Made by a program: the position numbers and the translations under genes. A stretch of 64,000 nt of DNA from Shinella kummerowiae. GTDB lineage: Bacteria > Pseudomonadota > Alphaproteobacteria > Rhizobiales > Rhizobiaceae. Below, in pieces: positions 1 through 64,000 of this stretch; position 1 is the first letter of the stretch, and the number at the start of each line of letters is the position of its first letter. The notes below the pieces were generated by a model. That model searched no databases. It saw nothing but the letters and a program-made list of their open reading frames with translations, and had not been told where the DNA came from. The stretch spans positions 1 through 64,000 of the forward strand of contig NZ_WUMK01000006.1 of assembly GCF_009827055.1 (NCBI RefSeq), written 5' to 3'.

Positions 1-141
1 ACACCTCCGTTGCCCGATGCGGCATAGGCGTAGACTTGGGCCTTGCAGATTGCCCCGCGAGGCCGACTGGCCTATAGGCGTTCGAACAGACGCGGTGCGG
101 ACGAGCGCCGCATTCCCGCTTCGCAATTCGGAGGAACGGAC

Positions 142-339
142 GTGGCGCAGGACAAACAGCCGGTTAGCAAGGTGACGGTCGAGAAGCGGATCGACGGGAA
201 GTATTTTTTCGCGCTCACCTTCCGCGGCGTCACCTATCCCGTGAAAGGGCCGTTCGCCAATCCGATGCAGGCAGCCGCCGCAGGACAGGCGACGCTCAAG
301 GCGCTTGAAGCGCGGGCCGGCGGGCCCTCCAGGGCGTGA
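142..339 (+). CDS. Small conserved-looking hypothetical protein, 65 aa
   Basis: I do not recognise the family. The frame is open from 43, but the GTG at 142 is preceded seven bases upstream by a clear GGAGG (130-134), so I start there. The product is mixed alpha/beta-looking, with a basic N-terminal third, a central aromatic stretch (KYFFALTFRGVTYPV) and an alanine-rich C-terminus. There is no signal peptide or membrane segment. It stands alone in front of nadK, separated by 230 bases, so a shared operon is uncertain. Confidence 0.5.
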   Translation: MAQDKQPVSKVTVEKRIDGKYFFALTFRGVTYPVKGPFANPMQAAAAGQATLKALEARAGGPSRA

Positions 340-389
340 AGCCGGCGCCCTCGCCTTCCCCCCATTGGCACTGTCATATTTTTCAGATG

Positions 390-410
390 CGCATGCCGTA
401 AAGGCATGCG
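390..410. other. Perfect 8-bp hairpin between the 65-aa gene and nadK
   Basis: CGCATGCC and GGCATGCG flank a five-base GTAAA loop. No T-run follows on either strand, so it is not a convincing intrinsic terminator. It may be a processing or stabilising structure in the nadK leader. Nothing else stands out between 340 and 569. Confidence 0.3.
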
Positions 411-569
411 ACAAAGGCCGGCTTGGACGTGCGGTGCGCCCGGGCTCGCTTGCGCAACTTCCGCAAACGCAACGGTTCCTGCGTTCGAAGCTGCGTCGAA
501 ACAAAGGGATGGGGTGTTTCCGCGCTTCGATGAAAAGCGGACGTCCCCCAAAAGATGCGGAACGGCAGC

Positions 570-1343
570 ATGGCGCGTGACTCCACCTCCTTCTCTTTCG
601 TCGCCTCGACGGCGCCTGAAGCGCAGGAAGCGCGCAACGAGCTGATCGCCATCTATGGCAATGCCGACCCCGAAGAGGCCGATGTCATCGTGGCGCTTGG
701 CGGCGATGGCTTCATGTTGCAGACGCTGCACACGACGATGAACACCGGCAAGCGGGTTTACGGCATGAACCGCGGCTCCATCGGCTTTCTGATGAACCGC
801 TATGATACGAAGGATTTGCCGGCGCGCATCGAGGGGGCGGTGGAAAATGCCTTCCGGCCACTGGAAATGGTGACGAGCGATGCCAGCGGCCTGGAGCGCC
901 GCGCGCTGGCGATCAACGAGGTCTATCTGTTCCGCCAGTCCTACCAGGCGGCAAAGCTGCGGGTGAGCGTCGATGACCGGGTGCGGCTGGAGGAATTGAT
1001 CTGCGACGGCCTGCTGCTCGCGACGCCGGCTGGCTCGACGGCCTATAATCTGTCCGCCCATGGCCCGATCCTGCCGCTGGAGGCGCCGTTGCTGGCCCTC
1101 ACCCCCGTCAGCGCCTTCCGCCCCCGGCGCTGGCGCGGCGCGCTGCTGCCGAACAAGGTGACGGTGACGATCGAGGTGCTGGAAGCGGAAAAACGGCCGG
1201 TCAACGCGGTGGCCGACAATACCGAGGTCAAATCCGTCACCGCGGTGCGTATCGCCGAATCGGCCAGCCTTTCAGCGCTCATCCTGTCCGACCCCGATCA
1301 TTCGTGGTCCGACCGGATTCTTGCCGAACAATTCGATTACTGA
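570..1343 (+). CDS. nadK: NAD kinase
   Basis: ATP-dependent phosphorylation of NAD+ to NADP+ in the cytoplasm. The 257-aa product has the diagnostic GGDG motif at residues 44-47 (VALGGDGFML), the RGSIGFLMN segment, the NE motif in AINEVYLFR and the conserved TPAGSTAYNLSAHGP block. Length fits the short bacterial family. An ATG five codons upstream (555) is also in frame; I prefer 570 because known rhizobial homologues begin MARD-like. It is followed after 34 bases by a secreted hypothetical gene. Confidence 0.93.
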   Translation: MARDSTSFSFVASTAPEAQEARNELIAIYGNADPEEADVIVALGGDGFMLQTLHTTMNTGKRVYGMNRGSIGFLMNRYDTKDLPARIEGAVENAFRPLEMVTSDASGLERRALAINEVYLFRQSYQAAKLRVSVDDRVRLEELICDGLLLATPAGSTAYNLSAHGPILPLEAPLLALTPVSAFRPRRWRGALLPNKVTVTIEVLEAEKRPVNAVADNTEVKSVTAVRIAESASLSALILSDPDHSWSDRILAEQFDY

Positions 1344-1377
1344 GACTGCTACCCCAACCCGGGACAGGAGTTTTGCC

Positions 1378-1890
1378 ATGCACCGGCACACACTTGCCGC
1401 CGTCCTTGCCCTGTTTTTCATCCCTGCAGCGCCCGCCTGGGCCGAAGGCGAGCCGCCGGTGTCGGAGACCGTCACCTTTGTGGTGAGCACCGGCTTCTGG
1501 GAAGAACCGCTCGACGATGCGGCGGCAGAAGGCGCCGGGACTGCCAAGCCGGAGACCGCCGAAACGGCGCAGCCGGCCGCCATGCGGCGGGGATACTACA
1601 AGCTTGTCGCCGTGCGCCAGCCGGACGGCACAGCGCAGATCCACCTCCAGCAGATCGAGGCGACCGCCGCCGGCCCGAAAATCGCCTCCTCGACCGTGCT
1701 CGAAGAGTTTTCGGCGATGAAGCCCTATGTCACGGATATCCGACCGGAAAACTCATCGGGCATCACCGCGCAGCCGGGCCTCTTCGCGACGGTTTACCTG
1801 AAGACCGACCCGAAGGCCGCCGAGCCGGAAAGCTGGACGGTGCTGATCGATGATCTCGGCGAGATCAAGGTCGAGCGCGCCACCAATTGA
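1378..1890 (+). CDS. Secreted hypothetical protein, 170 aa
   Basis: Function unknown. The ATG at 1378 follows an ACAGGAG ribosome site and opens a classical signal peptide: basic MHRH, a hydrophobic core, then a PAWA-type cleavage site near residue 20. The in-frame ATG at 1321 lies inside nadK and would bury this signal, so I reject it. The mature part is rich in Ala, Glu and Pro with beta-strand-like segments and no recognisable catalytic motif. It sits 34 bases behind nadK on the same strand and converges on prfB. Confidence 0.7.
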   Translation: MHRHTLAAVLALFFIPAAPAWAEGEPPVSETVTFVVSTGFWEEPLDDAAAEGAGTAKPETAETAQPAAMRRGYYKLVAVRQPDGTAQIHLQQIEATAAGPKIASSTVLEEFSAMKPYVTDIRPENSSGITAQPGLFATVYLKTDPKAAEPESWTVLIDDLGEIKVERATN

Positions 1891-1913
1891 AAACGGGCGC
1901 CGAAGCGCCCGTT
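1884..1913 (-). terminator. Intrinsic terminator of prfB
   Basis: AACGGGCGC and GCGCCCGTT form a perfect 9-bp stem. Read on the minus strand the loop is TTCG closed by C-G, an extra-stable tetraloop, and the stem is followed by TTTTCAATT. It lies between the convergent ends of the secreted hypothetical gene and prfB. It has no T-run on the plus strand, so it mainly serves prfB. Confidence 0.65.
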
Positions 1914-1937
1914 CCGAAATTCAGGGATTTGCAGTCT

Positions 1938-3069
1938 TCAGTTCAGATCGTCCGTCACCGCATCGGCGCCGCCGTTGACGCGGTGGGCGAGTGCTGCTTC
2001 CATGAACTCGTTGAGTTCGCCGTCAAGAACATCGGACGGCGCCGTGCTTTCGACGCCGGTGCGCAGGTCCTTGACCAGCTGGTAGGGCTGCAGCACGTAG
2101 GAGCGGATCTGGTGGCCCCAACCGATATCCGACTTGGAGGCGGCTTCGGCATTGGCAGCCTCTTCGCGCTTCTTCAGTTCGGCTTCGTAGAGGCGGGCGC
2201 GCAGCATGTCCCACGCCTTGGCGCGGTTCTTGTGCTGCGAGCGCTCCTGCTGGCAGGCGACGACGATACCGGACGGGATGTGCGTGATGCGCACGGCCGA
2301 ATCGGTCGTGTTGACGTGCTGGCCGCCGGCGCCCGACGAACGGTAGGTGTCGATGCGGCAATCGCTCTCGTTGATCTCGATGTTGATCGAGTCGTCGATG
2401 ACCGGGTAGACCCAGATCGACGAGAACGAGGTGTGGCGGCGCGCATTGCTATCATAGGGCGAGATGCGGACGAGGCGGTGCACGCCCGATTCCGTCTTCA
2501 GCCAGCCATAGGCATTGTGGCCCTTGACGAGCAGGGTCGCGGACTTGATGCCCGCTTCTTCGCCGTCATGGATTTCCAGCAGCTCCACCTTGTAGCCCGA
2601 ACGCTCGGCCCAGCGCGTGTACATGCGCAAAAGCATGTTCGCCCAGTCCTGGCTTTCCGTGCCGCCGGCACCGGAATGCACTTCGAGATAGGTGTCGTTG
2701 CCGTCGGCCTCGCCGGACAGCATGGCCTCGACCTGCTTGCGGGCAGCCTCCGTGCGAACGGCCTTCAGGGCGTCTTCGGCTTCCTTGACGATCGACGCAT
2801 CGCCCTCTTCCTCACCGAGTTCGATGAGTTCGATATTGTCCTTGAGCTGCTGCTCGATGGCCTTCACGCCGTTGATGCCCTCATCCAGCTGCTGGCGCTC
2901 GCGCATCAGCTTCTGGGCTTCCTGGGCATCGTTCCAGAGGTTGGGATCCTCTGCCTTGTTGTTCAACCAGTCCAGTCGTCTTACCGCCTGATCCCAGTCA
3001 AAGATGCCTCCTCAGCAGGCTTATGGCCTGCTTGATTTCGTCGACAATATTCTCGATTTCCGCGCGCAT
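1938..3069 (-). CDS. prfB: Peptide chain release factor 2, with programmed +1 frameshift
   Basis: Recognises UGA and UAA stop codons and triggers peptide release. The gene is read in two frames: ATG at 3069, 23 codons to an in-frame TGA (3000-2998), then a +1 shift into the long frame that ends at 1938, giving 376 aa. The shift site is CTT TGA C, with AGGAGG placed just upstream as in E. coli. The GGQ motif is present ([10 protein letters not shown]). The stop-codon discriminator reads SPY ([12 protein letters not shown]) instead of the E. coli SPF, which I believe is common in alphaproteobacteria. Annotating only from the TTG at 2966 would lose about 34 residues. Confidence 0.95.
2997..3012 (-). 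promoter_or_regulatory. prfB autoregulatory recoding site (AGGAGG...CTT TGA C)
   Basis: On the minus strand: AGGAGG (3012-3007), one spacer codon CAT, then the slippery CTT (3003-3001), the stop TGA (3000-2998) and C (2997). Low RF2 lets the ribosome slip +1 from CTT to TTT and continue, while high RF2 terminates. This is the classical feedback loop, and every element is visible here. Confidence 0.93.
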
Positions 3070-3113
3070 ATCCGCTTTCTTCGATGCTTTGGTTTCGGTG
3101 GCCCCGAAATAGA

Positions 3114-3151
3114 GAGGGCGGGCGCGGATGTAAAGCCCCGCGCCCGCCCTC
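3114..3151 (-). terminator. Strong GC hairpin between mrcA and prfB
   Basis: A perfect 14-bp inverted repeat (GAGGGCGGGCGCGG / CCGCGCCCGCCCTC) with a 10-base loop lies 19 bases after the mrcA stop and upstream of prfB. Only a short CTCTATTTC follows on the minus strand, so it could be a weak terminator, an attenuator or an mRNA 3'-end stabiliser. Confidence 0.5.
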
Positions 3152-3170
3152 GAACTGGATCATCCCTGGA

Positions 3171-5618
3171 TCAGAACAGGCCGCCGCTGCCGCCGGTGAC
3201 CGCCTGGTTCGCCTGTGGCGAGCTCTTCAGGATCTCTTCAGGGCTGGCGAATTCCTCGCCGCCGATGACGGAGAAGACGTCGGCCGGGCCGGTGCCGGGC
3301 TTGAAGGCTTCCATGATCGTGTCCGGATCGCCTTCATTCGCCTGCATGCCGGTCTTGCGGTTGACGGCGATGAACTGCATGCCCTCAGGCACGATGAACT
3401 TCGTCGGCCTGGTGCCGTCCAGCGCGGCCTGCATGAATTCGTTGAAGATCGGCGCGGAAAGCGAGCCACCGGTCGCGCCGCGGCCGAGCGGCGCCGGGCT
3501 GTCGAAGCCGATATAGAGACCGGCGACGAGATCCGGCGTGTAGCCGACGAACCAGGCGTCCTTCTCGTCGTTGGTCGTGCCGGTCTTGCCGGCCGTCGGG
3601 CGATCGAGCTTGATCTTGCCGGCGGCGGTGCCGCGCGTGACGACGCCTTCCATCATCGAGGTGATCTGGTAGGCGGTCATCGGGTCGAGCACCTGCTCGC
3701 GGTTGTCGACCAGCGTCGGCTCGTCCTGGTTTTCCCAGTCGTTGGCGTTGCAGTTCTCGCAGGTGCGCTCTTCATGACGGAAGATCGTCTTGCCGTAGCG
3801 GTCCTGGATGCGGTCGATCAGCGAAGGCTTGATCTGCTTGCCGCCATTGGCGAGCACGGCATAGGCGGAGACCATGCGCAGCACGGTCGTCTCGCCGGAA
3901 CCGAGCGACATGGCGAGCACCGGCAGCATCTTGTCATAGATGCCGAAGCGTTCGGCATATTCGGCGACGAGGTTCATGCCCATGTCGTTGGCAAGGCGCA
4001 CCGTCATCAGGTTGCGCGAGCGCTCGATGCCGAGACGCAGCGTCGACGGACCAGCGGAACCGCCGCCGTAGTTCTGCGGGCGCCAGACCTGGCCGCCGGC
4101 GACGATCTCGATCGGCGCGTCCATGATGACGGATGCCGGCGTATAGCCGTTGTCGAGGGCGGCTGCGTAGACGAAGGGCTTGAAGGACGAACCCGGCTGG
4201 CGCATCGCCTGCGTCGCGCGGTTGAATTCCGACTGACCATAGGAGAAGCCGCCGACCATGGCGAGCACGCGGCCGGTATGCGGGTCCATGGCGACGAGAC
4301 CGCCCTGCACCTTCGGCGGCTGGCGCAGGCGGTAGGTGCCGCCTTCCATCGGTTCGACATAGACGACGTCGCCAGCGGTGAAGACGCCGGCCGGCGATTT
4401 CGCCGTCTTGCGGTCACCCTTGGCCGACCGATAGGCCCATTTCATGTTCTCGGCCTCGATACGACCGGTCACGCGTTCCTCGACGACCTTGCCGGAGGCT
4501 TCCTTGCTCGGCTGCAGGCCGATATCGGCGCCGCCGTCATCGGCGGAAAGCACCACGGCGAGCTTCCATTCCGGCACGTCGGAGAATGCGGCGATCTTGG
4601 CGAGTTCCACGCCCCAGTCGCCACCAGCCTCGATCGTCTTGATCGGGCCGTGGAAGCCGCGGCGCTCGTCATAGCTGAGCAGACCCTTCTGGAGCGTCTT
4701 GCGGGCGGCAACCTGGATGCGCGGGTCGAGAGAGGTACGGACCGACAGGCCGCCTTCATAGAGCGCGTTGTCGCCGTAGCGTTCGATGATCTGCCGGCGG
4801 ACCTCTTCGGAGAAATATTCCGAGGCGAACAGATAGGAGCCGCGGTGGCGCGGCGTTACGCCGAGCGGCTGGGTTTTCGCTTCCGCACCGTCGCTCTGGG
4901 TGACGTAGCCGTTCTCGACCATGCGGTCGATGACCCAGTTGCGGCGCTCGATGGCGGCCTCGGTGCGGCGGAAAGGATGATAGTTCGAGGGGCCTTTCGG
5001 CAGCGCGGCAAGATAGGCGGTCTCGGCGACCGTCAGCTCGGTGACGGACTTGTCGAAATAGGTGAGCGCCGCGCCGGCGATGCCGTAGGAATTCAGGCCG
5101 AAGAAGATCTCGTTGAGATAGAGTTCGAGAATGCGGTCCTTCGAATAGGCCTGCTCGATGCGGAAGGAAAGGATCGCTTCCTTGACCTTGCGGTCGATCG
5201 TCTGGTCGGACGAAAGCAGGAAGTTCTTGGCGACCTGCTGGGTGATGGTCGATGCACCCACCGGACGGCGGCCGGAGCCCATGTTCTGCACGTTGACCAC
5301 GATGGCGCGGAACAGGCCCGTCACGTCGACGCCGGGATGCTGATAAAAGTTCTTGTCTTCCGCCGAGAGGAAGGCGGCCTTCACGCGATCCGGGATCGCC
5401 TGGATCGGCAGGTAGAGGCGCCGCTCGCGGGCATATTCGGCCATCAGCGCGCCGTTGCCGGCATGCATGCGCGTCGTCACCGGCGGCGCGTAGCTGTTCA
5501 AGACCTCATAATCGGGAAGATCCTTGGTGACACTTCCGAGATAGAGCGCAACCGCGCCCGCCACGCCGAGAAAGAACACGGCGCCAATCCCGAAGAAATA
5601 TCCAATCAGTCTGATCAT
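3171..5618 (-). CDS. mrcA: Penicillin-binding protein 1A (bifunctional transglycosylase/transpeptidase)
   Basis: Class A PBP that polymerises and crosslinks peptidoglycan at the inner membrane. The 815-aa protein starts with one membrane anchor (residues ~3-28), followed by a GT51 glycosyltransferase domain (catalytic-type EDKNFYQHPGVD, then STITQQVAKN). The transpeptidase domain carries the acyl-serine SSFK motif in PGSSFKPFVYAAALD, then SRN and KTGTTND. A substantial beta-rich insert separates the two catalytic domains. Length is normal for alphaproteobacterial PBP1A. It lies between amiC and prfB on the same strand, all involving growth functions. Confidence 0.95.
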   Translation of the reverse strand: MIRLIGYFFGIGAVFFLGVAGAVALYLGSVTKDLPDYEVLNSYAPPVTTRMHAGNGALMAEYARERRLYLPIQAIPDRVKAAFLSAEDKNFYQHPGVDVTGLFRAIVVNVQNMGSGRRPVGASTITQQVAKNFLLSSDQTIDRKVKEAILSFRIEQAYSKDRILELYLNEIFFGLNSYGIAGAALTYFDKSVTELTVAETAYLAALPKGPSNYHPFRRTEAAIERRNWVIDRMVENGYVTQSDGAEAKTQPLGVTPRHRGSYLFASEYFSEEVRRQIIERYGDNALYEGGLSVRTSLDPRIQVAARKTLQKGLLSYDERRGFHGPIKTIEAGGDWGVELAKIAAFSDVPEWKLAVVLSADDGGADIGLQPSKEASGKVVEERVTGRIEAENMKWAYRSAKGDRKTAKSPAGVFTAGDVVYVEPMEGGTYRLRQPPKVQGGLVAMDPHTGRVLAMVGGFSYGQSEFNRATQAMRQPGSSFKPFVYAAALDNGYTPASVIMDAPIEIVAGGQVWRPQNYGGGSAGPSTLRLGIERSRNLMTVRLANDMGMNLVAEYAERFGIYDKMLPVLAMSLGSGETTVLRMVSAYAVLANGGKQIKPSLIDRIQDRYGKTIFRHEERTCENCNANDWENQDEPTLVDNREQVLDPMTAYQITSMMEGVVTRGTAAGKIKLDRPTAGKTGTTNDEKDAWFVGYTPDLVAGLYIGFDSPAPLGRGATGGSLSAPIFNEFMQAALDGTRPTKFIVPEGMQFIAVNRKTGMQANEGDPDTIMEAFKPGTGPADVFSVIGGEEFASPEEILKSSPQANQAVTGGSGGLF

Positions 5619-5895
5619 GAGCCAGTTACCGATGCCTTATGTCTTATAATTTCATCAGGCAGACCCGCTGCCCGGCCTTGCGCCACCGCAACGCAATGCG
5701 CCACGGCACCTCTCCGATAGAAGACGAGTCGCCCCCATTTTCTCGCTTCCGTCTAGCGATCGGAATGTGAGGAAAATAGGGCTTACAGCATGCATACGGC
5801 CTTCACCACCACACAATGGCGGCGGCTGTCACTTTTCCGGCACAGCAAGACTAGCACGTTCGCGGGCTGCGCGCCGCTTCTATCGTCCGAGACGC

Positions 5896-7158
5896 TTAAC
5901 CGCCATTCGCGACGACGGTCGAGCGATACTGTTCGACGGCCTTGGCGACGAGGCCGGCCACCTTCTTCTGCCAGGCCGGGTCGATCAGCAATTGCTCGTC
6001 GTCCTTGTTCGACATGAAGCCGAGCTCGAGCAGGATCGACGGCACGTCCGGCGCGGTCAGAACACGGAAGCCGGCGTGCCGATGGGGATTGTTGATCAGC
6101 ATCACCTCATTCTTGAAGGTGCTGACGATGCTCTGGGCAAGATTGATCGAGAAGGCCTGCGTCTCGCGCCGCGTCAGGTCGAGCAGGATGTCAGCCACTT
6201 CGGCCGGCTCGTCGACGAAGGAAATGCCGGCGATCTGGTCGGAGAGGTTTTCACGTTCGGCAAGGCTCGCGGCGAGGCTGTCGGAGGCCTTGTCGGAAAT
6301 GGTGTAGACCGTCGCCCCGCGCGTATCCTTCTGTTTCAAGGTATCGGCGTGAATGGAGATCAACAGGTTCGCGCCCTCGCTGCGGGCCAATTGCACGCGC
6401 TGCGACAGCGATAGGAACTCATCCTTTTGGCGCGTCAGGAAGGCGCGCGTGTCGGGCAATTTGTTCAAGGCATCGGCAAGCTGCTGGGCGAAGGCGAGCG
6501 TGACGTGCTTCTCCTCCGTCTTGGTCACGCCACCGCGCGCGCCATTGTCGATCCCGCCGTGACCGGCATCGACGGCAATGACGAAGGGGCCGTCCGCCCG
6601 GCTGCCGGGCAGCATGACAGGCGTCTGCCCGGTGCTGGCCGGAACGGACGCCTCTTGCCAGCTCTGCTTTTCCATCTGGCCCTGGAAGACCTGGTCGGTG
6701 ACGATCGCCGCATCGATGACGAGCCGGTAGCTTGTAGCCCCCTGCTCTTCCTGCACCTCGGCAAGGACAACGCCGACGGGACGCGATGCGGTCAACACGA
6801 TGCGCGAGCGGCCGGCGGCCATGGTGCCGTAGCGGATCTCGGAAAAGATGCCGCGCGCTTCCAGGTCTTCGGCCTTGATGCCGAAATCGGTTTCCGGCAG
6901 GTCGATCAGAACGCGATAGGGATTGGCGACGTAGTGGACCTTGAATTCGGGTTTGCGATCGAAATCGATGATCAGCCGGGTGCGGGCATCGTCACCGGCG
7001 ATGCGGGCGGAGAAGGCGAGCAACGGTGCGGCCGACGCGGATACGGCTAAGGCCGGCGTGACGATCGCAATCGAGAGCACGGCGGCGATCGCGACGGTGA
7101 CGGCGCGGAGAAAATATTCGGTCAGGAGGCGTAGCTCTACCACTGGCAGTCCGTTCAA
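5896..7158 (-). CDS. amiC: N-acetylmuramoyl-L-alanine amidase, periplasmic (AMIN plus Amidase_3)
   Basis: Zinc amidase that cleaves the lactyl-amide bond of peptidoglycan, used in daughter-cell separation. The 420-aa protein has an N-terminal hydrophobic export segment (about residues 14-45). An AMIN-type beta domain follows (about 45-160). The Amidase_3 domain has AVDAGHGGIDNGARG, the later ligand segment LISIHADTL and the C-terminal SILLELGFMSNKDDE glutamate. The gene lies directly upstream of mrcA on the same strand with 277 bases between. The start codon is not firmly fixed. Confidence 0.9.
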   Translation of the reverse strand: MNGLPVVELRLLTEYFLRAVTVAIAAVLSIAIVTPALAVSASAAPLLAFSARIAGDDARTRLIIDFDRKPEFKVHYVANPYRVLIDLPETDFGIKAEDLEARGIFSEIRYGTMAAGRSRIVLTASRPVGVVLAEVQEEQGATSYRLVIDAAIVTDQVFQGQMEKQSWQEASVPASTGQTPVMLPGSRADGPFVIAVDAGHGGIDNGARGGVTKTEEKHVTLAFAQQLADALNKLPDTRAFLTRQKDEFLSLSQRVQLARSEGANLLISIHADTLKQKDTRGATVYTISDKASDSLAASLAERENLSDQIAGISFVDEPAEVADILLDLTRRETQAFSINLAQSIVSTFKNEVMLINNPHRHAGFRVLTAPDVPSILLELGFMSNKDDEQLLIDPAWQKKVAGLVAKAVEQYRSTVVANGG

Positions 7159-7770
7159 ACGCGTGGAACCCGCGCAATGCGGTGCAGAACAAGCCTCATA
7201 GATGCCCTCATAGGGTTAACCAAAGCTTGCAATCTCGTGCATCCGCCGCGAAGACGCAGGCATAGCGGCAAATCGATCAAGATTATGACGCTTTTGGCTT
7301 TTCCCTTGCCATTGTGACATATCCGCCATAAAAGCAAAATCAGGGATAAAGCTTAGACGGGATAGAATCGCTTTGAGCAGGCAGCCACCCTTCGGGACTT
7401 GGCGCCGAACCGGGCCTTCATCCTCCGTCATACCTCTTTTTCCCGTCCGAACAGATCGCGTAAACCGGCGGTGGCCGGAACAGTCAAGGTGGATTTCCAC
7501 CAACCGCCCTTCCCCAAGGGCAATTTCATCGGACCTTAAAGGTCTATGGCACTGGCATTCTCGTTGGACGTTGATGTTGTCACAGCGGCTTTTTTCAGAG
7601 GGTAACAGGCACCGGGACGCTCGCGTACCGACCGCCCTCCGTCCGCTTACTCCTCACCGGGGCCTAACGGGAACTTACATATTCGGCGCATCCCTCTCCT
7701 CCCCCGGCACTTCCTTCACAGGAAACAGCTCGCCGCCAGGATTGTGTGTGCGCCGAGGAGCACAATCTAC
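7159..7770 (+). promoter_or_regulatory. Long intergenic region and probable structured leader of rne
   Basis: About 610 bases separate the divergent amiC and rne starts, and the small open frames here look like chance. Near the rne side are three short perfect hairpins in a row: GGTGG-ATTT-CCACC (about 7488-7501), CCCTT-CCCC-AAGGG, and GACCT-TAA-AGGTC. A fourth hairpin at 7739-7768 contains the ribosome site. RNase E transcripts of other bacteria are autoregulated through their leaders; a similar role here is inference. I could not pick a confident promoter. Confidence 0.45.
7739..7768 (+). promoter_or_regulatory. Hairpin presenting the rne ribosome binding site in its loop
   Basis: GATTGTG (7740-7746) pairs with CACAATC (7761-7767), extendable by a G-T pair. 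The loop (7747-7760) ends in GAGGAG, the ribosome site for the ATG at 7771. A protein or RNA that stabilises or cuts this stem could control RNase E translation. Confidence 0.45.
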
Positions 7771-10659
7771 ATGGCAGAGAAAATGCTTATCGACGCGTCT
7801 CACGCTGAGGAGACGCGCGTCGTTGTCGTACGCGGAAACCGCATAGAAGAATTCGACTTCGAATCCGAACACAAGAAGCAGATCCGCGGCAATATCTACC
7901 TTGCCAAGGTCACGCGCGTTGAACCGTCGCTTCAGGCGGCATTCGTTGATTATGGCGGCAACCGCCACGGCTTCCTGGCCTTCGCCGAAATCCACCCGGA
8001 TTATTACCAGATTCCGCTTGCCGATCGTCAGGCGCTCCTGAGGGCCGAGGCCGAAGAGCACCGCCGCGACGACGAGATCGAGCAGATCGAGACCGGAACC
8101 GACCTCTCCGACGACAGCGAGCCGACGGTGGAAGCCGTTGCAACTGCCGTCGAAGAGGCGCCGGCAGTCGAAGCCGCACCGGAGGCTGAGGCCGAAGTCG
8201 TCGAGGCGGCCGCCGCTCTCGCCGAAGAAGCCCCCGCCGAAAAGCCCAAGAAGCCGCGCCGCACGCGCAAGGCGAAGGCAAAGACCGAGGATGCGCCGGC
8301 AGAAGAAGAGGCCGCCGCTCCCGCTGAGACCAGCGACGACGAAACGCCCGGTGGCGCGATGGCCATGGCCGTCGATACCGACGAAATCTCCGAGCCGAGC
8401 GAGCGCAAGCGCGGCCGCCGTCGCCGCGATGACGACGACGATGATGACGATCATCACGGCGAAGAAAAGGAAGTCATCGAATCCGTCGGCGCCGAAGACG
8501 CCATGGAAGAGGTGCCGGATCGCGTGAGCCGCAAGCCGCGCAAGCAGTACCGCATCCAGGAAGTCATCAAGCGCCGGCAGATCCTGCTCGTGCAGGTCGC
8601 CAAGGAAGAGCGCGGCAACAAGGGTGCAGCGCTCACCACCTATCTGTCGCTTGCCGGCCGCTACTCGGTTCTCATGCCGAACACGGCGCGTGGCGGCGGC
8701 ATTTCCCGCAAGATCACCGCACTTCAGGACCGCAAGCGCCTGAAGGAAATCGCCCGCAGCCTCGAAGTTCCGCAGGGCATGGGCGTCATCCTGCGCACGG
8801 CCGGCGCCAACCGCACCAAGGTCGAGGTCAAGCGCGACTTCGAATACCTGATGCGCCTGTGGGAGAACGTCCGCACGCTGACGCTCGCCTCCACCGCGCC
8901 CTGCCTCGTCTACGAGGAAGGCTCGCTCATCAAGCGCTCGATCCGCGACCTTTATAACAAGGATATCAGCGAGATCGTCGTTGCCGGCGAGGAAGGCTAT
9001 CGCGAAGCCAAGGGCTTCATGAAGATGCTGATGCCGAGCCACGCGAAGGTCGTCCAGCCTTACCGCGACGTGCATCCGATCTTCTCGCGCTCGGGCATCG
9101 AAGCCCAGCTCGACCGCATGCTGCAGCCGCAGGTGACGCTGAAGTCCGGTGGCTACATCATCATCAACCAGACCGAGGCGCTCGTCTCGATCGACGTCAA
9201 CTCGGGCCGCTCGACGCGCGAACACTCCATCGAGGAGACCGCGCTCCAGACGAACCTGGAAGCCGCCGAAGAAGTGGCGCGCCAGCTTCGCCTGCGCGAC
9301 CTTGCCGGCCTTGTCGTCATCGACTTCATCGACATGGAGGAGAAGCGCAACAACCGCTCCGTCGAGAAGCGCCTGAAGGATCACCTCAAGAACGACCGCG
9401 CACGCATCCAGGTCGGCCGCATCTCGCATTTCGGCCTGCTCGAAATGTCGCGCCAGCGCATCCGCGCATCCGTTCTCGAATCGACCATGCAGACCTGCCC
9501 GCACTGCAACGGCACGGGCCATGTTCGCTCGCAGTCGTCGGTGGCCCTGCATGTGCTGCGCGGCATCGAGGAATATCTCCTCAAGAACACGACGCACAAC
9601 ATCGCAGTCCGCACGACGCCGGATATCGCGCTCTACCTGCTCAACCACAAGCGTGGCACGATCATCGATTACGAGACCCGCTTCGGCGTCCAGATCATCA
9701 TCGAGGCTGACGCGCATGTCGGCGCGCAGCACTTTGCGATCGACCGTGGCGAGGCCGTCGAAAACCCGGTGAAGATCGAGCAGATCCTGCATTTCGAGCC
9801 GGAACCCGAAGACGACGACATCGTCATCGAGGACGAGATCGACGAGGAAGAAGAAGAGGAAGCACGTCCGGCTGCCGCTACTGCACCGGCTGCCCAGTCC
9901 TCTTCGTCGGCCGCTGCCGACGAGAACAACCGCAAGCGCAAGCGCCGTCGTCGCCGTCGCGGTCGTCGTGACGGGGCCGAAGGCACCGATACCGCATCCT
10001 TCGGCGGCGAACAGGCCGGCGACGAGGATGACCTCGATGACGACGAGGCCGATGGCGAAGGCGAAGAGGCTGCGGATGCAGCGCAGGCCCCCGCCGAGGA
10101 AACCGCCGAGCAGCGTCGCAAGCGCCGCCGCCGTGGCAAGCGTGGCGGTCGTCGCAACCGTCCCGAGGACGGCGCGCTCGAAGCCGGTGCTGAAGGCACG
10201 GACGGCGATGATGCCGAAGGCGATACGGACGAAGCCGATGCGGGCGCGGTAGAGACCGTCGAAGTGGACGTCGCCGAGGTTGCTGTCGTTGCAGAGGAAG
10301 CGCCGGTTGAGGCCGTGGCCGAAGAGGCGCCGGCCAAGCCGAAGCGCGCTCGCCGCAGCCGTGCCAAGGCCGCGGAAGAAGCCGTCGTCGACGATGCTGC
10401 CCGCAGCGAAATCGAAGCGCAGCCGGCAGCGGCTACGGTCGAGGCCGCCATTGAGGAAGCAACGCCGGCAGAACCGGAAGTCGTGACGGCATCGGCCGAT
10501 CTCGAAGAGCCGGCCAAGCCTGCCCGCGCCAACCGCGACCTGTCCAAGATCGCCTCCGAGCCCGTGGTGAAATCCTCCACGACGAAGGAAGCCGCACCGG
10601 AAGACGACGCGGACAAGCCCAAGAAGGGCGGCTGGTGGCAGCGCCGCGGCTTCTTCTAA
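7771..10659 (+). CDS. rne: Ribonuclease E
   Basis: Endonuclease and scaffold of the RNA degradosome. I start at ATG 7771 (MAEKMLIDASH), 11 bases after GAGGAG; the upstream ATG at 7744 has no support. The 962-aa protein has an S1 domain split by a long acidic Glu/Ala and basic insert (about residues 95-250), as in alphaproteobacteria. The DNase I-like catalytic core has IDVNSGR and VVIDFIDMEEKRN, with the two metal-binding Asp. The zinc-link CPHCNGTGHVRS joins dimers. The C-terminal third is low-complexity with arginine clusters ([12 protein letters not shown]) and acidic runs, the likely RNA- and partner-binding tail, ending in GGWWQRRGFF. Confidence 0.96.
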   Translation: MAEKMLIDASHAEETRVVVVRGNRIEEFDFESEHKKQIRGNIYLAKVTRVEPSLQAAFVDYGGNRHGFLAFAEIHPDYYQIPLADRQALLRAEAEEHRRDDEIEQIETGTDLSDDSEPTVEAVATAVEEAPAVEAAPEAEAEVVEAAAALAEEAPAEKPKKPRRTRKAKAKTEDAPAEEEAAAPAETSDDETPGGAMAMAVDTDEISEPSERKRGRRRRDDDDDDDDHHGEEKEVIESVGAEDAMEEVPDRVSRKPRKQYRIQEVIKRRQILLVQVAKEERGNKGAALTTYLSLAGRYSVLMPNTARGGGISRKITALQDRKRLKEIARSLEVPQGMGVILRTAGANRTKVEVKRDFEYLMRLWENVRTLTLASTAPCLVYEEGSLIKRSIRDLYNKDISEIVVAGEEGYREAKGFMKMLMPSHAKVVQPYRDVHPIFSRSGIEAQLDRMLQPQVTLKSGGYIIINQTEALVSIDVNSGRSTREHSIEETALQTNLEAAEEVARQLRLRDLAGLVVIDFIDMEEKRNNRSVEKRLKDHLKNDRARIQVGRISHFGLLEMSRQRIRASVLESTMQTCPHCNGTGHVRSQSSVALHVLRGIEEYLLKNTTHNIAVRTTPDIALYLLNHKRGTIIDYETRFGVQIIIEADAHVGAQHFAIDRGEAVENPVKIEQILHFEPEPEDDDIVIEDEIDEEEEEEARPAAATAPAAQSSSSAAADENNRKRKRRRRRRGRRDGAEGTDTASFGGEQAGDEDDLDDDEADGEGEEAADAAQAPAEETAEQRRKRRRRGKRGGRRNRPEDGALEAGAEGTDGDDAEGDTDEADAGAVETVEVDVAEVAVVAEEAPVEAVAEEAPAKPKRARRSRAKAAEEAVVDDAARSEIEAQPAAATVEAAIEEATPAEPEVVTASADLEEPAKPARANRDLSKIASEPVVKSSTTKEAAPEDDADKPKKGGWWQRRGFF

Positions 10660-10684
10660 GAAGCACAGATCCCTGAAACATCCG

Positions 10685-10713
10685 AAGGCCCGGCATCGTC
10701 CGGGCCTTTTTCT
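10685..10713 (+). terminator. Intrinsic terminator of rne
   Basis: AAGGCCCGG and CCGGGCCTT form a perfect 9-bp stem with the loop CATCGT, followed by TTTTTCTT. It starts 26 bases after the rne stop. Confidence 0.85.
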
Positions 10714-10793
10714 TGGTTGGCAGGAAACGGGTGGCTCACCGATTGCCCTTCTGCGACACCCGCGGTCGTCAGAAACCAGCAAGGGAGACACCC

Positions 10794-11558
10794 ATGACCC
10801 GTCTTACCAACAAGGTCGCCATCATCACCGGCGCAAGCTCCGGCATCGGCCGCGCCGCTGCACTTCTCTTTGCCCGGCAGGGTGCCAAGATCGTGCTTTC
10901 GGCGCGCGGGGAGAAGCGGCTTGAGGCCGTCGCCGGTGAAATCCGCGCGGCCGGCGGCGCGGCTGTCGCCGTCGCGGGCGATGTCAGCGAAGAGGCACAT
11001 CACCAGGCGCTGGTCGAGGCCGCGACGGCCGAATTCGGCGGCGTCGATATTGCCTTCAACAATGCCGGCACCACGGGACCTGTCGGCCCCTTGCCCGCGC
11101 TTTCGATAGCGGATTGGCAAAGCGTGCTCGACGTCAACCTGACCAGCGGCTTTCTCGCCGCCAAGTACCAGCTGCCGGCCCTCGAAGCCCGCGGCGGTGG
11201 CGCACTCGTCTTCACCTCCACCTTCGTCGGCTATACGGCGGGCTTTCCGGGGCTGGCTGCCTATGCCGCGTCGAAGTCCGGCCTGGTCGGCCTCGTGCAG
11301 GTGCTCGCCTCCGAATACGGTCCGAAGGGCATTCGGGTGAATGCGTTGCTGCCGGGTGCTACCGATACGCCGATGGGACGGGATGTCGCCAACACGCCGG
11401 AAGCGCGCCAGTTCGTTGCCAGGCTCAATGCCTTCAAGCGGATCGCCGAGCCGGAGGAGATTGCCGAAGCGGCGCTCTTTCTCTGCTCGGACGCCTCCAG
11501 CTTCACAACCGGCACGGCCATGCTCGTGGACGGCGGCGTCTCGATCAACCGCGTCTGA
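10794..11558 (+). CDS. Short-chain dehydrogenase/reductase (SDR), 254 aa
   Basis: Classical SDR oxidoreductase using NAD(P)H; the substrate is unknown. The ATG at 10794 follows AAGGGAGAC. The Rossmann motif TGASSGIGRAAAL lies at residues ~12-24, NNAG at about 87-90, the active-site Ser in the FTSTFVGY segment and the YAASK pair at about 155-159. The C-terminus (FTTGTAMLVDGGVSINRV) is typical of the tetrameric family. It has its own upstream gap after the rne terminator, and an aminotransferase converges from the other side. Confidence 0.85.
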   Translation: MTRLTNKVAIITGASSGIGRAAALLFARQGAKIVLSARGEKRLEAVAGEIRAAGGAAVAVAGDVSEEAHHQALVEAATAEFGGVDIAFNNAGTTGPVGPLPALSIADWQSVLDVNLTSGFLAAKYQLPALEARGGGALVFTSTFVGYTAGFPGLAAYAASKSGLVGLVQVLASEYGPKGIRVNALLPGATDTPMGRDVANTPEARQFVARLNAFKRIAEPEEIAEAALFLCSDASSFTTGTAMLVDGGVSINRV

Positions 11559-11585
11559 GAAACCGAGTCAGATGCCTGCGGGATT

Positions 11586-11622
11586 GATTCCGCTTCCGGC
11601 CGCAAGGCTTTGAAACGGAATC
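11586..11622. repeat. Short imperfect palindrome after the SDR gene
   Basis: GATTCCG (11586-11592) and CGGAATC (11616-11622) bracket 23 bases with CTTCCGGCC inside. It lies between convergent genes and resembles the 18574-18624 palindrome in style. It may be a degenerate intergenic repeat or a weak bidirectional 3'-end structure. Confidence 0.3.
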
Positions 11623-11632
11623 GCTTTCAGGA

Positions 11633-12772
11633 TCAGGCGAGCCAGCGTGCGAGGCGGTCGACCGCCTCGCTCATCTCGTCGAAGGAACCGGCATAGGAGA
11701 AGCGCATCGTGTGGTGGCCGTCCTTCGGATCGAAGTCGATGCCCGGCGTGGCCGCGACATCGGTCTCGGCCAGCATGCGGCGGGCGAAGGCCATGCTGTC
11801 ATTGGTGAAGCGGCTGACATCGACATACGCGTAGAAGGCGCCATCCATCGGCGAGGCGATGGAGAAGCCAAGCTCCGGCAGGCGCTTGACGAGGAAGTCG
11901 CGGTTCACGCGGTAGGCGTCGCGGTAGACGTTCAACTCCGCCTCCGCGCCAAGGGCGGCTTCGGCCGCGATCTGCGACAGTTCCGGCGCGGAAATGTAGA
12001 GGCTCTGGGCAATACACTCCACCGGCCGCACAAGCGCCTCCGGCAGCACCATCCAGCCGATGCGCCATCCGGTCATGCAATAATATTTCGAGAACGAATT
12101 GATGATGACGGCCTCGTTGCCGAACTCCAGCGCCGTCGCCTCTTCGCCGACGAAGGTGAGGCCGTGGTAGATCTCATCCGAGATGAAGGCGATGCCGTTG
12201 TCCCGGCAATAGGCCGAGAGCGCCGCGAGATTGGCACGGCCGGTCACGGTGCCGGTCGGGTTGGCGGGGCTTGCGAGCAGCACGCCATCGATGCGTCCGG
12301 CGGCCTGCAGTGCCTCCGGCGTCAGCGTGAAGCCGTTTTCGGCACTGACCTCGATTTCCACCGTCTCGATGCCAAGCGCCGCCAGGATGTTGCGGTAGGC
12401 CGGGTAACCCGGGCGGGCGATGGCGACGCGGTCGCCGGCATCGAACAGCGCGAGGAAGGCGAGGTTGAAGCCGGCCGAGGAGCCCGTCGTGATGGCGATA
12501 CGGCCGGGATCGACGGACACGCCGTGATGGTTTCGGTAAAAATCCGCAATGGCGAGGCGAAGCGACAGCAGGCCGAGCGCATCCGTATAGCCGATGCGGC
12601 CGATCTCCAGCGCCTTGCGCGCGGCCTCGCGGGCAGCTTCCGGCGCCGGGTGTACCGGCTGGCCGACGGCCATGGAAATCACCGGCCGGCCGGCGGCGCG
12701 CTGCTTCGTCGCCTCGGCGAGCACGTCCATGGCGTGAAAGGGTTCGACGGCGCCGCGCCTGGAGAGTTTCAT
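11633..12772 (-). CDS. Class I/II pyridoxal-phosphate aminotransferase, 379 aa
   Basis: Fold-type I PLP enzyme, probably an aspartate- or aromatic-type aminotransferase; the exact substrate cannot be read. The PLP lysine lies in SFSKYYCMTGWRIGW, with the upstream ASPANPTGTV and ISDEIYHGLTF segments that position the cofactor. I choose ATG 12772 (MKLSRRGAVEPFHAMDV), which has GGAAG four bases upstream, over the in-frame ATG at 12829. The latter adds 19 weakly conserved-looking residues. It is transcribed divergently from the DsbA-like gene across 206 bases. That gap holds a 9-bp GC hairpin (12903-12932) and nothing else I can name. Confidence 0.82.
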   Translation of the reverse strand: MKLSRRGAVEPFHAMDVLAEATKQRAAGRPVISMAVGQPVHPAPEAAREAARKALEIGRIGYTDALGLLSLRLAIADFYRNHHGVSVDPGRIAITTGSSAGFNLAFLALFDAGDRVAIARPGYPAYRNILAALGIETVEIEVSAENGFTLTPEALQAAGRIDGVLLASPANPTGTVTGRANLAALSAYCRDNGIAFISDEIYHGLTFVGEEATALEFGNEAVIINSFSKYYCMTGWRIGWMVLPEALVRPVECIAQSLYISAPELSQIAAEAALGAEAELNVYRDAYRVNRDFLVKRLPELGFSIASPMDGAFYAYVDVSRFTNDSMAFARRMLAETDVAATPGIDFDPKDGHHTMRFSYAGSFDEMSEAVDRLARWLA

Positions 12773-12978
12773 GAGCTTCCGTTCCGTTTCGAAGTCGTCG
12801 TCTGTGTGCCGCAAGATGCCGGTCTTCACAATCCTGCGAGGGCCGAAAATCCGCCGCTTTTACCCTATCGTTTGCGCGCGGGCGACCATAGAGTCGTTGA
12901 AAGCACCCGCGTCCGCATTGACGCGCGGGTGCCGCCAATGGCACTTCAGCGGCGCATCACGACGAGGACAGGACAGAC

Positions 12979-13737
12979 ATGACATTCAAGACGAAGCTTG
13001 CGGCCACCATCGCTCTCACACTCGCGGTCGCAGCGCCTCTCCCGGCCCTCGCCCTCGACGACGCGCAGAAGAAGGAAATCGGCGACTTCATTAAAGAGTA
13101 TCTCGTCGAGAACCCGGAAATCCTGGTCGAAGTCCAGGAAGCCTTGCAGAAGAAGCAGGAAGCGCAGCAGCAGGCCAAGGCGCAAAGCGCGATCACCGAC
13201 AACGAGAAGGCCATCTTCTCCTCGCCCTACGATATCGCGCTCGGCAATCCGAAGGGCGATGTGACGATCGTCGAGTTCTTCGATTACAATTGCGGCTACT
13301 GCAAGCGCGCGCTCTCCGACATGGACGACATCCTGAAGGAGGACAAGAACCTCCGCTTCGTGCTGAAGGAACTGCCGATCCTCGGCCCCGATTCGCTCGC
13401 CGCCCACAAGGTAAGTGCGGCCGTGCGTGATCTTTCGCCGGAGAAGTACGGCGAATTCCACCGCACGCTTTTAGGCGGGGAAGGCCGCGCGACGGAGGAA
13501 AGCGCCATTGCACTTGCCGCCAGCATGGGCCTTGCCGAAGCCGACATCCGCAAGACCATGGCCGACAAGCCGCACGACGACGCCGTGCGCGAAGCCTATT
13601 CGCTGGCCAACGACCTCGGCATCACCGGCACGCCCTCCTATGTCCTCGGCCAGGAGATGATCTTCGGCGCCGTCGGTGCAGACGATCTGCGCGAAAAAAT
13701 CGCCAATGTGCGCGCCTGCGGCAAGGCGACCTGCTGA
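12979..13737 (+). CDS. DsbA-family periplasmic thiol oxidoreductase
   Basis: Thioredoxin-fold protein for disulfide formation or reshuffling in the periplasm. The 252-aa product has a signal peptide (cleaved near LPALA, residue ~26). A helical, Lys/Gln-rich N-terminal region (27-75) resembles the trimerisation stalk of ScsC/BdbD-type proteins. The CGYC active site is at C105/C108 (FFDYNCGYCK), and the cis-proline loop is GITGTPSYVLG. Two further cysteines close the C-terminus (RACGKATC), possibly a structural disulfide. It is not part of an obvious operon. Confidence 0.88.
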   Translation: MTFKTKLAATIALTLAVAAPLPALALDDAQKKEIGDFIKEYLVENPEILVEVQEALQKKQEAQQQAKAQSAITDNEKAIFSSPYDIALGNPKGDVTIVEFFDYNCGYCKRALSDMDDILKEDKNLRFVLKELPILGPDSLAAHKVSAAVRDLSPEKYGEFHRTLLGGEGRATEESAIALAASMGLAEADIRKTMADKPHDDAVREAYSLANDLGITGTPSYVLGQEMIFGAVGADDLREKIANVRACGKATC

Positions 13738-13808
13738 GAACGGCCACCGTCCTGCCATGCTGACCGTGTTCAGCCTGCGCTGCTTGTGGACATCGCCCCT
13801 TTCGACCG

Positions 13809-13835
13809 GGAAAGCCCCTGCCCTTGGGGCTTTCC
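13809..13835 (+). terminator. Hairpin after the DsbA-like gene
   Basis: GGAAAGCCCC and GGGGCTTTCC form a perfect 10-bp stem with a 7-base loop, 70 bases after the stop codon and 54 before aroQ. No T-run follows, so termination efficiency is doubtful. Confidence 0.4.
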
Positions 13836-13889
13836 CTGCGGGAACCGCCGGTCTATAGGTAATCCTCTATCCAGCATGCGGAATTACGA

Positions 13890-14327
13890 ATGGCTTCACC
13901 CCTTTTTGTGCTCAACGGCCCCAACCTGAATGCACTCGGCAAGCGCGAGCCCGGTATCTATGGCGGCCAGACGCTCGCCGATATCGAGGCGCTCTGCAAG
14001 GCCGAGGGCGAAAAGCTGGGTTTCGCCGTCGATTTCCGCCAATCCAACCATGAAGGCGACCTGGTCGACTGGATCCACGAGGCTGGCGACACCGCCGTCG
14101 GCATCGCCATCAACGCCGGCGCCTACACCCACACCTCGATCGCCCTGCATGACGCCATTCGCGCCATCAAAATCCCGGTGGTCGAACTACACCTTTCCAA
14201 CGTGCATGCCCGCGAGGAATTCCGCCACAAGTCGATGATCGCGCCCGCCGTAAAGGGCGTCATCTGCGGTTTTGGCGCGCAGAGTTATATCCTTGCGCTC
14301 CATGCGCTCTCGTCCATCACGACATAA
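13890..14327 (+). CDS. aroQ: Type II 3-dehydroquinate dehydratase
   Basis: Third step of the shikimate pathway: dehydroquinate to dehydroshikimate. The 145-aa product matches the compact dodecameric class: the N-terminal VLNGPNLNALGKREPGIYG lid with catalytic Arg/Tyr, QSNHEGDLVDWI, INAGAYTHTSIALHDA and HLSNVHAREEFRHKS. It heads a tight same-strand run with accB and accC, an arrangement I know from other rhizobia. Confidence 0.95.
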   Translation: MASPLFVLNGPNLNALGKREPGIYGGQTLADIEALCKAEGEKLGFAVDFRQSNHEGDLVDWIHEAGDTAVGIAINAGAYTHTSIALHDAIRAIKIPVVELHLSNVHAREEFRHKSMIAPAVKGVICGFGAQSYILALHALSSITT

Positions 14328-14349
14328 GAAAAACCAGAGGCTCACTTCC

Positions 14350-14820
14350 ATGGCTGACAAGAAACACGGCATCGATCAGGGTCTGATCCGCGATCTCGCC
14401 AACATTCTCAACGAGACCGACCTGACCGAGATCGAAGTGGAGCAGGACGACTTGCGCATCCGCGTCTCGCGCGCCGGCACGCCGCAATACGTCCAGGCCC
14501 CGATCGCAGCGCCGGCCTACGCCGCACCGGCAGCGGTTGCCGCCACCGCTGCGGTCGCTGCAGCGCCGGCCGATGCCCGCAACAACAAGAATGCCGTCAC
14601 GGCCCCGATGGTCGGCACGGCCTACCTTTCGCCGGCTCCCGGTGCGCGCGCCTTCATCGAAGTCGGCGCGACGGTCAAGGAAGGCCAGACCATCCTCATC
14701 ATCGAAGCCATGAAGACGATGAACCAGATCCCGGCGCCGCGCTCGGGCAAGGTCACCGAAATCCTCGTGCAGGATGCAAGCCCGGTCGAATATGGCGAAC
14801 CGCTGATCGTCATCGAATAA
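14350..14820 (+). CDS. accB: Biotin carboxyl carrier protein of acetyl-CoA carboxylase
   Basis: Carries CO2 on biotin between biotin carboxylase and carboxyltransferase at the start of fatty-acid synthesis. The 156-aa protein starts at MADKKHG; the upstream frame to 14272 overlaps aroQ and is rejected. It has an N-terminal recognition region, an Ala/Pro-rich mobile linker (about 50-76) and a biotinyl domain with the target lysine K122 in EAMKTMN. It is followed by accC after 10 bases, and the ligase that would biotinylate it (birA) lies at the far end of this window. Confidence 0.95.
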
Positions 14821-14830
14821 GGCGGCCCCC

Positions 14831-16177
14831 ATGATCTCCAAAGTCCTCATTGCCAACCGCGGCGAAATCGCCCTTCGGGTTCTTCGGGCCTGCAAGGAGC
14901 TGGGCATCGCCACGGTTGCCGTGCATTCGACGGCGGATGCCGACGCGATGCATGTCCGCCTTGCCGACGAAAGCGTGTGCATCGGCCCGCCGCCGTCGCG
15001 TGAAAGCTATCTGAACATCCACCAGATCGTCGCCGCCTGCGAGATCACCGGCGCCGACGCCGTGCATCCGGGCTACGGCTTCCTGTCGGAAAATGCCAAG
15101 TTCGCCGAAATCCTCGACGCGCACGGCATCACCTTCATCGGCCCGACGGCCGAGCACATCCGCATCATGGGTGACAAGATCACCGCCAAGCAGACGGCAC
15201 AGGAACTCGGTATCCCCGTCGTTCCGGGTTCCGACGGCGAAGTGAAGCCGGAGAACGCGCTCGAAGTCGCCCGCCAGATCGGCTTCCCTGTGCTCATCAA
15301 GGCAACCGCCGGCGGCGGCGGCCGCGGCATGAAGGTCGCCAAGACCGAGGCCGACCTCGACGAGGCCGTCTCGACCGCCCGCGCCGAGGCACTTGCCGCC
15401 TTCGGCAACGACGCCGTCTACTTGGAAAAGTATCTCGGCAAGCCGCGCCACATCGAGATCCAGGTTGTCGGCGACGGCATGGGCAATGCGGTGCATCTGG
15501 GTGAACGCGACTGCTCGCTGCAGCGCCGTCACCAGAAGGTCTGGGAAGAGGCCAACTCGCCTGCCCTCAATGTCGAACAGCGCATGAAGATCGGCCAGAT
15601 CTGCGCCGACGCCATGAAGAAGCTGAAATATCGCGGCGCCGGCACGGTCGAGTTCCTCTACGAGAACGGCGAGTTCTATTTCATCGAAATGAACACGCGT
15701 CTCCAGGTGGAGCACCCGATCACCGAAGCGATTACCGGCATCGACCTCGTGCACGAGCAGATCCGCGTCGCTTCCGGCGCTGGCCTCTCGGTCGAGCAGG
15801 ACGACATCGTCTTTTCCGGCCATGCGATCGAGTGCCGCATCAATGCGGAGGACCCGCGCACCTTCGTCCCGTCGCCGGGCACGATCACGCATTTCCACGC
15901 ACCGGGCGGACTTGGCGTGCGCGTCGATTCGGGCGTCTATCAGGGCTACAAGATCCCGCCCTATTACGACAGCCTGATCGGCAAGCTCATCGTGCACGGC
16001 CGCACCCGTGTCGAATGCATGATGCGCCTGCGCCGCGTGCTGGACGAGTTCGTCATCGACGGCATCAAGACGACGCTGCCGCTGTTCCAGGACCTGATCG
16101 GCAACCAGGACATCGCCAACGGCGATTATGACATCCATTGGCTGGAGAACTATCTGGCCGACAGCACCGACGCCTAG
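14831..16177 (+). CDS. accC: Biotin carboxylase subunit of acetyl-CoA carboxylase
   Basis: ATP-dependent carboxylation of the biotin on AccB. The 448-aa length is exact for the family. Visible motifs are the N-terminal [17 protein letters not shown], the ATP-grasp glycine loop [14 protein letters not shown], catalytic region [14 protein letters not shown] and [12 protein letters not shown]. It shares an operon with accB and probably with aat, whose start lies 14 bases after the stop. Confidence 0.96.
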
Positions 16178-16190
16178 GGGGCGTCGGTCG

Positions 16191-16805
16191 ATGGCAGGGC
16201 GTCGCAGCCGTCACCCGGAAATCACGCCGGAACTGTTGCTGCGCGCCTATTCCATCGGACTTTTCCCAATGGCCGATTCGGCAGACGACCCGGAGCTGTT
16301 CTGGGTCGAGCCGGACATGCGGGGCGTCATTCCGCTGGATGATTTTCACGTCTCGCGCAGCCTCGCGAAAACCATCCGCAAAAGCCCCTTCGATATCCGC
16401 TTCGACAGTGCCTTCGATGCCGTGCTGGCCGCCTGCGCGGAAGCAGCACCTGACCGCCCCTCCACCTGGATCAACGCAAAGATCAAATCGCTCTACGGCA
16501 CCCTACACCGCATGGGCCATGCGCATTCGGTCGAGGCCTGGGAGGGCGACCAACTCGTCGGCGGGCTCTACGGGGTTTCGCTGGGAGCCGCGTTCTTCGG
16601 CGAAAGCATGTTTTCGCGACGCACGGACGCCTCGAAGATCTGTCTCGTACATCTGGTGGAACGGCTCAAGGACCGCGGCTTCCGCCTGCTCGACACACAG
16701 TTCACCACCGAGCACCTGAAAACGTTCGGTGCGATCGACGTGCCGAAGATCGAATACGAGGACATGCTGACCAACGCACTGGCGTCACCGCATTTGCCGT
16801 TTTGA
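16191..16805 (+). CDS. aat: Leucyl/phenylalanyl-tRNA-protein transferase
   Basis: Adds Leu or Phe to proteins with N-terminal Arg or Lys, creating N-degrons for ClpS/ClpAP. The 204-aa product begins at ATG 16191 ([12 protein letters not shown]). Recognisable segments are [64 protein letters not shown] and the [19 protein letters not shown] core. Earlier in-frame ATG codons lie inside accC. It is followed almost at once by a RIME-like repeat. Confidence 0.92.
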
Positions 16806-16809
16806 AAAG

Positions 16810-16968
16810 CCCCTCATCCGCCTGCCGGCACCTTCTCCCCGCAAGCGGGGCGAAGGGACGGATGCTGGCTTTTCCCGCAATGGCAACGGCAGAGAAATGG
16901 AAAACGCTGCCGCACATCTCCTTCTCCCCGCGTGCGGGGAGAAGGTGGCCGGCAGGCCGGATGAGGGG
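16810..16968. repeat. RIME-like palindromic intergenic element, copy 1
   Basis: Bounded by CCCCTCATCCG and CGGATGAGGGG, with two internal hairpins built on CCTTCTCCCCGC/GCGGGG-type arms. The same boundary and core sequences recur at 25167-25284 and 61334-61482. The layout (two large palindromes, about 110-160 bases, between genes) matches the Rhizobium-specific intergenic mosaic element class RIME1. It sits between the convergent ends of aat and the DUF2155 gene. Confidence 0.75.
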
Positions 16969-16986
16969 CAATGCGGCTGGAAAGGC

Positions 16987-17424
16987 TTACTTGTCTTCCG
17001 GCGGCGGGACTTCGGACTTCGCCTTGCACTCGACGAGCCAGACGTCATAGACAGGGTGCTCGACGGCGTTGAGGCCGGGGCTGTCGGCGAACATCCAGCC
17101 GGTGAAGATACGGCGGATCTTGCGGTCGAGCGTGATCTCGTCGACCTCGACGAAGGTCGTAACCTTCTGCGTCTCGGTGTCATCGCGGCTGTAACAGACT
17201 TTCGGCGTCACCTGCAGCGCGCCAAATTGTACCGTCTCACCGATATAGACGTCGAAATTGGTAATGCGGCCGGTGATCTTGTCGATGCCGGAGAACACCG
17301 CAACCGGGTTTTCGATGCGTGCCGCCTTCGCCACCGGCGCCAGTGCGACACTTGCGGCCGCTGCTGCAAGCGCAACGGCGACGAACCGCCGACCGGCGTT
17401 TGCCCGTGAAAACCAGACTGTCAT
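16987..17424 (-). CDS. DUF2155 family secreted protein
   Basis: Conserved alphaproteobacterial protein of unknown function, 145 aa. A long N-terminal signal segment (about residues 12-34, ending in VAKA) suggests export. The mature domain is beta-rich with FSGIDKITGRITNFDVYIGETVQFG, YSRDDTETQKVTTFVEVDE and GWMFADSPGLNAVEHPVYDVW, which I recognise as DUF2155. It lies 77 bases downstream of the NDUFA12 gene on the same strand. Confidence 0.82.
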   Translation of the reverse strand: MTVWFSRANAGRRFVAVALAAAAASVALAPVAKAARIENPVAVFSGIDKITGRITNFDVYIGETVQFGALQVTPKVCYSRDDTETQKVTTFVEVDEITLDRKIRRIFTGWMFADSPGLNAVEHPVYDVWLVECKAKSEVPPPEDK

Positions 17425-17501
17425 TGATTGCCGTCTCCTGCGATCCGTTCCGGCGTTCGCCGGTCGCTTGGAGCTACCGGCGAATTGTGGCCAAATCGGT
17501 A

Positions 17502-17900
17502 TCAGTTGCCCGGCGTCCAGGCGTCATAGTCGCCGGTCACGCGCGGACGCTCGCCAGCAACGGCGATCGAGCCCGGCGGGCGGTAAGCCTGCGCGGTGCC
17601 GGTGCCGTTCGGACGGTGTGCCACCTGCCATTCGCGCGGCGTGTATTCTTCGTCAGCCGGCGAAACATCCGTGCGATGGTGCATCCAGCCGTGCCAGCCC
17701 GGCGGGATGGCGGAAGCTTCGGCATAGCCGTTATAGATCACCCAGCGGCGCGTGCGGCCTTCCGAATCCTTGGCAGTGCCCTGATAATAGACATTGCCCA
17801 ACTCGTCCTGGCCGACCTTTTTGCCAAAGCGCCAGGTGTGAAAGCGGGTGCCGATCGTCTGACCGTTCCACCAGGTGAAAATCTGCTTGAGAAGGTTCAT
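17502..17900 (-). CDS. NADH:ubiquinone oxidoreductase accessory subunit, NDUFA12 family
   Basis: Homologue of the mitochondrial complex I subunit NDUFA12/B17.2, present in alphaproteobacteria as an accessory subunit. The 132-aa sequence has the family core: TWWNGQTIGTRFHTWRFGKK, GNVYYQG, RRWVIYNGYAEASAIPPGW and HGWMHHRTD, ending in a proline/glycine-rich tail. It is soluble with no signal peptide. The nuo operon is represented in this window only by the nuoN 3' end. Confidence 0.9.
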   Translation of the reverse strand: MNLLKQIFTWWNGQTIGTRFHTWRFGKKVGQDELGNVYYQGTAKDSEGRTRRWVIYNGYAEASAIPPGWHGWMHHRTDVSPADEEYTPREWQVAHRPNGTGTAQAYRPPGSIAVAGERPRVTGDYDAWTPGN

Positions 17901-18053
17901 GGGCTGGCGTCCTTGGCAGGGCCATGCCGGAAGCGCGGCCCGAGACTGATAGTTCTACCCCGCTCATGGCGGGTGGTATTCTTCCGCTTATGGCGCGGTG
18001 AGGCCTGAATGTCCAGCGATTCCCGCGCGTTCGCACATGGCTTTTCGCCGCAT

Positions 18054-18554
18054 TCAGCCGCCGAGCGGCTTCTCGTAGACATGCAGCGGCACGCCGGAAA
18101 CATCATCCGCCGTGTGCTTTGCCTCGCCGACCTTGACGAAGCCATGTGCCGCATAAAAAGCCACCGCCGCGTCATTGCGCGGATCGACTTCGAGGATCAT
18201 CGCATTGGCATCGGGAAAGCAGGTTTCCAGCTCGGCGAACATGTCGCGGCCGATGCCCTGACGCTGGTAACGCGGCAGCACATAGAGCTGGTGGAGCAGC
18301 ACGGTCTTCGGCCGCTCCTTCGACATGGCCGCATAGCCCATGCCGGCCAGTTCCTTGCCGTTATCGGCGACGACGAATTCGGCCTCCTTGCGCTCCAGGC
18401 GGGCCTTCAACGCCGGCACGGCATGCCAGCGGGCGGTGATCTCGCTCACCTTGTCGGCACCGTAGAGCACGTCATAGGTGGCGTGCCACGTCTCGGCCAG
18501 AAGTGCGCTGACCTTCGCCAGATCCTGCGCGGAAGCCGTGCGGACGAAAAACAT
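18054..18554 (-). CDS. GNAT-family N-acetyltransferase, 166 aa
   Basis: Acetyl-CoA-dependent transferase; substrate unknown. The acetyl-CoA loop RYQRQGIGRDMFAELE follows the LYVLP strand, and the C-terminal AVAFYAAHGFVKVGE segment is typical. Length is standard. It lies upstream of the NDUFA12 gene on the same strand and downstream of gatB, with no functional link visible. Confidence 0.8.
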   Translation of the reverse strand: MFFVRTASAQDLAKVSALLAETWHATYDVLYGADKVSEITARWHAVPALKARLERKEAEFVVADNGKELAGMGYAAMSKERPKTVLLHQLYVLPRYQRQGIGRDMFAELETCFPDANAMILEVDPRNDAAVAFYAAHGFVKVGEAKHTADDVSGVPLHVYEKPLGG

Positions 18555-18573
18555 GGACGCTCCCCTCTGCCTT

Positions 18574-18624
18574 GAAGCAATTCCGGACGGAAAAACCGCT
18601 TCACAGTTTTCCTGGAATTGCTTC
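18574..18624. repeat. Extended palindrome at the gatB 3' end
   Basis: GAAGCAATTCC (18574-18584) and GGAATTGCTTC (18614-18624) are perfect 11-base arms, with inner GGAAAA/TTTTCC pairing. The right arm overlaps the gatB stop codon. The arm and core resemble an abundant rhizobial intergenic palindrome (AATTCC...GGAATT around GGAAAACCG). On the minus strand it could also act as a 3'-end hairpin for gatB. Confidence 0.5.
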
Positions 18625-20125
18625 AGTCCTCGATGCCGAGCTTGGCCTTGACGAGGGCCTGTACGGCCTGCGGATTGGCCTTGCCGCCCGTAGCCTTCAT
18701 CACCTGGCCGACGAACCAGCCGGCAAGTGTCGGCTTGGCCAGCACCTTGGCGACCTGGTCGGGGTTGGCGGCGATGATTTCGTCGACGGCCTTTTCGATG
18801 GCGCCGGTGTCCGTCACCTGCTTCATGCCGCGCGATTCGACGAGTTCTGCGGGGTTACCGCCTTCGTTCCAGACGATCTCGAACAGGTCCTTGGCGATCT
18901 TGCCGGAGATGGTGCCGTCCTTGATGAGATCGATGATGCCGCCGAGCTGATCGGGCGAAACCGGAGTCTCTTCAATGGCTTTGCCGTCCTTGTTCAAGGC
19001 ACCCAAGAGGTCGTTGATGACCCAGTTGGCGGCAATCTTGCCGTCGCGGCCGGCGGCCACGGCCTCGTAATAATCGGCAATCGCCTTTTCGGAGACGAGC
19101 ACCGAGGCGTCGTAGACCGACAGGCCGAGATCCTTGACGAAGCGGATCTTCTTGTCGTCGGGCAGTTCCGGCAGGTCGGCCAGCAGCTTGCCGACGAACT
19201 CGTTGTCGAATTCCAGCGGCAGCAGGTCCGGATCGGGGAAATAACGATAGTCGTGCGCGTCTTCCTTCGAGCGCATGGAGCGCGTCTCGCCCTTGCCGGG
19301 GTCGAACAGACGGGTTTCCTGATCGATCGAGCCGCCATCCTCCAGAATGCCGATCTGGCGGCGGGCTTCGTATTCGATCGCCTGGCCCATAAAGCGGATG
19401 GAGTTGACGTTCTTGATCTCGCAACGCGTGCCGAAACCTTCGCCCGGACGGCGCACGGAGACGTTGACGTCGGCGCGCATGGAGCCTTCGTCCATGTTGC
19501 CGTCGCAGGTGCCAAGATAACGCACGATGGAGCGCAGCTTCGTCATATAGGCCTTGGCCTCGTCCGACGAGCGCATATCCGGCTTGGAGACGATCTCCAT
19601 CAGCGCGACGCCCGAACGGTTGAGGTCGACATAGGACATGGTCGGATGCTGGTCGTGCATCGACTTGCCGGCGTCCTGCTCGAGGTGAAGGCGCTCGATG
19701 CCGATCTCGATATCTTCAAAATTGCCCTGGCGATCCGGGCCGAGCGAGATGACGATCTTGCCTTCGCCGACGATCGGATCCTTGAACTGCGAAATCTGGT
19801 AGCCCTGCGGCAGGTCCGGATAGAAGTAGTTCTTGCGGTCGAAGATCGAGCGATGGTTGATCTGCGCCTTCAGACCCAGACCGGTGCGCACCGCCTGCTT
19901 GACGCACTCCTCGTTGATCACGGGCAGCATGCCTGGCATGGCGGCATCGACGAGCGAAACGTTGGCATTCGGCGCCTTGCCGAATTCCGTGGAGGCACCG
20001 GAGAACAGTTTCGAATTGGAAAGGACCTGCGCGTGCACCTCCAGGCCGATGATGACTTCCCAATCGCCGGTGGCGCCGGGGATGAAGCGTTTCGGATCGG
20101 GGGTACGGACGTCGACGAGGGTCAT
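18623..20125 (-). CDS. gatB: Asp-tRNA(Asn)/Glu-tRNA(Gln) amidotransferase subunit B
   Basis: Kinase/tRNA-binding subunit of the GatCAB complex, which amidates mischarged Glu-tRNAGln or Asp-tRNAAsn. The 500-aa product shows [76 protein letters not shown] and a C-terminal YqeY-like helical domain. Length is normal. It stands apart from gatC and gatA, which lie 5 kb away. Confidence 0.96.
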
Positions 20126-20255
20126 TTTCGGCTCTTGCTGTGCTGTCTTCGGTTGCTGTCTCGGTAGAACATATGGGCAGGCGGCGCAAGGTTTTCAGCG
20201 GGTGCGTCGCCCGGTCATTAGCCAAGTCGCAAGGATGACCGGCTAAAATCGGGCG

Positions 20256-20561
20256 ATGAACACGACGACAACGCTTCTGATCATTTTCCTCCTCTTCAAC
20301 GCCGTGACGTTCTGCCTCTTCTGGTGGGACAAGGACGCGGCGCGGGATGGCGGCTGGCGCGTTTCCGAAGCGCGATTGCTGCAATTCGCTTTTCTTGGCG
20401 GCAGCCTCGGTGCCGTCGCCGCGCAACGTCTGCTGCGGCACAAAACTCGCAAGGAACCGTTTCGCACGCACCTGATGGCGATCCTGATTCTGCACGTGGT
20501 TCTGGCCCCCGCGGCACTGATCTTCGGCCCTCCCCTATACCGCTTGCTGCACGCCGGCTGA
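20256..20561 (+). CDS. DUF1294 small membrane protein
   Basis: Function unknown. The 101-aa protein has an N-terminal membrane segment (about 6-24), the DUF1294 signature FWWDKDAARDGGWRVSEARLL, then LGGSLGAVAAQRLLRHKTRKEPF and a second membrane segment near the C-terminus. It lies divergent to gatB, ends 22 bases before the Rrf2 promoter and is probably its own unit. Confidence 0.82.
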   Translation: MNTTTTLLIIFLLFNAVTFCLFWWDKDAARDGGWRVSEARLLQFAFLGGSLGAVAAQRLLRHKTRKEPFRTHLMAILILHVVLAPAALIFGPPLYRLLHAG

Positions 20562-20582
20562 CGGTCATCCGGCCAGCCCGTG

Positions 20583-20618
20583 TTGACACACGGCATGATT
20601 CGTAACTATTATTGTTAC
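20583..20618 (+). promoter_or_regulatory. Promoter and perfect operator palindrome of the Rrf2 gene
   Basis: A consensus -35 TTGACA (20583-20588) is 18 bases from TATTAT (20607-20612). GTAAC (20602-20606) and GTTAC (20614-20618) form a perfect inverted repeat around the -10 box and end one base before the ATG at 20619. A repressor bound here would block RNA polymerase. The predicted transcription start falls on or next to the start codon, so the mRNA would be leaderless. Confidence 0.75.
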
Positions 20619-21062
20619 ATGAAAAGAAACAGCCGACTCTCCGCCGTACTTCACGCACTCATGCATATGGCCGAGCGCGAGGCGCCGATGACCTCGGACG
20701 ATCTCGCGCTCTGCCTCGACACCAACGCCGTCGTCGTGCGGCGCACCATGGCCGGGCTTCGCGATGCCGGCATCGTGCAATCCGGCCGCGGCCATGGCGG
20801 CGGCTGGCATTTCGCGAAGCCGCTTGCCGATATTTCGCTGCTCGACATCTACAACGCGCTCGGTGAACCAATCGTCTTCCAGATCGGCCCAGCGACCGAA
20901 ATGCCGGGCTGTGTGGTCGAACAATCCGTCAACCGGGTGATCGGCGATGCGCTGAAGGATGCGGAGGCAATCCTGATGGCGCGCTTTGCCGGCACGACAT
21001 TGGCCGATCTCGCCGCCGATTTTCGGGTGGCGGCGAAACACTGCCGGGCCGATACCGGCTAA
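20619..21062 (+). CDS. Rrf2-family transcriptional regulator
   Basis: Winged-helix repressor of the Rrf2 family, 147 aa. I start at MKRNSRLSAVLHAL (20619) because the promoter and operator end just before it; the earlier ATG at 20580 would place the promoter inside the gene. The helix-turn-helix spans about residues 20-60 (DDLALCLDTNAVVVRRTMAGLRD), followed by the wing GRGHGGGWHFAKP. Only one cysteine (PGCVVEQ) lies in the sensing region plus one near the C-terminus, so an Fe-S cluster is unlikely. It probably represses itself and the flavoprotein 84 bases downstream. Confidence 0.85.
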   Translation: MKRNSRLSAVLHALMHMAEREAPMTSDDLALCLDTNAVVVRRTMAGLRDAGIVQSGRGHGGGWHFAKPLADISLLDIYNALGEPIVFQIGPATEMPGCVVEQSVNRVIGDALKDAEAILMARFAGTTLADLAADFRVAAKHCRADTG

Positions 21063-21146
21063 CGGCCGCCAATTCCCAAGACCAGCATCGAACGACCGGC
21101 AGCCGCCGGGCGAACGATGCCGCACGTTCCAGAGAAAGGATCCACC

Positions 21147-22049
21147 ATGACCGAAGATGCCATCATCATCGGTGGGGGCTTTGCCGGCCTCTCCGCCGCC
21201 CTGCAGCTCGCCCGCGCCCGCCGCCGCATCACCATTCTGGACACCGGCCTGCCGCGCAACCGCTTCGCCGCCCACTCGCACGGTTTCCTCGCGCAGGACG
21301 GCCGGCCGGGCGGCGATATCCTCGCCGACGCGCGCCGGCAACTTGCCGCCTACGAGACCGTCACGTTCCGGGATCTGCCGGCTGAGCGGCTGGAGGGCGA
21401 GCGGGATGCGTTTTCCGTTGTCACCGGCGATGGCGGGCGCATCGATGCGCGGCGTATCCTCCTCGCCACCGGCTTCGAGGATCAGTTGCCGGCCATTCCG
21501 GGCCTTGCGGAACGCTGGGGCAAGACGGTGCTGCATTGCCCCTATTGCCACGGCTACGAGGTTGGCGGCGGGCCGATCGGCGTGCTGGCGCGCACCGCCG
21601 AGGCCGCGCGCTTTGCGGCCGTCGTGGCGGACTGGGGCAATGTCACGCTCTTCACCAATGCGGTGCCGGAACCGGACGAGACAGACCTCGCGGTGCTTGA
21701 GGCACGCAATGTCAAACTCCGCCCCGGCCGCGTCACCGCCATCACGGACGGCCCCGGCGGCTTGCTTTCGGTCGAAACCGGTCCCGGCATCCCGACACTG
21801 GTCAAGGCGCTCTTTGTTGCTCCCGAGGCGCGGGTGCGCAGCAGCATCCCCGATGACCTCGACCTGACGCGGAAGGAAACGCCCATCGGCAACATCCTCC
21901 ACACCGACGACACCGGCCAGACCTCCCTGCCCGGCCTCTATGCCGCCGGTGACATCGCGCTTGGCGCGGCAAACATATCGCTCGCCTCCGCCAATGGCGT
22001 GAAGACCGCCGTCTTCCTGCACCACTCGCTGATCTGGCCAACACATTGA
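21147..22049 (+). CDS. FAD-dependent NAD(P) oxidoreductase, thioredoxin-reductase-like with CPYC
   Basis: 300-aa flavoprotein starting at MTEDAIIIGG after AGAAAGGA. The FAD motif GGGFAGLSAALQLARA is at the N-terminus, the redox-active CPYCHGYE in the middle and the C-terminal FAD-binding GLYAAGDIALGAANISLASANG. The NADP-binding glycine motif is GVLARTAEAARFA, less canonical than in true TrxB. This fits the low-molecular-weight TrxR-like group that includes dithiol oxidases, so the partner may not be thioredoxin. Control by the adjacent Rrf2 regulator suggests a redox or electrophile response. Confidence 0.85.
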   Translation: MTEDAIIIGGGFAGLSAALQLARARRRITILDTGLPRNRFAAHSHGFLAQDGRPGGDILADARRQLAAYETVTFRDLPAERLEGERDAFSVVTGDGGRIDARRILLATGFEDQLPAIPGLAERWGKTVLHCPYCHGYEVGGGPIGVLARTAEAARFAAVVADWGNVTLFTNAVPEPDETDLAVLEARNVKLRPGRVTAITDGPGGLLSVETGPGIPTLVKALFVAPEARVRSSIPDDLDLTRKETPIGNILHTDDTGQTSLPGLYAAGDIALGAANISLASANGVKTAVFLHHSLIWPTH

Positions 22050-22054
22050 CCTTT

Positions 22055-22087
22055 GCGGACGTCCTCGGATAAGAGGAGGGCGTCCGC
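22055..22087 (+). terminator. Probable terminator of the Rrf2-flavoprotein unit
   Basis: GCGGACG and CGTCCGC arms enclose a second CCTC/GAGG pairing, six bases after the stop codon. A short GTTTTG follows 11 bases later. A plausible but not textbook terminator. Confidence 0.45.
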
Positions 22088-22244
22088 ATATGGAGTTTTG
22101 ATGTCCAACTCGTCTGAGACCTGCTGAGGACCCTGCCCGCTCAACAATGCGCGCAGGGTCGGAAAAACGATGCACCCTGCCACCCCATGGGTGGCGGAAC
22201 GTTTTTTCGCGTTCATTCGAACGCCGGACGGATCTTTCAAGACA

Positions 22245-22502
22245 ATGGACATTTCCCGCGCCGAACAGCGCATTCTCCACCTGCTCGCCCAGGGCGGCAG
22301 GATCGACATTGAAAAAGACGACGACCGCAAGATCATCACCGTCGCCTGCATCACGCGGGACGGCTGGCGGGCTGGCGGCCTCGATCTCGCGCTTTTCCGA
22401 AAACTGAAGCGCCGACGCTGCATCGCATCGTCCGGCGGCAGGCCCTATCGCATCACGCAACGGGGGCTGGTGCTGGTGCGATCGCAGCAGGACAACCAGT
22501 GA
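22245..22502 (+). CDS. YjhX-family protein (UPF0386, toxin homologue)
   Basis: Homologue of E. coli YjhX, reported as a toxin of a YjhX/YjhQ pair. The 85-aa product starts at MDISRAEQRILHLLAQGGRI and keeps the family core: DGWRAGGLDLALFRKL and SSGGRPYRITQRGLVLVRSQ. A small DNA-binding-like fold with DUF2087-style character is likely. I reject the ATG at 22170 because family members begin at MDISR. The neighbour converging on it is a GNAT, the same superfamily as YjhQ, but not in operon order. Confidence 0.8.
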   Translation: MDISRAEQRILHLLAQGGRIDIEKDDDRKIITVACITRDGWRAGGLDLALFRKLKRRRCIASSGGRPYRITQRGLVLVRSQQDNQ

Positions 22503-22507
22503 AGAAC

Positions 22508-22538
22508 GGGAGGCGTGGCGAGAGCCGCGCCTCCCTTT
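22508..22538. terminator. Bidirectional terminator between YjhX-like and GNAT genes
   Basis: A 12-bp stem (GGGAGGCGTGGC / GCCGCGCCTCCC, one T-G pair) with a GAGA tetraloop is followed by TTTC on the plus strand. On the minus strand it is followed by GTTCTTC. It lies five bases after the YjhX-like stop and 12 before the GNAT stop. Confidence 0.65.
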
Positions 22539-22550
22539 CATGCCGCTTCC

Positions 22551-23063
22551 TTAAAACCCGCCCGGCCCATAACCGATCGGCGCATCGGCAACCAGTTGCC
22601 GGCGCAGGCCGACTGATTCCACATCGCGGTCGAGACGCTCCGAATAGTCGATCGAAAGCCAGTTCACCGAATAGCCGTGTTTCTGGAAGAATCCGACGGC
22701 GGCCGTGTTGCGCGCGTGGGTCTGGAGACGTGCCGCCTCGAAGCCGGCCTTGACGATCTCCTCTTCCATGGCGGCAAGCAAGGCGGCGCCAAGGCCCCTC
22801 TTCTGCTGGGGAGGATCGACCCAGAGATCGCTGATCTCGTCATCCAGCGCCTCACGCGACGCCCAACCGGCCAGGACACCCTCGGCCTCGACGACACTCA
22901 CCCGCAACCACTTTTCCGTCAGAAACTGCTGGAAGGCGTTGCGGGCATGCTCGCTTCGAACCTGAAGATCGGCGACGCCGACGACAGCCTGTCCCCAGGC
23001 CCTGACGCCGATCGCAATCAGCTCAGGCACATCGTCCTCGCGGGCATTGCGAACAGTGATCAT
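22551..23063 (-). CDS. GNAT-family N-acetyltransferase, 170 aa
   Basis: Acetyltransferase with MITVRNAREDDVPELIAIG at the start, the acetyl-CoA loop QQKRGLGAALLAAMEEE and the terminal VGFFQKHGYSVNW segment. GGAAGGGG precedes the ATG at 23063. It converges on the YjhX-like gene. In E. coli the antitoxin partner of YjhX, YjhQ, is also a GNAT; whether this is a rearranged pair cannot be decided by eye. Confidence 0.8.
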   Translation of the reverse strand: MITVRNAREDDVPELIAIGVRAWGQAVVGVADLQVRSEHARNAFQQFLTEKWLRVSVVEAEGVLAGWASREALDDEISDLWVDPPQQKRGLGAALLAAMEEEIVKAGFEAARLQTHARNTAAVGFFQKHGYSVNWLSIDYSERLDRDVESVGLRRQLVADAPIGYGPGGF

Positions 23064-23238
23064 ACGGGCGCCCCTTCCTGCGCCATGAAAGCACTGCGCA
23101 CGCGACTTGGCGAGGGAGACGAAAGGCTATCCACGGAGATGATGGGGGCGACTTGCCACCCTTGAGGCGCCATGGCTCTCCACCGTCTTCCTCGGGTCGG
23201 GCCGGAGGGTGACGGAGGGAATGGAGCGGGCCTTTCCA

Positions 23239-23270
23239 AAACGAAACCGCCCGGCCTTGTGGGCCGGGCG
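23239..23270 (-). terminator. Intrinsic terminator of the slipin gene
   Basis: CGCCCGGCC and GGCCGGGCG form a perfect 9-bp stem with the loop TTGTG (plus-strand reading), five bases beyond the slipin stop. On the minus strand GGTTTCGTTTT follows, giving the T-rich tail. Confidence 0.75.
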
Positions 23271-23275
23271 ATCCC

Positions 23276-24421
23276 TTACTTGTCGCGGAGCTGGACGAGG
23301 TCGTTCATCAGACCCGCCGTCCCGTTGTGGATGGTCAGGCGCTCCACCTTGCCGGCGATGGCTTCGAGAGCCTCTAGCTCCTTCAGCCGCAGCATCACCG
23401 GGTTCTCCGCCATCACCTTTGCCGTGTTGAGCAGCGAACGCGTGGCGTTCGTTTCCTCGCGGCGGCGGATGACGTTGGCTTCGGCCTGCTTTTCCGCGGC
23501 GACGACCTGGTTGAGGATATCGCGCATCTCGCCCGGCAGGATCACGTCCTTGAGCTCGATGGCCGAAACCTCGACACCGATCGCCGCCATGTCGGCGCGC
23601 ACCTTCTCGGCGGCCTCCGCGTTGACCGTCACCTTGCGTTCAAGGATCTGGTCGAGCGTCAGCGTGCCGAGCGTCTGGCGGAAGGCGAACTGCAATGCCC
23701 GGTACAGGGCATCGGAGAAATCCTTCACGTCGGACACCGCCTTCAGCGGGTCGACCACGCGGTATTCGGCCGCGATGTTCACCCGGATCGTCACCTTGTC
23801 ACGGGTGAGCAACTCCTGGCCCGTCACGTCGAGCGACTGGCGCTTCAGGTCGACCACACGCACCTGGATCGTCTTGCCGACGTTCCAGAAGGCATGCATG
23901 CCCGGCTCCAGCATGCGCTGGTGCGTGCCGTCGACGAAGAGCAGACCGACCTGACCATCGTTGACGAGGAAGGCCGTCGTCAGCTCCGTGCGGCGGGCCC
24001 GCGTCAACCGACGCATCAGCTCCGGGTCGATGTCGAGCCGGTTCGTGAGGTCGACGCGCGTCTCGGTCCACGGGCCGGCCGCGTTCCAGACGACGAGCTT
24101 CTGGTTCGGCGCGAGCACCGCATGCAACTCGCCGTCGCGCTCGACCACCGCCACCTCGCGGCTGCCGGTCCGGAAGACCGTCAGTTCGCGCGCCGCCACC
24201 TCCGGGAGCCTGTCGAACAACGGCTTCTCGTAGGCCGAGGCAAAGGCCGGCCGGTTCACGTCGTGGCGCTCCACCTCGAGCATGCCGCGGCGATTCGGCA
24301 GGGTGTGTTCACCCGGTCCGAAAATGCCGAGCACCTCTCCCCTGTAGAGGGCGAGCACCCGTTCGTTTGCCTTCACGAGGACGCGCTGGCGCCCCAAAAT
24401 CATATCGAGAAACATCGTCAT
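23276..24421 (-). CDS. Slipin (SPFH/Band-7 domain) protein
   Basis: Stomatin-like protein, 381 aa. ATG 24421 has a strong GAAGGAG eight bases upstream. An N-terminal hydrophobic or amphipathic stretch and NERVLALYRGEVLGIFGPGEHTL precede a divergent region (about 60-170). The Band-7 domain follows (VRVVDLKRQSLDVTGQELL, then VTIRVNIAAEYRVVDP), and the C-terminus is a coiled coil (about 290-370) ending NDLVQLRDK. No membrane helix is strong, unlike eukaryotic stomatin. Slipins occur in bacterial RtcR/RtcB RNA-repair operons. Here the gene lies downstream of two abnormal tRNA genes on the same strand, with a sigma-54-like promoter between, but no rtc gene is in the window. Confidence 0.88.
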   Translation of the reverse strand: MTMFLDMILGRQRVLVKANERVLALYRGEVLGIFGPGEHTLPNRRGMLEVERHDVNRPAFASAYEKPLFDRLPEVAARELTVFRTGSREVAVVERDGELHAVLAPNQKLVVWNAAGPWTETRVDLTNRLDIDPELMRRLTRARRTELTTAFLVNDGQVGLLFVDGTHQRMLEPGMHAFWNVGKTIQVRVVDLKRQSLDVTGQELLTRDKVTIRVNIAAEYRVVDPLKAVSDVKDFSDALYRALQFAFRQTLGTLTLDQILERKVTVNAEAAEKVRADMAAIGVEVSAIELKDVILPGEMRDILNQVVAAEKQAEANVIRRREETNATRSLLNTAKVMAENPVMLRLKELEALEAIAGKVERLTIHNGTAGLMNDLVQLRDK

Positions 24422-24793
24422 TGGTCTTGCTCCTTCGGGTCATACGCTACGTCACGAACCGATCTTCCTTTCGTTTCTGGTTTCGACTGCCACCGGCGAA
24501 GGATTTCCCCTGCCAGTTCCCTTGAAACCCCTGATCGCCCGGGGAACCTGCGGGCGGGGCATGCAAATAGTGATCCGAGAACCGGATGACGGCCATCGGC
24601 GGCGGGTTTTCGGGAGAGGACCTTGCGGCCTTTCGGCGGGCTCGGGAACACTGGGCTCCCTTGCTGGCCTGAAGGCAGCTTGGCCGTCACCGGCAACCGG
24701 ACCGCAAACGTCCGGCGTCGGGCTTTCCGGGTTTCCCCGGTCCGCCGTCCGCAGTCCGGTCCCCGGACCGGATATCGAGACAGCTTGGAAGGC
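24422..24793 (-). other. Non-coding leader between the tRNA-like pair and slipin
   Basis: Holds two clear inverted repeats. CCGGAC (24697-24702) pairs with GTCCGG (24710-24715), and a 16-base palindrome CCGGTCCCCGGACCGG lies at 24756-24771 just beyond the tRNA-like A 3' end. The sigma-54-like promoter is at 24561-24576. An open frame on the minus strand (24418-24696, 92 codons) overlaps the slipin start by ATGA but has no family resemblance; I do not call it. Confidence 0.4.
24561..24577 (-). promoter_or_regulatory. Sigma-54-like promoter upstream of slipin
   Basis: On the minus strand CGG (-24 core GG at 24576-24575) is separated by exactly ten bases from GC of a perfect TTGCAT -12 box. The -24 side (CGGATCA) is weaker than the consensus TGGCACG. 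The start would fall near 24551, about 130 bases before the slipin ATG. RtcR, the activator of RNA-repair operons, works with sigma-54, which makes this match more interesting than its score alone. Confidence 0.4.
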
Positions 24794-24865
24794 TGTTTGG
24801 AGAAGGATTCGAACCTTCCACAGTCAGATTAACAGTCTGATGCTCTACCACTGAGCTATCCAATG
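24794..24865 (-). tRNA. tRNA-like gene A, Asn anticodon GTT, with broken acceptor end
   Basis: Cloverleaf parts are all present: D arm GCTC-AGTGGTA-GAGC, anticodon arm TCAGA-CTGTTAA-TCTGA, variable CTGTG, T arm GAAGG-TTCGAAT-CCTTC. The acceptor is CATTGGA against TCCAAAC: five pairs form, but the outermost two (C-C, A-A) do not. No CCA is encoded. The sequence is far from the usual alphaproteobacterial tRNA-Asn. Its 5' end overlaps the CCA of tRNA-like B by two bases, so the pair cannot both be cut out whole from one transcript. Confidence 0.7.
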
Positions 24866-24938
24866 GAGCAGACAACGGGAATCGAACCCGCGACCTCCGG
24901 AGAAAATGTCCGGTGCTCTACCGCTGAGCTAGGTCCGC
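24864..24938 (-). tRNA. tRNA-like gene B, anticodon region TTT with A at position 33
   Basis: Acceptor GCGGACC / TGTCTGC (six pairs, one of them G-T; 7-66 is a mismatch), D arm GCTC-AGCGGTA-GAGC, anticodon arm CCGGA-CATTTTC-TCCGG, T arm GCGGG-TTCGATT-CCCGT, then T and an encoded CCA. The anticodon loop lacks the near-universal U33: position 33 is A and 34-36 are TTT (Lys). A tRNA that decodes normally would not be expected to have this loop. It is the upstream member of the tandem pair. Confidence 0.65.
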
Positions 24939-25166
24939 AAACCGGTCTTTCTGGTGCGGCATCCGTACACGACGACGGCAGGGCCGCCTCGCGCGGGAGG
25001 AGCGGAAAACTCCATCCGTTGACATCCGCACTGGCTGAACGACCGGGAGGGCGCGTTTATTCTCAACTTATGCGGGGATCAAGCGGAAAAGGTGCGGACA
25101 CGCCTCACGTAGCGGCATGTGTTGCCGTGACGACACGATCTCCGTGCTGGCTTGATAGCGGAGCCA

Positions 25167-25284
25167 CCCCCTCATCCGACCCTTCGGGCCACCTTCTCCC
25201 CGGTGGGGAGAAGGAGAAACGAGATGTTTGCGATCCTCCCCTTCTCCCCAGCGGGGAGAAGGTGCCGGCAGGCGGATGAGGGGG
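25167..25284. repeat. RIME-like palindromic intergenic element, copy 2
   Basis: Starts CCCCTCATCCGACC and ends GGCGGATGAGGGG, with CCTTCTCCCC/GGGGAGAAGG arms inside (ACCTTCTCCCCGGTGGGGAG and CTTCTCCCCAGCGGGGAGAA). At 118 bases it is the most compact of the three copies. It lies between the tRNA-like pair and the gatA stop. The stretch 24939-25166 holds no gene I can support. Confidence 0.75.
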
Positions 25285-25318
25285 ATGCTTGCCAGAATCG
25301 ATCGACGTTACCTGCCCC

Positions 25319-26800
25319 TTACCACCACTTGTTCGGCGTGAAGCGGCCAGCGGCCTTTTCGATGACATGCGCGGTCTTGAAGAGGATTTCCTCCTCGAAG
25401 GGCTTGCCGATGAGCTGGAGGCTGAGCGGCAGGCCCTTGTGGTCGAGGCCGGCGGGAACGGACAGGCCCGGCAGGCCCGCCATGTTCACGGTGACGGTAA
25501 AGATGTCCTGGAGATACATCTTGACCGGATCGGACGCGAGATCCTCGTCGGCAATGCCGAAGGCGGACGATGGCGTGGCGGGTGTCAGGATCGCATCGAC
25601 GCCGGCATTGAAGGCGAGTTCAAAGTCGCGCTTGATCAGCGTGCGAACCTTCTGCGCCTGGAGGTAATAGGCGTCGTAATAGCCGGCCGACAGCACGTAG
25701 GTGCCGATCATGATGCGGCGCTTGACTTCCGTACCGAAGCCCGCGGCGCGGGTCTTCTCGTACATGTCAACGATGTCCTTGCCATCGACACGCAGGCCGT
25801 AGCGCACGCCATCGTAGCGGGCGAGGTTCGACGAGGCTTCGGCCGGCGCGACGATGTAGTAGGCCGGCAGCGCGTATTTCGTGTGCGGCAGCGAGATATC
25901 GACGATCTCGGCACCGGCGTCCTTCAGCCAGGCAATGCCCTGCTGCCAGAGCGCTTCGATCTCTTCCGGCATGCCGTCCACGCGGTACTCGCGCGGGATG
26001 CCGATGCGCATGCCCTTCAGCGACTGGCCGAGCGAGGCTTCGTAATCCGGCACCGGCAGATCGACGGACGTCGTGTCCTTGGAGTCGACGCTGGCCATCG
26101 ACTTCAGAAGAATTGCGGCGTCGCGCACGTCACGGGCGATCGGGCCGGCCTGGTCGAGCGACGACGCGAAGGCGGCGATGCCCCAGCGCGAGCAACGGCC
26201 GTAAGTGGGCTTGATGCCGACGGTGCCGGTGAAGGCGGCGGGCTGGCGGATCGAGCCACCGGTATCCGTCGCAGTGGCGCCGGCGCACAGGAACGCGGCA
26301 ACGGCCGCGGCCGAACCGCCGGAGGAGCCGCCCGGCACGAGGTCGAGGTTGGAGCCCGTGGCGCGCCACGGGTTCTTGACCGGGCCGTAATAGGAACTCT
26401 CGTTGGAGGAGCCCATGGCGAACTCGTCCATGTTGAGCTTGCCGAGCATGACCGCGCCGGCGTCCCACAGGTTCTGCGTGACGGTCGATTCGTATTTCGG
26501 CTTGAAGCCATCGAGGATGTGGCTGCAGGCCTGCGTGTGTATGCCTTCGGTGGCAAACAGGTCCTTGATGCCGAGCGGAATGCCCTCAAGAGCACCGGCC
26601 TTGCGGGCGGCGATGCGGCCATCCGAGGCCTTCGCCATGTCGCGCGCCTTTTCCGGCGTCACGGCGACATAGGCGTTGAGCGCCCCGTTCGCCGCATCGA
26701 TCGCGCCGAGATAGGCATCCGTCAGTTCGACGGCGGTGATCTCCTTGGCGCCCAGCTTTTCGCGGGCTTCGGCAATGGTCAGGCGGGTCAGATCGGTCAT
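25319..26800 (-). CDS. gatA: Asp-tRNA(Asn)/Glu-tRNA(Gln) amidotransferase subunit A
   Basis: Amidase subunit of GatCAB that releases ammonia from glutamine. I start at ATG 26800 ([16 protein letters not shown]), giving 493 aa; the frame runs open to 27133 through the GNAT gene in another register. The amidase-signature residues are visible: lysine in [17 protein letters not shown], cis-Ser and Ser in [14 protein letters not shown] and [14 protein letters not shown]. gatC lies upstream, with a GNAT gene inserted between. Confidence 0.95.
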
Positions 26801-26817
26801 GGTGCGGTCACTTCGGG

Positions 26818-27282
26818 TCAGGCAGCGAGAAGCTGCTTTTGGTAAAAGACGGAAAACGGTGAATCCGGGTAGTCGAGCACGGGTCCGCAGCGGGAAAAGC
26901 CCGCCTTCTCGTAGATCGCCCAGGCCGCCGGGTGCTGGTCGCCGGTTTCGAGCACGAGCGTTTCCAGCCCCTCCCGTTCGGCAACGCCCTGGATCTCGCC
27001 GAGAATGCGCCGGCCGATGCCCTGCCCCTGCCAGGCCGGCCGGGTGAACATGCGCTTCACCTCGCCCACCGTCTCGGAATGGCGTTTCAGCGCGCCGCAG
27101 CCGACCACGGTGTCGCCGTCGCGGGCAATCCACACAGTGACGGTCGGCTCGGCCATCTGCTCGACGGTGAGGTGATAACAGGCCTCCGGCGGCGAGAGCG
27201 CGAGCAGGACCGTGTTCAGCTCCGCAATCAGCGTGCGAACCTCATCCTGCAACGGGCTTTCGACGGCGATAGTGACGGCCAA
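26818..27282 (-). CDS. GNAT-family N-acetyltransferase between gatC and gatA
   Basis: 154-aa acetyltransferase: [19 protein letters not shown] is the acetyl-CoA loop, and [19 protein letters not shown] the C-terminal part. It starts three bases after the gatC stop and ends 17 bases before the gatA ATG, so the three genes almost certainly share an mRNA. The insertion is curious because gatC-gatA are usually adjacent. A link to tRNA amidation is possible but unproven. Confidence 0.83.
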
Positions 27283-27285
27283 GGA

Positions 27286-27573
27286 TTACTCCACAACCTT
27301 CGGAACCTGGAAGAAATTGCGGTCGGACGCCGGCGCATTGGCGACGATGTCCTCGGCCTTGCTGCCGTCATTGACGAGGTCATCGCGCTTGCGCATCACC
27401 ATCGGCGTGACGGACGTCATCGGCTCGACGCCGTCGACATTCACTTCGGAAAGCTGCTCGACGAAGCCGAGGATGCCGTTCAGTTCGCCGGTCATGCGGC
27501 TTGCCTCTTCCTCGCTGACGGCGATGCGGGCAAGGCGCGCGACGCGCTTCACGGTGGCTAGATCTACGGACAT
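27286..27573 (-). CDS. gatC: Asp-tRNA(Asn)/Glu-tRNA(Gln) amidotransferase subunit C
   Basis: Small stabilising subunit that wraps around GatA and GatB. The 95-aa sequence is typical: [55 protein letters not shown] and the C-terminal [14 protein letters not shown]. First gene of the gatC-GNAT-gatA unit. Confidence 0.95.
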
Positions 27574-27677
27574 GGGTGGTCTCCGATAGGAAATTTCCTA
27601 CTCGCTATACTGACCAAGCCCAAGGGGCGCAACGGGGGAATGGCCCCTTCCACGCCCCTCGCCCCGTTTTCCGGCAC

Positions 27678-28382
27678 TCAGCGCGACACGGCGTTGCCGA
27701 CGCCCGGCACCTCGATCTTCGACGGCGCACCATCCATCGCCTGCACGAAAAGATCCGCCGTCTGGTCGATGATGCCGAATGAACCGTAATGGCAGGGGAT
27801 GACGGTATCGAACTTGAAGAAGCGTTGGCAGGCAAGGGCAGCGACGGCACCGCCCATGGTGAAACGATCACCGATCGGCACGAGGCCGATTTCCGGCTGG
27901 TGCAGTTCGTGGATCAGCGCCATGTCGGAGAAGATATCCGTGTCGCCCATATGGTAGAGCGTCGGGTCCTCCTCGAAATGCAGGACGAGACCATTGGCAC
28001 TGCCGAGTGAATGGGAGACACCGTCTTCGGTGATCTGCGCGGAGGAGTGCAGCGCGTTGACGAAGGTCGTCGAAAAGCCGTCGAAATGCACGGTGCCGCC
28101 CGTGTTGCCCATATCGACCTTTTCCACGCCCTTGGCGCCGAGCCAGGCAGCGAGGTCGGCATTGGCCAGCACGGTTGCGCCGGTTTCGCTGGCGATCTTG
28201 ATCGTATCGCCGACATGGTCGCCGTGGCCGTGGGTGAGGAGAATGTGCGTGAGGCCGGCGACGGCATCCTTGCGGGTCGATTCGTCGAAGGCCGGATTGC
28301 CAGTGAAGAACGGATCGATGAGGATTCGAGCCTTGGCGGTTTCGATCCGGAAGGCCGAATGGCCGAGCCAGGTGATCTTCAT
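27678..28382 (-). CDS. UPF0173 metal-dependent hydrolase (metallo-beta-lactamase fold)
   Basis: 234-aa protein with [14 protein letters not shown] at the start, the metal-binding [12 protein letters not shown] motif, [11 protein letters not shown] and the late [10 protein letters not shown] histidine. This is the conserved UPF0173 family; its substrate is not established. GGAGAAACGTC precedes the ATG. It is divergent from the PhnA-like gene and sits alone downstream of the gat cluster. Confidence 0.88.
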
Positions 28383-28529
28383 GACGTTTCTCCTGTTATG
28401 AGTCGCTTCGCAATATAGAAGCGGTGAATGACGTTTCCATCCATCTCGAGATCGTTATAAGCGTGGCGACAGAGATGGAGCAACGCCCGGCAACCCGCCG
28501 ATGACGCGTCATCCACGCAAGGAGCCGCC

Positions 28530-28826
28530 ATGAGCGACGACGATTACATCTATGACGAAGCCACCGGCGAATGGCGCCCGGCCTCCGAGATCGCAGCCGC
28601 GAAAGCCGCGCAGAACGTGGTGCGCGATGCCAGCGGCACCGTGCTTTCCGATGGCGATTCGGTCGTGCTCATCAAGGACCTGAAGGTGAAGGGTGCCGGC
28701 CAGACGCTGAAGCAGGGCACGGTGATCAAGACGATCCGCCTCACCGACAACCCGGAAGAGATCGACTGCCGGCACGATGCCATCAAGGGCCTGGTGCTGC
28801 GCACGGAATTCGTCCGCAAACGCTGA
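28530..28826 (+). CDS. PhnA-domain protein (YjdM-like C-terminal domain)
   Basis: 98-aa protein with the PhnA core DASGTVLSDGDSVVLIKDLK, then QTLKQGTVIKTIRLTDNPEEIDC and IKGLVLRTEFVRK. The N-terminal zinc ribbon of E. coli YjdM is replaced by a short acidic segment (SDDDYIYDEATGEW). Despite the name, this family is not a phosphonoacetate hydrolase in general. GCAAGGAGC lies before the start; ruvX follows after 12 bases. Confidence 0.82.
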   Translation: MSDDDYIYDEATGEWRPASEIAAAKAAQNVVRDASGTVLSDGDSVVLIKDLKVKGAGQTLKQGTVIKTIRLTDNPEEIDCRHDAIKGLVLRTEFVRKR

Positions 28827-28838
28827 GAAGGGTTTTCC

Positions 28839-29324
28839 ATGGCAACGCTGACACTGGAAGAACTGTCGGAAATCCTCGCCCCCGGCCAGCCGGTTGCCGG
28901 CCTCGACCTCGGCACGAAGACCATCGGCCTGTCGGTTTCCGATCTCGGCCGGCGGCTGGCCACACCCCGGCCGGTGCTGAAGCGCGTGAAGTTCACGCAG
29001 GATGCGGAACTGCTGCTGGCCTTCGCGGCGAAGGAAAAGGTCGTCGCCTTCGTCATTGGCCTGCCGGTGAACATGGATGGCAGCGCCGGTCCGCGCGTCC
29101 AGGCGACACGCGCTTTCGTGCGCTCGATGAGCGAGAAGACCGACATTCCTTTCGTCTTCTGGGACGAACGGCTGTCGACGGTGGCGGCGGAACGCACGCT
29201 GATCGAGATGGATGTGTCGCGCAAGAAGCGGGCCGAGCGCATCGACTCGGCGGCCGCCTCTTTCATTCTTCAGGGCGCGCTGGACAGGCTTTCGTCTCTC
29301 GCCAGAACGGCCGGCGACGACTGA
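28839..29324 (+). CDS. ruvX: Putative pre-16S rRNA nuclease / Holliday junction resolvase-like RuvX (YqgF)
   Basis: RNase H-fold nuclease implicated in 16S rRNA 5'-end maturation. The 161-aa product has the catalytic [51 protein letters not shown] and the [16 protein letters not shown] end. Its last 55 bases overlap the 3' end of the membrane-protein gene on the opposite strand. Confidence 0.92.
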
Positions 29325-29596
29325 CGGCGGGCCTGCCACCAGGCAAGGATCTGCTTGCGGCGGCGGAATGCGATGATGCCGAGCACCAGGAAACTGTCGA
29401 CGATGATGGCGCGCAGCACGAGCGGCGGCAGGTCTTCCGGCGGAATGCCGAGGATGTGGCCATAGATCTGGAACACCAGATCATGCGCATCGCGCGTCAG
29501 CATGAAGAAGCCGAAGCTCATGTCGTAATAGGAAAGCCCGTACCAGCTGCCGAGCAGCGCGATCGGGCCGGCCCAGAGAATCAGGAACCACTTCAT
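29270..29596 (-). CDS. Small integral membrane protein, 108 aa
   Basis: Probably a conserved rhizobial membrane protein; I cannot name its family firmly. It has two or three membrane segments: [20 protein letters not shown], the aromatic [19 protein letters not shown] region and [18 protein letters not shown] followed by the basic stop-transfer RRRKQ. A strong AGGAGG precedes the ATG, and the start overlaps the stop of a 43-codon gene (ATGA), indicating coupling. The 3' end overlaps ruvX. Confidence 0.7.
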
Positions 29597-29724
29597 GCGG
29601 TCCTCCTCTTCATTGCGAGCAGGTCACCGGCCGCGAAGATCATCTCGCTCACCGCCACGCTGCCGACAAGCACGAGCAACGGCACGGCGATATCCACCGC
29701 CACAAAGCAAAATAGGGTCGTCAT
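29593..29724 (-). CDS. 43-aa single-pass membrane protein, translationally coupled
   Basis: Overlooked small frame: ATG at 29724, stop TGA at 29595-29593, overlapping the next ATG as ATGA. The product is one long hydrophobic segment (about residues 4-38, including VAVDIAVPLLVLVGSVAV) with a basic tail KRRTA, so a membrane peptide with the C-terminus inside is expected. The AGGAGG ribosome site for the following gene lies inside its last codons. Its own ribosome site is weak, which lowers confidence. Confidence 0.5.
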   Translation of the reverse strand: MTTLFCFVAVDIAVPLLVLVGSVAVSEMIFAAGDLLAMKRRTA

Positions 29725-29931
29725 GACCGAAATCCGGGCCGTTCTGGCCATATCCAGCACTCGCTCGCATGGTTAACACCAAGTGAATGGCACCTTCCCC
29801 CGTTAACCCTCTTTGCGCAACGTAAACCCTTCATTAAGGTTAATTTCCACATGGCCGCCGGTGGAGCCTGCCCTTGCCATGCCTGCCAATGCGTGGAATG
29901 AGCAGCGATCCTTTCCAGCCGATCCGGTATC

Positions 29932-30867
29932 ATGCTCACCATCTTCGAAAGCATCCTCCCCGTGTTCCTGCTCGTCGTGCTGGGAACGCTGCTCAAGCGC
30001 TGGCGGCTGATCGATCGCGACATGTGGAACGGGCTCGAACAGCTTGGTTTCTTCGTTCTGTTTCCCTGCCTTCTGTTCACGACGCTTGCCAAGGCGGAGT
30101 TTTCCGGCATTGCCGCAGGCGATATCGCGATCGGCTCCATCGGCTCTGTTACCTTCATCGCGCTGCTATTGGCGTTGGCCTGGCCCCTCTTTCGGCTCGC
30201 CGGCGTTTCGGGTGCGTCGTTTACGTCCGTCTTCCAGACCTCGACGCGCTGGAATGCCTTCATCGCGCTGGCGATCGGCGAAAAGCTCTATGGCGCGCAT
30301 AGCCTCGCGCTCGTCGCGCTCGTGGCGACGCTGATCATCATCCCCCTCAATTTCTACAATATTGCCGTCCTTGTCTGGTTCGGCGGCGGCACGCGGAGCC
30401 TCAAGACCTTTGCGTATAAAATCGTCACCAACCCCATGATCATCGGCTCGGTTCTCGGCGTCGCGGTTAACCTCATGGGTATCCGGATCTATGATCCGCT
30501 GATGCAGGCGACCGAGCTTGTCGCGGACGCCTCGCTCAGCCTCGGCCTCATCATGGTCGGCGCCGGGTTGAAGCTTGCCGATGCCTTGCGGCCCCGGCCG
30601 CTTGCGGTGCTGCCCGTGGTCATGAAACTTGTCTTCATGCCGCTGGTAATGACGGGGGCCGCCTATGCGCTCGGCATGCGCGGCGAACCGCTGTTGACCA
30701 TCGCCATGGGCGCCAGCGTGCCGACGGCGATGAACGGCTATGTGCTGGCCAAGCAGATGGGGGGCGATGCGCCGCTTTACGCCGCCGTGGCGACGCTCCA
30801 GACCATCGCGTCGTTCTTCACCATCCCGATGGTGCTGGCGGCAACGGCCTATCTCGCAGGCGGATAA
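29932..30867 (+). CDS. AEC-family transporter (auxin efflux carrier type)
   Basis: Membrane permease of the auxin efflux carrier family, probably exporting organic anions. The 311-aa protein has about ten hydrophobic segments in two halves. FESILPVFLLVVLGTLLKRW opens the first, and LSLGLIMVGAGLKLADALRP starts the second. PTAMNGYVLAKQMGGDAPLYA is the characteristic late motif. Its last 19 bases overlap the 3' end of the convergent acyl-CoA dehydrogenase gene. The upstream gap (29725-29931) is rich in TTAA tetramers but shows no confident operator. Confidence 0.85.
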   Translation: MLTIFESILPVFLLVVLGTLLKRWRLIDRDMWNGLEQLGFFVLFPCLLFTTLAKAEFSGIAAGDIAIGSIGSVTFIALLLALAWPLFRLAGVSGASFTSVFQTSTRWNAFIALAIGEKLYGAHSLALVALVATLIIIPLNFYNIAVLVWFGGGTRSLKTFAYKIVTNPMIIGSVLGVAVNLMGIRIYDPLMQATELVADASLSLGLIMVGAGLKLADALRPRPLAVLPVVMKLVFMPLVMTGAAYALGMRGEPLLTIAMGASVPTAMNGYVLAKQMGGDAPLYAAVATLQTIASFFTIPMVLAATAYLAGG

Positions 30868-32495
30868 AGCAGGTCGACGATATAGGCCGAATCGAAGCGC
30901 GAATCGAGCATGCCGTAGGTCGAGCGCCAGCCGGAGGCGAGGCGCGTTTCCAGGAAGGCATCCGCCACGCGGCCGGCACCGGCGCGGTAGAGTTCGGCAG
31001 CCGCAGCGGCCAGCGCCAATTGCTCGACGAGCATGCGGGCGGCGCCCTCGTCCCGCTCGCAGAGCGACAGGGCGGCACGCAGCACGTCCACCGTCTTCTT
31101 CCCGGCCGGACCGAGATCGCGGGCAAGGCCGGCGAAGAGCATTTCGAACAGGTCCCTGCCCCGGCTGATCACGCGCATGAGATCGAGCGCCATGACATTG
31201 CCCGAGCCCTCCCAGATCGCGTTGACCGGTGCCTCGCGGTAATGCCGGGCGATCGGACGCTCCTCGACATAGCCGCTGCCGCCGATGCACTCCATCGCCT
31301 CATAGATCAGCGCCGGCGCGATCTTGCAGCACCAGTATTTGGTGACCGGCGTCATGATACGGGCATAAGCGGCGTCTTCGGCACTGTCGCGCGCCCTGTC
31401 GAAGGCCTCCGCCAGGCGGAAGGAAAGTGCCGTGGCACCCGCGACGTCGAGCGCCATGTCGGCGAGCACGCGCGTCATGATCGGCTGGGCGACGAGCGGT
31501 TTGCCGAAGACGCTGCGACCGCGCGTATGGTGCACCGCCTCGGCCAGCGAAGCGCGCATCATGCCCGACGAGGCCAGCGCGCAATCCAGCCGCGTCAGCG
31601 TCACCATGTCGAGGATGGTGCGCACACCCGCATCCGGTTTGCCGAGCAGGAAACCGAACGTATCGGAGAACTCGACTTCCGACGACGCATTCGAGCGGTT
31701 GCCGATCTTGTCCTTGAGGCGCTGGAAACGCAGGCCGTTGGAGACGCCGTCCTCCAGCAGGCGCGGCACGAGGAAGCAGCCGATGCCCTCGCGGGTCTGC
31801 GCCAGCATGACGAAACCGTCGCTCATCGGCGCGGACATGAACCATTTGTGGCCCGTCAGCCGGTAGATGCCCTCGCCGACGCGCTCGGCCGACGACGTGT
31901 TGGCGCGCACATCCGTGCCACCCTGCTTTTCCGTCATGCCCATGCCGATGGTGACGGCGCTCTTCTGCATGGCGGGCTTGTTGGTCGAATCATATTTGCG
32001 CGACAGGATTTTCAGGCCCCATTCGCGCTGCACCTGCGGCGAGGCGGAAAGCGCCGCAACCGAGGCGCTCGTCATCGTCAGCGGGCAGAGATGGCCGCAT
32101 TCGAGCTGCGCGGTGAGATAGAAGCGCACGGCGCGCGCCTTGTGCGCCCTGCCCTGCTCGTCGGCCACGTTCTCCCACAGCGAGGAGTGCAGGCCGGTCG
32201 CCATGGAGCGGCGCATCAGCGCGTGCCAGGCCGGATGGAAATCGACGACGTCGAGCCGCTCGCCACGCGGACCGTGGGTGCGCAACTGCGGTACGCCGAC
32301 ATTCGCCATGCGGGCGAGTTCCTGCGCCTCCGGCGAGGTCACGTAGCGGCCAATCGCATCGAACTCGTCGCGCAGGCCCTTCGGCATCGCGTCGGTGGCG
32401 TCGACCAGCAACGGGTCGGAGCGATAGGCATTGATGCCCGACCAGAGCGGCGGCTGGTTGAGATCGGCAAATTTCTGTTCGGTGTCGCGAGTCAT
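30849..32495 (-). CDS. AidB-like acyl-CoA dehydrogenase family protein
   Basis: 548-aa flavoprotein of the isovaleryl-CoA dehydrogenase/AidB branch. Visible are GMGMTEKQGGTDVRANTS (FAD/substrate loop), GHKWFMSAPMSDGFVMLAQ, LKDKIGNRSNASSEVEF, the RSVFGKPLVAQPIM segment, CIGGSGYVEERPIARHYRE and the catalytic-region IWEGSGNVMALDLMRV. E. coli AidB is alkylation-induced and binds DNA; whether this one does so is unknown. It converges on the AEC gene. The divergent pyrB lies 172 bases away. Confidence 0.88.
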   Translation of the reverse strand: MTRDTEQKFADLNQPPLWSGINAYRSDPLLVDATDAMPKGLRDEFDAIGRYVTSPEAQELARMANVGVPQLRTHGPRGERLDVVDFHPAWHALMRRSMATGLHSSLWENVADEQGRAHKARAVRFYLTAQLECGHLCPLTMTSASVAALSASPQVQREWGLKILSRKYDSTNKPAMQKSAVTIGMGMTEKQGGTDVRANTSSAERVGEGIYRLTGHKWFMSAPMSDGFVMLAQTREGIGCFLVPRLLEDGVSNGLRFQRLKDKIGNRSNASSEVEFSDTFGFLLGKPDAGVRTILDMVTLTRLDCALASSGMMRASLAEAVHHTRGRSVFGKPLVAQPIMTRVLADMALDVAGATALSFRLAEAFDRARDSAEDAAYARIMTPVTKYWCCKIAPALIYEAMECIGGSGYVEERPIARHYREAPVNAIWEGSGNVMALDLMRVISRGRDLFEMLFAGLARDLGPAGKKTVDVLRAALSLCERDEGAARMLVEQLALAAAAAELYRAGAGRVADAFLETRLASGWRSTYGMLDSRFDSAYIVDLLYPPAR

Positions 32496-32667
32496 GAGCG
32501 GGTTCTAGCTTAAGTCGCGGGCGGGCGAAACGGGGCGTTCGGCCCTGCGGCACCGTTGCAAGCACAAAAGCGTGGGAATGCTCGAATGCCCGGCCGCTTC
32601 GCCTTGCGGCAGTGGAACCGACGCTCTATAGACCCCGCGTATCCAACGACAGTTGAGGCGGAGTTTT

Positions 32668-33609
32668 ATGGACTTCTTTCCGCATCGCCACCTTCTCGGC
32701 ATCAAGGGTCTGACCGAGCAGGACATCACGCTTCTGCTCGACCGCGCCGACGAGGCGGTGAAAATCTCCCGCCAGCGGGAAAAGAAAACGTCGACGCTGC
32801 GCGGCCTGACGCAGATCAATCTGTTCTTCGAAGCTTCGACCCGCACGCAATCCTCCTTCGAGCTTGCCGGCAAGCGGCTGGGCGCCGACGTGATGAATAT
32901 GTCGGTCAGCAATTCATCCGTGAAAAAAGGCGAAACGCTGATCGACACGGCGATGACGCTGAACGCCATGCATCCGGATGTGCTGGTGGTGCGCCACTCC
33001 TCCGCCGGTGCGGCGGCCCTTCTGGCGCAAAAGGTCTCCTGTTCGGTGGTCAATGCCGGTGATGGCCAGCACGAGCACCCGACGCAGGCGCTTCTCGACG
33101 CGCTGACCATCCGCCGCGCCAAGGGCAAGCTTTCACGCATCATCGTGGCGATCTGCGGCGACGTGCTGCATTCGCGCGTCGCGCGATCGAACATCCTGCT
33201 GCTCAACGCCATGGGTGCGCGCGTGCGCGTCGTCGCTCCGGCAACGCTTTTGCCCTCGGGCATCGCCGACATGGGCTGCGAAGTCTATCATTCCATGGCG
33301 GAAGGCCTGAAGGATGCGGATGTCGTGATGATGCTGCGCCTGCAGCGCGAGCGTATGTCTGGCGCCTTCGTGCCGTCGGTGCGCGAATACTTCCACTATT
33401 ACGGCCTCGATGCTGAAAAGCTGAAGGCCGCTAAGGAGGATGCACTTGTCATGCATCCGGGTCCGATGAACCGCGGCGTCGAGATCGCCTCGGACATCGC
33501 CGACGGGCCGCAGAGCGTCATCGAGCAGCAGGTCGAGATGGGCGTCGCCGTCCGCATGGCCGTGATGGAAACGCTTCTCCTTTCGCAGAACCAGGGACCC
33601 CGCGCATGA
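32668..33609 (+). CDS. pyrB: Aspartate carbamoyltransferase catalytic chain
   Basis: Second step of pyrimidine synthesis: carbamoyl phosphate plus aspartate. The 313-aa protein begins at [14 protein letters not shown] after GAGGCGGAG. The carbamoyl-phosphate motif [19 protein letters not shown], the [20 protein letters not shown] segment and the MLRLQRERM loop are all present. The stop overlaps the start of the next gene by ATGA, so the dihydroorotase-like subunit is co-translated, as expected for a class of ATCase built with an inactive DHOase. Confidence 0.95.
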
Positions 33610-34898
33610 CCCGCACGACCGTCCTCAAGAACCTTCGCATCCTCGACCCGTCGCGCAACATCGACGAAAACGGCTCGATCGTCATCGAGAACGGCCGGAT
33701 CGCCGCCATCGGCAGTGGTGCGCAGAACCAGGGCGCGCCGGAAGGTGCTGCCGTCGTCGACGGTCGCGGCCTGATCGCCGCTCCCGGCCTCGTCGATGCG
33801 CGTGTCTTCGTCGGCGAACCCGGCGGCGAACACCGCGAGACGATCGAATCCGCCTCCCGCGCCGCCGCCGCCGGTGGTGTCACGACCTTCATCACCATGC
33901 CGGACACCGATCCCGTCATCGACGATATCGCGCTGGTCGAATTCGTGCTGAAGAACGCCCGCGACAAGGCAATCGTCAACATCCACCCGGCCGCGGCGCT
34001 CACCAAGGGGCTGCACGGCGAGGAGATGACCGAGTTCGGCCTGCTCCAGGCCGCCGGCGCCGTCGCCTTCACCAATGGCCGCAACCCGATGCACAATGCG
34101 CAGGTGCTGCGCCGGGCGCTCACCTATGCGCGCGAATTCGGCAGCGTCATCGCGCTCGAGACCCGCGACAAACATCTCGGTGCCGGCGGCGTGATGAACG
34201 AGGGCCTGCTGGCCAGCTGGCTCGGACTGTCCGGCAGCCCGCGCGAGGCCGAACTGATCCCGCTCGAACGGGATCTGCGCATTGCCGGCCTGACGCGCGG
34301 AAAATACCATGCGGCGCAGATTTCGGTGCCGGAATCGGCCGAGGCCGTGAAGAGCGCCCGCGAGCGCGGCGCGAACGTCACCTCCGGCATCTCGATCAAC
34401 CACCTGACGCTGAACGAGAACGACATCGGCGAGTATCGCACCTTCTTCAAGCTTTCCCCGCCGCTGCGCGGCGAGGACGACCGCAAGGCGATGGTCGATG
34501 CGCTTGCCAAGGGCGATATCGATATCATCGTCTCCTCGCATGACCCGCAGGATGTCGACACCAAGCGCCTGCCTTTTGCTGATGCGGCGGATGGCGCGAT
34601 CGGGCTTGAGACCATGCTGGCCGCGGCCCTCCGGCTGCATCACAGCGGTGAAGTGCCGCTGATGCGGCTGATCGATGCCATGTCGACACGTCCGGCAAAG
34701 ATTTTCGGACTCGACGCCGGCACGCTGGCACCGGGTGCGCGCGCCGATATCGTCATCATCGATCCCGACGAGCCCTGGCTTGCCACCAAGGATCACTTCG
34801 TTTCACGCTCGAAGAACACGCCCTTCGAAGATGCCCGCTTTACGGGACGCGCGGTTAGCACCTATGTTGCCGGCGAACGGGTGCATTCGCTGGCCTGA
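33606..34898 (+). CDS. Dihydroorotase homologue, probably catalytically inactive (PyrC'/PyrX type)
   Basis: 430-aa amidohydrolase-fold protein usually annotated pyrC. The scaffold is clear, but all metal ligands appear changed. The DxHxH motif is D64-A-R-V-F68. The EHAED histidine is replaced in [10 protein letters not shown]. The YHVAHVS histidine becomes Gln (YHAAQISV), and TDHAP reads SSHDPQ. Inactive DHOase subunits (PyrC') are known to be required for ATCase assembly in Pseudomonas, and the ATGA overlap with pyrB fits that role. A true dihydroorotase should exist elsewhere in the genome. I leave the symbol empty for this reason. Confidence 0.88.
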
Positions 34899-34978
34899 TA
34901 CATTCCGGGGCGGAAGGGACGCCGCCCCGCATCGGTCCTGCCGGCATCCGCTGCCATGAAATCTCGGGGGAGAACCAC

Positions 34979-35593
34979 GTGTCCGATATCTTTACCTGGC
35001 AGCTCGGCACGGTGCCGACGCTTGCCGCCCTCGCCTTCGGCTATCTTCTCGGCTCCATCCCCTTCGGCCTGATCCTTACCTGTATGGCGGGGCTCGGCGA
35101 CGTGCGCCAGATCGGCTCCGGTAACATTGGCGCGACCAACGTGTTGCGTACCGGCAACAAGAAGCTTGCCGCGGCAACCCTGCTGCTCGATGCCTTGAAG
35201 GGTACCGCCGCCGCCGCCATCGCCTCGCGCTGGGGCCTCGATGCGGGCATCGCCGCCGGCTTTGCGGCCTTCATGGGCCACCTCTTCCCGGTCTGGCTCG
35301 GCTTCAAGGGTGGCAAGGGTGTTGCGACCTATGTCGGCCTGCTGCTCGGGCTCGCGCCCGTCATGCTCGCCGTGTTTGCGGCAGTGTGGATCGGCCTCGC
35401 CTATCTGACCCGCTATTCCTCGCTTTCGGCCCTGGTTGCAACTGCGGTATCGCCGGTTGTATTGTGGTTTCTCGGTCACGAGAAGGTGGCGCTGCTGTTC
35501 CTCGTCCTGACCGTCATCACCTGGTGGAAACACCGCGCCAATATCAGCCGGCTGATGAACGGCACCGAGAGCAAGATCGGCAGCAAGGGATAG
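34979..35593 (+). CDS. plsY: Glycerol-3-phosphate acyltransferase PlsY
   Basis: Transfers acyl groups from acyl-phosphate to glycerol-3-phosphate at the inner membrane. The 204-aa protein starts with GTG at 34979 behind GGGGGAG. It has about five membrane segments and the three PlsY loops: [25 protein letters not shown] and [18 protein letters not shown]. dprA follows after two bases. Confidence 0.93.
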
Positions 35594-35595
35594 CC

Positions 35596-36747
35596 ATGGA
35601 CGACCGCAGCGCAGGGGCACGGGGAATTGCGCTGACGGAAAGACAGAGGATCGCCTGGCTGCGGCTGATCCGCAGCGACAATGTCGGGCCGGTCACCTTC
35701 CGCGACCTTATCAATCATTTCGGCAGCGCCGAGACGGCGCTGGAGATGCTGCCGGAACTCTCGCGCCGCGGCGGCGCGTCGCGCGCCATCCGCGTGGCCA
35801 GCAAAGCCGAGGTCGAACGCGAGCTGGAGATTGCCGATCGGCACGGGGCAACCTTCGTCGGGATCGGTGAGCCGGATTACCCGCCGCTGCTGCGCCAGAT
35901 TGCCGGTGCGCCGCCGCTACTTGCGGTCAAAGGCAACCGTAAGGTCGCGACGGCACCGGCCGTTGGCATTGTCGGCGCGCGCAACGCCTCGATCTCCGGC
36001 ATGAAATTCGCCGGCATGCTGGCGCGGGAGATCGGCCGTGTGGGCTATACGATCGTCTCGGGCCTTGCCCGCGGCATCGATACCGCCGCCCACCGCGCAA
36101 GCCTCGACACCGGCACCGTCGCTGCCATGGCCGGCGGCCTCGACAAACCCTATCCGCCGGAAAACATCGGACTGCTCGACGAACTCACGGCCGGCGCCGG
36201 TCTTGCGGTGAGTGAAATGCCGTTTGGCTGGGAGCCCCGCGCGCGAGACTTTCCCCGCCGCAACCGGCTGATTGCCGGCATGTCGCTCGGTCTCGTCGTG
36301 GTGGAGGCGGCGGTGCGCTCCGGCTCGCTGATCACGGCGCGCAATGCGGCCGACTTCGGCCGGCTGGTGTTTGCGGTGCCCGGCTCGCCGCTCGATCCGC
36401 GCTGCGAGGGCACGAACGGCCTGCTCAAGGACGGCGCGACGATCATCACCACGCCGGAGGATGTGCTGGAAGGTCTGCGGCCGCTCTCGGAACCGGATCT
36501 CTTCACGCAGCAGCCGGGCGCCGGTGAGCCTGTGGATGATGGATCGCCTAGCTTGAGGCTTCCGCCGAGCGATGGCGAGCGGGAGCGCATTGCGGAGGCC
36601 TTGAGCCAGGTGCCGGCCGAGATCGACGAAATCATCCGGCATACCGGCGTCGGGGCATCGACCGTCTACCTTGTCCTTCTAGAACTTGATCTTGCCGGCC
36701 GCCTTGAGCGGCATGCCGATGGCCGGGTCTCGATGGCCGCGAATTGA
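35596..36747 (+). CDS. dprA: DNA-processing protein DprA
   Basis: Rossmann-fold protein that loads RecA on incoming single-stranded DNA. The start at ATG 35596 (MDDRSAGARGIALTERQR) lies just after plsY; the longer open frame overlaps plsY and is rejected. Present are a SAM-like N-terminal region, GIVGARNASISGMKFAGMLA, YTIVSGLARGIDTAAHRASL and FPRRNRLIAGMSLGLVVVEA. The C-terminal winged helix has ASTVYLVLLELDLAGRLER. At 383 aa it is full length. Its 3' end is overlapped by an opposite-strand hypothetical gene. Confidence 0.93.
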   Translation: MDDRSAGARGIALTERQRIAWLRLIRSDNVGPVTFRDLINHFGSAETALEMLPELSRRGGASRAIRVASKAEVERELEIADRHGATFVGIGEPDYPPLLRQIAGAPPLLAVKGNRKVATAPAVGIVGARNASISGMKFAGMLAREIGRVGYTIVSGLARGIDTAAHRASLDTGTVAAMAGGLDKPYPPENIGLLDELTAGAGLAVSEMPFGWEPRARDFPRRNRLIAGMSLGLVVVEAAVRSGSLITARNAADFGRLVFAVPGSPLDPRCEGTNGLLKDGATIITTPEDVLEGLRPLSEPDLFTQQPGAGEPVDDGSPSLRLPPSDGERERIAEALSQVPAEIDEIIRHTGVGASTVYLVLLELDLAGRLERHADGRVSMAAN

Positions 36748-36933
36748 CATCGGCCGCAAGCCGGCGAGGATGTCTCCGGCTTCGACATAGGCCATCTCGA
36801 TCATGTAGCGCAGCATGTCGGCGCCTTCGTTGTTGGCGACGGTGCGCAGTTCGCCCAGCATCTGGCGAATGTAGGCGATGTTTTCTTCTGCCGTATGCGG
36901 CGGAAGGGGGGCTCGGGCTGGTTTCTGGTTCAT
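36679..36933 (-). CDS. Hypothetical protein overlapping the dprA 3' end, 84 aa
   Basis: Starts at MNQKPARAPLPP (36933) and contains a helix-rich core: TAEENIAYIRQMLGELRTVA, then ADMLRYMIEMAYVEAGDIL. The core looks like a real folded domain, and I have a weak impression of conserved rhizobial hypotheticals. The last 69 bases overlap dprA antisense. A longer start at 36978 exists. Its promoter would lie in the AT-rich region with interleaved inverted repeats (36972-37061), divergent from topA. Confidence 0.6.
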   Translation of the reverse strand: MNQKPARAPLPPHTAEENIAYIRQMLGELRTVANNEGADMLRYMIEMAYVEAGDILAGLRPMSIRGHRDPAIGMPLKAAGKIKF

Positions 36934-36971
36934 GGCTTGTCCGTTGCGTCCATGAGGAGAATCACCATTAG

Positions 36972-37061
36972 GTTGCAATTCCTACACCTAGAAGACGATA
37001 CAACGAATATTTAGAATTGCAACAACCGAATGAGCTACTATTGGTTGCATTGCGTTGTATC
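36972..37061. promoter_or_regulatory. AT-rich divergent regulatory region with two interleaved inverted repeats
   Basis: Repeat 1: GTTGCAATTC (36972-36981) and GAATTGCAAC (37014-37023), perfect 10-base arms. Repeat 2: GATACAACG (36997-37005) and CGTTGTATC (37053-37061), perfect 9-base arms. The arms alternate 1-2-1-2, so both cannot form as simple nested stems. The AT content is well above the surroundings. It lies between the divergent 84-aa gene and topA and probably holds their promoters and an operator. I could not place -10/-35 boxes with confidence. Confidence 0.55.
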
Positions 37062-37190
37062 CTACTAATTTCCGTCCCACCTCTTGACCCGAACGCTTTC
37101 ACTGTTCATGTCGAAGCACGACTTTTTGGCGCAATGCGCCCGTTTCGCCGCACTTCCAAGCGTGCGGTGCCCGATACCAGAGAAATGAAG

Positions 37191-39842
37191 ATGACAGTTG
37201 TAGTTGTGGAATCGCCTGCGAAGGCCAAGACGATCAACAAGTATCTTGGCCCTGGCTATACCGTGCTCGCCTCCTTCGGCCATGTGCGCGACCTGCCCGC
37301 CAAGGACGGCTCCGTGCGCCCGGACGAGGACTTCGAAATGTCCTGGGAAGTGGACAGTGCCTCGGCCAAGCGCATGAAGGACATTGCCGACGCGGTGAAA
37401 GCCTCCGACGGCCTCATCCTCGCGACCGACCCGGATCGTGAAGGGGAAGCGATCTCCTGGCATGTGCTCGACGTACTCAAGAAGAAGAAGGTGCTGGGCG
37501 ACAAGCCGGTCAAGCGCGTCGTCTTCAACGCCATCACCAAGGCCGCCGTGCTCGACGCGATGCGCAACCCGCGCGACATCGACACGCCGCTGGTCGACGC
37601 CTATCTCGCCCGCCGCGCGCTCGACTATCTGGTCGGCTTCAATCTGTCGCCGGTGCTCTGGCGCAAGCTGCCGGGCGCACGCTCGGCCGGCCGCGTGCAA
37701 TCGGTGGCGCTTCGCCTGGTCTGTGACCGGGAATCCGAGATCGAGCGTTTCGTATCGGAAGAGTACTGGAACCTCTCCGCCCTGCTGAAGACACCGCGCG
37801 GCGACGAGTTCGAGGCCCGCCTCGTGTCCGCCGAAGGCAAGCGCCTGCAGGCGCGGTCGATCGGCAACGGCGAAGAGGCGAATACTCTCAAGGCGCTGCT
37901 GGACGGGGCCGCCTATCGCGTCGAAAGCGTCGAAGCCAAGCCGACCCGGCGCAATCCGGGCCCGCCGTTCACGACCTCCACCCTGCAGCAGGCTGCATCG
38001 TCCAAGCTCGGCTTCTCGGCGTCGCGCACCATGCAGGTCGCGCAGAAGCTCTATGAAGGCATCGACATCGGCGGCGAGACGGTCGGTCTCATCACCTATA
38101 TGCGTACCGACGGCGTCCAGATGGCGCCGGAAGCCATCGATGCTGCCCGGCGCGCCGTCGCCAGCCAGTTCGGCGAGCGCTATGTGCCGGAAAAGGCCCG
38201 CTTCTATTCCACCAAGGCGAAGAACGCCCAGGAAGCGCACGAGGCGATCCGCCCGACCTCCTTCGATCGCACGCCCGACCAGGTGAAGCGTTTCCTCGAC
38301 CCCGACCAGTTGCGGCTCTATGACCTCATCTGGAAGCGCGGCATCGCCAGCCAGATGGCGTCCGCCGAAATCGAGCGCACGACGGTCGAGATCGAGGCCG
38401 ACAATGGCGGCCGCAAGGCCGGGCTGCGCGCCACCGGCTCGGTCATCCGTTTCGACGGCTTCATCGCCGCCTATACCGACCAGAAGGAAGACGGCGAGCA
38501 GTCGGACGACGGTGACGAGGACGGCCGCTTGCCGGAGATCAACGCCCAGGAGACGGTCGCCAAGCAGAAGGTGAACGCCACCCAGCACTTCACCGAACCG
38601 CCGCCGCGCTACTCCGAAGCGACGCTGATCAAGAAGATGGAAGAGCTCGGCATCGGCCGGCCGTCGACCTATGCCGCGACGCTCGCCACGCTGCGCGACC
38701 GCGAATATATCCTCATCGACAAGCGCAAGCTGATCCCGGAAACCAAGGGCCGCCTGGTCACCGCCTTCCTGGAAAGCTTCTTCACCCGTTATGTCGAATA
38801 TGACTTCACGGCCGATCTCGAGGAAAAGCTCGACAAGATCTCAGCCGGCGAACTCGACTGGAAGCAGGTTCTCCGCGACTTCTGGAAGGACTTCTTCGCC
38901 CAGATCGAGGACACCAAGGAACTGCGCGTCACCAACGTGCTCGACGCGCTCAACGAGGAACTGGCCCCGCTCGTCTTCCCGAAGCGCGAGGACGGCAGCG
39001 ATCCGCGCATCTGCCAGGTCTGCGGCACGGGAAAACTCTCGCTGAAACTCGGCAAGTTCGGCGCATTCGTCGGCTGCTCGAACTATCCGGACTGCAACTT
39101 CACCCGCCAGCTGTCCGCCGATAACGGTTCGGATGCGGAGGCGAGCGCCTCCAACGAACCGCAGAGTCTCGGCAAGGACCCGCATACCGGCGAAGAGATC
39201 ACGCTGCGCTCCGGCCGTTTCGGGCCTTACGTGCAGCGTGGCGATGGCAAGGAAGCCAAGCGTTCGAGCCTGCCCAAGGGGTGGACGCCGGCGAGCATAG
39301 ACCACGAGAAGGCGCTCGCCCTGCTCTCGCTGCCGCGCGATATCGGCCAGCATCCGGAGAGCGGCAAGATGATTTCCGCCGGCCTCGGCCGCTATGGCCC
39401 GTTCCTGCTGCACGACGGTGGTTATGCCAACCTGGAGACCGTCGAGGACGTGTTCTCGATCGGCCTCAACCGCGCCGTGACCGTCATCGCCGACAAGGCG
39501 TCGAAGGGTCCGGGCGGGCGTTCGCGCGGCACACCGGCGGCGCTGAAGACGCTGGGCGATCATCCGGATGGCGGCCCCATCACCGTGCGGGACGGCAAGT
39601 ACGGTCCCTATGTGAACTGGGGCAAGGTCAATGCCACCCTGCCGAAGGGCAAGGCGGCCGACAGTGTCACGATGGAAGAGGCGCTCGTGCTGATCGCCGA
39701 CAAGGCCGGCAAGACGCCAGCCAAGGGCAAGGCCAAGGCCGCCAAGACCACGAAGGCGAAGTCCGACGGTGCCAAGGCCGCCAAGCCGAAGGCAAAGGCG
39801 GCGGCGAAGCCCAAGACCGCATCCAAGGCAAAGAAGGCCTGA
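37191..39842 (+). CDS. topA: DNA topoisomerase I
   Basis: Type IA topoisomerase that relaxes negative supercoils. I start at MTVVVVESPAKAKTINKYLG (37191); an ATG two codons earlier and a much longer frame are alternatives. Domains in order: Toprim (ATDPDREGEAISWHVL); the gate domains with the catalytic tyrosine in GLITYMRTDGVQ and RPSTYAATLATLRDREYI; and a C4 zinc finger (CQVCGTGKLSL...CSNYPDC). After these come C-terminal repeats (GLGRYGPFLLHDGGY) and a Lys/Ala tail. Length 883 aa. rnr follows after four bases. Confidence 0.95.
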   Translation: MTVVVVESPAKAKTINKYLGPGYTVLASFGHVRDLPAKDGSVRPDEDFEMSWEVDSASAKRMKDIADAVKASDGLILATDPDREGEAISWHVLDVLKKKKVLGDKPVKRVVFNAITKAAVLDAMRNPRDIDTPLVDAYLARRALDYLVGFNLSPVLWRKLPGARSAGRVQSVALRLVCDRESEIERFVSEEYWNLSALLKTPRGDEFEARLVSAEGKRLQARSIGNGEEANTLKALLDGAAYRVESVEAKPTRRNPGPPFTTSTLQQAASSKLGFSASRTMQVAQKLYEGIDIGGETVGLITYMRTDGVQMAPEAIDAARRAVASQFGERYVPEKARFYSTKAKNAQEAHEAIRPTSFDRTPDQVKRFLDPDQLRLYDLIWKRGIASQMASAEIERTTVEIEADNGGRKAGLRATGSVIRFDGFIAAYTDQKEDGEQSDDGDEDGRLPEINAQETVAKQKVNATQHFTEPPPRYSEATLIKKMEELGIGRPSTYAATLATLRDREYILIDKRKLIPETKGRLVTAFLESFFTRYVEYDFTADLEEKLDKISAGELDWKQVLRDFWKDFFAQIEDTKELRVTNVLDALNEELAPLVFPKREDGSDPRICQVCGTGKLSLKLGKFGAFVGCSNYPDCNFTRQLSADNGSDAEASASNEPQSLGKDPHTGEEITLRSGRFGPYVQRGDGKEAKRSSLPKGWTPASIDHEKALALLSLPRDIGQHPESGKMISAGLGRYGPFLLHDGGYANLETVEDVFSIGLNRAVTVIADKASKGPGGRSRGTPAALKTLGDHPDGGPITVRDGKYGPYVNWGKVNATLPKGKAADSVTMEEALVLIADKAGKTPAKGKAKAAKTTKAKSDGAKAAKPKAKAAAKPKTASKAKKA

Positions 39843-39846
39843 CGAC

Positions 39847-42198
39847 ATGACCAGGGACCCACGCAGCCGGGCAGGACAATCCAAGCGGCCTGGCCGCGCG
39901 GGCCGTGACGTGCCGCCGACAGACACGATCCCGATCATCCACGGCGCCATCCCGCCGCGTGACGTGCTGCTGCGCTTCATCGCGGATCATCCGGAACAGG
40001 CGTCGAAGCGCGAGATCGCCAAGGCCTTCGGGCTGAAGGGCGAGGCGCGGGTGGAGCTAAAGGCACTGCTCAAATCCTTCGAGGAAGACGGGCTGCTGGA
40101 AAAGCGCCGCAAATCGCTCGTGCGGCCCGGCGCCCTGCCCCCCGTCGTCGTGCTCGACATCACCACGCGCGATGTGGACGGCGAGTTGATCGGTCGCCCG
40201 GCGGAATGGCTGGACGATGCGGGTGTCGCACCCGCCGTGCTGATCCGCCAGTCGGGCGGTGCGCGCAAGAACAAGGCGCCGGTTGGCGGCCTCGGCGATC
40301 GTGTACTCGCCAAGATCTTTCCGGCGAAGGAGCGTGGCGGTCCGGCCTATACGGCGCGGATCATCAAGGTTCTCGACAAGAAGAAGAATTCCGGCATGGG
40401 CGTGTTCCGCGTCCTGGCGGGCGGCGGCGGGCGCATCATGCCGATCGACCGTCGCGGCGAGGAAATGGACGTCGATACCGAGTTCACGGCCGGCGCCAAG
40501 GACGGCGACCTGGTGGAGATCGACGTCGTGCGCATGGGCCGTTTCGGCCTGCCGCGCGCGCAGATCAAGAGCGTGATCGGCTCGGTCGCCTCGGAAAAGG
40601 CGATCTCGATGATCGCCATCCACGCCCACGGCATCCCGCACATCTTCCCCGATGCCGTCATCCGCGAGGCGGAGACGGCCGGTCCTGCGACCATGTCGCA
40701 CCGCGAGGACTGGCGCAGCCTGCCCCTCATAACCATCGACCCGGCCGACGCCAAGGACCATGACGACGCGGTCCATGCCGAGCCGGACCCGTCGCCGGAC
40801 AATCCGGGCGGCGTCATCGTCACCGTCGCCATTGCCGACGTCAGCTATTATGTGCGCCCGAAATCGGCGCTCGACCGCGAGGCGCTGAAGCGCGGCAATT
40901 CAGTCTATTTCCCCGACCGCGTCGTGCCCATGCTGCCGGAGCGCATCTCCAACGACCTCTGCTCGCTGAAGGAAGGCGTCGACCGCCCGGCCCTTGCCGT
41001 GCGCATGGTCTTCTCCCACGAGGGCCGCAAGGCGACCCACACCTTCCACCGCATCATGATGAAGAGTGCGGCCAAGCTTTCCTACCAGCAGGCGCAGGCG
41101 GCGATCGACGGCGCGCCGGACGACAAGACCGGACCGATCCTCGAAACGATCCTGAAGCCGCTGTGGGAGGCCTATCGCATCATGACGGTCGGCCGGAACC
41201 GCCGGCAACCGCTCGAACTCGACATGCCCGAGCGCAAGATCCTGCTGAAAGACGACGGCACCGTCGATCGGGTCTTCGTGCCGCCGCGGCTCGATGCGCA
41301 CAAGCTCATCGAAGAGATGATGATCCAGGCGAACGTCGCTGCCGCCGAGACGCTGGAGAAGAAGAAGCAGGTCCTGATCTACCGCGTGCACGATGCGCCG
41401 TCGCTCGCCAAGCAGGAGACGTTGCGCGAGTTCCTTCAGACGCTCGACATTTCGCTCGTCAAGGGCGGCAGCATGCGCTCCAACCATTTCAACGGCGTGC
41501 TTGCCAAAGCGGTCGACAAGCCGTTCCAGCAGATGGTCAACGAGATGGTGCTGCGCTCGCAGAGCCAGGCGATCTACAGCCCGGAAAATATCGGCCATTT
41601 CGGCCTGAACCTGATGAAGTATGCCCATTTCACCTCGCCGATCCGCCGCTATGCGGACCTGATCGTGCATCGGGCGCTGGTGGGCTCGCTCGGGTTCGGC
41701 GAAGGCGGCATCACGCCGGACGAGGAAGCGGTGCTCGACGACATCGCCGCCGAAATCTCGACCTTCGAGCGCCGCGCCATGGCGGCCGAGCGCGACACGG
41801 TCGATCGACTGATCGCCCATCACCTCGCCGGCCGCGTCGGCGAAGAATTCGACGGCCGGGTTTCCGGCGTCACCAAGGCGGGACTATTTGTCACCCTGCC
41901 GGAGTATGGCGCCGACGGGTTCGTGCCTATATCTATGCTGGGACGCGATTACTTTATCTATGACGAGGCCCATCAGGCGCTGTCGGGTGAAAAAACCGGA
42001 CTGGGCTACCGCCTCGGGGATACGGTGCGCGTGAGGCTCGCGGAAGCGGTGCCGCTCGCCGGTTCGCTCCGGTTCGACATGTTGAGCGAGGGACGCAAGA
42101 TGCCGACGGCCGTGCGCTCCTTCCACAAGTCGGGCCGGCGCAAGGGCAGCGAACCACGGCGCCAGCCGGGGACCCGCCCTCCCCGCGGGAGACGTTGA
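39847..42198 (+). CDS. rnr: Ribonuclease R
   Basis: Processive 3'-5' exoribonuclease of the RNase II/R family, 783 aa. Start at MTRDPRSRAGQSKRPGR (39847), directly after topA. An N-terminal winged-helix region (EQASKREIAKAFGLKG) and cold-shock domains precede the RNB domain with the metal-binding IDPADAKDHDDAVHAE. The substrate channel has HFTSPIRRYADLIVHRAL, an S1 domain follows (GRVSGVTKAGLFVTLPEYG), and the tail is basic. Confidence 0.95.
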   Translation: MTRDPRSRAGQSKRPGRAGRDVPPTDTIPIIHGAIPPRDVLLRFIADHPEQASKREIAKAFGLKGEARVELKALLKSFEEDGLLEKRRKSLVRPGALPPVVVLDITTRDVDGELIGRPAEWLDDAGVAPAVLIRQSGGARKNKAPVGGLGDRVLAKIFPAKERGGPAYTARIIKVLDKKKNSGMGVFRVLAGGGGRIMPIDRRGEEMDVDTEFTAGAKDGDLVEIDVVRMGRFGLPRAQIKSVIGSVASEKAISMIAIHAHGIPHIFPDAVIREAETAGPATMSHREDWRSLPLITIDPADAKDHDDAVHAEPDPSPDNPGGVIVTVAIADVSYYVRPKSALDREALKRGNSVYFPDRVVPMLPERISNDLCSLKEGVDRPALAVRMVFSHEGRKATHTFHRIMMKSAAKLSYQQAQAAIDGAPDDKTGPILETILKPLWEAYRIMTVGRNRRQPLELDMPERKILLKDDGTVDRVFVPPRLDAHKLIEEMMIQANVAAAETLEKKKQVLIYRVHDAPSLAKQETLREFLQTLDISLVKGGSMRSNHFNGVLAKAVDKPFQQMVNEMVLRSQSQAIYSPENIGHFGLNLMKYAHFTSPIRRYADLIVHRALVGSLGFGEGGITPDEEAVLDDIAAEISTFERRAMAAERDTVDRLIAHHLAGRVGEEFDGRVSGVTKAGLFVTLPEYGADGFVPISMLGRDYFIYDEAHQALSGEKTGLGYRLGDTVRVRLAEAVPLAGSLRFDMLSEGRKMPTAVRSFHKSGRRKGSEPRRQPGTRPPRGRR

Positions 42199-42289
42199 GC
42201 AGTTCCGGCAAAAGTGCGCAGCGGTTATGCGTTCGGAATTGCGTCGATACAGATGGCCGGCAGAGACCGCCGGCAGGAAGGACTTGATC

Positions 42290-42766
42290 ATGCAGGCGAA
42301 CGAGACCAGCGGCAGTACGCTGCATTTTGGTGACACGGCAACGGCCACGCCCGCTGAACGCCCGCTCGGCCGCGCCATCAAGCGCGGCATGCTGAACAGC
42401 TGCCCGGCCTGCGGCACCGGCCGCCTCTTCCGCGCGTTCCTCAAGCCGGTCGAAAGCTGTGCCGCCTGCGGCCAGGACTATACGCACCAGCGCGCCGACG
42501 ACCTGCCGCCCTATCTCGTCATCACCATCGTCGGCCACATCGTGGTCGGTGGCTACATGGCGACGGACCTCGTGTGGTCGCTCACCACCTGGCAGCACCT
42601 CGCAATCTGGACGCCCATCGCACTCATCATGTCGATCCTGATGATGCAGCCGGTGAAAGGCGGCGTCATCGGCCTGCAATGGGCGATGAAAATGCACGGC
42701 TTCAACGACAAGCCCGTCGATGCGGATGCGGACGTCGTGCCCGCCTACGGCGACCGAACCGCATGA
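42290..42766 (+). CDS. DUF983 membrane protein
   Basis: 158-aa protein starting at MQANETSG behind AGGAAGG. It has an N-terminal zinc-binding pattern (CPACGTG...CAACGQDYTH), the motif ADDLPPYLVITIVGHIVVGG and two membrane segments. Function unknown; it recurs beside rnr in this class. Its stop overlaps the NUDIX start (ATGA), so the two are coupled. Confidence 0.85.
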   Translation: MQANETSGSTLHFGDTATATPAERPLGRAIKRGMLNSCPACGTGRLFRAFLKPVESCAACGQDYTHQRADDLPPYLVITIVGHIVVGGYMATDLVWSLTTWQHLAIWTPIALIMSILMMQPVKGGVIGLQWAMKMHGFNDKPVDADADVVPAYGDRTA

Positions 42767-43425
42767 CGGCTGTCCGGCCCGTCGACGCAGCCTCCATCCT
42801 GCTTCTCGACCGGTCGGGCGGGCATGTTCGCGTGCTCGTCGGCCGGCGCAGCAGCAAACATGCCTTCATGCCGGACGTCTATGTCTTCCCCGGCGGCCGT
42901 CGCGATGCGGGCGACCGCCTCGTTGCCGTTTCGAACCCGCTGAACCCGCTTGCCAATGAGCGGCTCGCCCTGCGCGTCGGCACGCGATGTTCGAATTCAC
43001 GGCTACGCGCACTTGGTGTTGCAGCACTGCGCGAACTCTACGAAGAAGCCGGCATCGCGGTCGGCGCGCAGCTTGGTGAACGGCCCGAGGGCGCGCTGCC
43101 GTTCCGGCCGGACCTCTCGAACCTGCGGTTCCTTGCCCGCGCCATCACGCCGACGGGCATGGTGCGGCGGTTCGATACGCGATTCTTCACGCTCTTCACC
43201 GACGAGGCCGATGTCGACCCGGCCGGCGCCACGGCGAGCCACGAACTCGAAGACCTGCGCTGGGTCGATATTTTTGATCATAAGGGCATCGAGATGCCCG
43301 ACATAACCGTATTGATCCTTGAAGAGCTTCAAAAAAGCATTCAGGAAGACAAGTCTCTACCCTTCGGAAGAGCCGCGCCGTTGTATCGCAACCAGCGTGG
43401 ACGCTTCCTGCGGGACCTTCTTTGA
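42763..43425 (+). CDS. NUDIX hydrolase with a split box
   Basis: 220-aa pyrophosphohydrolase-type protein. The FPGGRRDAG half and the catalytic RELYEEAGIAVG half of the NUDIX box are separated by about 35 residues instead of being contiguous. That layout is known in the NUDT19/coenzyme A-type subgroup. The C-terminus contains ASHELEDLRWVDIFD, typical of that group. Substrate unknown; a CoA or acyl-CoA derivative is a reasonable guess. Coupled to DUF983 upstream, with the MFS gene 13 bases downstream. Confidence 0.83.
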   Translation: MTAVRPVDAASILLLDRSGGHVRVLVGRRSSKHAFMPDVYVFPGGRRDAGDRLVAVSNPLNPLANERLALRVGTRCSNSRLRALGVAALRELYEEAGIAVGAQLGERPEGALPFRPDLSNLRFLARAITPTGMVRRFDTRFFTLFTDEADVDPAGATASHELEDLRWVDIFDHKGIEMPDITVLILEELQKSIQEDKSLPFGRAAPLYRNQRGRFLRDLL

Positions 43426-43438
43426 GGATCGATCGCAT

Positions 43439-44623
43439 ATGACGCAGCCGCAATCCGGCACCTCCGGCCCGGTGGAGCACATTCACTGGCGATCCCTTAT
43501 TGCTGCTATCGCCGCCATCTCCGCAGTCGGCATCGCCATCGGCCTCGGACTTCCGCTGCTCTCCATCATCATGGAAAAGCGCGGCATTTCCTCGACGCTC
43601 ATCGGCATCAACTCCGCCATGGCCGGCATTGCCGCCATGGCCGCGGCGCCCTTCACCACCCGGCTTGCGCACGCCTGGGGCACGTCGACGACGATGCTGC
43701 TGGCGATCCTGCTCTCCGCCATCAGTGGCCTCGGCTTCTACTACATCGAAAACTTCTGGCTGTGGTTCCCGCTGCGCCTGGTCTTCCACGGCGCGATCAC
43801 CACGCTGTTCATCCTGTCCGAATTCTGGATCAATGCCGCCGCCCCGCCGCGGCGGCGCGGGCTAGTGCTCGGCATCTACGCGACCGTGCTGTCGCTCGGT
43901 TTCGCCATGGGGCCCCTGCTCTTCTCGCTTCTCGGCAGCGACGGCGTGTTGCCCTTTGCCGCCGGCGCCGGCATCATCCTGCTTGCCGCGATCCCGATCT
44001 ACATCGCCCGTGGGGAAAGCCCGGTCATCGACGAGAAGCCGGAACTGCATTTCATGCGCTACGTGCTTCTCGTGCCGACGGCGACCGCGGCCGTGTTCAT
44101 CTTCGGCGCGGTGGAAGTGGGCGGGCTCTCGCTCTTTCCGATCTACGGCATTCGCGCGGGCTTCACGGAGCCGCAGGCGGCGTTGCTGCTCACCATCATG
44201 GGGATCGGCAATATGGCGTTCCAAATCCCGCTGGGCATGCTTTCCGATCGCATGAAGGATCGCCGCAGCCTGCTGACGATCATGGCGGTTATCGGCCTTG
44301 TCGGCGCACTGTCGCTGCCGCTTGTCTCACAGAACTGGCTGTTGATGGCCATGGTGCTCCTGGTATGGGGCGGCTGCGTCGCCGGCCTCTACACCGTGGG
44401 GCTCAGCCATCTCGGCTCGCGACTCGTCGGCGCGGACCTTGCCGCCGCAAACGCCGCCTTCATCTTCTGTTACGCGGTTGGCACGGTCGTCGGCCCGCAG
44501 GCGATCGGCGCGGCGATGGACGTCTCCGGCAATGACGGTTTTGCCTGGGTTATTGCCGCCTTCTTCGGCTTTTACCTCGCTCTTTCGCTGGGTCGGATCG
44601 TTTTCCGACCGAAACGGGGTTGA
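43439..44623 (+). CDS. Major facilitator superfamily transporter
   Basis: 394-aa protein starting at [14 protein letters not shown] (43439), with GAGGAT upstream. Twelve hydrophobic segments are recognisable; the loop 2-3 signature is degenerate, and [18 protein letters not shown] between helices 8 and 9 is the repeated motif. Substrate unknown. It is the last gene of the rnr-DUF983-NUDIX-MFS run, and the rpmG promoter overlaps its stop codon. Confidence 0.87.
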
Positions 44624-44647
44624 CTTTTCGGGCGCGATTTGTAGTTT
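44620..44647 (+). promoter_or_regulatory. rpmG promoter
   Basis: TTGACT (44620-44625) and TAGTTT (44642-44647) are separated by 16 bases. The -35 box overlaps the MFS stop codon. The start would fall near 44654, leaving a leader of about 64 bases before rpmG. Confidence 0.65.
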
Positions 44648-44717
44648 CCGCCCAGATTTAAGCCGCAGAGCAGACTGGCTGTCCGCGGCTTCGTTTTTTT
44701 GTAAAGGCAGGACGACC

Positions 44718-44885
44718 ATGGCCAAGGCTACCACCATCAAGATCAAGCTGCTGTCGACGGCCGACACTGGTTTCTTCTACGTTACCACGAAGAACAGCCG
44801 TACGATGACCGACAAGATGACCAAGACGAAGTACGACCCGGTCGTCCGCAAGCACGTCGAGTTCAAGGAAACCAAGATCAAGTAA
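44718..44885 (+). CDS. rpmG: 50S ribosomal protein L33
   Basis: 55-aa ribosomal protein, below the usual size cut-off. It begins [18 protein letters not shown] and contains [26 protein letters not shown] and the Lys-rich end. It lacks the zinc-binding cysteines, so it is the C-minus form of L33. It has its own promoter and a strong terminator. Confidence 0.95.
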
Positions 44886-44908
44886 TCTTGGGGACCGATC
44901 AGGTTCGC

Positions 44909-44947
44909 AAAGGCGCTGGACGGAAACGTCCGGCGCCTTTTCTTTTG
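44909..44947 (+). terminator. Intrinsic terminator of rpmG
   Basis: A 14-base stem (AAAGGCGCTGGACG / CGTCCGGCGCCTTT, one T-G pair) closes on a GAAA tetraloop and is followed by TCTTTT. It lies 23 bases after the stop codon. Confidence 0.9.
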
Positions 44948-44983
44948 CGCAAAACGGCGCAAACTTTAAGGGACCACCGAATC

Positions 44984-45155
44984 AAAAACGCCGCCCCCTG
45001 AACGGGAGCGGCGTTGAATTGGGGGTCGGTCAGACACGACGACGGCACGAGGATTCCGTATTTGTCGTAGCTGACCGACCGACCCCACGACCCAGGAGAT
45101 GCGGCGGACCTAGCATCATGGGGTAACCGGTTGTGCGGCCTTGTTTGCCGCCTAT
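44984..45155 (-). ncRNA. Candidate small RNA ending in a minus-strand terminator
   Basis: At 44987-45015, AACGCCGC/GCGGCGTT plus inner CCC/GGG forms a hairpin; on the minus strand it is followed by TTTTTGATT. No gene feeds it nearby: pleD ends 565 bases away. Upstream lies a long hairpin, GGTCGGTCAG (45024-45033) with CTGACCGACC (45071-45080) and inner ACGAC/GTCGT. A slipped alternative pairs 45022-45030 with 45078-45086. A weak promoter (TTGATT, 17 bases, GATGCT) ends near 45166. The 5' end is a guess. Confidence 0.42.
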
Positions 45156-45579
45156 GAGTTGAGCATCGCGCGAAAGCGAAAAAAAATCAACGAATTCTTA
45201 ACGCTCCGGCGACGCGGTGTTGTCTCATAGTTAACCGCGATGGTTGTGATTGTCCCGTCAAGCATCACTTACGTCATGGATCACGACAATGATGGTCGAC
45301 GTTACGTCAACCTTGAAGCGAATGCCTTGCAACCCAGGCAAACACCATGGCGTCAGACGAGTAAATTTCGCGAAGCACAACCCATTGATAAGGCTCGCCA
45401 AAAGAAAATAGTGCTATTTATGGGCAAATTTCGCGCCATGTTCCGGTATCCGCAACAGGCAGAGCGCCCGCTTCGATCTTGAGAGCATTTTCCGGCAACC
45501 GTCCGAATTTAAAGGCAAACACCCAGGATGCGAACGTGCCTGTGGACAAGTCTTAGGCAGAGCCGGGGAAACGGGCGAT
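45156..45579. other. Intergenic region between the candidate small RNA and pleD
   Basis: I see no supportable gene. It has an eight-A run (45180-45187) and an 80-codon plus-strand frame (45240-45482) without ribosome site or family resemblance. AT content is raised around 45180-45240 and 45360-45430. Confidence 0.4.
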
Positions 45580-46947
45580 TCAGGCCGCGGCGGCCACGAC
45601 GCGGTTCCGCCCGGAACGCTTCGCCTCGTACATGGCCGCATCGGCCCGCTTGAGCAAGGCCTCCGGCGTATCGCCCGCCGGCAGTGCCGAGGCGAGGCCG
45701 AGCGAGGCCGTTACGGGCAGGAAGACGTCCGTGCCAGGAATGCGGAACGGCTCCCGCTCGACGATCGTACGGAGCCGCTCGGCGACACCTGCCGCCATCT
45801 CGGCAGACGTATCCGGCATCACCAGAACGAATTCCTCCCCGCCGTAGCGGCAGGCAAGGTCGGCGCCGCGCACGGCGGAACGGACGCGGTTGGCGAATTC
45901 GCGCAGCACGGCGTCACCGGCATCGTGCCCGTAGGTATCGTTGACCAGTTTGAAGCGGTCGATATCGGTGATGCACACCGACAGCGGACGGCCGCGCGCC
46001 GTGGCGCGGTCGATCAGGAGCTTCATATGCGTATCGAGGTAGCGGCGGTTGTGCAGGCCGGTCAGGCCGTCCGTCACGGCAAGTTCGATGGTCTGGCGCA
46101 CGCTGGCGCGCAGACGGTCGTTGCAGCGCTTGCGGCGGATCTGCGTGAGGCTGCGGGCAATCAGTTCATTCGGGTCGATCGGCCGCATCAGATAGTCCGT
46201 CACGCCGAGATCGAGCGCGCGCACCACCAGTTCGTCATCGCCCTGCTCGGCGACCAGCAGGATCGGCAGGAAGCGCGTGCGCTCCAGCGAGCGGAGCTGT
46301 GAGCACAGGCGCAACGGATCGTACGAATCGAAATTGGCGTTGACGATCACCAGCTCGAAATTGCTTTCAGCCGCCTGGAAGAGTGCGGCCTGCGGATCCG
46401 AAATGGAGGTCACGTCGGCAATGGGCTTCAGGGCACGGGCAATGCGCTCCTGCGAACTGGCGCGCCCGTCGACGAGGAGAACGTCGCCCGGCTCGTCGCC
46501 CAGCGAATCGTCCAGCCCCTCTTCCATGGAAATGGCGCGCGCAGTGGCCGCACGCATGCGCAGCTCGTCCGTCAGCGTCTTCAGACGCACGAGACTTTTC
46601 ACCCGTGACATGAGCTGGAGGTCGTTGACCGGCTTGGTCAGAAAATCGTCGGCGCCGGCTTTCAGGCCGCGGACGCGGTCGGACGGCTGGTCGAGCGCCG
46701 TCACCATGACGACGGGAATATGGGCGGTGCGCGGGTTGGCCTTCAGGCGCTCGCAGACCTGGAAACCGTCGATACCCGGCATCATGATGTCGAGCAGGAT
46801 GAGATCGACCTGCGTGCGTTCGCACATCGCCAGCGCGTCGTAGCCGTTATCGGCCGTCAGCACGTCGAAATATTCCGCAAGCAACCGCGCTTCGAGCAGC
46901 TTCACGTTTGCGGGGATATCATCAACGACGAGAATGCGTGCTGTCAT
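45580..46947 (-). CDS. pleD: Response regulator PleD, diguanylate cyclase (REC-REC-GGDEF)
   Basis: Makes c-di-GMP during the polar cell-cycle programme. The 455-aa protein has a first receiver domain with phosphoacceptor D53 (LILLDIMMPG), a degenerate second receiver (about 150-270) and a GGDEF domain with the active GGEEF motif (CRYGGEEFVLVMPD). RGAD five residues upstream of the motif is an intact RxxD inhibitory site. It lies nine bases downstream of divK, the order known in Caulobacter. Confidence 0.95.
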   Translation of the reverse strand: MTARILVVDDIPANVKLLEARLLAEYFDVLTADNGYDALAMCERTQVDLILLDIMMPGIDGFQVCERLKANPRTAHIPVVMVTALDQPSDRVRGLKAGADDFLTKPVNDLQLMSRVKSLVRLKTLTDELRMRAATARAISMEEGLDDSLGDEPGDVLLVDGRASSQERIARALKPIADVTSISDPQAALFQAAESNFELVIVNANFDSYDPLRLCSQLRSLERTRFLPILLVAEQGDDELVVRALDLGVTDYLMRPIDPNELIARSLTQIRRKRCNDRLRASVRQTIELAVTDGLTGLHNRRYLDTHMKLLIDRATARGRPLSVCITDIDRFKLVNDTYGHDAGDAVLREFANRVRSAVRGADLACRYGGEEFVLVMPDTSAEMAAGVAERLRTIVEREPFRIPGTDVFLPVTASLGLASALPAGDTPEALLKRADAAMYEAKRSGRNRVVAAAA

Positions 46948-46956
46948 TGGCCGGCC

Positions 46957-47328
46957 TCACGCGTCGCCGAGATAGGTTTTGATGGTTTCGATGAATTTCG
47001 GCACCGAAATCGGCTTGGACACATAGGCCTCGCAGCCGCCCTGGCGGATACGCTCCTCGTCGCCCTTCATGGCGAAGGCCGTGACGGCAATCACCGGAAT
47101 GACGTGCAGCTCGTCGTCTTCCTTCAGCCACTTGGTGACCTCAAGGCCGGAAACCTCCGGAAGCTGAATGTCCATCAGGATCAGGTCAGGCCGGTATTTG
47201 CGCGCGAGATCAAGGGCTTCCATACCATTCCTGGTCTGGATCGTGGTATATCCGGATGCCTCGATGAGGTCCCGGAAGAGCTTCATGTTCAGCTCGTTGT
47301 CCTCGACAATCATCACCTGTTTGGGCAT
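46957..47328 (-). CDS. divK: Single-domain response regulator DivK
   Basis: Essential cell-cycle receiver acting through DivL/CckA and PleC/DivJ. The 123-aa protein starts at [18 protein letters not shown] (47328). The phosphoacceptor is D53 in [13 protein letters not shown], with [13 protein letters not shown] and the conserved lysine in YVSKPISV. The open frame to 47820 is spurious. It forms a two-gene operon with pleD. Confidence 0.95.
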
Positions 47329-47469
47329 CGTGCGTCCCTGTTCCTCTCGTCGGCCTTGCAACCTTTTGGGAGATCGATAAGTTGCGGCAAAGCCGAAATC
47401 GCCCAGCCCGACTGCGAGCACGTTAGCGTCACTTGGTTGATTAAAAGGTAAATTTCCCGAGGAAGAACG

Positions 47470-47769
47470 ATGAAAAGCCAAAAAGATACAGCCGCGACGG
47501 AAGACGCGGAGGCTACCGCCGTCACTATCCTCGGCTGGCTTGCTGGGGAGCCCGAATTGCTCTCGCGTTTCCTGGCCCTGACCGGCGTCGCTCCTGCCGA
47601 AGTTCGCAACGCGGTGAACGATCCAGCCTTTCTCGCCGGCATCGTCGATTTCCTGATGGAGCACGAGCCGACATTGTTGGCATTCAGCGCAGCGACGGGT
47701 GTGCAACCGGAAGCGGTCGTGCGGGCCCATGCGATCCTTTCGGGCCCGTATGGCAGCAACGATTTCTGA
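47470..47769 (+). CDS. DUF3572 family protein
   Basis: 99-aa cytoplasmic protein of unknown function, all-helical by appearance: [54 protein letters not shown] and [11 protein letters not shown]. This is the DUF3572 pattern, found beside divK-pleD and dinB in this class. GAGGAAGAACG precedes the ATG. Divergent from divK. Confidence 0.85.
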
Positions 47770-47871
47770 CCACCCGGCCTGAAAAGGCCGGCATGCGTAT
47801 GCTTGTGCGTTGTCATGCATTCAGCCTCGGCGACTGTTGAGACTCGTAGATTTAAGCAGTAATGTCGCGAT

Positions 47872-47886
47872 GTTCAATATTTGTTC
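47872..47886 (+). promoter_or_regulatory. LexA (SOS) box of dinB
   Basis: A direct repeat GTTC (47872-47875), seven bases, GTTC (47883-47886), exactly the alphaproteobacterial LexA operator. It ends six bases before the dinB ATG. Confidence 0.85.
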
Positions 47887-47892
47887 CCGACC

Positions 47893-49239
47893 ATGAGCAC
47901 CGCGACCATGCATTTTCCGGGCTTCTGCCGCGACTGCCTTGCCGGGCAGCCCGCTGGCCTGCGCCGATGCCGGGCCTGCGGCAGTCCGCGTCTCGTCTAC
48001 CATGACGAGCTCTACGACCTGACGCTCGCCCATATCGATTGCGACGCCTTCTATGCGTCGATCGAGAAACGCGACAATGCGGAGCTTGCAGACAAGCCCG
48101 TCATCATCGGCGGCGGCAAACGGGGCGTCGTCTCGACGGCCTGTTATATCGCGCGCATCCATGGGGTTCGCTCCGCCATGCCGATGTTCAAGGCGCTGGA
48201 AGCCTGCCCCCAAGCCGTCGTCGTCCGGCCGGACATGGAAAAATACGTGCGCGTCGGTCGCGAGATCCGCACGATGATGCAGGAACTGACACCGCTCGTG
48301 CAGCCGCTTTCCATCGACGAGGCGTTCCTGGAACTGAGAGGCACCGAGCGTCTGCACCACGATCCCCCTGCCCGCGTGCTCGCGAGATTCGCCCAGCGCG
48401 TCGAGAAGGAGGTCGGCATCACCATTTCGATCGGCCTTTCCTACTGCAAATTTCTCGCCAAGGTCGCCTCCGACCTCAACAAGCCGCGCGGCTTTTCCGT
48501 CATCGGCGAGGCCGAGGCCTTGGACTTCCTGCGTGACAAACCGGTGCGCCTGATCTGGGGCGTCGGAAAGGCCTTTGCGGAGACGCTGGAGCGCGATGGC
48601 ATCCGTACCGTCGGCCAACTCCAGACCATGGAGGAAACCGACCTGATGCGCCGCTACGGCGTGATGGGCAAGCGCCTCTTCAACCTCTCCCGCGGCCAGG
48701 ACGACCGCGAGGTCCATATCAACGACCCGGCGAAAAGCGTTTCGGCGGAAACCACCTTCTTCGACGACATTTCGGGGTATGACGCGTTGGTGACGCATCT
48801 GCGCCACCTCAGCGAGAAGGTCGCCGCGCGGCTGCGCAAATCCGGCATTGCCGGCCATACCGTCGTGCTCAAGCTGAAAACCGCCGATTTCAAGAGCCGG
48901 ACACGCAACCGCAAGCTTGAAGACCCGACCATGCTCGCCGACAAGATCTTCCGCACCGGCATGGAGCTCCTGCGCAAGGAAACCGACGGCACGAAATACC
49001 GCCTGATCGGCATCGGCGTCAGCGACCTCGCCGATCCCGGCCGCGCCGACCCGCCCGATCTCGTCGACCCCGCCGCCACGCGCCGCGCGGCGGCAGAAGC
49101 CGCGATGAACACGCTGCGCGACAAATTCGGCAAGGCGAGCGTGGAGACCGGCTATACGTTCGGCAAATCGCGGGCAGAACGTTTTCACGAAAAGTTGACC
49201 CTCAAATCCGCCGGAAACCCCGACACCCCCACCGAATAA
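47893..49239 (+). CDS. dinB: DNA polymerase IV (DinB) with N-terminal zinc ribbon
   Basis: Y-family translesion polymerase, 448 aa from ATG 47893 ([12 protein letters not shown]). An N-terminal four-cysteine module (CRDC...CRAC) of about 35 residues precedes the catalytic domain, an extension seen in alphaproteobacterial DinB. The palm has [17 protein letters not shown] and the SIDEAFLEL carboxylates. The thumb and little-finger domains are complete. The LexA box makes it SOS-controlled. Confidence 0.94.
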
Positions 49240-49370
49240 ATCCCCGGTATCCGGCGTTACTGCCTGCACTGGGATGGCACAGATCGGGGGATCAGGGCGG
49301 TGCATCAAGCCTTCCTTAAACCGGATGCCCTACGCTTCCCGACGGTTTGTATTGCGTACGGATGGGTCAC

Positions 49371-50684
49371 ATGAAGTTTCGTATCGCCGCTGGCATGAGT
49401 ATTCTGGGTCTGATGCTGAGCTGCGGCACCGCGCTTGGCGGCACGCTCGAAGGCCCGCTCCAGATCATCGTGTCGAAGGACCTGCAGGAGCTGAAGATCT
49501 ATGATGGCGGCGTGGTGATCGCCACCTCGCGCGTTTCCACCGGCAAGGCCGGCCATTCGACGCCGACCGGCATCTTCTCCATCATCGAGAAGAAACGCTC
49601 GCATTTCTCCAATCTCTATGACAGCGCGCCGATGCCTTTCATGCAGCGGCTGACATGGTCCGGCATTGCGCTGCACGCGTCCAACAGCGTGCCCTCCTAC
49701 CCGGCCTCGCATGGCTGCGTGCGCCTGCCGAACGCCTTCGCCAAGACGCTCTTCAGCACCACGCGGCGCGGTGGCCATGTTCTGATCACCGACCGCGAGA
49801 TCGTGCCGCAGCGCATCGTGCACGCCGCCCTGTTCAAGCCTGTCGTCGTCCTGCCGGATACGCCGCTGCTGTCGCAGGCGGACCTGCGCCCCGCCTTGAT
49901 CGAAGCCGGCGACAAGAGCGTCGAGGTCGCCATGACCGATCCGAAACCGGAGGTTCTGACCCCGGTCATCGAGCGGACGGAACGGGACCCGGTCCGCATT
50001 CTCATCACCCGCCGCGGCGATCGCGACATGATGCGGGATCTGCAGGGCTTGTTGACATCGCTCGGCTATGATGCCGGCGTGCCGGACGGACTGCACGGCA
50101 AACAGACGGTGGCCGCCATCCGTGCCTTCCAGCTTACGGAAGGCCTCACGGACGGCGGCACCGTCACGCCGGAGCTCATCGCCGCCATCTATGCCAAGGC
50201 CGGCAAGGGCACGCCGCCGAACGGCCAGATCCTTGTGCGCCAGAAATTCAAGCCCCTGCTGGAGGCGCCCATCACCATCCGCAATCCCGAGATCGCGCTC
50301 GGCACGCATTTCCTCATCGCCCGCGCGGTCGATGCCGACAAGGGCACGGCGGAGTGGTACGGCGTGAGCATGGATAACCAGCTCCCGAAGGCAACCCTGA
50401 AGCGCCTCGGCATCGCGACGGAAGCGGACGCGTCCGCACCGGATGCGCTGACCAGGACACTCGACCGCCTCGATATCCCGGACGACACACGCATGCGCAT
50501 CTCGGACCTGATGGGCGAAGGCGTCTCCCTGTCCATCTCCGACACCGATCTTGGCGGAGAGACAGGCGACGGCACCGACTTCATCACCGTGACGCGGAAG
50601 GTTCAGAAGGCGGAGGCCTCGGCCGTTCAGGGCGGCAAGAAGACGAAGAAAAAGAAGTCCTCGTCCATCACGCGCGTGAACTGA
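49371..50684 (+). CDS. L,D-transpeptidase (YkuD) with peptidoglycan-binding domain
   Basis: Periplasmic peptidoglycan-modifying enzyme, 437 aa from ATG 49371 (MKFRIAAGMSILGLMLS). It has a signal peptide to about residue 23. The YkuD domain carries the catalytic HGCVRL in PASHGCVRLPNAFAKTL and the STGKAGHSTPTGIF strand. A PG_binding_1-like domain follows (DLQGLLTSLGYDAGVPDG, TVAAIRAFQ), and the C-terminus is lysine-rich. It may make 3-3 crosslinks or attach proteins to the wall. Confidence 0.9.
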   Translation: MKFRIAAGMSILGLMLSCGTALGGTLEGPLQIIVSKDLQELKIYDGGVVIATSRVSTGKAGHSTPTGIFSIIEKKRSHFSNLYDSAPMPFMQRLTWSGIALHASNSVPSYPASHGCVRLPNAFAKTLFSTTRRGGHVLITDREIVPQRIVHAALFKPVVVLPDTPLLSQADLRPALIEAGDKSVEVAMTDPKPEVLTPVIERTERDPVRILITRRGDRDMMRDLQGLLTSLGYDAGVPDGLHGKQTVAAIRAFQLTEGLTDGGTVTPELIAAIYAKAGKGTPPNGQILVRQKFKPLLEAPITIRNPEIALGTHFLIARAVDADKGTAEWYGVSMDNQLPKATLKRLGIATEADASAPDALTRTLDRLDIPDDTRMRISDLMGEGVSLSISDTDLGGETGDGTDFITVTRKVQKAEASAVQGGKKTKKKKSSSITRVN

Positions 50685-50794
50685 CGGGTGGAGACCTCCG
50701 GCTTCCCGCGCGACCATCGGTCTGTAAGAACACGGGACGGCGCGCACCATCGCCGCTGAGACAGGCGGGGGCTGGGTTTTGTGCGCGACGCCTC

Positions 50795-51388
50795 TTACGC
50801 GGGACGCGCCAGGAGGCCCGTCACCAGCGCCTGGAACGCCTCGACGGCCTTCGGCAGAACCTCTTTTGGATGCTCACTGGCGGCGATCCACAGTGCGGCA
50901 TTGAGGGCAGCACTGCTCAAAAGCCGGGCGGCTGCTTCCGCATCGACCGGTTTGAGGATGCGTTGAGCGATGAGCCGCTCTACGGTTGCCTGCGTTGCCT
51001 GCAAACAGTTGCTCTGGCTTGGCCATCGTGCGGGATCGCCCAGAACCGCCGGTCCATCGAGCAGGACGATGCGCTGGACTTCGGGATCGAGCGCCATCTC
51101 GATATAGGCGGTGCCTTCCGCCAATAGGCCCTGCCAGTCGTCCTGCGCGCCGGCGCCAACGGCTTTCGCGCGCATCGCCATTTCGGAATCGATCTGATTG
51201 ACAACAGCGGCCAGCAATCCGCGCTTGTCACCGAAATTATGGTAGAGAGCGCCGCGGGTGAGGCCGACCGCAGCGGTCAGGTCGTCCATGGAAGCGGCGG
51301 AATAGCCCCTTTCGGCAAAAGCCTTTCGGGCAGCCGCGATCAGCTTGACCCGATTTTCCTCCATCATTTCAATGCGTCGGTTCGCCAT
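50795..51388 (-). CDS. TetR-family transcriptional regulator
   Basis: 197-aa repressor starting at MANRRIEMMEENRVKLIAAA (51388); the longer frame to 51481 runs through the operator cluster. The helix-turn-helix is AASMDDLTAAVGLTRGALYHNFG (about residues 30-52), followed by KRGLLAAVV and a helical ligand domain. Divergent from the RidA gene; three near-identical palindromes lie between them. Confidence 0.9.
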   Translation of the reverse strand: MANRRIEMMEENRVKLIAAARKAFAERGYSAASMDDLTAAVGLTRGALYHNFGDKRGLLAAVVNQIDSEMAMRAKAVGAGAQDDWQGLLAEGTAYIEMALDPEVQRIVLLDGPAVLGDPARWPSQSNCLQATQATVERLIAQRILKPVDAEAAARLLSSAALNAALWIAASEHPKEVLPKAVEAFQALVTGLLARPA

Positions 51389-51403
51389 CTCATCCCCAAT
51401 TTC

Positions 51404-51471
51404 ATATACGGCGCGTATATCAACTTGACATACGGCGCGCATACACCCAATTTCATATACGCACCGTATAT
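51404..51471. promoter_or_regulatory. Three TetR operators between the divergent TetR and RidA genes
   Basis: Copies of ATATACG-N3-CGTATAT: O1 51404-51420 (centre GCG, perfect arms), O2 51428-51444 (ACATACG-GCG-CGCATAC, three mismatched positions), O3 51455-51471 (centre CAC, perfect arms). Centres are spaced 24 and 27 bases apart. A TTGACA at 51425-51430 lies between O1 and O2. This should give tight, possibly cooperative, repression in both directions. Confidence 0.85.
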
Positions 51472-51542
51472 GAAAAGCCACTGCTTGTTAAGCGACGGCT
51501 GGCGCATCGGGCGCCGTTCAACACTGACGAAGAGAGATCAAG

Positions 51543-51941
51543 ATGACAAAGCGCGACGCCGTTTTCCCGGCAAACAGGCACGCCCTCTACGAAGCGCACG
51601 GATATTCGCCCGCCATTCGCTCCGGCGACCTTCTGTTCGTGTCCGGACAGGTCGGCAGCCGTCCCGATGGAACGCCTGAACCGGATTTCGAAAAGCAGGT
51701 CCGACTGGCCTTCGAGAACCTCGAGGCCACGCTTGCGGCGGCGGGCGGCACCTTCGACGATATCGTCGATGTGACGTCGTTTCATACCGATCCGGCGAAC
51801 CAGTTCGGCACCATCATGACCGTCAAGCAGGAGGTTTTCAGCGAGAAACCCTATCCGAACTGGACCGCTGTTGGCGTAACCTGGCTCTCCGGGTTTGATT
51901 TCGAGATCAAGGTCATCGCGCGCATCCCTGCCGAACGATAG
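51543..51941 (+). CDS. RidA-family protein (YjgF/YER057c/UK114)
   Basis: 132-aa protein of the reactive-imine deaminase superfamily. SGDLLFVSGQVGSRPDGTPE, AFENLEATLAAAGGTFDDIV and the terminal FEIKVIARIPAE match the fold; the arginine of ARIP corresponds to the catalytic Arg of RidA. Control by a dedicated TetR repressor suggests a catabolic or detoxifying paralogue, not the housekeeping RidA. Confidence 0.87.
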   Translation: MTKRDAVFPANRHALYEAHGYSPAIRSGDLLFVSGQVGSRPDGTPEPDFEKQVRLAFENLEATLAAAGGTFDDIVDVTSFHTDPANQFGTIMTVKQEVFSEKPYPNWTAVGVTWLSGFDFEIKVIARIPAER

Positions 51942-51950
51942 GACGTGAAA

Positions 51951-51985
51951 CAAAAAACCGGCCGCTCGACGAGAGCGGCCGGTTT
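51951..51985. terminator. Bidirectional terminator between RidA gene and dnaE
   Basis: AAACCGGCCGCTC / GAGCGGCCGGTTT, a perfect 13-bp stem with the loop GACGA. On the minus strand TTTTTTG follows, serving dnaE; on the plus strand only TTTCG follows. Confidence 0.85.
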
Positions 51986-52016
51986 CGTGTGGTGGCTGCT
52001 TCTGCCGCCGCGCCTT

Positions 52017-55000
52017 TTAGACCAATTCCACGTCGAGCACGCCGGGCGTCGAGCGCATGGCGGCGGCGATTTCGGCGGAGATGCGGAAGCGGTCGTTCAA
52101 CTCCACCTCGATTTCGCGCTGGCCGTTTTCCTTGATGACGATGAAGGAAACGAGGCCGTCACCCTTGGTGTTGAGGTGCGCGGCGATGGAGCGCAGCGGA
52201 CCGGAATCGCGAACGTAGACACGCAGCGCCTTCTGCGTCTGGAGCGATTCTTCCTCCAGCGAACGCAGCGTCTGGATGCGCAGGCCGATGCCTTCCGGGC
52301 GCTCTTCCGCCTGCACCGTCATGACCAGCGATTTGCCAGCCTCCAGCAGGTCGCGGTACTGGTTCAGCATTTCCGAAAACAGCACCGCCTCGAACTGGCC
52401 GGACGAATCCGAAAAGGCGACGATGCCCATCTTGTTGCCGGTGCGCGTCTTGCGCTCCTGCTTCGACGTCACCGTGCCGGCCAGACGGCCGGCGGTGGCG
52501 CCGCGCTTCACCGCCACGGCGAAATCGGCAAACGTCTGCACGCGCATCTTCGAGAGGATGGGTGCATAGGTATCGAGCGGGTGGGCGGACAGGAAGAAAC
52601 CGAGCACCTGGAATTCGCGGTGCAGCTTTTCAGAGGCGAGCCAGGGCGTATAGGACGGCAGCGTGATGACCTCCGGCCCGGTTGCCGCCCCCATGCCGAA
52701 AATATCGCCCTGTCCGCTCGTCTTGTTCTCCTGCGCGCGCTGGGCGGCCCCCAGCAGTCGGTCGAGGCCGGCGATCATGGCGGCACGGTCATGGCCGAAA
52801 CAATCGAAGGCGCCGGCGATGATCAGGCTTTCGAAGACGCGGCGATTGACGAATTTCGGATCGATGCGCGTGCAGAAATCCTCGAGGCTCTTGAACGGCG
52901 CATCGCCGCGGACCTGGACGATATGCTGCACCGCCGCTTCGCCCACACCCTTGATAGCGGCGAGCGCGTAGTAGATGCGGTTCTCGCCGGTTTCGAAATG
53001 CGCGAACGAGGTCTGAACGGAGGGCGGGATGACCGCAATGCCGAGGCGGCCGGCATCCTGCCGGAAATCGTTCAGCTTGTCCGTGTTGGACATATCGTAG
53101 GTCATCGACGCGGCGAGGAACTCGACCGGGTAATGCGCCTTCAGATAGGCCGTCTGGTAGGAGACGATGGCATAGGCGGCGGCGTGCGACTTGTTGAAGC
53201 CATAGTTGGCGAACTTGGCAAGCAGATCGAAGATCAGGTCGGACTGCGGCTTCGACACGCCGTTCTTGACGGCGCCGTCGACGAAGCGGGCGCGCTGCTT
53301 GTCCATCTCCTCCTTGATCTTCTTGCCCATGGCGCGACGCAGCAGGTCGGCTTCGCCGAGCGAATAGCCCGACAGGACCTGGGCGATCTGCATCACCTGT
53401 TCCTGGTAGACGATAACGCCCTGCGTTTCCTTCAGCAGGTGGTCGATCGACGGATGGATCGACTCGATCTCCTCCTCGCCGTGTTTACGGGCATTGTAGA
53501 CCGGGATGTTCTCCATCGGGCCCGGGCGGTAGAGCGCCACCAGCGCGATGATGTCCTCGATGCAGTCCGGCCGCATGCCGATTAGCGCCTTGCGCATGCC
53601 GGCACTTTCCACCTGGAACACGCCGACCGTCTCGCCGCGCGACAGCATCTCGTAGGTCAGTTGATCATCGAGCGGCAGGCTTTCGAGCTTCACCTCGATG
53701 CCGCGCTTGCGAATGAAATCGACCGCGGTCTTCAGAACCGTCAGCGTCTTGAGGCCGAGGAAGTCGAATTTTACGAGCCCCGCCTGCTCCACCCATTTCA
53801 TGTTGAACTGGGTGACCGGCATGTCGGAGCGCGGGTCGCGGTACATCGGCACCAGCTTCGAGAGCGGCCGGTCACCGATCACAATGCCGGCAGCGTGGGT
53901 CGAGGCGTGGCGGTAAAGGCCTTCGATCTTCTGGGCGATATCGAGCAGGCGTCCGACGACCGGCTCTTTTTCCGCCTCCTCCTGAAGCTTCGGCTCCTCC
54001 TCGATCGCCTTGGAGAGCGGCGTCGGATTGGCGGGGTTGTTCGGCACGAGCTTGCAGATCTTGTCGACCTGGCCATAGGGCATTTCCAGCACGCGGCCGA
54101 CGTCGCGCAAGGCGGCGCGCGCCTGCAACGAACCGAAGGTGATGATCTGCGCCACCTGCTCGCGGCCGTATTTCTGCTGCACGTAACGGATCACCTCTTC
54201 GCGGCGATCCTGGCAGAAGTCGATGTCGAAGTCGGGCATCGAGACGCGTTCCGGGTTGAGGAAACGTTCGAAAAGCAGAGAGAAGCGCAGCGGGTCCACA
54301 TCGGTGATGGTCAGCGCATAGGCAACGAGCGAGCCTGCACCCGAGCCACGGCCGGGGCCGACGGGAATGTTCTGTTGCTTGGCCCATTTGATGAAGTCGG
54401 CAACTATCAGGAAGTAGCCGGGAAACTTCATGCGCTCGATGACGCTGAGTTCGAAATCCAGCCGTTCCCGATAGTCCTGCTCGGTATAACCGGGCGTCAG
54501 GCCGAGCAGCGCCATGCGGCTCTCGAGGCCTTCCACGGACTGGCGGCGAAGTTCTGCCGATTCGGCACGCTCCGCTTCCTCCGGATCATCCGTCGCCCCG
54601 GTGAAGCGCGGCAGGATGGGGTTGCGTGTCTTCAGCACGAAAGAGCAGCGTTTCGCGATCTCGACCGTGTTCTCCAGGGCCTCGGGCAGATCGGCAAAGA
54701 GCTTGGCCATGTCCTTGCGGCTCTTGAGGTAGTGGTCGGGCGACAGGCGGAAGCGGTTGTCGTCCGACACCATCGCATTGTGCGCCACCGCCATCAGCGC
54801 ATCGTGGGCGTCATAATCGTCCGGTGCGGGAAAGAACGGTTCGTTGGTCGCGACCAGCGGCACATCCTGCGCATAGGCCAGCTCGACCATGCGCCGTTCA
54901 TGCTGCTTGTCATAACGCCCGTGGCGCTGCAATTCGATATAAAGACGGTCGCCGAACACCCGTTTCAGCGCGTCCAGTCGCGCACGCGCCACGGTGGGCT

Positions 55001-55514
55001 GCCCGGCCAGGAAAGCCGTGTCGATCGGCCCGCCGCGCGCGCCGGTGAGCGCAATCAACCCCTCGGCGCCTTCCTCCTCCAGCCAGCTATAGGCGATGCG
55101 GACCGACTGGTTGCCTTCGCCGCCGAGATAGGCACGGCTGACAAGATCGACAAGACGAACATAACCGGCATCGGTCGCGGCCAGGAGAACGATTGACGGC
55201 AGCTTCTGAAGTTGCGCCTGCCCGCCGCGGCGTTCGCCTTCACCCTCGTCTTCCATGTCGATCGACAGCTGACAGCCGATCAACGGCTGGATGCCGTCGC
55301 CGACCGCCTTCTGCGAAAATTCCAGCGCGGCGAACAGGTTGTTCGTGTCGGTGATGGCGATAGCCGGCTGCTGGTCCGACGTCGCCTTGCCGATGATCTT
55401 CTTGATCGGCAAGGCGCCTTCCAGCAGCGAAAAGGCGGAATGGACGCGCAGATGCACGAATTGCGGTGTCTGCGCGGTTGCTCCGCTCTCCGTCTTTGGG
55501 GCTTCACTCGCCAT
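52017..55514 (-). CDS. dnaE: DNA polymerase III alpha subunit
   Basis: Replicative polymerase, 1165 aa, close to E. coli DnaE in length. The N-terminal PHP domain (FVHLRVHSAFSLLEGALPI) precedes the palm with PDFDIDFCQDRREEVI and GPGRGSGAGSLVAYAL. The helix-hairpin-helix and OB domain (LAGTVTSKQERKTRTGNKMG) follow. The length and PHP-first order indicate DnaE1, not the error-prone ImuC/DnaE2. Its ribosome site lies inside a hairpin, and an SOS-type small gene is located just upstream. Confidence 0.96.
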   Translation of the reverse strand: MASEAPKTESGATAQTPQFVHLRVHSAFSLLEGALPIKKIIGKATSDQQPAIAITDTNNLFAALEFSQKAVGDGIQPLIGCQLSIDMEDEGEGERRGGQAQLQKLPSIVLLAATDAGYVRLVDLVSRAYLGGEGNQSVRIAYSWLEEEGAEGLIALTGARGGPIDTAFLAGQPTVARARLDALKRVFGDRLYIELQRHGRYDKQHERRMVELAYAQDVPLVATNEPFFPAPDDYDAHDALMAVAHNAMVSDDNRFRLSPDHYLKSRKDMAKLFADLPEALENTVEIAKRCSFVLKTRNPILPRFTGATDDPEEAERAESAELRRQSVEGLESRMALLGLTPGYTEQDYRERLDFELSVIERMKFPGYFLIVADFIKWAKQQNIPVGPGRGSGAGSLVAYALTITDVDPLRFSLLFERFLNPERVSMPDFDIDFCQDRREEVIRYVQQKYGREQVAQIITFGSLQARAALRDVGRVLEMPYGQVDKICKLVPNNPANPTPLSKAIEEEPKLQEEAEKEPVVGRLLDIAQKIEGLYRHASTHAAGIVIGDRPLSKLVPMYRDPRSDMPVTQFNMKWVEQAGLVKFDFLGLKTLTVLKTAVDFIRKRGIEVKLESLPLDDQLTYEMLSRGETVGVFQVESAGMRKALIGMRPDCIEDIIALVALYRPGPMENIPVYNARKHGEEEIESIHPSIDHLLKETQGVIVYQEQVMQIAQVLSGYSLGEADLLRRAMGKKIKEEMDKQRARFVDGAVKNGVSKPQSDLIFDLLAKFANYGFNKSHAAAYAIVSYQTAYLKAHYPVEFLAASMTYDMSNTDKLNDFRQDAGRLGIAVIPPSVQTSFAHFETGENRIYYALAAIKGVGEAAVQHIVQVRGDAPFKSLEDFCTRIDPKFVNRRVFESLIIAGAFDCFGHDRAAMIAGLDRLLGAAQRAQENKTSGQGDIFGMGAATGPEVITLPSYTPWLASEKLHREFQVLGFFLSAHPLDTYAPILSKMRVQTFADFAVAVKRGATAGRLAGTVTSKQERKTRTGNKMGIVAFSDSSGQFEAVLFSEMLNQYRDLLEAGKSLVMTVQAEERPEGIGLRIQTLRSLEEESLQTQKALRVYVRDSGPLRSIAAHLNTKGDGLVSFIVIKENGQREIEVELNDRFRISAEIAAAMRSTPGVLDVELV

Positions 55515-55516
55515 CG

Positions 55517-55545
55517 GCTTCTTCCTTCAAATCAAGGAAAGAAGC
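55517..55545 (-). promoter_or_regulatory. Hairpin sequestering the dnaE ribosome binding site
   Basis: On the minus strand GCTTCTTTCCTT (55545-55534) can pair with AAGGAAGAAGC (55527-55517) around the loop GATTTG, with one bulged T. The 3' arm is the ribosome site for the ATG at 55514. Confidence 0.5.
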
Positions 55546-55642
55546 TTAAACGGATTCGCACCCGTCCCGTCCAGACGGTTCTTTGTGTTGCACCCGGTTT
55601 CCTTAACGATGGACCGGTGTTCACGCGACAAACGGCGAAATG

Positions 55643-55729
55643 TCAGATTCCAAAGAGGATGACGGAGAAGCTGGCGACGAACATGGCCATGGAGGCGAAT
55701 GCAGCAAGGTCACGAAAGAAATCGGTCAT
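55643..55729 (-). CDS. 28-aa SOS-controlled membrane peptide, SidA-like candidate
   Basis: Too short for normal gene calling. ATG 55729, stop 55643-55645. The ribosome site GGGAG lies eight bases upstream. The first seven residues (MTDFFRD) are polar and aromatic, followed by 21 uninterrupted hydrophobic or small residues ending LFGI: one membrane helix. Its promoter region holds TTGACA and a perfect LexA box. Caulobacter SidA is a 29-residue SOS-induced inner-membrane peptide that inhibits division through FtsW/FtsN. Size, topology and control all match. I have no alignment to prove homology. The gene lies 128 bases upstream of dnaE on the same strand. Confidence 0.72.
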   Translation of the reverse strand: MTDFFRDLAAFASMAMFVASFSVILFGI

Positions 55730-55750
55730 TGTGGCTCCCTTTCCTTTTAT

Positions 55751-55785
55751 GTTTCTAGTTTGTTCTATTCTTGTTCTCATGTCAA
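55751..55785 (-). promoter_or_regulatory. Promoter with LexA box for the 28-aa peptide
   Basis: On the minus strand TTGACA (55785-55780) precedes GAAC-N7-GAAC (55776-55762), the reverse of GTTC-N7-GTTC, placed in the spacer. A third, imperfect half-site (GAAAC, 55755-55751) follows at the same 11-base period. The -10 box is weak (CAAACT at 17 bases). LexA bound here would block initiation. Confidence 0.8.
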
Positions 55786-55858
55786 CAGCTTTCCACAGCC
55801 CCACTGGACCGGCGTTCGCCAGCGCAATAAGGTCGCCTCAACCAATGGAGGAACTGAA

Positions 55859-56437
55859 ATGAAGTCGTTGATTGCCGCGCTCATGCTGTCGGCTGCCCTG
55901 CCCGCCTTTTCATCCGCCGCGGATTTTCCGGCAGACCGCATCATCGCCATGGCAAGCGGCGACTGGAACAAGGACGGCACGCCGGATCTTGCCCTGGTGG
56001 CAACGCCGGGAGACGATAGCGGGGATGACAACGGGCTCTATGTCTACGTTGCCAAACCGGAGGAGAACCGGCTGACGCTTGCTTTGTCCCTACCCAACAC
56101 GATCTGGGGCAACATGACCATGTACGGCCAGGAGCCGGAGCTGACGCCTCTCGCCAACGGCTCCTTCACGCTGACGACGAAAAACGATTCAATCGGCCGT
56201 GATCGCTGGCGGCAGTCGCTGACCATCGCCTATCGCAATTTCGATTTCATCGTCGCGGGCTACACCTACTCGTCCTACGACACGCTCAATCCGGATGGCG
56301 GAAGCGAATGCGACCTCAACGTGCTGACCGGCAAGGGCAAGGCCGGCCACGGCGCCGTCGCCGGCCAGGCACAATTCGTGCTGCTGAAGGACTGGAAGGA
56401 CGAGATCGCCCGCAACATCTGCGGGCTCGACAACTAA
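55859..56437 (+). CDS. Secreted hypothetical protein with FG-GAP-like motif
   Basis: 192 aa from ATG 55859, which follows GGAGG. The signal peptide is MKSLIAALMLSAALPAFSSA. The mature protein has GDWNKDGTPDLALVATPGDD, a DxNxDG calcium-loop/FG-GAP-type repeat, then beta-rich stretches, and a single cysteine pair late (ECDLN, NICGLDN) that could form a disulfide. Function unknown. It is the only plus-strand gene between dnaE and proS. Confidence 0.72.
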   Translation: MKSLIAALMLSAALPAFSSAADFPADRIIAMASGDWNKDGTPDLALVATPGDDSGDDNGLYVYVAKPEENRLTLALSLPNTIWGNMTMYGQEPELTPLANGSFTLTTKNDSIGRDRWRQSLTIAYRNFDFIVAGYTYSSYDTLNPDGGSECDLNVLTGKGKAGHGAVAGQAQFVLLKDWKDEIARNICGLDN

Positions 56438-56464
56438 GGTCTGCGCCTCTCGTGCGCGCGCTTG

Positions 56465-57151
<687 letters not shown>

Positions 57152-57164
57152 GGCGTTCTTGTTC

Positions 57165-58472
57165 CTATTCGTACCGCAGGGCCTGGACCGGATCGAGCTT
57201 GGAGGCACGCCAGGCGGGGAAGATCGTCGCAAGGAACGAGAGTACCAGCGCCATGAGGATGACCGAAACCGTCTCGCCGACATTCATGTCGGCCGGAAGC
57301 TGGCTCAGGAAATAGAGTTCCGGGTTGAACAGCGTCGTGCCGGAAATCCACGAGAAGAACTGGCGGATTGACTCGACGTTCAAGCACACGATGACACCGA
57401 GCAACACGCCGGCGAAGGTGCCGACCGTGCCGATCGCAGCCCCCGTCATGAAGAAGATGCGCATCACCGCGCCGGACGTGGCGCCCATGGTGCGCAGGAT
57501 CGCGATGTCGCTGCCCTTGTCCTTCACCAGCATGATGAGGCCGGAAATGATGTTGAGCGCCGCGACGAGCACGATCAGCGTCAGGATCATGAACATGACA
57601 TTGCGCTCGACCTGCAAGGCCGAGAAGAAGGTCTGGTTGCGCTGGCGCCAGTCGGTGATGAATATCTGCCGTTCGGCGGCCGCCTCGATCGGCTGGCGCA
57701 GAGCGTCGACGGCGTCCGGATTGGACACGAACAGCTCGATCGACTGCACGACGCCTTCGGAGTTGAAGTAAAGCTGCGCCTCGTCCAGCGGCATGTAGAT
57801 GATCGACGAGTCATATTCCGACATGCCGATCTCGAAGACGGCGGAGACCGTGTAGGTTTTCACGCGCGGATTGACGCCGAGCGGCGTCACGTCGCCTTCG
57901 GGCGCAACCAGCGTGATCTGCCCACCGGCGCTGAGGCCAAGCTGCTCGGCCATGCGCGAACCGATCGCCACGCCGCCGCCGGCCGCGAAACCGACGAGGT
58001 CACCTTCCTTGAAGTGATCCGAAACCGCCTTCATCTTCGCAAGATCGTCGGCGCGGATGCCGCGCACCAGCGCGCCCGTGCCGCCGCCGGCCGTGCCCTG
58101 GGCCAGCGTCTGGCCCTCGACAAGCGGGATCGCCATGGTGACGCCCGGAATGGCGGAAAGCCGCTCGGAGAGCTTGGCAAAGTCGTTCAGCGGCGTATCG
58201 ATCGGCTGGACGATCATGTGGCCGTTGATGCCGAGGATGCGCGAGATCAGTTCCGTGCGAAAGCCGTTCATGACAGCCATGACGATGATCAGCGTGGCAA
58301 CCCCCAGCATGATGCCGATGAAGGAGAAGCCGGCGATGACCGAGATGAAAGCTTCCTTGCGCCGGGAGCGCAGGTAGCGCCAGGCGACCATCCGCTCGAA
58401 CGCGGAGAACGGGCGGTTCTTCTTGTAGGCCTGCACTTCGGTTGCAGATGCACCGCTCACTGCGTCAGCCAT
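57165..58472 (-). CDS. lolC: Lipoprotein-releasing ABC transporter permease LolC/E
   Basis: 435-aa permease with four membrane helices: one at about 45-70 ([20 protein letters not shown]) and three near the C-terminus. A large periplasmic MacB_PCD-like domain lies between. The late coupling motif [20 protein letters not shown] is present. One permease gene instead of separate lolC and lolE is usual in alphaproteobacteria, where it can work as a LolF-type homodimer. Operon proS-lolC-lolD. Confidence 0.93.
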
Positions 58473-58502
58473 GGTCCCCTCCCGTTGCCCCGGCGCGCCG
58501 CA

Positions 58503-59831
58503 TCAGTTGCCGGACGTCAGGCGGTTGATGGCCGCCTCGATGGTCAGCGTCTCGCGTTCACCGGTCTTGCGATCCTTGATCTCGACTTCGCCGGCGGCAA
58601 CGCCGCGTGGGCCGGCGATGATCTGCACCGGCGCACCGATGAGATCGGCCGTCGCGAACTTGGCGCCGGCACGCTCGTCCTTGTCGTCGTACAGCACGTC
58701 GATGCCGGCTTTCGAGAGCGCAGCGTAGATCGTTTCGCAGGCGGCGTCGCAGGCCGCATCACCCGACTTCATGTTGATGACGATCGCCTCGAAGGGGGCG
58801 ACGGCCTTCGGCCAGATGATGCCGTTCTCGTCATGCGAGGCTTCGATGATCGCCGGCACGAGGCGCGTCGGGCCGATGCCGTAGGAGCCCATATGCACCG
58901 TGTGCTCCTTGCCATCCGGGCCCTGAACCTTGGCGCCCATGGCTTCGGAGTATTTCGTGCCGAAATAGAAGATATGGCCGACCTCGATGCCGCGGGCCGA
59001 CAGGCGTTCGCTTTCCGGGATCGCCTCGAAGGCGGGCGCGTCGTGCATTTCCGAGGTCGCGGCATAGCGCGAGGTCCATTTGTCGAAAATGCCCTTCAGG
59101 CCTGCGGCGTCGTCGAAGTTGGTGTCCAGGCCGGGAATGTCAAAGTTCAAAAAGTCCTTGTGGCAGAAGACTTCTGACTCGCCCGTATCGGCCAGGATGA
59201 TGAACTCGTGGCTGAGATCGCCACCGATCGGGCCGGTATCGGCGCGCATCGGAATAGCGCGCAGGCCCATGCGCGTGAAGGTGCGCAGGTAGGCGGCGAA
59301 CATACGGTTATAGGCATGCACGGCGCCTTCGCGGTTCAGGTCGAAGGAATAGGCGTCCTTCATCAGGAACTCGCGCGAGCGCATGGTGCCGAAGCGCGGA
59401 CGGATCTCGTCGCGGAATTTCAGCTGGATATGGTAGAGGTTGAGCGGCAGGTCCTTGTAGGACTTCACGTAGGACCGGAAGACGTCCGTGATCATTTCCT
59501 CGTTGGTGGGACCATAGAGCATCGGACGCTCCTGGCGGTCCTTGATGCGCAGCATCTCCTTGCCATAGGCGTCGTAACGACCGCTCTCCTGCCAGAGTTC
59601 GGCGGACTGCAAGGTCGGCATCAAGAGCTCGATGGCGCCGGCGCGGTTCTGCTCCTCGCGGATGATCGCATTCACCTTGTCCAGGACGCGTTTGCCGAGC
59701 GGCAACCAGGTGTAGATACCCTGGGACTGCTGCTTGACCATGCCGGCACGCAGCATCAGCCGGTGCGAGACGATCTCGGCCTCTTTGGGGTTTTCCTTGA
59801 GGATGGGCAGGAAGAAGCGTGAAAGGCGCAT
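58503..59831 (-). CDS. proS: Prolyl-tRNA synthetase, short form without editing insert
   Basis: Class II synthetase, 442 aa. Motif 1 ([20 protein letters not shown]), motif 2 ([29 protein letters not shown] region) and motif 3 ([15 protein letters not shown]) are present. The anticodon-binding domain closes the protein. It lacks the ~180-residue INS editing domain of E. coli ProS; this short form is characteristic of alphaproteobacteria, where Ala-tRNAPro is usually cleared by a separate ProXp-type protein. Confidence 0.95.
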
Positions 59832-60089
59832 ATCGGTTTCCAGCGGGACTGATCCGCCCTATTCGGGGAATCGGGCAAAATGACGTTGATTTTCACGCGT
59901 TCATAAACGCTTCGCCGCAGGAAGGAAACCCGGCACGCCGAGTGGGGATGCCGGGCCGAAGCAGTGCCGGCCGGCGCAGACCACTCCGAGAAATGTGGCG
60001 GAAAAATGGGGGCGTCAATAACAGAAATTGCGTGCGGCTTGTCAACGGAAAAATTTTATTCCACTGTAGCAAAAATGCAAAAAAAGCGG

Positions 60090-60118
60090 ATGACAACGCC
60101 TAAGCTTTGGGCTAGTTT
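60090..60118 (+). promoter_or_regulatory. Promoter of the 60.1 kb candidate small RNA
   Basis: ATGACA (60090-60095) and TAGTTT (60113-60118) are separated by 17 bases. The same TAGTTT -10 is used in front of rpmG. Start predicted near 60125. Confidence 0.5.
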
Positions 60119-60124
60119 CAGGTC

Positions 60125-60273
60125 ACAAAACAGGCAGGAAGTACAAATTCCTGCCATTTCGCGGTCAAGTCTTGGGAGGATCAGATCTTAGGCGCGCGTA
60201 GACGCTGCCACCGCACAACGGATAGAGATCACGCGATACCTGTAAAACAAGGCTTTCAGCCTTGTTTTTTTTT
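60125..60273 (+). ncRNA. Candidate trans-acting small RNA, about 150 nt
   Basis: Between proS and the DUF1467 gene, with a promoter, an internal hairpin (GGCAGGAA 60133-60140 / TTCCTGCC 60148-60155, loop GTACAAA), a single-stranded-looking middle containing GGGAGGATCAG, and a perfect terminator. There is no supportable coding frame: the best is 38 codons without a ribosome site. Flanking genes point away or are on the opposite strand, so the terminator must belong to this transcript. I cannot assign it to a named rhizobial sRNA family. Confidence 0.6.
60246..60273 (+). terminator. Intrinsic terminator of the candidate small RNA
   Basis: AACAAGGCT / AGCCTTGTT, a perfect 9-bp stem with the loop TTC, running directly into nine T residues (60265-60273). 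One of the best terminators in the window. The remaining intergenic stretches 59832-60089 and 60274-60546 show no gene I can support. Confidence 0.88.
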
Positions 60274-60546
60274 GCCTTTTCCCCAGTCGACTTTCGCTTT
60301 ATCAATTTCTCGCCGCGCGTCCATGCGTCAAAGACGCACAGCGACATCCGCTGCGACACTCCGCCTCAGGCAAGGTGAACAAACCCGCGCCAGTTTGCAT
60401 GACTCAAGGGCAATCAAGGGCCGCTGGCGGGCTTTTTCCGACACAATATGACAGCCGAGAAACGGAAGACTATTCCGCACGACGTCAAAGACAGGGAATG
60501 GCTTGCTTTCGCGAGGTGAACGGACGTTAACCTATGTGGCGGCCGC

Positions 60547-60816
60547 CTATTTGAAATTCGGCATGAATTGCGGGATGGAGTCGATGCCGTAGCCGAGGCG
60601 CACCGACACGACGTACCAACAGCCGTAGATGATGGCGGAGACGAGCGTGGTTATGAGCATCACCCGGCCACCACGGAATCGCACCGGCGCGCTTTCCACC
60701 GTACCGGGCACAACCTCATGTGCCTCGCCTTGGGTCTTCATCCCGAAGGGCAGTACGGCAAAAAGCGTCAACCACCAGACGATGAAATAGACGGCGAAAA
60801 AGGAAAACCACTGCAT
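60547..60816 (-). CDS. DUF1467 membrane protein
   Basis: 89 aa with two membrane helices: MQWFSFFAVYFIVWWLTLFA and MLITTLVSAIIYGCWYVVSV. The motif GMKTQGEAHEVVPGTVESAP lies between them. This is DUF1467, a conserved alphaproteobacterial protein usually found beside the mce/rnj genes. Function unknown. Same strand as the mce gene, 77 bases away. Confidence 0.85.
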   Translation of the reverse strand: MQWFSFFAVYFIVWWLTLFAVLPFGMKTQGEAHEVVPGTVESAPVRFRGGRVMLITTLVSAIIYGCWYVVSVRLGYGIDSIPQFMPNFK

Positions 60817-60893
60817 GGACGAGCCCTCGTGCGACAGGCGGTCTTTTACGCCGGTCGCGGGTGAAGTTCAAATGGCCGAAGGGCGGCGTGCTG

Positions 60894-61298
60894 TCACACC
60901 TCTTCGAGTTCGACCAAAGTGCCTAGAAAATCCTTGGGGTGGAGAAAGAGCACCGGCTTGCCATGCGCGCCCGTCTTCGGATTGCCATCGCCAAGCACGC
61001 GCGCGCCGCTTGCCACCAGCCGGTCGCGGACGGCGAGAATGTCGTCCACCTCGTAGCAGATATGATGCATGCCGCCGGCGGGCGATTTTTCGAGAAAGGC
61101 GGCGATGGGGGAAGCCGCGCCCAGCGGCTCAAGCAATTCCACCTTGGTGTTCGGCAGTTCGACGAAGACGACCGTCACGCCATGCTCCGGCAAGGCCTGC
61201 GGTGCGGACACCGTAGCGCCCAGCGTGTCGCGATAGGTCGCGGTGGCGGTGGCAAGATCCGGCACGGCGATGGCGATGTGATTGACCTTACCGAGCAT
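60894..61298 (-). CDS. mce: Methylmalonyl-CoA epimerase
   Basis: VOC-fold metalloenzyme interconverting the 2R and 2S forms of methylmalonyl-CoA in propionate metabolism. The 134-aa product begins at MLGKVNHIAIAVPDL (61298) behind AGGAGAC; the longer frame enters the RIME-like repeat. Metal ligands are visible in NHIAIAV, GMHHICYEV and the C-terminal LVELEEV. Confidence 0.92.
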   Translation of the reverse strand: MLGKVNHIAIAVPDLATATATYRDTLGATVSAPQALPEHGVTVVFVELPNTKVELLEPLGAASPIAAFLEKSPAGGMHHICYEVDDILAVRDRLVASGARVLGDGNPKTGAHGKPVLFLHPKDFLGTLVELEEV

Positions 61299-61333
61299 GG
61301 CTGTCTCCTCTTGTGGGCCATCGTTGGGACAAG

Positions 61334-61482
61334 CCCCTCGCCCGCCTGCCGGCCCCTTCTCCCCGCAAGCGGGGCGAAGGGGATGTCGTACCGTCGTCCC
61401 GGAAAGCCCGTACGAGGCAAGAGGTCGCCTCAATCCCCTCTCCCCGTTTACGGGGAGAAGGTCGCGGCAGCGGGATGAGGGG
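61334..61482. repeat. RIME-like palindromic intergenic element, copy 3
   Basis: Begins CCCCTCGCCCGCCTGCCGG and ends GGGATGAGGGG, with CCTTCTCCCCGCAAGCGGGG and CCCCGTTTACGGGGAGAAGG inside. It is inserted between mce and rnj. The core CCCCGCAAGCGGGGCGAAGG is identical to copy 1. Confidence 0.75.
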
Positions 61483-61498
61483 CTGGCGCTTGCCCGGG

Positions 61499-63166
61499 TC
61501 AGACTTTCGTCAGGAAGACCGTGACCACTGGCTTCTTGCCCCAGATCTCGTTTGCCGTCGAGCGCACGGCGCGGCGCACGGATTCTCGCACCATCTCCAG
61601 ATCCTTGCGACGGGCGCGCGGGATGCTTTCGACGGCGCCGAGCACGGCGTCATAGAGCGTGTCGCCCATATCCTCGCCCTCGTCATCGAACTGCGGCAGG
61701 CCGAAGGGCTCGACCTCAGGATCGCCCATGAAGTCGAAACGGCTGTCGAGCAGGATGCTGACGGCGACATGGCCGACGAAGGCGAGCTTGCGGCGATCGC
61801 CGATGCCCATTTCCTCATAGTCGCCGATCAGGTTGCCGTCCTTGAAGATACGGCCGAAGGGGGCGTGGTCCACGACCTCGGGCTCGCCCGGCGCGAGCTT
61901 GAGGACATCGCCATTGCGCACGCGCGGCACGTTGGCGACACCGGACTGTTCGGCAAGCTCGGCATGCGCCGTCAGGTGCACCGCCTCGCCATGCACCGGC
62001 ACGACCATCGCGGGGCGCGTCCAGCTATACATCTGCTGCAGTTCCGTCCGGCGCGGATGGCCGGAAACGTGCACCAGCGCCTCGCTATCGGTAATGACGT
62101 TGATGCCCTGTTCGACCAGGCCGTTCTTGATGTCGTTGATCGCCTTCTCGTTGCCCGGAATGGCACGCGAGGAGAAGATGATCGTATCGCCATCCGTGAA
62201 GGCGACATTGCGCATCTCATCGCGGGCGATCTTGGCGAGCGCCGCGCGCGGCTCACCCTGACTGCCCGTCAGGATGACGACGACCTTGTCGCGCGGGATG
62301 TAACCGAACTCGTCTTCCGCAATGAACGGCTTCAGGCCTTCCATCAGGCCGATATCTCGGGCGACCTCGGTCACGCGCTTCATGGAACTGCCGAGCAGCA
62401 GCACCTCGCGCCCGGCGGCTTCCGCAGCCTGGGCGATCGAACGGATACGACCGACATTCGAGGAGAAGGTGGTGATGCCCACCCTGCCCTCGGCGGCTTC
62501 GATGATTTTGGTGAGGCTTTCGGAGACTTCGCGCTCCGAGGGCGAGACGCCGTCGCGCAACGCGTTCGTGCTGTCGCAGATCAGCGCTAGCACGCCCTCG
62601 TCGCCGAGTTTGCGGAAGCGCGCTTCGTCGGTCAGCGGCCCGAGCGACGGATCGAGGTCGATCTTCCAGTCGCCGGTATGGATGACGGTGCCGAGCGGCG
62701 TCTTGATCGCCAGCGACATCGGCTCGGGGATGGAGTGGTTGACGCCGACCGCCTCGATTTCGAAAGGGCCGACATTGATGCGGTCGCCCTGCTTGAAGAT
62801 CGTCACCGGGATTTCGGTGCGGCTGCGCTCGTAGTTGCGCTTGGCTTCCAGCATGCCCGCCGTGAAGGGCGAGGCATAGACCGGGACGTTGAGGCCCGGC
62901 CAGAGATCGTTCAGCGCGCCATAATGGTCTTCGTGGGCATGAGTGATGATGATGCCCTTGAGCTTTTCACGCTCCTTGGCGAGAAAACGGATATCGGGCA
63001 GCACCAGGTCGACGCCCGGCAGGTCCGGCCCCGGAAAGGTGACGCCGCAATCGACCATGATCCACTGGCGGTTCTCCTTCGGGCCGTAGCCGTAGAGCGC
63101 GAGGTTCATGCCGATTTCGCCGACGCCGCCAAGCGGCAGGAATACCAGTTCGTCTTGTTTTGCCAT
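61499..63166 (-). CDS. rnj: Ribonuclease J
   Basis: Metallo-beta-lactamase/beta-CASP ribonuclease with 5'-3' exo- and endonuclease activity, 555 aa from ATG 63166 (MAKQDELVFLPLGGVG). The metal site is THAHEDHYGALNDLW with later HTGDWKIDLDP, the beta-CASP part has TFSSNVGRIRSIAQAA and SGHPRRTELQQMY. It coexists with RNase E and RNase R in this window, as is normal in Rhizobiales. 15 bases downstream of birA. Confidence 0.94.
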   Translation of the reverse strand: MAKQDELVFLPLGGVGEIGMNLALYGYGPKENRQWIMVDCGVTFPGPDLPGVDLVLPDIRFLAKEREKLKGIIITHAHEDHYGALNDLWPGLNVPVYASPFTAGMLEAKRNYERSRTEIPVTIFKQGDRINVGPFEIEAVGVNHSIPEPMSLAIKTPLGTVIHTGDWKIDLDPSLGPLTDEARFRKLGDEGVLALICDSTNALRDGVSPSEREVSESLTKIIEAAEGRVGITTFSSNVGRIRSIAQAAEAAGREVLLLGSSMKRVTEVARDIGLMEGLKPFIAEDEFGYIPRDKVVVILTGSQGEPRAALAKIARDEMRNVAFTDGDTIIFSSRAIPGNEKAINDIKNGLVEQGINVITDSEALVHVSGHPRRTELQQMYSWTRPAMVVPVHGEAVHLTAHAELAEQSGVANVPRVRNGDVLKLAPGEPEVVDHAPFGRIFKDGNLIGDYEEMGIGDRRKLAFVGHVAVSILLDSRFDFMGDPEVEPFGLPQFDDEGEDMGDTLYDAVLGAVESIPRARRKDLEMVRESVRRAVRSTANEIWGKKPVVTVFLTKV

Positions 63167-63181
63167 CGGCTTCAAAAAGTC

Positions 63182-63922
63182 CTATCCAAAAAATACGTCG
63201 CCGGCCGCGATCAGTCGCGTGCCGCCGTCATCCGTCTCCAGTTTCAGGAGACCTGTATCATCAATTCCGGAAAAGCGCCCGGAAATAGAACGGTCGGGAA
63301 GGTTGACCGTTATGTTTTCGCCAATGCCGCCAGCCACCTGTTTCCAGCGTTCCATGATGGCGGAAATACCGTGGCCGCCGTCCCACAGCGCAAGGGTTTC
63401 GGCCATGGACTGGAAGAGATAGGCGAAAAGTTCGTCAGGGGAAGCGAAGGCGCCGAATTCACGCAACGTCGCGACGGGATAGAGCGGCGCATCCGGCGCC
63501 ACCGACACGTTGATGCCGATACCGATCACCAGGCCATGCCGACCGTCGGGCAGCGTCTCGCCTTCGATCAGGATGCCGCAGACCTTGCGGCGATCCACCA
63601 GGATGTCGTTCGGCCATTTGATCACGACCTCGGCGGCATCGAGCGGCATGATGCGGCTCACCGCGTCCTGCACGGCGACTGCGACGGCGAGCGGCAGGGA
63701 GCCAAGCCGATCCATCGGTGCCGGATCGGTCAGGAGCAGCGAGGCGTAGAGATTGCCGGGCTCGGAGAACCAGGCGCGACCGCGCCGCCCACGCCCGCCC
63801 GTCTGCCGTTCCGCGGTGATCCAGAGACCGGAAAGCGCGCCCTTTCGGGCGCGCTCCAGGCATTCCGTATTGGTCGAGCCCACATCGCTGAGCGCCTCGT
63901 GCCGGAAGTCATCGAGCGACAT
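63182..63922 (-). CDS. birA: Biotin-[acetyl-CoA-carboxylase] ligase
   Basis: Attaches biotin to AccB. The 246-aa protein (ATG 63922, MSLDDFRHEAL) has STNTECLERA, the biotinyl-AMP loop GGRGRRGRAW and the KWPNDILVDRRKVCGILIE catalytic lysine region, plus a short C-terminal SH3-like domain. There is no N-terminal helix-turn-helix, so it is a group I ligase and not a repressor. A TTG at 63949 overlapping the nuoN stop (TTGA) is an alternative, coupled start. Confidence 0.93.
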   Translation of the reverse strand: MSLDDFRHEALSDVGSTNTECLERARKGALSGLWITAERQTGGRGRRGRAWFSEPGNLYASLLLTDPAPMDRLGSLPLAVAVAVQDAVSRIMPLDAAEVVIKWPNDILVDRRKVCGILIEGETLPDGRHGLVIGIGINVSVAPDAPLYPVATLREFGAFASPDELFAYLFQSMAETLALWDGGHGISAIMERWKQVAGGIGENITVNLPDRSISGRFSGIDDTGLLKLETDDGGTRLIAAGDVFFG

Positions 63923-63945
63923 CCGGCGCGGGTGACTGGGCCCGC

Positions 63946-64000
63946 TCAAAAGAAGGTCCGTGCCGCAGCTTCGGCCGCGTTGCCGATCGGGCCACCGATC
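63946..64000 (-). CDS. nuoN: 3' end of NADH-quinone oxidoreductase subunit N (partial)
   Basis: Only the last 17 residues are inside the window: IGGPIGNAAEAAARTFF then TGA (63948-63946). The tail matches rhizobial NuoN C-termini, and nuoN-birA-rnj is the known gene order. The rest lies beyond 64000. Confidence 0.65.
   Translation of the reverse strand, partial: IGGPIGNAAEAAARTFF

Follow-up and report, generated by a model that had tools for sequence, protein, structure and literature searches.

A candidate SidA-like peptide gene behind a LexA-type operator upstream of dnaE in Shinella kummerowiae and other rhizobia

Immediately upstream of dnaE, the 64,000-nucleotide stretch of Shinella kummerowiae DNA considered here (referred to as the window) contains a gene of 28 codons that we take, with a probability of roughly 0.77, to encode the rhizobial ortholog of SidA, namely, a LexA-controlled, one-helix inner membrane peptide that would hold the late divisome inactive. 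In Caulobacter, SidA is described as a 29-residue inner membrane inhibitor that acts through FtsW (PMC4211646), with deletion of sidA relieving the filamentation caused by the absence of lexA (PMC12700426). Judging from the sequence comparisons presented below, the gene very probably encodes a rhizobial form of SidA, one that lies beyond the reach of the curated SidA model. Among open-licence PMC papers listed in SidA-centred searches, no rhizobial SOS division inhibitor of the SidA kind was found.

The peptide-encoding frame is read from the minus strand, opening with an ATG at 55729-55727 and closing with a TGA at 55645-55643, and its predicted product comprises 28 residues that include one long hydrophobic stretch (Table 1). 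The sequence found at the position of the ribosome-binding site is plausible as such, and is GGA-rich, as is the corresponding position in many of the promoters compared. Accordingly, the 28-codon frame and good ribosome site described in the initial annotation were both borne out, as was the perfect GAAC-N7-GAAC box said to lie between TTGACA and the start codon. A simple sigma-70 consensus scan of the locus found no promoter, such that TTGACA is without a clear -10 partner by that consensus. The stop codon of the peptide gene is separated from dnaE by 128 nt. In the upstream direction, genes encoding LolD-like, LolC-like and ProS-like proteins are found beyond a divergent ORF (55859-56437, plus strand). 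An 8-kb segment that includes the locus is 89.2% identical to Shinella sp. PSBB067, with 91% coverage.

Table 1. Features of the peptide gene locus in the window.
Feature	Position	Strand	Basis or remark
SidA-like peptide gene	55643..55729	minus	28 codons + TGA; peptide MTDFFRDLAAFASMAMFVASFSVILFGI
Probable ribosome-binding site AGGAAAGGGAG	55735..55745	minus	Read from sequence
Third operator half-site AAAC	55751..55754	minus	One mismatch to GAAC; 11-base phase
LexA box GAACAAGAATAGAAC (GAAC-N7-GAAC)	55762..55776	minus	Sequence pattern
TTGACA, probable -35 element	55780..55785	minus	Sequence read; ends 3 nt before GAACAAGAATAGAAC
dnaE, DNA polymerase III alpha subunit, 1165 aa	52017..55514	minus	NF004226, TIGR00594; conserved downstream neighbour

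The divergent ORF, which separates the peptide gene from lolD in the window, begins with a signal peptide-like sequence and includes a DWNKDGTPDLALV stretch, presumably of the FG-GAP-like kind. A Pfam scan of this ORF returned no match, and no gene is listed at the corresponding place in a Sinorhizobium meliloti record. The LexA box lies between the starts of the peptide gene and of this ORF.

The number of GAAC-N7-GAAC boxes in the window (three, as compared to 1.95 expected) is at the level of chance, and their number in the genome (156, as compared to 105 for a reversed-pattern control) reflects only a modest enrichment. As such, the box was rejected as evidence when taken by itself. That the locus amounts to more than chance is instead argued by conservation of the box among relatives. 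A search of 151 Rhizobiaceae genomes with the window peptide yielded matches in 65 at E values of up to 10, some of them weak. The best 30 loci, including that in the window, all lie upstream of dnaE and in the same orientation, with a perfect GAAC-N7-GAAC box appearing within 250 nt before the peptide match in 27. When 199 genomes of the order were searched, 22 matches were obtained, three of which were already known. Nine of the 19 new loci precede dnaE, eight of these with the box, while the remaining ten, for which there was no dnaE in the stretch examined, look like chance.

A census anchored on dnaE rather than on the peptide was also conducted across the Rhizobiaceae, relying on one genome per genus, with dnaE being found in 60 of 61 genomes. 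In 32 of these 60 loci, the kilobase upstream of dnaE contains a perfect box in the coding-strand orientation, and in all 32 a short hydrophobic ORF is found 5-110 nt behind the box. In four further loci, the box that precedes the peptide deviates at one or two positions, while 23 loci contain neither box nor peptide and one (L335) is incomplete. When the 59 loci of at least 600 nt were subjected to 100 mononucleotide shuffles, a mean of 0.67 boxed loci (maximum 3) was obtained, as compared to the 32 observed; a box in the opposite orientation was seen in two of the 59. Across the three censuses performed (those of the Caulobacteraceae and of the rest of the class are described below), a hydrophobic ORF lies behind the box in 74 of 75 boxed regions, with one genome (G697) being counted twice; of 2380 positions drawn at random from regions lacking the box, only 231 are followed by such an ORF.

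Constraint on the encoded peptide was assessed in the 25 best of the 30 Rhizobiaceae loci, the window included; the five left out include two (L035 and L037) with a longer N-terminus. The frame spans exactly 28 codons in all 25. Mean pN and pS values were 0.21 and 0.60, respectively, the median dN/dS was 0.22 (232 unsaturated of 300 pairs), and second and third codon positions accounted for 8% and 57% of the differences, respectively. The ratio of means was 0.34 in the peptide frame, yet rose to 0.83 and 4.28 when the frame was shifted. The reading of these 28 codons as a real coding gene is well supported by such comparisons. The opposing view, namely, that a chance ORF happens to lie behind a chance box and that no gene exists here, draws on the chance-level number of boxes in the window, yet is refuted by the dnaE-linked loci, the census, the shuffles and the dN/dS values, and must be deemed exceedingly improbable.

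The Caulobacter LexA box reads GTTC-N7-GTTC (PMC9578287), and GAACAAGAATAGAAC corresponds to the same pattern on the other strand. The third half-site that the initial annotation had placed on the same 11-base period is present with one mismatch, and its phase is conserved. Specifically, a half-site with at most one mismatch was found at offset +22 in 19 and at offset +33 in 13 of the 32 boxed Rhizobiaceae promoters, as compared to 0-6 of the 32 at each of 16 out-of-phase offsets between +16 and +32. At the in-phase upstream offset of -11, only two promoters contain a half-site. Given this in-phase enrichment, the third half-site belongs to a conserved 11-base array that runs toward the gene. 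In 18 of the 32 loci, TTGAC appears within the 14 nt that precede the box. The genome from which the window originates encodes a lexA scoring over the model cut-off, preceded by GAACACATATGGAAC. Based on the box at the peptide gene and on the presence of a lexA with a box of its own, LexA would be expected to bind this promoter and the peptide gene to be induced as part of the SOS response.

The initial annotation had asked whether sidA of Caulobacter is likewise a neighbour of dnaE, and this was next considered. Caulobacter sidA is designated CCNA_02004 (PMC10769358) and dnaE is designated CC1926 (PMC1839093). In the family designated f115, frames of 29 residues precede dnaE. When named genomes were scanned with the DnaE sequence of a member of this family (G822), 38 loci were obtained, 26 of which are from Caulobacter, Phenylobacterium, Brevundimonas or the like. 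Both box and peptide are present in 23 of these 26, two are too short and one (L287) lacks the box; no box was found in the 12 loci that derive from elsewhere. In Caulobacter vibrioides DSM 9893 (97% identity to the query), a 29-residue frame lies behind GAACATCTTGTGAAC and 35 nt upstream of dnaE, and the encoded peptide matches NF033228 (cell division inhibitor SidA, div_inhib_SidA) at 2e-20. The question can accordingly be answered in the affirmative. In a census of 30 Caulobacteraceae loci, 22 present a perfect box and a 29-codon frame, six present this frame behind a box with one mismatch, and two are too short. In several Caulobacteraceae promoters (among L239-L268), the perfect box is accompanied by an additional, imperfect repeat nearby, GAAC-N7-GAAT, which does not share the phase of the rhizobial array.

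To compare the two groups of peptides, a profile of 32 rhizobial sequences, placed in register on a [DN]-core, was aligned with a profile of 21 of the 22 Caulobacteraceae peptides, set on Met; L257, with a 29-codon frame and a GTG start, was left out. Registering the rhizobial peptides in this manner placed Met in column 1 in 27 of the 32. Alignment of the two profiles using hhalign gave a probability of 93.3% and a score of 26.8, without gaps over columns 1-18. By contrast, 200 permutations of the rhizobial columns, with the first column held fixed, gave a mean score of 8.2 (standard deviation 2.1, maximum 17.3), with none reaching 26.8. For single sequences, the homology was weak. C. vibrioides SidA scored only 2.3 bits against the rhizobial HMM, while with another HMM build, other Caulobacteraceae peptides scored up to 22.6 bits, several of them below 5. 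Shuffled versions of single sequences reached the real score in 15% of cases for L252, of the C. vibrioides type, and in 39% for the mis-trimmed L257; a set of decoy ORFs was discarded, as it included genuine members of the family. Because such single-sequence shuffles are unfavourable for some members, the claim of homology is based on the profile-profile comparison.

The curated SidA model was not seen to reach beyond the Caulobacteraceae among the genomes and peptides scanned. NF033228 scored over the cut-off in none of the 151 Rhizobiaceae genomes and in one of 14 control genomes (Caulobacter vibrioides being among the nine that ring). In the genome of the window, the best match, itself weak, was found elsewhere than at the peptide gene, and the window peptide does not attain the curated score of >35 bits. 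When 35 peptides were scanned at E values of up to 10, the model matched 11 and missed 24; the scanned alignment included 11 Caulobacteraceae peptides.

In other respects, the window peptide presents what is expected of SidA. At 28 residues, as compared to the 29 of SidA, it is of the expected length of about 29 residues, contains a single predicted membrane helix and shares with SidA a core in which positions 6-7 are R-[DE] and position 17 is F. Moreover, a GAAC-N7-GAAC sequence marks the promoter and the gene lies right before dnaE in both Caulobacteraceae and rhizobia. At the same time, the rhizobial peptides lack the FVWMMC stretch of SidA, their operator is extended in the 11-base phase and the rhizobial branch is missed by NF033228, with the window peptide and C. 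vibrioides SidA sharing 21% identity. This low identity and the lack of a match to NF033228, together with the ease with which short one-helix peptides arise in evolution, could be taken to reflect convergence, i.e., a peptide of separate origin, also under LexA control, that has ended up at the same place and works like SidA. Such convergence would, however, have had to reproduce the same neighbour and the same type and orientation of operator, as well as a gapless profile match beginning at Met that was equalled in none of 200 permutations, and a [RK]D-x-A core that is common to peptides of several other families; it is, as such, improbable. Of the two options offered by the initial annotation, a rhizobial counterpart of SidA is thus much more likely than an analogue, given the shared position, operator type and profile common from Met. 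By place, control and profile, the rhizobial peptide can be considered as an ortholog of SidA, albeit one that falls outside the curated equivalog NF033228.

The distribution of the gene in the rest of the Alphaproteobacteria was considered across 89 families, in which 107 dnaE loci spanning 600 nt or more, hand-picked from the listed matches, were read (three shorter loci were left out). Six of the 107 (L062 and L091-L095) were chosen because the peptide profile had matched there. Box and peptide were found together in 20 loci from 14 families, numbers which include the six profile-chosen loci as well as two loci from Caulobacteraceae, one of which (G697) also appears in the Caulobacteraceae set. 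L215 (family f212), with a box 909 nt away and no peptide, is the only such boxed locus in this sample. Many, although not all, of the peptides from across the class contain the [RK]D-x-A core, with lengths and tails varying. In a quick DnaE tree built from the first 66 class loci and 15 others, most absences fall within one large block. A class-wide search with a 22-row peptide profile was also tried, yet proved noisy, with most matches resembling chance, and was replaced by the dnaE-anchored reading.

In the S. meliloti record, proS, lolC and lolD are followed by a gap of 469 nt in which no gene is listed and then by dnaE. This gap encodes MADFVRDLAAFASMSLFIVSISVIALGL behind GAACGGAAATAGAACAAAAAGGGAAC. 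As the PLSDB gene tables are incomplete, the absence of an annotated gene here is only indicative. A Ribo-seq study of S. meliloti lists sORF25, in the part of the report that bears on it, as a novel sORF in the dnaE1 5'-UTR and without a function (PMC10117765). Given that it occupies the same place between lolD and dnaE, sORF25 is probably the MADFVRDLAAFASMSLFIVSISVIALGL frame, with the letters being presumed to agree. The cultures used in that study were mostly in log phase in minimal medium (PMC10117765) and therefore, if sORF25 is indeed this gene, the peptide may be translated to some extent even when no damage is inflicted. The initial annotation had termed the gene overlooked. This holds in terms of annotation, since the window peptide matches no entry in NCBIfam (0 families at E values of up to 10) or Pfam and since no S. 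meliloti gene is listed, albeit in an incomplete table; it does not hold in terms of detection, since the S. meliloti gene was probably already seen as sORF25 (PMC10117765).

The authors of that study raise, in general terms, the possibility that some 5'-UTR sORFs act as upstream ORFs (PMC10117765). Applied to the present locus, the peptide would be a leader whose translation regulates dnaE, a reading in line with the annotation of sORF25 inside the dnaE1 5'-UTR (PMC10117765) and with the retention of a place before dnaE across many families. Yet selection acts on the amino acid sequence, as reflected in the dN/dS values, the gap between the peptide gene and dnaE varies from ~4 to 654 nt among the best Rhizobiaceae loci (with the dnaE start being extrapolated), the predicted RNA fold of the gap in the window is no better than that of shuffled sequences (z -0.99) and the sidA gene of Caulobacter is functional when supplied on a plasmid (PMC4211646). 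A leader role is, accordingly, unlikely. The gap in the window also contains a weak terminator-like hairpin; the scan, which covered 551 bases, identified two such hairpins, as compared to 1.0 expected.

Were the peptide to act as SidA does, RecA-driven cleavage of LexA would clear the tandem operator and allow the peptide to be made. The peptide would then insert into the inner membrane as a single helix and most likely hold the late divisome, i.e., the FtsW/FtsI/FtsN septal synthase complex, inactive, and damaged cells would consequently not divide. The rhizobial peptide is thus predicted to reside in the membrane, and the proposed block of division via FtsW/FtsI/FtsN is modelled on Caulobacter SidA. 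An alternative activity would be that of a TisB/DinQ-type membrane toxin that, once induced by the SOS response, depolarises the membrane and slows growth. TisB likewise combines an SOS box with a small hydrophobic peptide. DinQ shares this anatomy (PMC3567139). The profile common with SidA and the location at the same locus as sidA nonetheless speak against a toxin, rendering this option quite improbable.

Models place SidA on transmembrane segment 7 of FtsW, with confidence that is not high (PMC13396833). DidA of Caulobacter is also a small one-helix division inhibitor that acts on the FtsW/I/N complex (PMC4211646), yet comprises 71 residues, is SOS-independent and is induced by DriD. The Gram-positive SOS division inhibitors YneA, SosA and ChiZ are similarly damage-induced membrane inhibitors of late division, although they are larger and rely on other operators. 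To our knowledge, these three are unrelated in sequence to the SidA-like peptide. YneA is described as contacting FtsW (PMC13396833).

Entry of SOS transcription into dnaE is plausible, considering the 5'-UTR annotation in S. meliloti and the gap of only 35 nt in C. vibrioides. It can be suggested, if only tentatively, that sidA and dnaE form an old alphaproteobacterial checkpoint unit, in which a single tandem-operator SOS promoter would both block septation and feed dnaE, and that rhizobia arrest division in this manner after damage and possibly also in the bacteroid stage. The rhizobial bacteroid stage is filamentous. Should the identification of the peptide as a SidA ortholog prove right, a single small gene would account for the arrest of division upon DNA damage in much of the Alphaproteobacteria, and sORF25 of S. 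meliloti, an orphan of Ribo-seq, would gain a function. The unexplained linkage to dnaE would, moreover, become a testable question, namely, whether division arrest and replicase supply are served by one promoter.

Several additional observations were made. A 42-residue annotated hypothetical protein of the Rhizobium beringeri plasmid pRlX6 (L381:1480-1608) contains a SidA-like core, ARDGAAFLSMSLFI, that scores 20.3 bits against the rhizobial HMM. No LexA-type box was found within ~180 nt upstream of its gene, even allowing one mismatch, and the protein is a possible plasmid-borne relative. A tblastn search of plasmids with the window peptide returned no match, although the peptide of a relative found S. 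meliloti there; the low-complexity filter is possibly responsible, and a similarly negative search of phages was accordingly given no weight. A 3.72-Mb S. meliloti record labelled as plasmid pSymB (L379, CP090106.1) contains dnaE, proS and lolCD, and seems to be a chromosome under the wrong label. Elsewhere in the window, the minus strand presents a GAAC-N7-GAAC box (47872-47886) that reaches into the start region of a gene encoding a DinB-type translesion polymerase (47881-49239; PF00817); on the strand of that gene, the box reads GTTC-N7-GTTC. Finally, the genome contains three more DnaE-family genes (G000 C1:622850-625789, C3:140248-143184 and C37:438938-441892), which are probably of the ImuC/DnaE2 type.
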